Assembly: GCA_015231955.1 (NCBI GenBank)
Contig: JADGAN010000048.1
Location: forward strand, 1 to 35,325
DNA from: Oligoflexia bacterium
Lineage (GTDB): Bacteria > Bdellovibrionota > Bacteriovoracia > Bacteriovoracales > Bacteriovoracaceae
Direction: 5' to 3'
Length of the DNA stretch: 35,325 bases
Under the pieces are notes generated by a model, which was not told the DNA's origin, ran no database searches, and worked only from the letters and a program-made list of their open reading frames with translations. A program made the translations under genes and the position numbers. Positions 1 to 35,325 of this stretch are shown here, in pieces. Position 1 is the stretch's first letter; each line of letters opens with the position of its first letter.

Positions 1-1
1 G

Positions 2-172
2 TTTTACCTTGGCCAATACGATAGGGCCCAAAGCTATCTAAGCAAAGTGGCGATAAAGAGTGCGGGCAGCGAAAGGTCAGTGCGTTCGCGCTATTGGCTA
101 GCGATGACTGCTCTTCATCAGCAAGAAAACAATGGAAAAGCTGGAGAAAATTCAAGGGTTACTCGCCCATAA
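2..172 (+). pseudogene. 3' end of an unidentified TPR-like protein, cut by the window edge
   Basis: The frame is open from the first bases to a TAA at 170-172. The visible residues include YDRAQSYLSKVA and SRYWLAMTAL, which resemble the helical hairpins of TPR or lytic-transglycosylase superhelical proteins. From about base 111 the same DNA, read one frame over, encodes the HNH fragment described next. The last 20 or so residues of this frame are therefore probably out-of-frame readthrough after a rearrangement, not native protein. The 5' end lies outside the window. The family assignment is a resemblance only. Confidence 0.35.
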
Positions 173-608
173 GAATAGAAAAATGACTCTTGCGGAAGTT
201 ATTGATGAAATGGCCGAGATAACACTGGAAAAGATCGATCCTGCAAGAAAGAAAGTCACCAAAACAGTAACTCCTATAAAAAGTGAAAAACCCACTCGGA
301 CCGTACCTACACAAACGGTTACGGAGTTGCATATTCGGGCCAATGGGCATTGTGAGAACTGTGGAAGTGTCTATTTATTGGAAGTCCATCACAAGCGTCC
401 TCTTTGCGATGGAGGTGGACACGAACTATCGAATCTTTTGCTTCTCTGTCACGGGTGCCACCGACGAGAATCGATAAAATATTTTGGCCATGACAAAGTT
501 GCATCTTACAACAAAAAAGAGAGCGCTGACATCGATGAGGCCACGCTAGTGGATATCTTTGCTCTTGCATCTATCCCTCGACAAATACCCTTCGAGTTGC
601 TCTATTAG
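132..608 (+). pseudogene. HNH endonuclease, C-terminal fragment
   Basis: The 158 residues carry a full HNH/zinc-knuckle nuclease motif: C74-x2-C77, H86-H87, N101, C106-x2-C109-H110. This is a nicking or double-strand DNA endonuclease fold with a zinc-stabilised beta-beta-alpha metal core. The opening residues MEKLEKIQGLLAHK match, from family knowledge, the middle of a larger HNH family that is abundant in Bdellovibrio-type genomes and normally has an N-terminal helical region of roughly 150-200 residues. That region is absent. Homology seems to begin just upstream of the ATG (about base 111), and stops at 99-101 and 105-107 close the frame. No good Shine-Dalgarno sequence precedes base 132. 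I read this as a 5'-truncated gene with an intact nuclease domain. It could still be expressed as a short protein, but that is unproven. Confidence 0.6.
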
Positions 609-712
609 TAGATTTTTTCACTCTAATGACCGATAAATGCTATTTTTTTTGAAAATCAATCATTAGAATACCAGGACAGAACTCATACTGATTAATTTTT
701 AGTTACCCTGGG

Positions 713-1395
713 ATGAATGATTTTATAATCAACTTGGCCAGTCGTTATAGAAAAGTTGCCATCAGCTACCTTTTTTCCCTCATGATAGCAGTTCTAAAAC
801 ATACTCTTACATCAGCATCAATTCTTGGAGAACTCCATAAATCACAATATAGTCGTCTCCTTGCAAAACACCCTAATTTAGCAATAGACTCCCTTGATAC
901 AATTTCAAAAAAAATAGCGCTAGAGCAACTCTTCACACTGATAACTCACAAAGACTCAATCATGGAGAAGGGTTTGTTTAATCATCAATGGCAACACAAT
1001 TCCATTACCACCAATTGCTTTCCTATCAAAGAAGAAGTGTAAATCTATGGGAGTTTAGTATTTGACCGAGCACGAACGGCTTATTCAATTAAAAGAGATT
1101 GTTGTCCTTTTAGATAGAGGATATGACGATCATGAAATTCAGAAAATGATTGTAAGGGGTCAGAAGTGTTTTATCAATAGATGGGAAATTTAAGAGAATG
1201 GATCGTTTATTCATGGATACGAAGAAACAATCTCCATGGACAACAGTTCGCTTGAATGTGAACGATAAAAAAAAAGGCGTAGGTTTCGCGCAAGACAGAT
1301 GGAAGGTAACCCCAAGGGGTTAAAAGATCTTTCCGTTACACTTTGAAGATATTGTCACTGTTCGACCTATGTAGTGATTCCCCTGTTTTTTAGAG
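713..1395 (+). pseudogene. IS4-type DDE transposase remnant, multiply broken
   Basis: The first open piece (713-1042, 109 codons) contains residues such as ELHKSQYSRLLAKHPNLA that resemble the N-terminal part of an IS4-group transposase. After a frame change near 1030 the reading continues as KKCKSMGV, stop, YLTEHERLIQ, then VVLLDRGYDDHEIQKMIV, which resembles the second-Asp block of that family (DSGYDD). It then hits another stop near 1190. Around 1205-1350, basic residues (KKKRRRF-like) match the family's later region in a different frame. Several blocks of the expected protein are missing between these pieces, so both deletions and frameshifts are present. The element is dead. No terminal inverted repeats could be assigned with confidence. 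Confidence 0.6.
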
Positions 1396-1630
1396 GTAAA
1401 TCAAGTTTTAGCGCAACAATTAAGAGTAAGTAGGAGGTTAGTCAATCTCTTGATTGAAAAGTAGCGACTCTGTGGGTAATTGCATTTCCTCCCAGTCGCA
1501 TGGAGTACGATCAAGGCCCTACATCTTGATCTCCTCTTCGTGGCCGTATAGAAAGATCACCATCTTTATCTGATGGTAATGCCCAATAGATTTTAATGGA
1601 ATGAGAAATCAAGGGATTGCACAAAATTGA
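1396..1630. other. Gap with no intact gene; possible minus-strand coding remnant
   Basis: No complete gene is seen between the IS4 remnant and the direct repeat at 1631. On the minus strand a frame ending at TAA (1438-1440) gives GLDRTPCDWEEMQLPTESLL, preceded by a TAG. The next frame upstream reads IKIYWALPSDKDGDLSIRP before its own stop at almost the same place. Together they look like the 3' end of a gene with a one-base frameshift near 1520. I do not recognise the family. A hairpin ACCATC/GATGGT lies at about 1560-1577. Confidence 0.25.
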
Positions 1631-1664
1631 TATAGACCCATCCAATTTGTGATTAAGTTGGCAC
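1631..1664 (+). repeat. Left copy of a 34/35-bp direct repeat flanking the ISNCY remnant
   Basis: Bases 1631-1647 (17 bp, starting TATAGACCCATCC) are identical to 2970-2986. After 9-10 variable bases both copies end in GTTGGCAC (1657-1664 and 2997-3004). The two copies have the same orientation and bracket the transposase remnant. They could be a long target-site duplication that has diverged, or ends of a related element. The internal mismatch argues against a recent duplication. Confidence 0.6.
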
Positions 1665-1693
1665 TATGACCGGGGAATCTAAACAAAGGATAT

Positions 1694-1704
1694 TGACCGA
1701 CCCA
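1694..1704 (+). repeat. Left terminal inverted repeat of the ISNCY-type element
   Basis: TGACCGACCCA here is a perfect inverted match to TGGGTCGGTCA at 2915-2925. A second, looser inverted match lies outside it: ATGACCG at 1666-1672 and CGGTCAT at 2945-2951. A further CGGTCAT is present just upstream of the transposase frame at 1763-1769. Repeated GACCGA-like motifs at both ends are what transposase binding sites would look like. Confidence 0.55.
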
Positions 1705-1769
1705 ATGCAATGGTTTCAAATATAATTTTCCACCAAGAAAATTATTAACCGTCACAGGAGATCGGTCAT

Positions 1770-2698
1770 ATGTATTTCAACATGTCACATGCTCATGAGA
1801 AGTTAGTTGAGAAGGGTCTTAAAGTTCCATGCTATACAGTTTTCCGCAATATTTGCCATCGCCATAAGACAGTTAAACATCCCTATAAAAAATTGAAACA
1901 AAAAATTCGCAAGATCAGAAACAGGTGTGTGGCCAGAGGGATTATGCTCCAGATAGATGGCAGCTATCATGTGTGGTTTGGTAGATTTGAGAGCTGCCTT
2001 ATAACTATTATCGATGATGCCACTGGCGAAATACTGTTTGGAAAATTTTGCAGTGCTGAAACAAAGGATGACTGCATTGATGTAATTGTGAATGTATTAA
2101 AAACCCATGGAAAGTTTGGCATTTTGTATGCAGACAAAGCTGGCGTTTATGGTGGAGCGAAGAGAGAGGGGTTTGCACATGTTTTAACAGGACTAGATGA
2201 GTTAGGAATAACGTCTATTGCTGCAAATTCTGCAGAGGCAAAAGGTAGAATTGAGCGCCAATATAGAACACTTCAAGATCGCTTAATTCCAGAGATGAGA
2301 ACAAGAGGGATTATACAACCACATCAGAAGCCAATACATATCTTCAAAATGAATACATCCCTGCCTTTAATAAACAGTTCGCAGTGCAACCCTTAAAGCC
2401 AGAGAGTCATTTTGAAAAATTATCAACTGATATCGATTTAACAGAGGTGTTTTGCAGTAGATATGACAGGAGAATATTAAAGGGACATCGGTTTTCATTC
2501 GGCAACAAAAAAATGATTATCGATACAGAAAAATTAAATTATTCACTCGTAGGAAGAGATGTTGAAGTAAGAGTGTACAAGGAGAAACCTCCTCGTTTTA
2601 TTTGTAATGGGATTGATCTCATCATTAAAGATTTTGTCAAAGAAAACGAGATAACATTCCAGCTCTATGCAAAGTTGCAAGACAAGTTTGCAGCATAG
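1770..2698 (+). pseudogene. IS1202/ISNCY-type DDE transposase, truncated and frameshifted
   Basis: The first frame (1770-2396) has the rve/integrase catalytic core: MLQIDGSYHVWFG contains the first Asp, followed by IIDDATGEI, then YADKAGVYGG with the second Asp. NSAEAKGRIERQYRTLQDRL carries the catalytic Glu. This pattern is typical of the ISNCY/IS1202 group. At about 2310-2321 the reading moves to another frame: after RGI the expected continuation TSEANTYLQNEYIPAFNKQF is encoded in the frame that includes 2384-2698, running to TAG after KLQDKFAA. No slippery heptamer is seen at the junction, so this is decay and not programmed frameshifting. The N-terminal DNA-binding half (about 100-150 residues) is absent. 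All DDE residues survive in the first frame, but the protein as encoded cannot be complete. Confidence 0.8.
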
Positions 2699-2756
2699 GA
2701 AATAAATCTTACTGGGATACAAGTCTTTTATAATTGGCACAGTTTTGGCCGCTGGA

Positions 2757-2781
2757 CTAGGGCCACACCAAATGGCCCTGG
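2757..2781 (+). terminator. Stable hairpin after the transposase remnant
   Basis: AGGGCCA (2759-2765) and TGGCCCT (2773-2779) form a perfect 7-bp GC-rich stem with a 7-base loop. It extends by a wobble pair and a C-G pair to 2757/2781. It lies 60 bp after the transposase stop and inside the inverted repeats. No U-tract follows, so it is not a classical intrinsic terminator. It could block readthrough or be a transposition-related structure. Confidence 0.4.
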
Positions 2782-2914
2782 TCTTAGCTGCCTCAATTGA
2801 AGCAGAGTCGCGACCTCAAACATAGTGTCAGTACATTTTTATTGAAAAAAACAACTAAATCTATAGAATTCAACCTAAAGTAAGATTGAAAAGTTTCCGA
2901 GACAAATAAAACGC

Positions 2915-2925
2915 TGGGTCGGTCA
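2915..2925 (-). repeat. Right terminal inverted repeat of the ISNCY-type element
   Basis: TGGGTCGGTCA is the exact inverse complement of the left repeat at 1694-1704. Identity ends abruptly inward (GCGTTT on this side, ATGCAA on the other). Outward, CGGTCAT at 2945-2951 repeats the theme. Confidence 0.55.
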
Positions 2926-2969
2926 CATTCCCAGTATCACAAATCGGTCATGGTCGAAACAAATTCACA

Positions 2970-3004
2970 TATAGACCCATCCAATTGCCAATCTTTGTTG
3001 GCAC
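2970..3004 (+). repeat. Right copy of the 34/35-bp direct repeat
   Basis: The first 17 bases are identical to 1631-1647 and the last 8 bases (GTTGGCAC) to 1657-1664. Within this copy, GCCAA (2987-2991) can pair with TTGGC (2998-3002). Beyond 3004 there is no further match. Bases 3005-3114 contain no recognisable gene, only the leader region of the next gene. Confidence 0.6.
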
Positions 3005-3114
3005 TTTAGAAATAAAAGACAGGTAAACATCCCTTATATTCTCTATGAAAAATCAATTGATTATATCTATTTTGTTGACAGGTGTGAATAGGTTAAAAGG
3101 AGGATCTCATCTCT

Positions 3115-3174
3115 ATGTTACTATTGAAAATTATAGTAGGCCAAAAGAATTATTGCAGGAGAATTTTGTTATGA
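3115..3174 (+). CDS. Possible 19-codon leader peptide coupled to the repeat protein
   Basis: A very strong Shine-Dalgarno sequence (AAGGAGG, 3097-3103) precedes an ATG at 3115. It opens a 19-residue frame, MLLLKIIVGQKNYCRRILL, whose TGA (3172-3174) overlaps the start codon of the exported repeat protein in an ATGA arrangement. The downstream start has its own AGGAG. The arrangement is what a translationally coupled leader would look like. The peptide has no recognised motif, and the frame could be chance. What favours it is the strength of the ribosome-binding site and the exact ATGA junction. Confidence 0.3.
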   Translation: MLLLKIIVGQKNYCRRILL

Positions 3175-5039
3175 AAAAAAAGTGTACAAGTATATGGGTA
3201 TCGACTTTGTTTACCTTGTCCTTTTTTGTCATAAGCATAAGTTCTCTGGTGATGGCAGAGGAATACCGTTTTAAATACGATCCAACTTGTGATCCCATCT
3301 CTAGTATTGCTAATACGAAAAATGCTCAAGAAAAAAATGTTAAGATCCAGTCTTTAGTTCAAAAAATCCATGAAAATTCTAGCAATATCCAAAAGAACTC
3401 TGATCATAAAATGCCCAATGAGATCATGGTAAACTTATCGCTTCCCAAAAATAAACTTGATTCTCTTAATGACAATAAACTTAATAAAGACAATAAACCT
3501 AATGATGACAATAAACTTAAAAATGACCATCTTTTGCGACAATTTATAAATATTAACATTGATCCAAATCAGAATACAGATTCACGCTTTGTCGAATTTA
3601 AATATTTTTCACAAAAAGAGTTAGATTGTCATCTTACTTTCTTAGATAGAATTGAAGATAACAAAAAATTGCATATCGAAATCTTTAAGCAATTCCTTGC
3701 TCAAAATGCAAAAGCGGGAAATCCTAAAAAAACGGATCCAATGGCCCAAGTTGATACTCCTACTAGCAGCAAATCACCTGAAGCAGAAATAAAATCTGGT
3801 CAGAGTAGTTCAATCGACGATCATTTAGTCGCTGCATCTTCTTTATCGACTCCGGAGGCGTTGTTGGCATCCGCATGTAGTGCTGACCCTAACGAGAAAG
3901 TAAAGGGAAGAATGCAAAGAATGATCGACGTTTTAGAAACAACCGCTGCACTAAATGAGTTCGATATTCCCTATTACCCTAAAAAGATTGCAAATCCTGC
4001 TGAGATGCAAATCACTGGAGAAAAACTTGTAACCGCAATCCAAAATGCTATCAGAGCAATTGACTTAAAAAAATTGAAGATCCGCTACGAGGAGAAGATG
4101 CAAAAGCTTGATGCTAAGATCCAAGATAAGTCCACGGCAAAAGAAAAAAAGCTGCTTACTCATCATTATAATCTTCTCCTGGCCAAACACAAAGCATGGA
4201 CTTCTAGTGAATCGGTATCAAAAGAAGAGAAAAGCCTCGTTGGTGGAAAATTGCATGACAAGGTAACGCCTGCTCGCAATGGAGACATCCCTGTTGTCGA
4301 AGGATTACAAGAAAAAAAAGATCCTGAGAACAAGCAAGGGAACGTTTCTGTGGGATTGAAAAATAGCAATGCAAAAGAGAGTAGTGATAGTGTTCATGAT
4401 ACTCAAGGTAAGGCAAATCTTGGGCAAGAAAAATTTATTGAGGTGGGAGGAAAACAGCATTTAGCGTCTGAAGCGCCTTTTCAAAAAGATACATCGATAG
4501 TGGAGGGTCTTGCATGGGAGAAAAAGCAAAAGGGCAAATGGGAAACGAAGTCCCAGCTTCTCCAGGCAGTTTCAGGTAAGACGCAAGAAATTAAATATAA
4601 CGAAACTGGTACTAAGTACAAAAAAGACACCGCTATGGGTGAGGGACTTGCATGGAAAAAAGCTACTGATAGCAAGAAATGGATCGCTCCTGCTATGGTG
4701 AAATTGGATAAGAGTGCTGCCAAAGAGAGTAGTGATAGTGTTCATGATACTCAAGATAAGGCAAATCTTGAGCAAGAAAAATTTATTGAGGTTGGAGGAA
4801 AAAAGTATTTAGCGTCTGAAGCGCCTTTTCAAAAAGATACATCGACAGGGGAGGGTTTTGCATGGGAGAAAAAGCAAAAGGGCAAATGGGAAACTAAGTC
4901 CACGCTTCCTCAGGCAGCTGCAGATAAGGAGCAAGAAATTAGATATAGTGGAACGGATACGAAGTACAAAAAAGACACTGCTATTGGGGAAGGACTTGCA
5001 TGGAAAAAAATTAACGCCCACTGGGGCCTGAAAGAATAG
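3171..5039 (+). CDS. Exported low-complexity protein with C-terminal tandem repeats
   Basis: This is a 622-residue protein of unknown family. The ATG at 3171 is chosen because AGGAG lies at 3157-3161 and the protein then begins with a classic Sec signal: MKKK, a hydrophobic stretch, and a likely cleavage after LVMA at about residue 30. An in-frame ATG at 3045 lacks a ribosome-binding site. The mature part is very hydrophilic, Lys/Asp/Asn rich, with an NDNKLNKDNKPNDDNK-type stretch near residues 100-118. Residues 401-516 and 517 to about 614 are two copies of a 116-residue repeat. Inside each copy the motif KDT-x3-EGLAWEKK occurs twice, giving four close copies plus one diverged copy (VVEGLQEKK) upstream. 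No catalytic motif is visible. It is likely secreted or periplasmic, possibly adhesive or structural. It sits beside insertion-sequence remnants and has a more AT-rich composition than the operons to the right. Confidence 0.75.
   Translation: MKKKCTSIWVSTLFTLSFFVISISSLVMAEEYRFKYDPTCDPISSIANTKNAQEKNVKIQSLVQKIHENSSNIQKNSDHKMPNEIMVNLSLPKNKLDSLNDNKLNKDNKPNDDNKLKNDHLLRQFININIDPNQNTDSRFVEFKYFSQKELDCHLTFLDRIEDNKKLHIEIFKQFLAQNAKAGNPKKTDPMAQVDTPTSSKSPEAEIKSGQSSSIDDHLVAASSLSTPEALLASACSADPNEKVKGRMQRMIDVLETTAALNEFDIPYYPKKIANPAEMQITGEKLVTAIQNAIRAIDLKKLKIRYEEKMQKLDAKIQDKSTAKEKKLLTHHYNLLLAKHKAWTSSESVSKEEKSLVGGKLHDKVTPARNGDIPVVEGLQEKKDPENKQGNVSVGLKNSNAKESSDSVHDTQGKANLGQEKFIEVGGKQHLASEAPFQKDTSIVEGLAWEKKQKGKWETKSQLLQAVSGKTQEIKYNETGTKYKKDTAMGEGLAWKKATDSKKWIAPAMVKLDKSAAKESSDSVHDTQDKANLEQEKFIEVGGKKYLASEAPFQKDTSTGEGFAWEKKQKGKWETKSTLPQAAADKEQEIRYSGTDTKYKKDTAIGEGLAWKKINAHWGLKE
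4371..5012 (+). repeat. Two-copy 348-bp in-frame tandem repeat
   Basis: Copy 1 is 4371-4718. Copy 2 begins at 4719 and is recognisable to about 5012, where the gene ends. Long stretches are near-identical at the DNA level (for example AGAGTAGTGATAGTGTTCAT at 4376 and 4725). Others, such as those around QAVSGKTQ/QAAADKEQ, have diverged. This suggests duplication followed by drift, with some segments conserved. Confidence 0.85.
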
Positions 5040-5076
5040 ATATAGGGTTAAATTGGGTTCCCGTAAGTGAGTCGAG

Positions 5077-5274
5077 CTATTTAGAGATAGGAAGAAGATT
5101 TTGTTGCATTTGTCTTCTGTAAAAAACAGCACCAAAAAGTGAGCTAAAAGTAATCACACTAAAAGCAATGGCAATAGCGATTATAGAAGTTATAAACACG
5201 AGCGACTCTATTTTATGAATTGCAAAATGAAAAAAATCCAGTGCTATTAAAGGGGTGGTAGCGTAAAAGGACAT
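5077..5274 (-). CDS. Possible small membrane protein in the 5040-5394 gap
   Basis: A 65-codon minus-strand frame encodes one or two hydrophobic segments (SLVFITSIIAIAIAFSVITF near residues 27-46) followed by a basic FYRR stop-transfer-like sequence. That is a plausible single-pass topology. There is no clear Shine-Dalgarno sequence upstream of 5274 and I do not recognise a family. It could be a chance frame in AT-rich DNA. The rest of 5040-5394 holds no other credible gene. An imperfect hairpin (AGGCC/GGCCT, about 5370-5394) lies just past the stop of the neighbouring minus-strand gene and might act in termination, but it lacks a U-tract in that direction. Confidence 0.3.
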   Translation of the reverse strand: MSFYATTPLIALDFFHFAIHKIESLVFITSIIAIAIAFSVITFSSLFGAVFYRRQMQQNLLPISK

Positions 5275-5394
5275 TATTGAAACCAGTAAGCTAAAAAAAT
5301 TGGCCGTCGGTTTCAGGATAAAGAATAGTTTAGAACTTCTTTTGCAGGCGTTTGTGCACGCTTATCTCAGGCCCCCACATGCAGGTTCTGGCCT

Positions 5395-6174
5395 CTATTT
5401 TTTCCAATCAATAAGTCCGTATTTATCCAAAATTGTTTTAAGTTTTCCATTTTTCCTAAGCTCGGTAAGCCCTTGTCCAAGGATTTCACTATATTCTTTA
5501 GATTTTTTGTTATTAGGATTAAAACCTACATGAATCTCATCCTCCCCAACGCAGCCTAAATTTTCCAACTCCGCGGAGAATTTCTTATTCTTCAAATGAA
5601 ATGTAATAACATCCTCATTTTCAATAAATACATCCACTTTTCCATTCATTACTTTAGCGATAATTAGATCAATAGCGTTGCTTCCAGAAGTAATTTCTAC
5701 TTTTCCATTTTCACTATTTTCTTTCACATAGCTATCCACTGGTTCACCATAGGTGTAAGCATTAATTAAAGTAAGTTTAACTTTTTTTAGAGATTCACTT
5801 CCATCATAATGCCATTTTAACTTACCTTTTACCCCATAAAAGCAGTTTTTCATATGTCCTAGTGCTTCCGTTGGGTAAATCATATCCGGTGCATCTGATT
5901 TAGCAGCACCCACTAAAACCTCCGCTTTCCCCTCTCGAACATGTTTTATAGACCTCGTCCAAGGAAGTATCTCGTATTCAATCTTATAGTTGAGGTTAGT
6001 AAAAACTTGTTTAATTATCTCAATCATGTATCCGGGAGAATCACCAGGTTTACATGTATATGGACACCATTCGTCCGATACTAAACGTATTACATTAACC
6101 TTATCAGTAGCTGCAAATGTATTTGATATATTTGCGACTGAAAAAACTGCTATAAGTATCAATACCAAACGCAT
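5395..6174 (-). CDS. Orphan periplasmic solute-binding protein, family 3 (SBP_bac_3)
   Basis: A 259-residue protein with an N-terminal Sec signal (MRLVLILIAVFSVANISNTFAA). The rest has the fold pattern of SBP family 3, the family of HisJ/GlnH-type polar amino-acid binding proteins. Visible family features are the EWCPY...PGYMIEIIKQVF segment at the start of lobe 1, LPWTRSIKHVREGKAEVLVG, a hinge region, and a C-terminal ELRKNGKLKTILDKYG helix. A perfect AGGAGG lies 5 nt before the ATG. No permease or ATPase gene is adjacent, so it is either an orphan binding protein for a transporter elsewhere or a stand-alone sensor-type SBP. Such orphans are numerous in Bdellovibrio-like genomes. The ligand cannot be told from the sequence. 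The AT-rich 6180-6240 stretch upstream probably holds its promoter. Confidence 0.85.
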   Translation of the reverse strand: MRLVLILIAVFSVANISNTFAATDKVNVIRLVSDEWCPYTCKPGDSPGYMIEIIKQVFTNLNYKIEYEILPWTRSIKHVREGKAEVLVGAAKSDAPDMIYPTEALGHMKNCFYGVKGKLKWHYDGSESLKKVKLTLINAYTYGEPVDSYVKENSENGKVEITSGSNAIDLIIAKVMNGKVDVFIENEDVITFHLKNKKFSAELENLGCVGEDEIHVGFNPNNKKSKEYSEILGQGLTELRKNGKLKTILDKYGLIDWKK

Positions 6175-6242
6175 AATTATCCTCCTGTGATTATTATATA
6201 ATTATATGTTAACCCCAAATTATTTTTTTGAATATAATAATT

Positions 6243-8465
6243 TCAGAACTTTACTACACGTAGGGCCTTAATGAGTAGTGGATCTCCAATAATCCAAAGC
6301 AGATCACCGGATAAGAGATGGAGCGAGGAATCGGGATTCATGATTCGCTGGTTATTTCTCTCAAGGGCAATGACCAATCCTTTGATTCTTTCACATAGCT
6401 TACTTTCGTTTATTGATTGGTTGATAAAATCATCGCTTGGAAGGAGCAAAAGTGTGATTAACTCAAGGGAGTTTTTTTCGGGAGGAGCTTCGAGTGGTGA
6501 TTTTAGTGCTAAAACTTCGTTGGCGGCAATAAATTGCTCTTCTGTTCCAATGAAGATTAATTGTTCTTGGGAAGATAGCAGGTGGTTGCTGGTGTCCCCC
6601 ATCAAGGCACTGGTAAGACCGAAATTTTCTTTTAGATCGAATAAAGGGAGCTGTTTGCTGATTAAAATGGAGTCGGGTGATAGCGTGGATTGCAGCAGCT
6701 GTTCATTCCAGGGTGCAACTTCCAGGGAGGTAGCTTTTATTTTCAGCTTGGCCCGTTCATTCTCGCTAAGATTGATGAGGAAGTGATCCTCAATTTTTCT
6801 ATAGATAATTCTGGAGTAGGGGCCGAAAAAAAAGATAGCAATGGATGCCAGGATAACCAGTAAAACACCGGAGTAGGCCAATATTGAGGTGAAGTTACTG
6901 ACTACAAATCCTACGAGCGTAAGGCCAATTAAGAAGCGAACCAAGGAGGTGCCGAATTGCAGCCGCTGTAGTTGCTCGATGCTTTGTTGCTTATACTGAG
7001 CAATGTTTCGTGGGCCACCAAGCACCACTGCTCCTAAAAAAGGGGCGGATATAGTCAAGGCCATAAGGCAGGCAATGGCATCGACTAGTTTTTTATTATC
7101 GAGACTTAAGGTGGTTTTGATTTCTGGGATGATAAATCGCTGCAGAACCCAGGTGATGGCCACCACTAAAACGCTATTGAGGATCATTTTTATGCCATAC
7201 GCTTTCCAGAGTAGCGTAAGCGTACTCTCTTCTGAACGTGCATGAAGAGCTGCTTCATAGCGATGCAGCCACTCTTTTAGCTCCGATGGAAATTTTTGAT
7301 CAAGCCAGAAGGAGAGAGCATTGGAGTGTTGAAGAAGATAAGGCGTGGTCAAGGTGGTGATAGCAGAGACAGCGACTGCAATGGGGTAGAGAAAATCACT
7401 GGTGACTTTAAGATTTAAACCTAGCGTGGCAATGATGAAAGAGAATTCTCCGATTTGTGCTAGTCCCATTCCCGCTTGCACAGAGTTTTTAAGTCCTTGC
7501 CCTGAGACTAAAGCACCAATGGTGGTGCTAAGAAATTTTCCAGTAATCGTAAGTGCAGAAATAAGTAAAATGCTTCCTAAGTGTTCACTTAACACGAAAG
7601 GGTTGATGAGCATTCCGATGGAAACAAAAAAAATGGCAGAGAATAAATTTTTCACCGGAAGGATCAGCTGTTCAATGCGATGACCTTCTCTGGTTTCCGC
7701 CAAAATCGAACCCATGACAAAAGCACCAAGCGCTGGAGAAAAACCAACATTGTTGGCAATAATGACCATCATCAGACAAAGACCAATGGAGATAATCAGA
7801 GTGGTTTCATCGGTTAGAAAATTTCTAACTTTTCGAAGCAAAGTAGGGATTAGATAGATACCGAGCAGGAACCAAAGCAGTAAAAAAAAGATTAAGCGCA
7901 ACGAAGAAAAGAGCAAATCGCTGCCAGAAAGCGCCTGAGTGGCCGCTATAGAGGAGAGAAGCACAAGCAGTAAAATCGCAATGAGATCTTCAATGATTAA
8001 AACTCCAAAAACCAAAGAGACAAAATTTTTTCCTTTTAATCCCAGCTCCTCAACGGCACGAACAATGATCGTGGTGGAGGAGATGGAGAGAATTCCACCA
8101 AGAAAAAGTGCATCCATTTTTGACCAACCCAGAAACTGCCCTGTAAGGTAACCGATACCTAGCATGGAAAAAATTTCAAAGACTGCCGTAATGGATGCCC
8201 CCTTTCCCTCTTTTGCCAATTTTTTGAAGCTAAATTCGAGGCCTAGGCCAAAGAGCATAAAGATGACACCAATTTCGGCCCATATTGAAATATCTTGCAG
8301 ATCATGGACAGTGGGGTAAAAGGTAAATTGAGGACTTAACAGAAATCCTGCAACTAAATATCCCAAGACAACAGGTTGTTTTAATTTCTTGAAGAGGATG
8401 GCGATCACCGCCGCGGTTATAAGAATGATACCCAGGTCTTGAATGAGGTAGGAAAGATCATGCAT
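6243..8465 (-). CDS. CPA2-family monovalent cation/proton antiporter
   Basis: About 740 residues. Residues 1 to about 390 form a Kef/NhaP-type exchanger domain with around 12 hydrophobic helices and signatures such as PVVLGYLVAGFLLSP, GVIFMLFGLGLEFS, SSTTIIVRAVEELG, GVLIIEDLIAILLLVLL and FSPALGAFVMGSILAE. Several more helices follow at about 430-600. A soluble C-terminal region (about 620-740) resembles paired TrkA_C-type regulatory folds. The GxGxxG Rossmann fingerprint of KefB/KefC is not visible, so it is probably not a glutathione-gated Kef protein. It exchanges Na+ or K+ for H+ across the inner membrane. The ATG at 8465 is preferred: GGAG lies 5 nt upstream, inside the end of secA. A GTG at 8471 overlapping the secA stop is the alternative. 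The 2-nt gap to secA implies co-transcription. Confidence 0.88.
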   Translation of the reverse strand: MHDLSYLIQDLGIILITAAVIAILFKKLKQPVVLGYLVAGFLLSPQFTFYPTVHDLQDISIWAEIGVIFMLFGLGLEFSFKKLAKEGKGASITAVFEIFSMLGIGYLTGQFLGWSKMDALFLGGILSISSTTIIVRAVEELGLKGKNFVSLVFGVLIIEDLIAILLLVLLSSIAATQALSGSDLLFSSLRLIFFLLLWFLLGIYLIPTLLRKVRNFLTDETTLIISIGLCLMMVIIANNVGFSPALGAFVMGSILAETREGHRIEQLILPVKNLFSAIFFVSIGMLINPFVLSEHLGSILLISALTITGKFLSTTIGALVSGQGLKNSVQAGMGLAQIGEFSFIIATLGLNLKVTSDFLYPIAVAVSAITTLTTPYLLQHSNALSFWLDQKFPSELKEWLHRYEAALHARSEESTLTLLWKAYGIKMILNSVLVVAITWVLQRFIIPEIKTTLSLDNKKLVDAIACLMALTISAPFLGAVVLGGPRNIAQYKQQSIEQLQRLQFGTSLVRFLIGLTLVGFVVSNFTSILAYSGVLLVILASIAIFFFGPYSRIIYRKIEDHFLINLSENERAKLKIKATSLEVAPWNEQLLQSTLSPDSILISKQLPLFDLKENFGLTSALMGDTSNHLLSSQEQLIFIGTEEQFIAANEVLALKSPLEAPPEKNSLELITLLLLPSDDFINQSINESKLCERIKGLVIALERNNQRIMNPDSSLHLLSGDLLWIIGDPLLIKALRVVKF

Positions 8466-8467
8466 AA

Positions 8468-10825
8468 TCACTCCATCGCAAATACTGTAGCGACCACGGC
8501 CTTCTTGATCTCTATTTTCATCTGTTCAAAAAGCAGGTAGGATTCTCGTTTATAAGCAACCAGAGGATCTTGTTGGGCATAGGCCTTCAAGGAGACTCCT
8601 TCTTGAAGATGATCCACATTTAAGAGATGGTATCTCCAGTAGTGGTCAAGAATGCTAAGTAAAATTTCACGGAGAGCATTTTGTACGAGAGGGGGGGCGT
8701 AGCTTGAAAATTTTTTAGCTAACAGCTCTTGTGCTGTGGCCGTCAGGTATTCCATAACCCCGCCTTTATATCTTTTGTGGCATTCAAGCTCACTGATGCT
8801 GTGGTCGTTATGAAAAAACGCCTGGAATTGTTGGTTCATCTTTTCGAAGGGCCAACCCTCATTTGCTGTACTTGCTTTAGGCCTATACTCTTCTACAATC
8901 ATCGCCACCACATCTTCGATCATCTCTTGAAGGAGATCCATGTTGCCTTCACCACTTAAAATTTCTCTGCGCAAACTATAGATTGATTTTCGTTGCTCAT
9001 TCATGACATTGTCATAATCGAGTAAATGCTTTCGAATATTGAAATGATGAACTTCAACTTTTTTTTGTGTTTCGGCGATAGCTTTCGTTATCTTTCGATG
9101 CTCAAGAGGTCGCTTCTCCTCTAAATCCTCTGATCCTAAAGTACGCATGATATTTTTTACTTTATCGGGACTGAAAATCTTCATGAGATCATCTTCAAGA
9201 GAGATAAAAAATTTAGAACTCCCTGCATCCCCTTGGCGCCCAGATCTTCCTCTAAGCTGATGGTCAATACGACGCGATTCGTGTCTTTCTGTTCCCAGGA
9301 TATAAAGTCCTCCCAGCTGTACGGTTTCTGCGGTAAGTTTTATATCAGTACCTCTTCCCGCCATATTAGTAGCAATGGTCACTGCCGCTTTTTGACCAGC
9401 ATTACTAATAATCTTTGCCTCACGCTCATGGTGTTTAGCATTTAAAACTTCATGGGGAATTTGCAACTTATGGAGCCGCTCCGAGATTAACTCTGACGTT
9501 TCAATAGAGATAGTACCAACTAATACGGGTCTGCCTTTTTCGTAAAGCTCTTTGATCAGATTGACGACAGCGCTGTATTTCGTGTTTTTGTCCCTATAGA
9601 TAACATCCGCTAAATCTTCTCGAATCATGGGCAGATGGGGTGGTACCACAACAACCTCAAGCTTATAGATCTTACTAAACTCTTCCGCCTCGGTATCCGC
9701 CGTGCCAGTCATTCCGGCCAGTTTGCTGTAAAGTCTGAAATAATTTTGAAAAGTGATCGAAGCAAGCGTTTGATTTTCAGCTTTAACTTCTACTCCTTCT
9801 TTGGCCTCGATGGCCTGATGAAGGCCATCAGACCATCGTGAACTATCTTTTAATCGGCCGGTAAATTCATCGACAATAATGATTCGCCCCTCTTTCACCA
9901 CATAATCAACATTTTTTGAAAAGAGTGTCCACGCTCTTAGCGCCTGGTTTAAGTTTTGCAGTAGCAGAGCATGTTTGCTTTCAAAGAGGCCGTTAATATT
10001 CAACATCTCTTGGATGGCGATGATGCCTGCATCAGTTAAAACAGAAACTTTGTTTTTCAGGTCAACGCTATAGTGCTTATCTTTTTGAAGCTTAGGAATG
10101 ATTTCATTTACGAGTTGAGAAAGCTTGCTATCTCCCTCTCCTTGGCCTGAAATCACCAGAGGGGTTCTCGCCTCATCAATCAAAATAGAATCCACTTCAT
10201 CCACAATGCAATAGTGGTGTCCTCTTTGGACATAATCATGAAGGGCAAATTTCATATTATCGCGAAGATAATCAAAGGCGAACTCATTGTTGGTTCCATA
10301 GACGATGTCGGAATTATAGGCGATTTTCCTCGCCTCATCTGGCATCTCGGCGACGATAACGCCAACGGAAAGGCCCAGCCAATTATAAATTGCTCCCATC
10401 CATTTTGCGTCTCGAGTCGCCAAATAGTCGTTAACAGTAACCAGGTGTACTCCTTTTCCCGATAAGGCATTAAGATACAGGGGAAGAGTAGCACAAAGGG
10501 TTTTTCCTTCACCTGTCTTCATCTCAGCGATTTTTCCCTGATGTAAAACGATGCCTCCTAAAATTTGCACATCAAAAGGCCTCATGCCCAAGACTCGCAC
10601 GGAGGCCTCTCTTACAGTTGCAAAGGCCTCTGGTAAGAGTTCCTCGAGTTTTTTTCCATGGGCCAAGAGCTCTTTTAGTTTGGGCGTTTGCGATTTGAGC
10701 TCCTCATCAGACAGGGACTGCATCTTGGATTCAAGTTTATTAATCTTATCTAGTAGCGGTTTTAGTGCACTCATATCGCGTTCGCTTTGAGTGCTAAAAA
10801 TAGTCTTCATGATTTTTACTAACAT
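8468..10825 (-). CDS. secA: Preprotein translocase ATPase SecA, short form without the C-terminal metal-binding tail
   Basis: A 785-residue protein that drives export of unfolded preproteins through SecYEG. Motifs in order: MKTGEGKT Walker A (102-109); VDEVDSILIDEARTPL Walker B and Sec signature (208-223); GTISIETSE; ATNMAGRGTDIKL; and LRGRSGRQGDAGSSKFFISLEDD of the second ATPase domain. The wing/scaffold region ends with HLLNVDHLQEGVSLKAYAQQ. It stops at about the end of the helical scaffold, lacking the linker and CxCx8C(H/C) zinc tail of E. coli SecA (901 residues), so SecB or ribosome docking by that tail is absent. The ATG at 10825 has GGAG with a 5-nt spacer. It is probably the housekeeping SecA, but a second SecA (SecA2-like) cannot be excluded without the rest of the genome. 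Confidence 0.93.
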   Translation of the reverse strand: MLVKIMKTIFSTQSERDMSALKPLLDKINKLESKMQSLSDEELKSQTPKLKELLAHGKKLEELLPEAFATVREASVRVLGMRPFDVQILGGIVLHQGKIAEMKTGEGKTLCATLPLYLNALSGKGVHLVTVNDYLATRDAKWMGAIYNWLGLSVGVIVAEMPDEARKIAYNSDIVYGTNNEFAFDYLRDNMKFALHDYVQRGHHYCIVDEVDSILIDEARTPLVISGQGEGDSKLSQLVNEIIPKLQKDKHYSVDLKNKVSVLTDAGIIAIQEMLNINGLFESKHALLLQNLNQALRAWTLFSKNVDYVVKEGRIIIVDEFTGRLKDSSRWSDGLHQAIEAKEGVEVKAENQTLASITFQNYFRLYSKLAGMTGTADTEAEEFSKIYKLEVVVVPPHLPMIREDLADVIYRDKNTKYSAVVNLIKELYEKGRPVLVGTISIETSELISERLHKLQIPHEVLNAKHHEREAKIISNAGQKAAVTIATNMAGRGTDIKLTAETVQLGGLYILGTERHESRRIDHQLRGRSGRQGDAGSSKFFISLEDDLMKIFSPDKVKNIMRTLGSEDLEEKRPLEHRKITKAIAETQKKVEVHHFNIRKHLLDYDNVMNEQRKSIYSLRREILSGEGNMDLLQEMIEDVVAMIVEEYRPKASTANEGWPFEKMNQQFQAFFHNDHSISELECHKRYKGGVMEYLTATAQELLAKKFSSYAPPLVQNALREILLSILDHYWRYHLLNVDHLQEGVSLKAYAQQDPLVAYKRESYLLFEQMKIEIKKAVVATVFAME

Positions 10826-10857
10826 TTTTACTCCAAAAAAATAAAGGAATGATTAAC

Positions 10858-11217
10858 TTATTTTACAAGAAAAAGTTTTCTACCATTTTTTGGAGGTGCT
10901 CTGCCGGAAGGCGCATGTGGGAAGGTGTGATCGAGAAGGGAAACTACTTCCCTTTGATGAAGGTACTGAGAAAAATTATTTTGAATCTCTTGCTGATTTT
11001 CTTTGGACAAATAATTTTTGTTAAAGCTATTAACTATTTCAGAGATCGTTTTGCTTTTGTCTTCTTTTAGTACACTGGATGAAACTGTAAAAACAGAGTG
11101 ATTATCCTCTATGATTTGTGTAGCGTTGGCCGCCCCCTGTCCTATGCTTTGAGAGACATGGCAGCAAATAAAGACCAAGATTGTGTAAAGGGATAGTTGT
11201 TTGATCGTATTCGTCAT
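10858..11217 (-). CDS. Small exported protein of unknown function upstream of secA
   Basis: 119 residues. The first 26 (MTNTIKQLS, then a hydrophobic run LYTILVFICCHV, ending near SIGQGAA) look like a Sec signal peptide. The remainder is short, polar and Asn/Gln/Ser rich, with a basic Pro-containing tail (GRAPPKNGRK). No family is recognised. It lies 32 bp upstream of secA on the same strand, so it may be the first gene of the secA-antiporter transcript. The start codon has no convincing Shine-Dalgarno sequence. A TTGACA (minus strand, 11251-11246) lies upstream, but no well-spaced -10 box fits between it and the start. Confidence 0.55.
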   Translation of the reverse strand: MTNTIKQLSLYTILVFICCHVSQSIGQGAANATQIIEDNHSVFTVSSSVLKEDKSKTISEIVNSFNKNYLSKENQQEIQNNFSQYLHQREVVSLLDHTFPHAPSGRAPPKNGRKLFLVK

Positions 11218-11414
11218 TATTTAAGGATGGGGCATATCTTCATAATGTCAAGCTTTGGAACATTGGAACTTACTTGCCTCGTGTGGTTGACATCTCCACA
11301 CTGTTTTCTCTTCTTCAGCAGTTGTGATTTCATGATTTTACTTAATTTGCTTCGAGATTTTTTTAGCGATGTTATAATTCTGCTGGCAAGTTTTAAGTAA
11401 AAATTTCAACAAGG
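11218..11414. promoter_or_regulatory. Divergent intergenic region with a hairpin and a candidate -10 box
   Basis: This region separates the leftward secA unit from the rightward protease gene. For the plus strand, TATAAT at 11373-11378 is a perfect -10 hexamer. The best upstream match, TTGCTT at 11347-11352, leaves a 20-bp spacer, longer than ideal. A perfect 6-bp stem GTGTGG (11281-11286) / CCACAC (11296-11301) with a 9-base loop sits in the middle and could be an operator or a terminator for unlisted transcription. TTGGAACATTGGAAC near 11255 is a short direct repeat. No gene is credible here. Confidence 0.3.
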
Positions 11415-12548
11415 ATGAAAATGATGTTTCTTCTCGCTCTTTTACTCTTTATGAGTAACTCCATGCTACTTGCCTATGGTGGCGAGGAGCTTGAAAAGGG
11501 GGGCCACACCTCTCCACTCAAAAAATGGACATGGATTCAATACTCTTTTACAGATAATGAACTGCAATCTGGAAGTTTTAGCGATCTTGCTAAATTAACC
11601 GCAGCAGAGGGCCTGGTTTCAAATCAGATTGCCTTCCACTCTCTTATTGATACTCGAACCATGGGTTCCTATAAGATCACCATTCAAGGTGATCCCAAAA
11701 AAAATCATGCACTCTTTGATAGAATTCCTAATCAGGATATGAGTCAACCCTCGGTTTTAAAAAACTTTATTCAAGAGGTGGCCACAAGTGATCCCGCAGA
11801 AAAGTATGGACTCATCCTCGGAGGCCATGGTTGTGGGTGGTTGTTTACGGCGGAAGAGAATCGCCCACTCTTCATTCAAGAGGTGGCCAGTGCTATTCGC
11901 GAATCGGGGGTGCACTTCGAAGTTGTTAGTTTTGATAGTTGCTTAATGTCTACCATGGAGAGTGTGGCCGAGCTGAGTGGACTTAGTAATTTTGTGACTG
12001 CTACCGAAAATTATTGTCCTTGGAATGGAGTGATTTCAGAAAAATTTTTAAACCTCTTTGATCAGCATAATACCCAAGAGGCGCTTTACGGTGTTTGTGA
12101 GAAGTTCGTGCAGATGAACACCACCACTTATGCTGATCCTTCTGATCCACGTAAACTTGCTGGACCCGACGCTTGTGATCTCAATGTTTGGGATCCTGCT
12201 AAAGTAAAAGATCTTTACCACTATCTTCAAGAGCAGTATCAGCTTAAGAAGATTGCTCCAGAGTACCAAAAAGATTTTGCCATCGATCCTAGTTGGCCTG
12301 CGATCTACGATCTCTATTCGATTGTATGGCCTTCTTTGCAAGCACCAGGTGAGCAACAAGAGTTCCAGCGTCGTTTTGCGGATGCGCTCATTCATCGATC
12401 GGCATCGAAAGATACTCCCGATACTTTTCATGGTTTAGGGATTGTTAAATGGCCAATTGAAGAAAACGAAGAGAACCGTTGGCCATTCTCTCCCACTTAT
12501 TTAAAAGGAACTCATTATCCCAATCCCTTCCTACCCGAGCATCGATAG
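11415..12548 (+). CDS. Secreted clostripain-family (C11) cysteine protease
   Basis: A 377-residue protein of the caspase/gingipain-like CD clan. The catalytic His is H138 in GLILGGHGCGW and the catalytic Cys is C176 in VVSFDSCLMSTMES, matching the GHG...FDxCLM pattern of clostripains. Such enzymes usually cleave after Arg or Lys. An N-terminal hydrophobic segment (FLLALLLFMSNSMLLAYG) is a signal peptide, so it acts in the periplasm or outside. The start is ambiguous. ATG 11415 keeps a Lys in the n-region, but AAGGA (11411-11415) is correctly spaced for ATG 11421, which would remove two residues. It is a single-gene unit. A weak CCTAT/ATAGG hairpin follows near 12558. In a predatory or secretome-rich bacterium it would be a prey- or host-degrading exoenzyme; that role is inferred. 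Confidence 0.85.
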   Translation: MKMMFLLALLLFMSNSMLLAYGGEELEKGGHTSPLKKWTWIQYSFTDNELQSGSFSDLAKLTAAEGLVSNQIAFHSLIDTRTMGSYKITIQGDPKKNHALFDRIPNQDMSQPSVLKNFIQEVATSDPAEKYGLILGGHGCGWLFTAEENRPLFIQEVASAIRESGVHFEVVSFDSCLMSTMESVAELSGLSNFVTATENYCPWNGVISEKFLNLFDQHNTQEALYGVCEKFVQMNTTTYADPSDPRKLAGPDACDLNVWDPAKVKDLYHYLQEQYQLKKIAPEYQKDFAIDPSWPAIYDLYSIVWPSLQAPGEQQEFQRRFADALIHRSASKDTPDTFHGLGIVKWPIEENEENRWPFSPTYLKGTHYPNPFLPEHR

Positions 12549-12652
12549 ATATCTTGTCCTATGGATCGATAGGCAAAAATAATTCAAAACGCTGTAAGTG
12601 AAGTGATATAGGTGAAATGAAGACCGAACCTTATCTCTTCTAAGGAGCGTTT

Positions 12653-13807
12653 ATGAAGTTTATCCCTTTTTCACTCTTTCTGCTCATGATCTTTTCTCTC
12701 TTAAGTTTCTCTTGCACTAAAAAAAGTGCGGACACCATTGTCATTGGCAATTACGGCTCACTCACGGGCAGTGAGGCCACCTTTGGACTAAGTACTCGCG
12801 ATGGCATTCAGCTAGCGATTGACGAGTTTAACAGTGCTGGCGGTTTGAATGGAAAAAAGCTGGAACTAAAGGTTTACGATAACCAAGGGAAGCCGGAAGA
12901 GGCGCGCTTATCGGTCGAGAAGTTAATTAATGTGGATAAAGTGGTGGCCCTCTTAGGGGAGGTTGCCTCTACGCGCTCGCTGGCCGCTGCTCCGGTGGCC
13001 CAGCAATACAAGGTGCCGATGATTACCCCGAGTTCGACCAATCCTGAAGTGACAAAAAAGGGGAATTTTATTTTCCGCACCTGTTTTATCGATCCCTTTC
13101 AAGGGCAGGTGATGGCCAAGTTTGCAGTGAATAGTCTTAAACTCAAACGAGGGGCGATTTTACGAGATAATAAATCGGATTATAGCATGGGCCTTGCCGA
13201 TTATTTTACCAAGACGCTAACGGAGCTTGGTGGAACGGTGATTGCGGATGAGAAGTACGCTTCAGGGGATTCCGATTTTAAAGCACAGCTCACTTCGCTT
13301 CGTGAAAAGCATCCCGACTTTATCTTTATTCCAGGCTACTATACGGAGGTGGGGCTGATTGCAAGACAGGCGCGTGAACTAGGAATCTCTAGCATGCTTT
13401 TAGGTGGAGATGGTTGGGACTCCCCTAAGCTTATCGAGATTGGTGGAACCGCCCTCGATGGCAGTTACTTTTCCAACCATTACACCGCTGAAGATAAGCG
13501 TCCAGAGGTGCAAGAGTTCATTACCAAGTTTAAAAATAAGTATAACGTTGCTCCAGATGGACTAGCGGCCGCTGGTTACGATGCTGCTCAAATCCTCTTA
13601 GCAGCGATGAAGCGGGCAAAATCGCTTGAGGGTGACGATCTTCGCTTGGCCATTGCTGCCACCACTAATCATCCTGGAGTTACTGGGATGATTACCATCA
13701 ATAGCGAGCGTGATGCTGTCAAATCTGCCGTGGTCTTAAGAGTCTCCACTGCGGGGAGTGCTACTGGTGGAGGAGAGTTTAAATTTGTAGAATCGGTGCA
13801 TCCCTAA
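12653..13807 (+). CDS. livK: Branched-chain amino-acid type ABC transporter, substrate-binding lipoprotein
   Basis: 384 residues. The signal peptide ends in a lipobox (LSFSC, Cys21), so the protein is a lipoprotein and not freely periplasmic as E. coli LivK is. The mature part is a type I periplasmic-binding fold (Peripla_BP_6): IVIGNYGSLTGSEATFG at the N terminus, GIQLAIDEFNSAGGLNGKKL, VVALLGEVASTRSLAAAPVA, and a late AAGYDAAQILLAAMKRA helix. These features place it with the LivJ/LivK and HAAT amide/branched-chain amino-acid receptors. The exact ligand is not determinable. AAGGAG is well placed before the ATG. Its TAA overlaps the livH start by one base (TAATG), showing translational coupling in a five-gene operon. 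Confidence 0.93.
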   Translation: MKFIPFSLFLLMIFSLLSFSCTKKSADTIVIGNYGSLTGSEATFGLSTRDGIQLAIDEFNSAGGLNGKKLELKVYDNQGKPEEARLSVEKLINVDKVVALLGEVASTRSLAAAPVAQQYKVPMITPSSTNPEVTKKGNFIFRTCFIDPFQGQVMAKFAVNSLKLKRGAILRDNKSDYSMGLADYFTKTLTELGGTVIADEKYASGDSDFKAQLTSLREKHPDFIFIPGYYTEVGLIARQARELGISSMLLGGDGWDSPKLIEIGGTALDGSYFSNHYTAEDKRPEVQEFITKFKNKYNVAPDGLAAAGYDAAQILLAAMKRAKSLEGDDLRLAIAATTNHPGVTGMITINSERDAVKSAVVLRVSTAGSATGGGEFKFVESVHP

Positions 13808-14736
13808 TGAGTGAATTTATCCAGCACACGATTAACGGACTATCTTTGGGAAGTATTTACGCACTAGTGGCCTTGGGTTACACCATGGTCTTTGGGGTGT
13901 TGCAGTTGATTAACTTTGCCCATGGCGATCTCTTTATGATGGGGGCCTTTATTGGTTTCTATTTTATTCGCTTGATCCACTTCTTCTTTGGCCACGACTC
14001 CTCATCACTCTCATCACCCTCGGGAGTACTCTTTTCCATGACGGTGATTGTGGTGTCGATGCTAGGAACGGCCCTCCTGGGAATGGTGATGGAGCGTTTG
14101 GCGTATAGGCCCTTAAGAAAATCCCCGCGGATTAATCTTCTGATCACCGCCATTGGGGTCTCTTTGTTTTTAGAGTATGGAGGGCAACTCCTCTTTGGTG
14201 CAAGTCCAGAGTTTTTTCCCACCATCCTCTCCAAGCAGGCGATTGCACTCCCTGGAGGAGTCATCCTTGATAGCACACAAGTGTTGATCTTTTCCACCGC
14301 AGTGGTGCTGATGCTGCTCTTGCATTTTTTAGTTTTTAAGACGCAATTTGGTCGCTCCATGCGGGCCATCAGTCACAGTTTGGAGCATGCAAGTCTCATT
14401 GGGATTAATGTCAATAAAGTGATCATGATCACCTTTATGATCTCGAGTGCACTCGCTGGAGCTGCAGGGGTGATGTATAGCATCTCCTATCCGAAAATCG
14501 ATCCGCTGATGGGACTCTTGCCTGGGCTTAAGGCGTTTGTCGCTGCAGTCTTGGGAGGAATTGGAAATATCAAAGGTGCACTTTTGGGAGCAACTCTTCT
14601 CGGTCTAGCAGAAACTTACGTTGCAGGTTACATCAGTAGCTCCTATAGAGATGCGCTGGCCTTTTTGGTGTTAATTGTGGTGCTACTGCTTAGGCCTTCT
14701 GGAATTTTAGGGAGTAAGAAAATTGAAAAAGTTTAA
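13807..14736 (+). CDS. livH: Branched-chain amino-acid ABC transporter, permease LivH
   Basis: 309 residues, a polytopic inner-membrane permease of the BPD_transp_2 family. Family landmarks are INGLSLGSIYALVALGYTMV and GVLQLINFAHGDLFMMGAF near the N terminus, MERLAYRPLRKSPRINLLI in the first cytoplasmic loop, FGRSMRAIS in the ATPase-contacting loop, and AFVAAVLGGIGNIKGALLGA in the C-terminal half. About eight membrane helices are visible. It pairs with LivM to form the channel. The first ATG overlaps the livK stop. A short Ser/Asp/His-rich extramembrane loop (around residues 63-74, HDSSSLSSPS) is less conserved than the rest. Confidence 0.93.
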   Translation: MSEFIQHTINGLSLGSIYALVALGYTMVFGVLQLINFAHGDLFMMGAFIGFYFIRLIHFFFGHDSSSLSSPSGVLFSMTVIVVSMLGTALLGMVMERLAYRPLRKSPRINLLITAIGVSLFLEYGGQLLFGASPEFFPTILSKQAIALPGGVILDSTQVLIFSTAVVLMLLLHFLVFKTQFGRSMRAISHSLEHASLIGINVNKVIMITFMISSALAGAAGVMYSISYPKIDPLMGLLPGLKAFVAAVLGGIGNIKGALLGATLLGLAETYVAGYISSSYRDALAFLVLIVVLLLRPSGILGSKKIEKV

Positions 14737-15757
14737 GTTTCGGTTTAGTCAGATCAACCCTACCTTGTTACTGATGTTGGCCTTTATTGCCATCGGCTGT
14801 ATCCTTAACATGCTCTTTACCATGAGCTTTGATGTGCTAAACGATTTTCATCAAATCTCTTTTTTAAAACCGATGCGTGAACAATCCTTGATTAGTCCCT
14901 ATTACTATTCGGTGCTTTTACTCTTAGGCATCAACATTATCCTCTCCACTTCGCTTGCGCTCTTAAATGGTTTTACCGGGCTTTTTACCATGGGACATGC
15001 AGGCTTTATGGCGATTGGTGCTTACACTGCCGCCTATGTGGTAAAAAGCTACCTGCCTACCGCTGCCCCCATGCTACAGCTGTTTACGGCCTTGGCCGTG
15101 GGTTCACTCAGCGCTTCGCTTTTTGGTCTTTGCATTGGATTTGCAGGGCTGCGCTTAAGTGGTGACTACCTGGGAATGGTGACGCTCGGATTTTCTGAAA
15201 TTATTCGCGTCTCCCTCTTAAATATCGAAGCGGTGGGTGGTGCTCGCGGGATGACCGATATCCCTCAATTTATTAATCTAGGGATGGTTACGCTGATCGC
15301 CTTAATTGTGATTATTTTAGTCAAACGTATTCGGGATGGCCGCTTTGGACGGGCCATGTTTGCGGTGAAAGAGAATGAGATGGCGGCAAACCTTATCGGC
15401 ATCAATCCCTTGGAGGTTAAGGTGCGTGCCTTTGTTTTAAGTAGTGCGCTTGCCGGGGTGGCGGGAGTCTGCTTTGCCTTTTCCGAAGGTTACTTAAGCA
15501 CGCAAACGTTTACCTTTGTTAAGAGTTTTGAAATTATTGCCATGAATGTGATTGGTGGACTTGGTAGTCTTTCGGGTGCCATTTTAGGAGGGGCCATGCT
15601 TTCGCTGCTTCCAGAGGTGCTGCGGAAAGTGCAGGACTTTACTGGCGTTGATATAAGAATGGTTCTTTATGCACTCACGATGATTCTTATTATGATTTTA
15701 AGGCCCAAAGGACTTTTAGGCCAAAAGGAGTGGAAATGGCTTTCATCGCCGAATTAA
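14723..15757 (+). CDS. livM: Branched-chain amino-acid ABC transporter, permease LivM
   Basis: 344 residues, the second permease subunit. Landmarks are SLALLNGFTGLFTMGHAGFMAIGAYTAA-type residues, LRLSGDYLGMVTLGFSEIIR, GRFGRAMFAVKENEMAANLIG in the coupling loop, and IAMNVIGGLGSLSGAILGG near the end. The start is a TTG at 14723 with GGAG (14711-14714) at 8 nt. It overlaps the 3' end of livH by 14 nt. No ATG occurs in frame until about 50 bp later, inside the first membrane helix, so the TTG is the better choice. An unusual start together with overlap suggests coupled, modulated translation within the operon. Confidence 0.92.
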   Translation: MKKFKFRFSQINPTLLLMLAFIAIGCILNMLFTMSFDVLNDFHQISFLKPMREQSLISPYYYSVLLLLGINIILSTSLALLNGFTGLFTMGHAGFMAIGAYTAAYVVKSYLPTAAPMLQLFTALAVGSLSASLFGLCIGFAGLRLSGDYLGMVTLGFSEIIRVSLLNIEAVGGARGMTDIPQFINLGMVTLIALIVIILVKRIRDGRFGRAMFAVKENEMAANLIGINPLEVKVRAFVLSSALAGVAGVCFAFSEGYLSTQTFTFVKSFEIIAMNVIGGLGSLSGAILGGAMLSLLPEVLRKVQDFTGVDIRMVLYALTMILIMILRPKGLLGQKEWKWLSSPN

Positions 15758-16521
15758 AGGAGATGTCCTTATACTTTGGTGGACTGAAGGCCAATCACCA
15801 GGTGAGTTTGCAGCTTTTCCCTGGAAAACTTTATGGACTCATTGGCCCTAATGGAGCAGGAAAGACCACCATCTTTAATGTGCTGACTGGAGTCTATGCT
15901 CCAAGCAGTGGAGAGGTACGCTTTTTGGGAAAAAGTGTAGCAGGCCTTGCTCCCTATAAGATTGCTCGTTTAGGCATTGGTCGCACTTTTCAAAACATTC
16001 GTCTCTTTAAGCAGCTGACTGTCGAGGCCAATGTGATGACCGCTTTTTTTTCGCAAGGAGAGAGCAACTTACTTGATAACCTTTTTGCTAGTCAGCGTTT
16101 TAAAAGAGAGGAGGAGAGTAGTCGCAAGCGCGCCCATGAACTTTTGAAATTCATGGGGCTTTTGAATCATGCCAAAGATCTTGCTGGTTCTCTTCCCTAT
16201 GGAAAACAACGAAAGTTGGAGATTGCGCGTGCACTGGGGCCTGCTCCCAAATTGCTGCTCTTAGATGAGCCGGCGGCGGGCCTTAACCCCACTGAGACGC
16301 GGGAGTTAACAGCGCTTATTGGAAAACTACAGCAAGAGAAAAATATAACAGTATTGCTAATTGAGCACGATATGCGACTGGTGATGGATATTTGTGAATT
16401 TATTTTTGTATTAGACAATGGAGAGCTGATTGCCAAGGGAAAGGCACAAGAGATTCAGCAAAATCCTCAAGTGATTGCCGCTTATTTGGGAGTGGATGAA
16501 AGTGAAGGTGAAGGTGAATAA
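15736..16521 (+). CDS. livG: Branched-chain amino-acid ABC transporter, ATPase LivG
   Basis: 261 residues. Walker A is GPNGAGKTT (37-45), the signature segment is LPYGKQRKLEIARAL, Walker B is KLLLLDEPAAGLNP, and the switch His lies in LLIEHDM. The LPYGxQR signature and the GRTFQNIRLF segment after Walker A distinguish LivG from LivF. ATG 15736 is chosen because AAAGGAG (15724-15730) sits 5 nt upstream. A GTG at 15730 would put the start inside that ribosome-binding site. The gene overlaps the end of livM by 22 nt. It is a cytoplasmic subunit energising LivH-LivM together with LivF. Confidence 0.93.
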   Translation: MAFIAELKEMSLYFGGLKANHQVSLQLFPGKLYGLIGPNGAGKTTIFNVLTGVYAPSSGEVRFLGKSVAGLAPYKIARLGIGRTFQNIRLFKQLTVEANVMTAFFSQGESNLLDNLFASQRFKREEESSRKRAHELLKFMGLLNHAKDLAGSLPYGKQRKLEIARALGPAPKLLLLDEPAAGLNPTETRELTALIGKLQQEKNITVLLIEHDMRLVMDICEFIFVLDNGELIAKGKAQEIQQNPQVIAAYLGVDESEGEGE

Positions 16522-17254
16522 ATTAACGATCAAGGATCTTTCCGTAAATTATGGCAATGTGGATGCCTTAAAGTCGATCGATCTGCAGCTGCCCCCCTCT
16601 CAAATTGTGGCACTTATTGGTGCTAATGGTGCAGGCAAAACCACCACCCTGAAAGCAGTTTCAGGGTTTTTAGATTTTAAAGGCACCATTCACCACAATG
16701 GAAAAAACATCCGCGGAAAGGCCCCGCATGAACTTGTGGCCAATGGATTAATCCACTGTCCTGAGGGGCGGGGTATTTTTCCTAACTTAACTGTTTATGA
16801 AAATCTCCAACTTGGCGTCTCTGGCCGACAAGAGGCCTTGCAATGCTTTAAAGAAAATTTAGATCATGCGCTGGAGCTCTTTCCTCGGTTAAAGCAGCGT
16901 TTGCAACAGATGGCCGGCACGCTTTCTGGTGGAGAGCAACAGATGTTGGCGCTTTCCCGCTCGCTGATTGCTATGCCCGACGTTCTTCTCTTAGATGAGC
17001 CCAGTCTTGGCCTTGCCCCACAAATAGTAAAACTGATTTTTGAAATCATTGTTAAAATTAATAAAGAGAGCAAAGTCTCCGTCTTGCTGGTAGAACAGAA
17101 CGCTAAGCAAGCGTTAAAAATCAGCGACTACGCCTATGTACTCGAGGCGGGAGTCGTCTCCCTTCATGGAAAAGCAGCTCATCTCCTCGAGGATGACCGG
17201 GTAAGAAAAATTTATCTAGGGGAAGGAGAGGTCACGAGGACGAGTCGGAATTGA
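16496..17254 (+). CDS. livF: Branched-chain amino-acid ABC transporter, ATPase LivF
   Basis: About 252 residues. Walker A is GANGAGKTT (42-50), the signature is TLSGGEQQMLALSRSL, Walker B is DVLLLDEPSLGLAP, and LLVEQNA carries LivF's EQN in place of the switch-His EHD of LivG. CPEGRGIFPNLTVYENL is diagnostic for LivF. The start is uncertain. ATG 16496 has GGGAG only 3 nt upstream, while GTG 16502, in a short GTGAAG repeat, has better spacing. The conserved region (NKLTIKDLSVNYG) begins only a few residues later either way. The 5' end overlaps livG by 26 nt, and the 3' end overlaps the convergent CZB gene by 23 nt. Confidence 0.92.
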   Translation: MKVKVKVNKLTIKDLSVNYGNVDALKSIDLQLPPSQIVALIGANGAGKTTTLKAVSGFLDFKGTIHHNGKNIRGKAPHELVANGLIHCPEGRGIFPNLTVYENLQLGVSGRQEALQCFKENLDHALELFPRLKQRLQQMAGTLSGGEQQMLALSRSLIAMPDVLLLDEPSLGLAPQIVKLIFEIIVKINKESKVSVLLVEQNAKQALKISDYAYVLEAGVVSLHGKAAHLLEDDRVRKIYLGEGEVTRTSRN

Positions 17255-17597
17255 CGATTTTTTGCATCATCACAATTAAAAGAACACATTGAGAGCAAAG
17301 GGCATTATACAAGCTTCCTGGTGCAAGTAGCGCCTGCGCCTCTGCTTTTTTATTTTGATGAATCAGCCAAACCACCTCTCCAGCAATCTTATGAAATTTT
17401 TGATGAGTGATCCTTAACTCTTGCCACTCTACAGTGTGCTGGTAATGGGATCCCTCTTTGTAAATCCACTGCCCGAGGATACAGTGATGGTCACTTGCGA
17501 TAACAGATGCAGAGATCGATTGATCGGTCTTATTCAAATAAGCAACTAAGGTTTCTTTCCACTTGATATGCGCTTGGATTGCATCCTCAAATTCCAT
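17232..17597 (-). CDS. Stand-alone CZB (chemoreceptor zinc-binding) domain protein
   Basis: 121 residues consisting of essentially one CZB domain. The 3His-1Cys zinc site is visible: H10 in AIQAHIKWK, C39 in CILGQWIY, and H65/H69 in THQKFHKIAGEV. CZB domains are usually fused to chemoreceptors or to diguanylate cyclases such as E. coli DgcZ, where zinc (or hypochlorite at the Cys) controls output. Here there is no partner domain, no signal peptide and no membrane segment, so it would be a soluble cytoplasmic sensor acting in trans. It is transcribed away from the receiver/HD-GYP gene across a 142-bp shared region. AGGGA precedes the ATG. A poly-Ser tail (NSDSSS) ends the protein. Confidence 0.85.
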   Translation of the reverse strand: MEFEDAIQAHIKWKETLVAYLNKTDQSISASVIASDHHCILGQWIYKEGSHYQHTVEWQELRITHQKFHKIAGEVVWLIHQNKKAEAQALLAPGSLYNALCSQCVLLIVMMQKIVNSDSSS

Positions 17598-17641
17598 CGC
17601 GATCCCTTTTTTAGGAACAGGCCGTTGTTTAGATTTTATTA

Positions 17642-17651
17642 GAACCGGTTC
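17642..17651. promoter_or_regulatory. Palindrome in the divergent CZB / HD-GYP promoter region
   Basis: GAACCGGTTC is a perfect 10-bp palindrome 45 bp upstream of the CZB start and 89 bp upstream of the HD-GYP gene. The remainder of the 142-bp region is AT rich (for example GATAATATTGC near 17693), consistent with promoters on both sides. An operator is possible but nothing identifies a regulator. Confidence 0.25.
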
Positions 17652-17739
17652 GCTCGGATTATATTTCTATTTTTTAATGGAACCATTTTAGAGATAATAT
17701 TGCAACAAGAGTAATATTTTTTAGTAAGGTAGAAGAGCT

Positions 17740-19212
17740 ATGCTTGAAGAAGAGAAGACGAAGGCATTGGTAGTTTGCGACAATGCCATTGAAGATTTGC
17801 TAATTTATAACCTTGAAACCTCCTTCAATTTTAATGTTGTGGCCGTACGCACTTGGGAGGAGGCAAATCCTCTTTTTGAAAGCGAGAGCTATTCCTTGGT
17901 GGTATGCTCTATTAAAGATAGTTTGAGTGCTGAAGCAGAGGCCACCAATTTATATCGTCGCTTACAAAAGCGTTGTGCTGTCATCTTGCTGGGTAACTAT
18001 TCAGCGGCAGAGGGGACGTTACTAGATCAATACAACCATATACAAACACCACATATTGCAGATAAAGATTTGCAGAAAGCGGCAGAAGCAGAAGCAGAGC
18101 AAGCGTTTGAGCAAGAAGTGCCTCGCTTTCCCTTAAACAAGGCGATTGTGATGATTAACTTATTCATCACTAAAAAATTTACTCTTAGCTCGGATGAGAG
18201 CGTCTTGTCAGAAGAGTTTTCTCCTATTCCGATTAAAACGCTCATGCGTTTTAGGATTTTACAGTTCCCCGCCTACTTAAAACTAAAGACACGCTATTTG
18301 AAAGTTTTATCCATAGGGGATGTCTTTTTCTCCAGTGATTTTCAAAAATACCAAAGTAAAGGACTCGATCGATTGTACGTTTTGAAAAGCGTTGCTAAAT
18401 GGACCTTAAAAGTGATTGATGAAAAGATGGAGAGTATTGTTGCTAATCCTGAAGCGCAGCTAGAGTTACCACCAATGCCTTCTCTTGATGTTTCCAAGAA
18501 GAGCAAAGCATCAGCATCCGAAGAGGAGGATTTTTTTCCTGATCAGATGATTCAAGACGGTATTGGGAAACCTTTTACACTTACGGAGAGTGATAAGATA
18601 GAGATTCAAAGAAATTTAAGCAGTGTTGTTCAGAATGTGAAAAGGAATCCTGAAATTGATAAGTTGCTTAAAATATTAAAGGTCAACCGTAAGCGCAGTG
18701 ATTACTATGTGTCGCATATCGCGTGTTTGATTAATGTCGCAACTGCTATTTCCAACCATATGGATTGGACTAGTGATAAGACTATCGAAAAATTGGTCTA
18801 TGCTTGCTACTTTCATGACGTTGGATTAGCAGAAAGACCGGAGCTCGCCAATATTCAGACGGAGGCCGAGGCGATAAAGCGGGGACTTAGCGCCGAGGAG
18901 ATAAAGCTTGTCTTATCCCATCCGCTTCGGGTTGCAGAGCTCTTAAAAAATATTGATGGTTTTCCAGATGATGTTCATGTCATCGTTGAACAACACCATG
19001 AGCACCCTTCAGGTAGTGGTTTTCCCAAAAAAATCACCTCTGCACGCATTACCCCCATGACAGCGCTTTTTATTGTTGCGCATGAGTTTGTGGATTACAT
19101 CATTGAACACGAAAATTGGTTGCTGGTAGATTTCCTGGCGCTTAAAAAACCAAGCTTAACCGGTAACAACTTTCGCAAAGTGATCCAATCCTTAGAAAAA
19201 GTGAAGTCCTAA
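17740..19212 (+). CDS. Degenerate receiver plus HD-GYP-type protein
   Basis: 490 residues. Residues 5-125 follow a receiver-like alternation (KALVVCDN, YSLVVCSIKD, AVILLGN) but lack the acidic pair and a clear phospho-Asp. Residues 320-470 are HD-GYP like: H326 (SHIACL), H359-D360 (CYFHDVGL), H394 (LSHPLRVAELL), H419-H420-E421, then PSGSGFP where HD-GYP has DGxGYP. The usual last metal ligand, Asp in VADVFDA, appears as His448 in IVAHEFVDYI. HD-GYP enzymes hydrolyse c-di-GMP with two or three metals. With GFP for GYP and a changed metal ligand, activity may be altered, or the protein may only bind. No membrane segments are seen. A possible GGTAGAAGAG ribosome-binding site precedes the ATG. 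The next gene begins 91 nt downstream on the same strand. Confidence 0.75.
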   Translation: MLEEEKTKALVVCDNAIEDLLIYNLETSFNFNVVAVRTWEEANPLFESESYSLVVCSIKDSLSAEAEATNLYRRLQKRCAVILLGNYSAAEGTLLDQYNHIQTPHIADKDLQKAAEAEAEQAFEQEVPRFPLNKAIVMINLFITKKFTLSSDESVLSEEFSPIPIKTLMRFRILQFPAYLKLKTRYLKVLSIGDVFFSSDFQKYQSKGLDRLYVLKSVAKWTLKVIDEKMESIVANPEAQLELPPMPSLDVSKKSKASASEEEDFFPDQMIQDGIGKPFTLTESDKIEIQRNLSSVVQNVKRNPEIDKLLKILKVNRKRSDYYVSHIACLINVATAISNHMDWTSDKTIEKLVYACYFHDVGLAERPELANIQTEAEAIKRGLSAEEIKLVLSHPLRVAELLKNIDGFPDDVHVIVEQHHEHPSGSGFPKKITSARITPMTALFIVAHEFVDYIIEHENWLLVDFLALKKPSLTGNNFRKVIQSLEKVKS

Positions 19213-19303
19213 GCTCCTAAACTTTCACATGCTATGGCACTTGGGTACTCGGGTATCTTTTTCCCGCTCGAAGTTGCGAAGAGGAGAGGGAGATAATAGG
19301 AGT

Positions 19304-21136
19304 ATGAAAAATGAAAAAAATAAGTTTTTAGTCAAGATTATTACCGATAAGAATACCTCGCTTGCAATTAGGGTGAAAACAGCACTGGCCTATTACTGGA
19401 GTTATGAGGTTGCCATTGTTTTAGAGATGGATAGTAGAAGCATTTTACGTGATGGTTGTGATGTCGCCATTATGATTATCTCACAGATCACTCCGCTAAA
19501 GTTGAACTCCATTATTGATGAACTTTTAGAGGCAAAAGTGCAGGTGATGCTCTTTTTTGAGTCGATGAATGCAGAGCTGGTAGGGCGACTTACCGAGATG
19601 CAGTTCAAGAACTACTATACGCTGTACAATGAGAGCGATAAAAACATTGCTCGTATGGTGAATTTGATTGAAGAGTGGTGCAGTGAGTACACCAAACGTG
19701 TGGTGGAGGTGGAATCCTTAAATATCGATTCCGATTTTTGGATTTCTGAGAATTTGAAGGATTTTAAGCGTTTCAATGACACCTGGATTTTTTACCTAAA
19801 AGGACCATCACAGTCGGTAGGAGAGTGGAGGGAGATAACTGGAAAGCGTTCCAAACAAGTGAAGCGAGATGATGTGCCTGGGGAGTTGTGGCAGTGGAGA
19901 CCGGTTTATAAGAATAGTGATATTTTTAAAGATCAGCTCTACTCATGGATCTTTTCAGGGGGGCGGCCACAATATGCAGAGGGACGTTGGCTCTTTAGTG
20001 GCGAGGCCCCCCATCTTTTTATCGCGCACCCTCATGATAATAAATTTTTACAGTATCGAGTAAAGTGGAACTTTATCATGGCGGTACTAGAGGTGAGCAA
20101 AAACTCTATCTTTGCCTCGAAAAACTTGCTTTATGTAGAGAATGCTTTATATGAACACAAAAAATATAGTCGTGATGTGCTACTTGTAGATGATAAAAAG
20201 GAACTCAAAGCTGGAAATCCTTTGCTAGAACAATATATAGAGATCTATTTAAAAAATCGTGAGGAGAGCATTTCTAACCAAGAAAAGGTAACCCAGCTGA
20301 TCTCAGAGCAAAATCAAGAACAGGATCAGTTGATTGAGAGCGGAGTGCTTACGCCAACAAACTCCCCAAGTTACTTTTGCAGCATCAAAGAGAAACGAGA
20401 AAAACTTAAATATTTACAGGCGGTATGCGATGGTCATGGCAATAATGTGATGTTGTGGTCGAAAGGCCAACAGCTGATTATAGAGACCAACATTTGCCAA
20501 GTTGCTGGAAGTGGAGAGGAGTATAAAATTAATTTTTTAGGATCAGCAGAGGAAAAAGCTCTGGTAAAGCAAACTCTAGAGAGTGGGATTAACCATTTTT
20601 ACCTGAAAGCAGATAGTGATCTGGGGTGTGTGCTGTTTAATATTAAAGCATCCAATGTTGATAGTGATAGCAGTGGGATCTTTTTTCCTCTGCCAAAACA
20701 GCTGTGGGTTGTTCAACGCAGAAAGAGTGTGCGCTTAAAATTTGAGCAAGAGAAAGCGTTTTCTATCTCTATACAATTTAAGGAGAGTGATCGGGAGCAA
20801 ACCGTTAAAACATTTTACGTGAAAGATCTTAGTGCAACTGGAATCTCCTTCTATTGCGATGAAGACACCTATGAAAAGTGTAAGATCGGGGATAGTGTTG
20901 CGAGAGTTATTCTTTGCATTTATAACCGAGAGATTACCACCCCCGCTTGTGTTCGTTGGAAAGTTAGTTTGGCGCAAAATCCAAAGTGCGATTACAAGAA
21001 GACGAGTGTTGGATTAGAGTTTGTTAAGATCGATCAGATTCAGCAGCAGCTGTTATCCACTTACGTGATTGATGAATTATGGCAGAAAAAAATCCAGCGT
21101 AAAGACAGAGTGTGTGCGAGGAAGCATCAGGTATGA
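19304..21136 (+). CDS. Receiver-like / GYF-like / PilZ-domain protein
   Basis: 610 residues. ATG 19304 has AGGAG 5 nt upstream; a farther upstream in-frame start at 19229 does not. The first 120 residues resemble a receiver fold without phospho-acceptor residues (VAIMIISQITPL, VQVMLFFESMN). Residues about 155-260 hold Trp/Gly-rich segments (WIFYLKGPSQSVGEWREI, RWLFSGEAPHLF) reminiscent of GYF_2-type domains. The C terminus is a PilZ domain: RRKSVRL (about 471-477) supplies the RxxxR and DLSATG (about 508) the (D/N)xSxxG c-di-GMP binding motif, with SVGLEF closing the barrel. It is a likely cytoplasmic c-di-GMP effector. It ends in ATGA overlap with the ACT gene, so the two are coupled. Confidence 0.75.
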   Translation: MKNEKNKFLVKIITDKNTSLAIRVKTALAYYWSYEVAIVLEMDSRSILRDGCDVAIMIISQITPLKLNSIIDELLEAKVQVMLFFESMNAELVGRLTEMQFKNYYTLYNESDKNIARMVNLIEEWCSEYTKRVVEVESLNIDSDFWISENLKDFKRFNDTWIFYLKGPSQSVGEWREITGKRSKQVKRDDVPGELWQWRPVYKNSDIFKDQLYSWIFSGGRPQYAEGRWLFSGEAPHLFIAHPHDNKFLQYRVKWNFIMAVLEVSKNSIFASKNLLYVENALYEHKKYSRDVLLVDDKKELKAGNPLLEQYIEIYLKNREESISNQEKVTQLISEQNQEQDQLIESGVLTPTNSPSYFCSIKEKREKLKYLQAVCDGHGNNVMLWSKGQQLIIETNICQVAGSGEEYKINFLGSAEEKALVKQTLESGINHFYLKADSDLGCVLFNIKASNVDSDSSGIFFPLPKQLWVVQRRKSVRLKFEQEKAFSISIQFKESDREQTVKTFYVKDLSATGISFYCDEDTYEKCKIGDSVARVILCIYNREITTPACVRWKVSLAQNPKCDYKKTSVGLEFVKIDQIQQQLLSTYVIDELWQKKIQRKDRVCARKHQV

Positions 21137-21558
21137 ATGAAATACGTTACACCTATTTCGATCATCTTGAAGAGGGTCTTGGGAAAATAAAACTTGCACG
21201 AAATAACCGACAAATTGTGTTTGAAGGGAGCGATATAGAGCTGGTAACAAAGCTTGCAAGTGGTAAGCTGTTAATTCGCTATCTTGATGGAGAGGAGATT
21301 GAATTTTCGGGAGATTATCCCGCGCTTATTTTAAAATATAGTGATCGCCCGGAGATGGTCTCAAAGATCACCTCTATTTTATATAGTGAGGATGTGAATA
21401 TTACCTACATGAAGATTACACGCCATGAAGGGTGTGGCATTGCTACCATGTTGCTGGAGACTGATAATGTGGTATCAGAACAGGTAATGAAGCGCTTACA
21501 GGAACTTATTCCTTGTGGGCATATCTTGGGGATGCGTAGAATTTCACCAGTAGTATAA
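21133..21558 (+). CDS. ACT-domain protein resembling the L-serine dehydratase beta C-terminal part
   Basis: 141 residues. Residues 61-137 form an ACT domain: DYPALILKYSDRPEMVSKI, then SEDVNITYMKITR and ATMLLETDNVVSEQVMKRL. The segment just before it (YLDGEEIEFSGDYP) matches the linker of the SdaAB/serine-dehydratase beta subunit. The catalytic [4Fe-4S] subunit and the rest of beta are absent, so this is a ligand-binding module only, probably sensing an amino acid such as serine. ATG 21133 overlaps the PilZ gene stop (ATGA). A GTG at 21112 is a longer alternative. Lying between a PilZ effector and a response regulator, it is more likely a regulator than a metabolic enzyme; that is inference. 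Confidence 0.75.
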   Translation: MNEIRYTYFDHLEEGLGKIKLARNNRQIVFEGSDIELVTKLASGKLLIRYLDGEEIEFSGDYPALILKYSDRPEMVSKITSILYSEDVNITYMKITRHEGCGIATMLLETDNVVSEQVMKRLQELIPCGHILGMRRISPVV

Positions 21559-21593
21559 TAAATCAGTAGTATCAATCAGCAGGGGGTAATAAT

Positions 21594-21998
21594 ATGAGTG
21601 CCAAGGGGATTGTGGACTTAAGCAAAAAATATGTGCTCATTGTCGATGACGATGAGAGTATCCGTAGCGCCATAGCGGATGTTATCAGTGATGAATTTCC
21701 AGATCACTTATTGATAGAGGCCGGTAATCCTGTGGATGCCATTGATCTTTTTCATCACTATAAGAATAATATATCGTTTGTGATTTGTGACTACTTTATG
21801 CCAATAGAGAATGGAATGGAACTTTGTCGTCTGATCAAGAGCACTCACAAAAATATTAAGACGATTTTGTTTTCAGGCAGTGACAATGTCCTTGAGGGAA
21901 AAGATCGCAGCGCTATTGATTTGTATCTAGTAAAAGGTGGGAATTTAGATGAACTGATAAAATATATTCGCCACTCCGGTCTTAAGGATCCAGATTAA
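21594..21998 (+). CDS. Single-domain response regulator (CheY-like receiver)
   Basis: 134 residues containing one complete receiver domain: acidic triad D18-D19-D20 in VLIVDDDESIR, phospho-acceptor D66 in VICDYFMP, switch S94 in ILFSGSD, and conserved K114 in LYLVKGG. It has no output domain, so it acts by protein-protein interaction or as a phosphate relay. AGGGGG lies 7 nt before the ATG. It closes the CZB-adjacent signalling block, 35 nt after the ACT gene. No histidine kinase is encoded in the window. Its stop codon overlaps the convergent radical SAM gene by 4 nt. Confidence 0.9.
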   Translation: MSAKGIVDLSKKYVLIVDDDESIRSAIADVISDEFPDHLLIEAGNPVDAIDLFHHYKNNISFVICDYFMPIENGMELCRLIKSTHKNIKTILFSGSDNVLEGKDRSAIDLYLVKGGNLDELIKYIRHSGLKDPD

Positions 21999-22963
21999 GA
22001 GTGAAGTAAATGCTCTTGAATCAGACGAGGAAGATCTGCTGCAAAGATTGGTAACCACTTTGGAAAGATGACTTCCCGAAGGTTCCCGTGGCCGGCCACA
22101 CGATGAAGTACCATCTGTGGAGGGAGTGCTGAAATGAAGGAGGCGCTGATCTCTACACTCTTTTGTAAGCTCGAGAGCAGTTCTAGACCAGGATAGCGCT
22201 TGCTATTTTCATCACGTGTACGCATACGATACATCTTTGCAAGCTCAGTATCCTTAAGCACACTTAAAAAATGCAGCTTTACACCTTTGACGTTAAAGTG
22301 CTGCATGCTCTTAGCTGTTGCTAGCATCTTTTCCTCATCTTCGATCCAGATCCCCAACATAAGGTGGGCCACCACATCGAGGTGAGGAAATTGCTTTAGG
22401 AGTTGATTTACTTTAAGAAAATCTTCATGGGTCTCTCCTCTTCCTAAAAATTGCAGTGATTGATTGTGAATAGATTGCACTCCGAGTTCAATGGCCACAT
22501 AAGGGAAGCGAGTACGATAGGAGTCAATGAGCTGCAACTTCTCTAAGCTTAAGTTGTCACTGCGGGTGGAGATAGTGATACCGATGATATTGTCATCAAT
22601 GCCTATGGTTTGGTCATAGATACTTTTAAGCTCTTGGAGAGTGGCGTTGGTATTGGTAAAGGATTGGAAGTGAATAATGAATTTATGTTTTAGCTGTTCA
22701 CGCTGGCGCAGTCGCAGTCGCGACTTTTTAAAGCTGATGTTGTGAAGAATTTGTTCGCGTAGAGTTGGCCACTTGGGTGTTCGAGCACTGCTGCCACTAC
22801 TATCGCAAAAGAAACAACGGTGTCCATTGGGACAAGTAAACCCAGCATCTACGGATACGCGATCGACTTTAGTATCGCCTCCGACGAGATCACGCATATA
22901 CTGGGCAAACGAATAGTATGGCGATCTACTTTCCAGGAACAATGGCGCCTGCTGGGCATGCAT
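21995..22963 (-). CDS. yhcC: YhcC-type (TIGR01212) radical SAM protein
   Basis: About 322 residues. The N-terminal YYSFAQY segment and VSVDAGFTCPNGHRCFFCDS hold the radical SAM cluster cysteines C44, C50 and C53. In most family members the first two cysteines are separated by a longer loop (CPNRDG...GGCxFC); here the spacing is C-x5-C-x2-C. STRSDNLS, IELGVQSIH, VAHLMLGIWIEDEEKM and GVKLHFLSVLKDTELAKMY are family blocks. The molecular reaction of YhcC is not established. The start is uncertain. ATG 22963 lies inside the end of the ferredoxin gene (38-nt overlap), and a TTG about 20 bp later is possible. No good ribosome-binding site is seen, so translation may be coupled to the ferredoxin gene. 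That gene may supply electrons, which is inference. Confidence 0.85.
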   Translation of the reverse strand: MHAQQAPLFLESRSPYYSFAQYMRDLVGGDTKVDRVSVDAGFTCPNGHRCFFCDSSGSSARTPKWPTLREQILHNISFKKSRLRLRQREQLKHKFIIHFQSFTNTNATLQELKSIYDQTIGIDDNIIGITISTRSDNLSLEKLQLIDSYRTRFPYVAIELGVQSIHNQSLQFLGRGETHEDFLKVNQLLKQFPHLDVVAHLMLGIWIEDEEKMLATAKSMQHFNVKGVKLHFLSVLKDTELAKMYRMRTRDENSKRYPGLELLSSLQKSVEISASFISALPPQMVLHRVAGHGNLREVIFPKWLPIFAADLPRLIQEHLLHS

Positions 22964-23099
22964 CAACACAAGTAGCACAATCGGTACAAGTGTTGGCATC
23001 GATTACATAACGATCTGGGCCTTCGCTAATAGCATTGGTTGGGCACTCAGAAACGCAAGCACCGCAAGTAACACAATCTTCAGTGATTTTGTGAGTCAT
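22926..23099 (-). CDS. 2[4Fe-4S] bacterial ferredoxin
   Basis: 57 residues. The two clusters are bound by C9-x2-C12-x2-C15-x3-C19-P and C38-x2-C41-x2-C44-x3-C48-P, the classic clostridial-type pattern. ATG 23099 is chosen because AGGAG lies 8 nt upstream and the protein then has normal length. A longer frame to 23186 would add an unrelated hydrophobic N terminus. It is a low-potential electron carrier in the cytoplasm. It is immediately upstream of, and overlapping, the radical SAM gene, an arrangement that fits reductive SAM cleavage. Confidence 0.93.
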   Translation of the reverse strand: MTHKITEDCVTCGACVSECPTNAISEGPDRYVIDANTCTDCATCVDACPAGAIVPGK

Positions 23100-23306
23100 C
23101 GAACTTCTCCTCATAAAAATATGGAACCAACAAAATAGAATAATAATTAGCAGATCTAACTGCTTTAAGCTCGAAAGTAAAGCCAATCTTTTTCTGCTTA
23201 AAACTCGCAGATTCCTGGAGGTTTTTTCTACTTTTCCATTACTAAATCCCCGTATTTTATAGTAATTTTTAATTTAAAAGAGAGAACTTGTGGGGGAACT
23301 TTCAAA

Positions 23307-24347
23307 ATGAAAATTGCTGTTACTGGTGCAACAGGTACCATCGGAAAAATGTTGGTTCAAGAACTTTGGGGAAGTGATCACGAGCGCTATCAACTGCTGC
23401 TTTTCTCAAGAAATCTTGATCAAGCTAAAAAAATTTATCACAACCTGGGTATTTCTGCGGGGGCCATTGGTATTCAAGATGAACACCTGCAGTTTGAGAA
23501 GTGGATCCCAGGTGACCATTATCACCTTTTTCACGCTTTAAATCGCTTCTCTCCCGATGTGGTAATCCACCTCATGGGAGAAAATATCGCAGAGGGGAGT
23601 TGGAAGACTGCTAAGAAGCAGGCAATCCTGCGTAGTCGTGTTGACTCCGGTATTGAACTTTATCGTGCTATTAAGAGCTTGACCAAAAGGCCCTCTCTTT
23701 TTGTGCAGGCCTCGGCCATCGGAATCTATGCTAATGGAACAGCTTGCGATATTTGTGAAGAGAACGAGCGTGAGTGTCGCAGCAATAGCAGCAATGGAAA
23801 TGGAGCAACTGGAAGTGGTAGCGGGCCAAGTTTTCTCGCCTATGTGGTGCGCTCTTGGGAGGAGGCCACTGCTGAACTTGAGCGTTTGGGAGTTAAAAGG
23901 GTGATTGCTCGCTTTGCTCCTGTGCTTTCGATGGATGGGGGATTCTTAGTAAAGCTTGTCCCTTACTTCAAATGGTGTTTAGGTGTGGTTTTAGGGCCTG
24001 AGAAAGGGGGCCTTTCCTGGATTCATCACCAAGACGCCGTCTCTGCTCTCATCTATTTAATCGAGCACAAAGAGCTTCCTGGGGGCATCTACAACTTTAC
24101 TTCACCTAAACCGACGACGAATGCCTATTTTTTTCAAACTTTGGCCAAAAGACTTCACCGTCCTTTATGGCCGTTTACCTTTAACTTTTGTTTAAAACTT
24201 TTAATGGGACAGAAGGGAAGAGAGCTGATCATGACCGATAAGCGTGTGATTCCACAAAAGCTTTTAGATCTCGGTTTTATCTTTAAGTACCCGACTATTG
24301 AGCAGGCGATTGTCGACCTGATCAAGAGGAAGGAGAAGAGTGTTTAA
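23307..24347 (+). CDS. SDR39U1/TIGR01777-type NAD(P)-dependent epimerase-like protein
   Basis: 346 residues. The nucleotide-binding fingerprint is G7-x2-G10-x2-G13 in VTGATGTIG. Family blocks include VVIHLMGENIAEGSWKTAKK, SRVDSGIELYRAI, VQASAIGIYANG, SWIHHQDAVSALIYLIE and YNFTSPKPTTNAYFFQTLA. The family (YfcH, SDR39U1) is a widespread atypical SDR of unknown substrate. Unusual here is a low-complexity Ser/Asn/Gly insert of about 20 residues (about 159-178) where homologues have a short loop. The start is the ATG after GTGGGGGAAC. The next gene begins at the base after its stop, so the two form an operon. Confidence 0.85.
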   Translation: MKIAVTGATGTIGKMLVQELWGSDHERYQLLLFSRNLDQAKKIYHNLGISAGAIGIQDEHLQFEKWIPGDHYHLFHALNRFSPDVVIHLMGENIAEGSWKTAKKQAILRSRVDSGIELYRAIKSLTKRPSLFVQASAIGIYANGTACDICEENERECRSNSSNGNGATGSGSGPSFLAYVVRSWEEATAELERLGVKRVIARFAPVLSMDGGFLVKLVPYFKWCLGVVLGPEKGGLSWIHHQDAVSALIYLIEHKELPGGIYNFTSPKPTTNAYFFQTLAKRLHRPLWPFTFNFCLKLLMGQKGRELIMTDKRVIPQKLLDLGFIFKYPTIEQAIVDLIKRKEKSV

Positions 24348-25787
24348 ATGAAATGGCGAGTAAACGCAGGAAGAGTTTGGCAGATAGGGGGGATCGAACG
24401 CCATTTTGCAACTGGAAGCAGCGGCGAAGGCCCAGTTCTCTATTGGATGAGTCGTGAGCAACGGGTTTTTGATAATTGGTCGCTTCTTCACGCCTATGAG
24501 TGTGCAGAACGTGCTAATGTTCCTTTGGTGGTGCTCTTTGTGGTTATTCATAAATTTTTAGAGACTACAAAGAGACAACAGCACTTTATGCTCTACGGTC
24601 TAGTGGAGGTAAGAGAGGCCTTAAAATCTCTTGCTATCGATTTTGTGATGATGAAGTCGGATGATCCAGGGACAACAGTGGGTAATTTTGCCAAGAAAAT
24701 TGATGCTTCTTTGATTGTTACCGATTTTGATCCCCTACGAGTAAAACAGATTTGGCAGAAAAATTTGTTAAAAATTTTTGATGCTCCAGTAGTCTTAGTC
24801 GATGCTCGTAATATCGTTCCCTGTACGCTTGCTTCTTCAAAAGAGGAGTATGCGGCCTATACTATAAGGCCTAAGATTAAAAATCTGCTACCCGATTATT
24901 TAGAGGATTATCCTCCACTTAAAAAGCGTGCGGAGGTGCACTTTTTAGCTCTAAAGTCGAAGGTTAAATTAGAGAGCACCAATGATGTGGTCGCCCTAGT
25001 GGATACACTCGATATTGATCCACAGGTAGAGCTTAAAAGTTGTAACAAATTTAGGGGAGGAACCAAGGCCGCACTAACGGTGCTAGAGAGTTTTATAAAT
25101 GAACGGCTTCCTCGCTATGGAGAAGAGAGAAATAATCCTGTAGCGAGGATGACATCAGAACTCTCTCCTTACCTGCATTTTGGAAATATCTCTTCGCTTA
25201 CGATTTACCATCGGATTCATGCACTAAATGGGCACTTTAAAAAAAAGTATGCAGCATCCATTGAAGCATTCTTAGAAGAGTTAATTATCAGGAGAGAGCT
25301 TGCCGATAACTTTTGTTTTTATAATCGTCATTATGACTCATTAGAGGGCGCGAAGGAGTGGGCGCTTACCACTTTAAACGAACATCGCAAGGATAAGCGA
25401 GAATTTATCTATTCGCAGTCGGAACTTTTGCTCTCCAATACCCATGACCCCCTTTGGAACGCGGCACAGATGCAGTTGGTTCGCAATGGAAAGATGCATG
25501 GGTATTTGCGGATGTACTGGGCAAAGAAGATTTTAGAGTGGAGTGAAACAGCAGAAGAGGCCCTTAAGTGTGCCATCTATTTAAACGATAAATATTCATT
25601 GGATGGACACGATAGCAATGGGTATACGGGGATCTTGTGGGCGATTGCTGGAGTTCACGATCGTGCTTGGAGTGAAAGGCCCATCTTTGGAAAAATCCGC
25701 TATATGAGTTATCAGAGTCAGAGTAAAAAAATCAATGTCGATCGTTATCTTCAGTTGATTTTAGATGAAGGCAAGATGCTCTCTTGA
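24348..25787 (+). CDS. phr: Class II CPD photolyase (deoxyribodipyrimidine photolyase)
   Basis: 479 residues. It uses FAD and light to split UV-induced cyclobutane pyrimidine dimers. The N-terminal antenna-type domain has LYWMSREQRVFDNWSLLHAY. The C-terminal FAD domain has the class II blocks FLEELIIRRELADNFCFYN, NTHDPLWNAAQMQLV, GKMHGYLRMYWAKKILEW, LNDKYSLDGHDSNGY and RPIFGKIRYMSY. The length is normal. The ATG directly abuts the stop of the epimerase gene (TAA-ATG), with AGGAAGGAGAAG upstream. Its last 37 nt overlap the convergent FabZ-like gene. It implies an organism exposed to light. Co-occurrence with an SDR39U1-type gene may be functional, but this is not shown. Confidence 0.94.
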   Translation: MKWRVNAGRVWQIGGIERHFATGSSGEGPVLYWMSREQRVFDNWSLLHAYECAERANVPLVVLFVVIHKFLETTKRQQHFMLYGLVEVREALKSLAIDFVMMKSDDPGTTVGNFAKKIDASLIVTDFDPLRVKQIWQKNLLKIFDAPVVLVDARNIVPCTLASSKEEYAAYTIRPKIKNLLPDYLEDYPPLKKRAEVHFLALKSKVKLESTNDVVALVDTLDIDPQVELKSCNKFRGGTKAALTVLESFINERLPRYGEERNNPVARMTSELSPYLHFGNISSLTIYHRIHALNGHFKKKYAASIEAFLEELIIRRELADNFCFYNRHYDSLEGAKEWALTTLNEHRKDKREFIYSQSELLLSNTHDPLWNAAQMQLVRNGKMHGYLRMYWAKKILEWSETAEEALKCAIYLNDKYSLDGHDSNGYTGILWAIAGVHDRAWSERPIFGKIRYMSYQSQSKKINVDRYLQLILDEGKMLS

Positions 25788-26263
25788 TCCACTAGTACGC
25801 AGGCAAATTCACAAATTACCGCTAATTTACTACTCTCTTTAATGTAAGTTTTTCCTGTAAAGAAGAAGATATTTTTCATCTCTTCTTTTATTTCTACAAC
25901 CATGCGAAGGGTATCTTTGGGCCTTACCATTTGTTTAAAGCGAGTGGATTCAATTTTGGTGACTACGCCAATTTTGTTTTTATCCAGCGGACTACTGGCA
26001 CTATCTTCACTTCGAAGTTTAAGTAGTAGTCCACCGCTTTGAAAAAGCGCCTCACAAAGTAGTACTCCGGGCATCAGTGGTAATCCAGGAAAGTGTCCGC
26101 TCCAAAAGTTCTCCTCGCCACTTAAATACTTTTCAGTTTCAATCGCATGGCCATCACAAGAGACGATCTTGTCTACAAAGAGAAAGGGATCGCGTTGTGG
26201 AAGCCGACTGAGGATAGGATCAAAGGCAGGGGACTCTTGTCTGTTTTCTTTGGTGGTTTCCAC
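25751..26263 (-). CDS. fabZ: FabZ-like 3-hydroxyacyl-ACP dehydratase
   Basis: 170 residues, a hotdog fold. LPQRDPFLFVDKI is the family's LPHRxPFLLVD block. H57 in GHFPGLPLMPG and E71 in VLLCEALFQSGG are the expected catalytic pair. It dehydrates 3-hydroxyacyl-ACP. It is about 25 residues longer than typical FabZ, mostly a polar N-terminal extension and a short Ser/Asp-rich insert (about 84-92). The start is a GTG at 26263 with GGAGGG 8 nt upstream inside the end of the FabG-like gene, 2 nt after that gene's stop, so the two are coupled. With no other fatty-acid genes nearby, it may serve a specialised acyl pathway and not bulk synthesis. Confidence 0.85.
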   Translation of the reverse strand: METTKENRQESPAFDPILSRLPQRDPFLFVDKIVSCDGHAIETEKYLSGEENFWSGHFPGLPLMPGVLLCEALFQSGGLLLKLRSEDSASSPLDKNKIGVVTKIESTRFKQMVRPKDTLRMVVEIKEEMKNIFFFTGKTYIKESSKLAVICEFACVLVDQESILPSSKIN

Positions 26264-26265
26264 GG

Positions 26266-27033
26266 TTATAGCCCTCCGCTGACGCGTAGGCAGCTTCCTG
26301 TGATGTAAGAGGAGCGACGATGAGCGAGCGCTAGCACTGCAAAGGCCACTTCGGAAACTTTTCCAAAACGGCGCAGAGGAACCTCTTTTTGATAACTCTC
26401 TTTCTGCTCTGGCGAGAGGTCGCTTAAGAGTTCGGTTTCAATAAAGCCTGGTTCCACCACATTGACGGTGATATTTTTTCTTGCCACCTCTTTGGCCAGT
26501 GATTTGGAGAAACCAACCAGGGCGGCCTTAGTCGACGAGTAGTTGGTTTGCCCAGGAAGGCCTAAATCTCCACCGATAGAACCGATATTGATAATGCGAC
26601 CATAGCGATTGGAGAGAAAGTGCAAGACTGCATACTTACTCATCAAGAAGGTTCCTGTTAAATTGGTATCTAGAACGCTCTGCCAATGCTCTAAACTCAT
26701 CGTGGCCGCCAGGGAGTCACGACGGATACCGGCGTTGTTGACTAGGATTTCAATGGAAGGGTGAGAAGAGGTCACCTCCTCATAAAACATCTTTACTTCA
26801 CTTTCGTTACAAACATTGCATTTTGCAATCTGGAGTGTGCCAGGAAGTTTCTCCTCTTCAATCATTTTTATGGTCTCATGGTAGAATTTTTTTGCCGCAG
26901 CTTCATTTTGCCCCCAAGTTGCAATAACTGTGGCCGCACCAGCACGAAGAAATTCTTCGCAAATTCCTCTCCCAATGCCGCGTGTACCACCAGTGACGAT
27001 TGCTCGCTGTTCAAAAAGTGTAAAATCATTCAT
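26266..27033 (-). CDS. fabG: FabG-like short-chain dehydrogenase (3-oxoacyl-ACP reductase type)
   Basis: 255 residues, a classical SDR: cofactor motif TGGTRGIG (14-21), NNAG (99-102), and the catalytic set N124, S152 (NIGSIGG) and Y165-x3-K169 (NYSSTKA). The ending ITGSCLRVSGGL matches the FabG-type TGQxxxVDGG region. It would reduce 3-oxoacyl-ACP with NADPH; other SDR substrates are possible. GGGAG lies about 10 nt before the ATG. It is the first gene of a two-gene unit with the FabZ-like dehydratase, which supports an acyl-ACP role. One short insertion (about 55-68) follows the Rossmann beta-2/alpha-3 region. Confidence 0.88.
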   Translation of the reverse strand: MNDFTLFEQRAIVTGGTRGIGRGICEEFLRAGAATVIATWGQNEAAAKKFYHETIKMIEEEKLPGTLQIAKCNVCNESEVKMFYEEVTSSHPSIEILVNNAGIRRDSLAATMSLEHWQSVLDTNLTGTFLMSKYAVLHFLSNRYGRIINIGSIGGDLGLPGQTNYSSTKAALVGFSKSLAKEVARKNITVNVVEPGFIETELLSDLSPEQKESYQKEVPLRRFGKVSEVAFAVLALAHRRSSYITGSCLRVSGGL

Positions 27034-27059
27034 GAATAAAAACTCCCTTTACTGAATAC

Positions 27060-27106
27060 CGCTACAAGGTAGCGTGTGTGAGCACACTTTGTCACACGAT
27101 TTTTTT
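27060..27106. promoter_or_regulatory. Two dyads and a T-run between fabG and the small membrane gene
   Basis: CGCTAC-AAG-GTAGCG (27060-27074) is a 6-bp stem with a 3-base loop. Immediately after it, GTGTGA (27076-27081) and TCACAC (27092-27097) are inverted with 10 bases between, followed by GA and seven Ts (27100-27106). On the plus strand this looks like an intrinsic terminator. Since no plus-strand gene lies upstream, it may instead be an operator for the divergent genes or end a short unseen transcript. Confidence 0.35.
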
Positions 27107-27181
27107 GACTTTGCTTGGAGTTGGTGCCATGCTTTTGCAAATTAACGATTCACAGTTGGTAATAGCGTACGGAGTAATACA

Positions 27182-27352
27182 ATGTTGATTAGGATTTTTA
27201 TCTTAGCGGTCTTTGTCTATTTAGGAATGAAAATATATCGCGCCTATAAAATTTATAAACAGATTAAGTCACAACATTTACACAGGAGTGTACATACTCG
27301 AAAAAAACATCAGGGTGATGTTGTGGAAGCAGAGTTTAGAGAAATTAAATAG
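27182..27352 (+). CDS. Small single-pass membrane protein
   Basis: A 56-residue frame with a good Shine-Dalgarno sequence (GGAG 27171-27174, 7-nt spacer). The N-terminal IRIFILAVFVYLGMKIY is a membrane segment. Basic residues follow (RAYKIYKQIK, RKKHQ), and the protein ends in an acidic tail, DVVEAEFREIK. This charge pattern predicts one helix with a cytoplasmic C terminus. The VEAEFREI-type tail seems familiar from small membrane proteins of delta-proteobacteria-like genomes, but I cannot name a family. It is a likely real gene, too short for many gene finders. Confidence 0.6.
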   Translation: MLIRIFILAVFVYLGMKIYRAYKIYKQIKSQHLHRSVHTRKKHQGDVVEAEFREIK

Positions 27353-27388
27353 CTTTCGATCAACAAGAGTAAAGAGATAGAAAGGCAT

Positions 27389-27418
27389 TTGCCAAAACTT
27401 TGTAGATAAAGGTATACA
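27389..27418 (+). promoter_or_regulatory. Candidate sigma-70-type promoter for the subtilisin gene
   Basis: TTGCCA (27389-27394) and TATACA (27413-27418) with an 18-bp spacer lie 45 bp before the ATG of the subtilisin lipoprotein gene. The ribosome-binding site GAGGGG follows about 9 nt before the start. The match is fair, not perfect. Confidence 0.35.
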
Positions 27419-27462
27419 TGTTGCTTAGGTTAATAGTTTGAGATTAAAGAGGGGATTCTACT

Positions 27463-30400
27463 ATGAGAAAATTAGCGTTTGTACGCAGCGTGAGTGTTTT
27501 GCTGGTAATTTTCACACTTAGCTTTGCCTGTACTTCAAAAATACCAGAAATGAAAAGTTTGAGTGCTCAACAAAATCCAGAGTTACAATTACTCCAGAAG
27601 CTGGTTGCAAGTGAGAAAAAATCACTAGAAAGTGGCCACAAACCAGAGCGCTTTATTGCTATCTTTTCACCGCAAGAGTTCTTAGAGGCGGAGATGGCGC
27701 TAAGAAAAAATGGGGCCACCATTTTATTTCGTGAGGAGAAGAGTGGTTACTTGCACTTTGAGTCCTTGGCAAGTGATGCACTAAAAGTTCTAGAGCATCA
27801 AGTACCTCAAAGTTTGCTAGTGGATCGTCCCACTCGCTATGAACATTTTAAAATTGCCAAGGAAGATCTTCCCGGTGTGCCTAAATCCAATGGGAATAGA
27901 GGGAGAGTGACACCACCAGTTCCTAAAGATACCTACTCCATTCATATGACAAAATCGGACGCTTTAGTGGAGAGTTTCAAAAGTGAGTATGGAGTAGAAC
28001 TTGATGGTAGTTCTACTACCATTGCTGTTTTTGATACAGGCCTTGATATCACCAGAACCGATGTCTTTCAAGATCGTATTGTAGGTCTTCGTAGTTTACG
28101 AGATAGAGATGTTGCCTATATGACAAAGGCCACAGAGAGTGTGATTGATGGTAAAACCTATTTTACAGGAAGTATCGATGGTATCGCTTTGCGAATTTTA
28201 CGCACGCCTCGTTTGCAGGATGCAGATCGCGACTATTACATTGGATATTTTTCAGAAAAGCAATTTTCCAATTATAACGGCTATGCCAATTACGACTTTA
28301 ATCAAGATAAAAAAGATAGCGGCATCTATACTGTAATTGCCTTTAGAGACGTTGAGGGAGAGTTTGTCGCTTACATCAATGTAAACGATACAGCAACCTA
28401 TGGGGAAGAGCGCGGTGATCGTTCGATAGAGGATGAAAATAAACTGATGGATTTTAATTGGGTGGCCAAACACTATGAGGGAGAAAAGCGCTTTGTGGTC
28501 AACGAAAAAAATCCTATGAAGAGTTATTATCGTTATACGACACGAATGGATTTGTTAAATGCAAGTGGAGCACTGACAAAAGATAGAAACAAAGGGGTGA
28601 TGAATCTTGCGATCAATATGGAGCGTGGACGTGAATTAACTGAGGATGGAAGCGCTTTTAAACTTGTGCGCAAAGAAGAGAGTGGTCAAGAGATTTATAA
28701 GATTGGTATTGTCGGTTTTGATATCAATGGGCATGGAACCTTTTGTGCTGCCATTGCCGCTGGTAACAATGCACTTGCACCGGAGTTAAACCCCGCTACC
28801 ACCAAGGCAAAAATCGTAGGTGTCTCCTTTTTAGGAGGAGGATCTAGGGATGGCGATTTTTTTGATGAAATGCTAAGAACAATTGCTAATTATTCAAACG
28901 TGGTTTTTAGTTTTAGTTTTGGTAGTAGCTTTGAGATCAACGATGTCCAAAGTTCTGGTGCTAAAATTTACGATGCCCTTGCCAGAACCCACTCCGCAGC
29001 GGTGATCAAGGCCGCAGGCAACGATGGACCCTCCTTTAAAAGCATGGGTACAGAGGTTTCGGAAGCGATGATCTCTGTTGCAAACTACCTGGGATCGAAC
29101 TCTAAACGCATCCATAGCGGTGGAAATTTCGAGGAGAATAAGTATTTTATCTCTCCTTCCTCCTCACGAGGACCAACTATGGATGGTGCTTTAAAACCCG
29201 ATATTGGGGCCCCTGGATGGGTATTAGCAGCGATGCCGCTCTCTGCACACTTAGGTGAAGGGGAGACTCGCCATAGCTATCAATATTGGCCAGGAACCTC
29301 GATGGCCACTCCGAATGTGGCAAGTGTGGTTGCACTGCTTTATGATGCTGCTACAAAAGCGGGAATGAGAAAAGCTGACGCTCTCCCCGCAGTTTCTCTT
29401 GATAAGATTCATTTAGCACTAAAAAATGCGGCCCTACCCTACGATAGTGTCGTCTACATAGAGAAAAAAGGCGATGTGGTCAGTGATTACCAAGTCATGA
29501 AGCGTGAAATCTCTTGGCCCGAAGGTGGTGCAGGGAGAGTGAATGCGCTGGGGGCCTGGGAAGTCTTAAAAAAGATTGCAGATGAGGAGCAGGTGAACTT
29601 TTATGTAACCACTACAGCTTCAAAGATTGCCGATTACCCAAGGGCAGAGTCGCGCGGGTACTTTAATATTGATAAAATCGATAACTCTATCGATTTTAGT
29701 GTGAGCTTTGCTTACTCCAAAGAGAACTCTTTTCTCGATACCGATGATCTGGCAAAGCATGAGCGCTTTATTTTAAAAATTCCCAGCGACATTGATTGGC
29801 TCTCCTTCGATCTTTTAAGAGAGCAAAAAGAGCGCTATATCGATGTGTTTGCTAGTGAGCAAACGGCAATCAAACTTTTTGTTCGCACAGAAAAACTTTT
29901 AGAGCATGGCCGTTTAAAGGGTGGCATTCACCATGCCGTGGTCAAAGGATTTAATTTGCGCCATCAAGAGTTTTTTGATTTTGCCTTTCCTGTTACAGTG
30001 CTTGGGTATGATACCAAGTTTGATCCTATCTTGGATAAGAGTCATTTAGAGCGGCAAGGCTTTATCCCTTCTGGTGACTTTGTTCGCTACTTTTTGCCTT
30101 TGTGGAAAAAGGATAACGCTCTTTTACTCGATTTGGATGTATCAGGAGCAACTCCTGGAATGGTTGCTATGGAACTTTATCGCTTCGGTCATGCACTACC
30201 TGAGGGAAAAATTGAGCGTCTCTCCAGATGGGCCATTGGATCTTCTGAATTTGGAGATGGGCGTTCGCACCTTCGTTATATTGTAAGTGATCTTCCAGCA
30301 GGACTTTACGAGGTGGTTTTAACTGCCGATGAAAATAGTCCTTACACCTTTAGTGGTGCCAGTGGATCGTACTTTAATTTTCGCGCAAGTGAGTTTGCAC

Positions 30401-31086
30401 TAGAGGTGGGAGAGATGAGTGTGAGAAGCGATGGCACCTCCACCAGCATTACTCTTCGCGACTGTCGCAATGCTGGTAGTTATCTGCGAATGGCCCATGC
30501 GGAGGTTAATTTTGCAGGAGCAAAATTAAATCGTACAGTACGTGTGCACGATCAAGAGAGTGTGGAGGTTCCCATCCACGTTCCTAATGGGTTTGACGAA
30601 ATCATTATCAACACAAGCTATCTTGGTGGTGAGGAGAAGATGGATATCGATCTCACACTCACCTCAGACGACTCTTCCATCGAGCTTGCCACCTCGGGAG
30701 GGCCTACCGCCACGGAAGAGATTAGAAGTAAAATTGCACCCGGTGAGTATCGCTTAAAGATTTTAGGCTATGCCATTACCAATGCTAGCAAAGAAGCCGA
30801 TTTTACCCTATCGATCAAGCAGCGGATGAAAACAGGGGTGAGCATCTCAAAATCGTTTAAAATCTTGCAACGCCTTGGAGAAGGTGAAACGCGTACTCTT
30901 GGTTACAACTATAGGTGGCCTTCAGGGCACATTTACGATTTAGAGAGTAGCTTTGTAAAGACGCTGGTAAATTTACCAGAAAAATTGCTTACTGGTGCTT
31001 ACACTCCAATCATTGAAGTCGATATTGGCGCTCTCTATGGGACGACGATGCAAGAGCAAGTCTCTCTCTTTAGAAGGGAGTTGTAG
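27463..31086 (+). CDS. Large subtilisin-family (S8) lipoprotein protease with tripeptidyl-peptidase-II-like architecture
   Basis: 1207 residues. A signal peptide ends in the lipobox LSFAC (Cys23), so it is membrane-anchored. Residues about 60-125 look like an inhibitor I9-type prodomain. The catalytic triad is D191 (IAVFDTGLDI), H424 (NGHGTFCAAIAAGN) and S613 (WPGTSMATPNVAS), with oxyanion N520 (AAGNDGPS). The Asp-His distance (233) is far above the 30-60 of ordinary subtilisins. The Asp-His and His-Ser (189) distances resemble those of eukaryotic tripeptidyl peptidase II (about 220 and 185). Insert residues such as GIYTVIAFRDVEGEFVAYIN and NLAINMERG also recall TPP II. A C-terminal beta-rich region of about 550 residues follows. 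It is probably an active exopeptidase or endopeptidase in the periplasm or on the surface. An exported gene follows after 1 nt. Confidence 0.88.
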   Translation: MRKLAFVRSVSVLLVIFTLSFACTSKIPEMKSLSAQQNPELQLLQKLVASEKKSLESGHKPERFIAIFSPQEFLEAEMALRKNGATILFREEKSGYLHFESLASDALKVLEHQVPQSLLVDRPTRYEHFKIAKEDLPGVPKSNGNRGRVTPPVPKDTYSIHMTKSDALVESFKSEYGVELDGSSTTIAVFDTGLDITRTDVFQDRIVGLRSLRDRDVAYMTKATESVIDGKTYFTGSIDGIALRILRTPRLQDADRDYYIGYFSEKQFSNYNGYANYDFNQDKKDSGIYTVIAFRDVEGEFVAYINVNDTATYGEERGDRSIEDENKLMDFNWVAKHYEGEKRFVVNEKNPMKSYYRYTTRMDLLNASGALTKDRNKGVMNLAINMERGRELTEDGSAFKLVRKEESGQEIYKIGIVGFDINGHGTFCAAIAAGNNALAPELNPATTKAKIVGVSFLGGGSRDGDFFDEMLRTIANYSNVVFSFSFGSSFEINDVQSSGAKIYDALARTHSAAVIKAAGNDGPSFKSMGTEVSEAMISVANYLGSNSKRIHSGGNFEENKYFISPSSSRGPTMDGALKPDIGAPGWVLAAMPLSAHLGEGETRHSYQYWPGTSMATPNVASVVALLYDAATKAGMRKADALPAVSLDKIHLALKNAALPYDSVVYIEKKGDVVSDYQVMKREISWPEGGAGRVNALGAWEVLKKIADEEQVNFYVTTTASKIADYPRAESRGYFNIDKIDNSIDFSVSFAYSKENSFLDTDDLAKHERFILKIPSDIDWLSFDLLREQKERYIDVFASEQTAIKLFVRTEKLLEHGRLKGGIHHAVVKGFNLRHQEFFDFAFPVTVLGYDTKFDPILDKSHLERQGFIPSGDFVRYFLPLWKKDNALLLDLDVSGATPGMVAMELYRFGHALPEGKIERLSRWAIGSSEFGDGRSHLRYIVSDLPAGLYEVVLTADENSPYTFSGASGSYFNFRASEFALEVGEMSVRSDGTSTSITLRDCRNAGSYLRMAHAEVNFAGAKLNRTVRVHDQESVEVPIHVPNGFDEIIINTSYLGGEEKMDIDLTLTSDDSSIELATSGGPTATEEIRSKIAPGEYRLKILGYAITNASKEADFTLSIKQRMKTGVSISKSFKILQRLGEGETRTLGYNYRWPSGHIYDLESSFVKTLVNLPEKLLTGAYTPIIEVDIGALYGTTMQEQVSLFRREL

Positions 31087-31087
31087 T

Positions 31088-31939
31088 ATGAAAAGAGGTT
31101 CGATCGTGGCCACTGCGCTCTTATTGATGAGTTCTATGAGTGCGAGTGCGCTTACCAGCACAGAAAATTACTATTGTAACATCAACACACTTCCAGAAAA
31201 GAGTGCAGTGGCCACTTCGAAGCTTCATGAGTTTGCCAAACCCTTTATTTTTGAAAAGGATGGAGTAAAGAGCAAGTTTAAAGAGGTTGAACTCTTTATG
31301 TGGAATCAAAATCAAAAGTTAAATCTGAAGATTAAAGATGCCACTCGTAAGTTAGAGATCAACACCCACTACCCAGCAGCTACTCCTGAAATTGTCTTAA
31401 AGTGGAACGAGTTTAAATTGCAATGCCTAACTCAAACAAAATGGGAAGAGCTTGCAGACGAAGGAGAGAAGTTGCTCTTCCCCGTTCCACTCACCGACGA
31501 TAGCAACCTTATCCACTACAAAACACGCATGAGCATCTTGTTGCTTGCTGATATCGCCGTTAAGTATGTCGAAGGGGATACAGAACGCGATAAGATGAAA
31601 GAGGTTTTCTTTCAGCGTGGGCAAATTGTCGCCAAAACAGATAACAACAGTGATTGGTGTCTTTTCCAGCTACAAAGAAAGTTTGACCAGGACCTCGTGA
31701 TCGAACAAGCAACAGAGATTCCTGTACTCTCTGTCTCCACGTACAACAACAGCAACAACTTCTTTGTCATAAACTACAACTTTATTGACTTAAACAAAGC
31801 AACTAAAGGTTTTGAGACCTCTGAGTGGGCGGCCTTTATGCTTAAATGCAAGATCTCCACGATGCGAACACTGACCTACAAACTTTTTAAAGAGATCACC
31901 GGCAACCGCTTTGTACTTAACATTCAACCTCTAAAATAA
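31088..31939 (+). CDS. Exported protein of unknown function, coupled to the subtilisin gene
   Basis: 283 residues. ATG 31088 is chosen because GGGAG sits just upstream and a clear signal peptide follows (MKRGSIVATALLLMSSMSASA, cleavage about residue 21). Frames starting at 30995 run through the protease gene and lose this. The mature part is mixed alpha/beta, with four cysteines (in NYYCN, KLQCL, DWCLF and MLKCK), suggesting one or two disulfides. No family is recognised. A 1-nt gap to the protease gene implies co-translation. A chaperone, inhibitor or cofactor role for the protease is possible but unproven. The 3' end overlaps the convergent gene by 16 nt. Confidence 0.8.
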   Translation: MKRGSIVATALLLMSSMSASALTSTENYYCNINTLPEKSAVATSKLHEFAKPFIFEKDGVKSKFKEVELFMWNQNQKLNLKIKDATRKLEINTHYPAATPEIVLKWNEFKLQCLTQTKWEELADEGEKLLFPVPLTDDSNLIHYKTRMSILLLADIAVKYVEGDTERDKMKEVFFQRGQIVAKTDNNSDWCLFQLQRKFDQDLVIEQATEIPVLSVSTYNNSNNFFVINYNFIDLNKATKGFETSEWAAFMLKCKISTMRTLTYKLFKEITGNRFVLNIQPLK

Positions 31940-34878
31940 AAAGCACGAATCTGATCGAGGGTGGGAGTGGTCTCTGTTTTTAATAATCTTTTAAAATAGT
32001 CTGCCCAGTGCTTGGTGCTGAGGATAAAGGACTCAATATCCCAAGGGTTGCAGGTGATTTCTCCATCCAAGAGAGTATTTTTTTGTTTGATCATTTGTTC
32101 AACAAATTCTGGATGATCCTTCCAATGCTCTTTCGAGAGCACGTGAGAGATGATCTCTCTATAGTTTACTTTTTTTGCTTGGATGATCTTTTGAGGCCAT
32201 TCAGGGTGATCTTTCCACTTAGCTTGGGAAAGAACGTGGCGAACAAGGAAAGCATGTTCATATTCCCCTCCAATCTCCAATAGCTGTTCTATCCATGGAA
32301 TAAGCTGTGGATCATCTTGCCACTTAGGATTAGCAAAAATGGTGCTTCCAATAGAGTGACTGGCCTGATGGTTTTTGATGAGACTCCATACCCACTCACC
32401 CCACTTCGGATGACCTTTCCAGCGCGGATTGGATAAAATAGAGTTAACCAGTTCACTACTCAGCTCATAATTGTTTTTTAGAGACAAGAGTAATTGCTCG
32501 ATCCAATGATCGTACTCTGGGTGTTTTTGCCAGTAATCTTGGGTGAGCACACTCCTGATGAGATCTTTTGAAGCTTCTTTTTGCAGTAACATCTCACTAA
32601 TTAATGCTTCTGCATCTGGACGCTTTTGCGCAAAGGTAGTGGCCAAGAAGTAGTGTGTGAAACCCTCATCGTTTAAGGTGGATCTCACTTTGGAAATATC
32701 TTTATTCAAACACTCTTTGGCCTCCTCTAAAGGGATGCCTTTGCTTTGAAAAATCTCCAAATCAAAAAGAGTCTCTAGATCCTTTAGTTGCGCTATTAAT
32801 TCTAGCGGATCACTTCTCCATTCTAAGTGATGGCAAAATTTCATCAGCTGGTGTTTAAAACTCTCGTTACTTAGGATGGAAGTGAACTGCTCCGAAGTTC
32901 CTTTGAGGATGGAGGATAGATCTGCAAATTTTTTATTTTTAAACAGTTTCAAAAAGAGATGAGTACTCTCTTTGGCATAAACATCGCTCATCGCATCTGT
33001 AGCACGAAGCTGTCCCTCTTCAAAGAGTTCTGGACGGCGTTTTAAAGCATCTTGCAGCTGTAGTCCAAGCGGAGAAAGCAGTTTTCCTACTCTATCTAAG
33101 TAGACACCCATTGCAGATCGCTCCTTATTTTGTAAAATACGATTAACTTTTGCTGCCATCTCTAGAGTAAAGGGAGCAAATTCGCCAAGCATTTGCTTGG
33201 CGGTTCCACTATTATTGGTACGCAGGAAATCGAGCGCTAAAAGAAAGCGATCCAGTTGATCTCCTCGATCATTTGCTTGAAAAGGGGGTAAGCTTGTGGG
33301 TTTGATTTCTATGGAATAGAGGGAGGAGTGGAGTGGTCTTGGAACAACTCCGGCAATCTTATTAAACGCGGTGAGGTCGTAACTTTGTGTGGAGAGGCGA
33401 TCTAAATAGTGATCTCTTAGAGGAGAATCAATGTAGGATGTTGCTTTAAGTGGAAGATCTTTAGCGTAAGTCCTAAAGACCTCTAAGATTGCTGGAGAGT
33501 TGATCAACAGAATAAGATGACTAGGGTCAGGCAGTGCCAATTGCTTGGCCGGGAGCAGAGGATGAGTTGCTGCTTTCGAGTGCAGGAGTTCATTTAACCC
33601 TTCAAAGACACTTTGTGTATCCTCTGGAGAAATATGCATGCCGGCAATGGTGTGCAAGTAAAAGGAGGGTGTTCCTTCAATGGTAAGAATTGTTCCCGCC
33701 ACATAACCCTTGACCCTCCCTTTTGCATCTTCCAAGAAGAAAACACGTTCCATCGGACTGTTGGCATACATTCCCGATTTTCCACTCGAGCAATCGTTAC
33801 CCACAAAACCACGAAATAGGGCCACAGCGGGTGGAACCTCTTTCAGGATCAATTGTTTGCCAGAAACACTCTCCACTGTTTCAGTTTTTTTAGGAATAAG
33901 CTCACTATATTTTTTTTGGAGTCGTGAGGAGAGGTTAAATTTTTTGAAGACACCATAGGAGTTAGTAAGCTCTTTTAAAAGTTCACGATCATTAAATGCA
34001 CTTAAATGCGACTCATTGACATAATCGAGAGCAGGCAGAAGTTCATCGGCATCGGCATCAGCAAACTCCTTGAAGATGATTTTCAAAGCAAATAATTGCT
34101 CTAATATTTTTAGTGCATCAACACTTTGCTTGAGAGTATGGATGAGTTGAGACTCATCACTTTTTTTAAATCCTTGGTTTGCTAAAGAAAAACCAGGGAA
34201 AACCTCTTGGAATGAGCGGCCGGCCAGTAACTCCTCATCAAGAATACGGATACGCTCTTCTAAAGGAAAACGCATCACTTGTGAAAATGCTTGTGGATCT
34301 TTTTGATAGCGAGGGTGCCGCTTTAATAGATTTCCCCACCAATTTCCCTCTGGATCTCCACTGATTTTTGCGGATGCCGTAGCGATCATGGTATCAAAAT
34401 AGCTATCTAAGTTTTGAGCGGAAAGGGGAGGGTGGTTTTGCAAAAATTGTTTTAAGTCATCTTTACGCTCTTTAAAAAGAACTGGATCTACTTTGCTGAT
34501 CTCTTGATGGATAGTTGCGACTTTCTTTAAATAAATCGAAGAAAGTTGCTGAGCATCTCCTCTCTCAGCAGCGAGTTTTTTGTACAAATCATCTTTAGTT
34601 AGCTTATCGAGCAAATTATTTTGCTGTTCGAGCAGTTGTAAGAGATTAACGTTGTAAGTGGTGGCCTCACTAAAGAGATTGGGTATCTCTTTTCTTAAAT
34701 AGAAGAGAAAAGATATTTTATCATCATCACTTGCTAAGGTAGGAGCAAAAGCAGTGGTAGCATACCCTGTCCGCGAAGATAGTGACAGTAATAGTAATAA
34801 AAAAAAAGAGAATAAAAATAAAATTTCATAAACTTGAGCTTTTGGCAAAACAGCAGATGCTAATGGCGTATGTCTCAT
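31924..34878 (-). CDS. Very large exported protein with C-terminal W-x2-H-P repeats
   Basis: 984 residues. ATG 34878 is preferred: AAGGTGG lies 8 nt upstream and the protein then opens with a signal-like segment, VYEILFLFSFFLLLLLSLSS. A further in-frame ATG at 34917 would bury it. Residues about 350-440 (FRGFVGNDCSSGKSGMYANS, RVKGYVAGTILTIEG, FYLHTIAGMHI) resemble a GNAT-like or conserved domain of large Bdellovibrio proteins. Residues about 772-960 contain six diverged repeats of 31-39 residues with the core LSxxxWKDHPEW (the last is LSTKHWADYF). No catalytic motif is certain. It is likely periplasmic or surface-exposed. Upstream (34879-34990) is AT rich and should hold its promoter. Confidence 0.78.
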   Translation of the reverse strand: MRHTPLASAVLPKAQVYEILFLFSFFLLLLLSLSSRTGYATTAFAPTLASDDDKISFLFYLRKEIPNLFSEATTYNVNLLQLLEQQNNLLDKLTKDDLYKKLAAERGDAQQLSSIYLKKVATIHQEISKVDPVLFKERKDDLKQFLQNHPPLSAQNLDSYFDTMIATASAKISGDPEGNWWGNLLKRHPRYQKDPQAFSQVMRFPLEERIRILDEELLAGRSFQEVFPGFSLANQGFKKSDESQLIHTLKQSVDALKILEQLFALKIIFKEFADADADELLPALDYVNESHLSAFNDRELLKELTNSYGVFKKFNLSSRLQKKYSELIPKKTETVESVSGKQLILKEVPPAVALFRGFVGNDCSSGKSGMYANSPMERVFFLEDAKGRVKGYVAGTILTIEGTPSFYLHTIAGMHISPEDTQSVFEGLNELLHSKAATHPLLPAKQLALPDPSHLILLINSPAILEVFRTYAKDLPLKATSYIDSPLRDHYLDRLSTQSYDLTAFNKIAGVVPRPLHSSLYSIEIKPTSLPPFQANDRGDQLDRFLLALDFLRTNNSGTAKQMLGEFAPFTLEMAAKVNRILQNKERSAMGVYLDRVGKLLSPLGLQLQDALKRRPELFEEGQLRATDAMSDVYAKESTHLFLKLFKNKKFADLSSILKGTSEQFTSILSNESFKHQLMKFCHHLEWRSDPLELIAQLKDLETLFDLEIFQSKGIPLEEAKECLNKDISKVRSTLNDEGFTHYFLATTFAQKRPDAEALISEMLLQKEASKDLIRSVLTQDYWQKHPEYDHWIEQLLLSLKNNYELSSELVNSILSNPRWKGHPKWGEWVWSLIKNHQASHSIGSTIFANPKWQDDPQLIPWIEQLLEIGGEYEHAFLVRHVLSQAKWKDHPEWPQKIIQAKKVNYREIISHVLSKEHWKDHPEFVEQMIKQKNTLLDGEITCNPWDIESFILSTKHWADYFKRLLKTETTPTLDQIRAFYFRG

Positions 34879-35325
34879 AAGTATATCCACCTTCTGGTAA
34901 TCATCATTAATGCACAAGTAGAATGATAATAATAAGAATAAAAATCAAAAAGTGATTTTCCTGTAAATAGAACAACTATTCTTGAATTTCCACTAATTAA
35001 CCAGAGAGAAATTTAGTTACAAACGAATACATGCCACAAGCAAATGGACAAAAAACTTGGCACATCAATAAAAAATATTGTAACCTTTGCCTAAAAAATG
35101 AATCCCTCGTTTCTCAAGATGCTGGAATAGAGCTAAAGGAATTTTATTGTCGAAAATAGTATAGGTAGTGTCCTAGTTATGCAATTAAAAGAATGTTAGT
35201 AACTGCTCATACCCTTCAACCATCTGCCCTATATCAGCTGTTGACAGCGGCATAAGCTAACAGCATCCTGTTGAAGGCAGAGGGAGTTATTGGACTATGC
35301 CCAGATTTAAAGAGAATAGCTCTCT
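34879..35325. other. Right-edge gap with no complete gene
   Basis: No intact gene is seen here. AT-rich DNA to about 35160 is followed by a less AT-rich stretch with two short dyads: GCTGT/ACAGC at about 35240 and AACAG-CATC-CTGTT at about 35259-35272. A ribosome-binding-like AGAGGGAG then precedes an ATG at 35297, whose frame (MPRFKENSS) is open to the window end. This may be the start of a gene, possibly mobile, that continues outside, but nine codons cannot decide it. Confidence 0.3.

Follow-up and report, generated by a model that had tools for sequence, protein, structure and literature searches.

The window analysed here, a stretch of 35,325 nucleotides from Oligoflexia bacterium, a relative of predatory bacteria, contains a complete open reading frame at 27463-31086 on the forward strand, which runs from an ATG to a TAG and encodes a protein of 1207 amino acids. 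The only Pfam family above cut-off in this protein is Peptidase_S8 (6.6e-27, residues 184-632). Together with the structural models and the alignments described below, this match delineates the following features, all on the forward strand and listed by their position in the window:

27463..31086, +: complete gene for a 1207-aa exported, TPP II-related subtilase (ORF, Pfam S8, six full-length relatives)
27463..27531, +: export signal with lipobox LSFAC, Cys23 being the likely lipidated residue (PROSITE lipoprotein pattern)
27646..27822, +: I9-like prodomain fold, residues about 62-120 (full-length model, mostly pLDDT 70-83)
28012..29577, +: catalytic domain of subtilisin fold, split by the Asp-His insert (Pfam; model pLDDT 85.9, pTM 0.90)
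28033..28035, +: catalytic Asp191 (invariant in the family)
28045..28716, +: beta-rich Asp-His insert, residues 195-418 (model; profile homology to bacterial inserts)
28294..28320, +: DxNxD motif in the insert, with D278/N280/Q281/D282 invariant (alignment)
28732..28734, +: catalytic His424 (invariant in the family)
28939..28944, +: invariant Asn493-Asp494 after the SxG substrate strand (alignments)
29020..29022, +: oxyanion Asn520 (invariant in the family)
29299..29301, +: catalytic Ser613 (invariant in the family)
29605..30012, +: Ig-like domain, residues about 715-850, homologous to the first Ig-like domain of TPP II (hhalign)
30034..31083, +: all-beta C-terminal region, residues about 858-1207 (models)

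The six full-length relatives all come from the window's own family and share 39-46% identity with the window protein. Counting the window's own genome, proteins of this kind occur in 7/129 genomes of that family, distributed over six genera, and no full-length protein was found outside these seven genomes in a 369-genome sample of the phylum. The protease is a single-copy gene: apart from it, the genome yields just a 505-aa ordinary subtilase (1.7e-5). A single-protein scan of the genome_contigs collection returned no relatives. The gene also stands alone—in a search for an operon partner, 0/6 neighbouring window genes tested occurred near the six relatives. A 283-aa secreted protein (31088-31939, forward strand) starts at ATG 31088, two bases past the protease stop; it has no Pfam match and is missing from the flanks of the six relatives. 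On the reverse strand, positions 31924-34917 encode a predicted secreted protein of 997 aa, in which a W-K-x-H-P-E/K-W-like motif recurs several times towards the C-terminus and for which Pfam gives no significant match. Upstream of the protease lies a photolyase-like protein (24348-25787, forward strand), in which Pfam recognises the N-terminal photolyase domain only. In three relatives (L033, L034 and L035), a small divergent lipoprotein-like ORF with an ERYR/EKYR stretch adjoins the protease just upstream; none was seen at the corresponding place in the window.

The initial annotation had described the protein as exported with a lipoprotein signal, and this description holds: the export signal and lipobox match the PROSITE lipoprotein pattern in the window protein and in 4/6 relatives (5/7 overall), with lipidation itself being likely at Cys23. 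Since one of the two remaining relatives is a near miss to the pattern and the other has no Cys, lipidation is not universal among the relatives. Downstream of the signal, the full-length model (built from seven sequences) displays the ferredoxin-like order beta-alpha-beta-beta-alpha-beta at residues about 62-120. The I9-like prodomain proposed earlier is thus backed by the modelled fold order, but not by Pfam, as no I9 match was obtained in the protein or its family.

The full-length model reached a pLDDT of 55.9 and was poor in the catalytic part, and residues 140-880 were therefore modelled from a 39-sequence alignment, which yielded a pLDDT of 85.9 and a pTM of 0.90. This second model shows a subtilisin fold with a beta-rich Asp-His insert, followed by a beta sandwich. 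Asp191, His424, Ser613 and Asn520 are kept in all six full-length relatives in the alignment. The Asp191-His424-Ser613 spacing given by the initial annotation (233 and 189 residues) is exact, and it lies close to that of Drosophila TPP II, where D44/H272/S462 are separated by 228 and 190 residues; the Asp-to-His distance of 233 residues, as compared with 228, accommodates an insert of about 200 residues in both proteins. Other large bacterial subtilases have spacings of 150-219 and 180-201, so that triad spacing alone is weak and not diagnostic, and we rejected it as evidence of TPP II membership. Considered separately, the catalytic part most resembles ordinary S8A enzymes: the best structural matches of its model are Tk-SP (VIA Z 37.5) and KP-43 (Z 37.2), while TPP II does not appear in the best 50 matches listed. 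With the family profile alone, TPP II and Tk-SP obtain equal scores, 80.6 and 80.3 bits. Tk-SP and KP-43 are extracellular S8A proteases with beta tails, and Tk-SP has a PPC/GOLD-like jelly roll resembling that of the window protein; unlike the latter, both enzymes are devoid of the long Asp-His insert and of the TPP II Ig-like domain.

The beta-rich insert between Asp and His, which had been recognised earlier from the sequence, is present and confidently modelled, with pLDDT mostly above 84. It is homologous to the inserts of other bacterial large subtilases (pooled E 7.6e-5, against 0.0097 for the best of 60 shuffles), with E-values of 4e-4 to 2e-3 against three separate bacterial groups and 4.4e-4 to one family, and the window-family insert and these other inserts share a D-N-(D/N)-G motif. 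The DxNxD loop in the insert is possibly metal-binding. Homology to the eukaryotic TPP II insert is suggestive: against the Drosophila insert, the E-value was 0.42 with the family alone (not significant) and 0.0024 with pooled bacterial inserts, and the eukaryotic insert is spanned by both the profile and the structure alignments with the window family. A search of the PDB with the insert-only profile gave nothing relevant and no TPP II match.

What distinguishes TPP II from the ordinary enzymes in these comparisons is the domains beyond the core. In Drosophila TPP II, the first Ig-like domain aligns with residues 715-850 at an hhalign E-value of 4.6e-6, which improved to 1.4e-6 once a bacterial TPP II relative was added; the best of 100 column shuffles gave 0.027. 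The window's family fails to reach the threshold of Pfam PF21223 for this first Ig-like domain, and none of the Pfam TPPII domains was detected in the family at E up to 1; PF12580 matched nowhere, even in the controls, so that its absence carries no information. Further downstream, residues 1018-1122 adopt a PPC/GOLD-like jelly-roll fold in the model, the full-length model ends in beta strands, and the profile of the C-terminal region found no sequence match in the PDB. At the level of the entire protein, the best PDB match of the low-confidence full-length model is Drosophila TPP II (Foldseek 1.3e-19, 1203 columns), the runner-up reaching 1e-7. The VIA alignment of this model with TPP II covers 593 residues (Z 13.9) and spans TPP II residues 75-1019; its rmsd is large, since the full-length model does not place the domains reliably relative to one another. 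A profile of 39 related proteins aligns residues 29-661 of Drosophila TPP II in one stretch (E 5.1e-66), whereas against the ordinary subtilases among the matches listed the match splits in two around the insert. In a catalytic-core tree, the insert-bearing proteins and TPP II fall on one side with support of 80/95, with long branches and few named references; the branch shared with TPP II is only moderately supported.

Taken together, these comparisons leave the TPP II relationship proposed by the initial annotation standing in part. The homology of the Ig-like domain and the match of the full-length model argue for it, while the catalytic part is closest to ordinary S8A enzymes; similarly, the suggested structure comparison with Drosophila TPP II ranked that protein first in the PDB for the full-length model, but not for the catalytic part. 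The contrary outcome envisaged at the time—best matches in ordinary S8A proteases, an unrelated insertion and no TPP II-type domains further on—was found only by half, because the core is S8A-like while the Ig-like domain shares ancestry with the one in TPP II; the insert, in turn, is common to TPP II-like bacterial subtilases.

Such bacterial subtilases occur within the same phylum. One of them, L029, matches both Pfam TPPII_Ig-like-1 (3.2e-13) and Drosophila TPP II (1.3e-54), and L113 is 48% identical to it; the two proteins are 978-986 aa long and have lipobox-like signals (read directly from the sequences). PF21223 was found in one genome only among the 369 genomes of the phylum, and not in the window's. 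L029 and L113 resemble the window protein in their lipoprotein-like signals, Asp-His insert, Ig-like domain and lack of a double Glu, and differ from it in being much closer to TPP II in sequence and in their shorter Asp-His distance (150 residues in L029). A second set, comprising L015-L028 and Streptomyces WP_266993735.1, shares with the window protein an Asp-His insert with D-N-(D/N)-G and an SxGG...ND motif, but has about 20-23% identity to it across the catalytic region and other C-terminal sequences. L015-L028 are lipoprotein-like subtilases of about 1200-1300 aa with the Asp-His insert and an SLGG...ND motif; they occur in numerous genomes of a different family of the phylum and in one of the window's family (L018). 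TPP II is likewise the best PDB hit (5.9e-29) of a protein encoded on a Streptomyces plasmid. The Asp-His insert is further found in large subtilases of Gemmatimonadota (L096, L101, L104, L107, L109 and L110), which have the unusual motifs IDMFPD, RHGTLV and GTSTA, and in which THNFP replaces the AGN oxyanion motif.

The window protein has the S8 triad and oxyanion Asn of TPP II (MEROPS S08.090; Drosophila 3lxu) at near-equal spacings, a long Asp-His insert, a homologous Ig-like domain after the catalytic part and further beta domains in the same order. It differs from TPP II in having a lipobox and a prodomain fold, and in lacking the double Glu, the C-terminal helical region and any Pfam TPPII domain at threshold. 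In TPP II, the double Glu binds the free N-terminus of the substrate and sets the tripeptide exopeptidase activity; in the Drosophila enzyme, we take E312 and E343 to be this motif. It is not conserved in the window family, where positions 312/343 align to a gap and to Ser/Gly/Asn/Thr/Arg, and it is missing in all 29 insert-bearing bacterial proteins aligned and in the TPP II-like relative L113 (read directly). TPP II continues after its beta domains with a C-terminal helical region, which is not in the model of the 1207-aa protein, the structural match stopping at TPP II residue 1019. TPP II resides in the cytosol and forms assemblies larger than 5 MDa (PMC2933905), whereas the window protein begins with a signal carrying a lipobox, in line with the earlier statement that, unlike TPP II, it is exported and has an I9-like prodomain. 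The known S8 members are endopeptidases except for TPP II according to one survey, with tripeptidyl peptidase S (TPPS) of Streptomyces as a further exopeptidase (PMC9549277), and we found no paper on the double-Glu motif or on bacterial TPP II in the open-access literature. The suggestion that the protein trims peptides as an exopeptidase is not supported, in view of the missing double Glu, the missing helical region and the export of the protein. Because both Glu residues and the helical C-terminal region are missing, an endopeptidase is the most likely assignment, and the window subtilase is probably not a tripeptidyl peptidase and should not be filed as tripeptidyl peptidase II.

These data are best read as describing a member of S8A that is distantly related to TPP II, exported and mostly lipid-anchored. 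In functional terms, we consider it probable that the protein is an exported S8A subtilase of the pyrolysin/TPP II branch, likely anchored in the outer membrane and most likely acting as an endopeptidase. Following Sec export, the protein would be lipidated at Cys23, the residue marked by the lipobox motif, and the I9-like prodomain seen in the model would assist folding before being removed by cleavage. The mature Asp-His-Ser enzyme would then present its long Asp-His insert and Ig-like domain positioned as in TPP II, as the model indicates, and the further beta domains of the modelled architecture could serve as a spacer or a substrate-binding surface. Such an endopeptidase would cut proteins at the cell surface, in digested prey or in detritus, and would not form a giant tripeptide-releasing complex. 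A predatory role would be plausible, because the genome of Bdellovibrio bacteriovorus carries many proteases (PMC7174725).

The enzyme might instead be dedicated to processing a particular cell-surface partner and not be a general nutritional protease—a possibility that we regard as doubtful. Some S8 enzymes with long beta tails do cut chosen substrates, and a single, stand-alone copy with full-length relatives within one family only would fit such a task; however, no gene neighbour is conserved in the six relatives, and the presence of the protease is patchy (7/129 genomes). A further reading, which we find unlikely, is that of an ordinary large S8A lipoprotein protease that gained its insert and beta domains independently, with its TPP II likeness reflecting convergent beta-sandwich add-ons. 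This would agree with ordinary subtilases being the best structural matches of the catalytic part, with the insert alone having no sequence match to the TPP II insert and with the C-terminal domains having none in the PDB, but not with a homology of the Ig-like domain far above shuffles, a fold comparison over the whole length that favours TPP II by twelve orders over the next match, or the existence of a bacterial intermediate with Pfam TPPII_Ig-like-1.

Asn493-Asp494 is common to other insert-bearing bacterial subtilases and lies near the place of TPP II Glu343, which is itself not conserved. TPPS of Streptomyces is an exported enzyme. It is quite improbable that the window protein is a true tripeptidyl peptidase releasing tripeptides at the surface, in which other acidic residues (e.g., the invariant Asp494) hold the free N-terminus: the position of the insert, the Ig-like domain and the overall order are TPP II-like, an invariant Asn-Asp lies a few residues past the Glu343 position and TPPS sets a precedent for an S8 tripeptidyl peptidase (PMC9549277), but neither TPP II Glu is conserved in the window family or the closer bacterial TPP II relatives, and the Asn-Asp pair is unspecific, since many related subtilases carry it.

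The preferred assignment, an exported TPP II relative acting as an endopeptidase, could be extended into an evolutionary proposal, which we put forward as a long shot. The window protein and its relatives would form a bacterial, exported branch that is sister to TPP II and retains an ancestral plan of prodomain, catalytic domain, insert, Ig-like and further beta domains that predates the cytosolic enzyme with its double Glu and helical scaffold; this branch may hold the N-terminus of peptides from prey digests in a different manner. What is known of TPP II mostly concerns a giant enzyme in the cytosol of eukaryotes. Relatives exported by bacteria, sharing a large part of its beta-domain plan but neither the residues that set tripeptide release nor the helical scaffold, would reveal which parts of TPP II are old and which were added, and they would offer simpler proteins for probing the role of the insert and the Ig-like domain.
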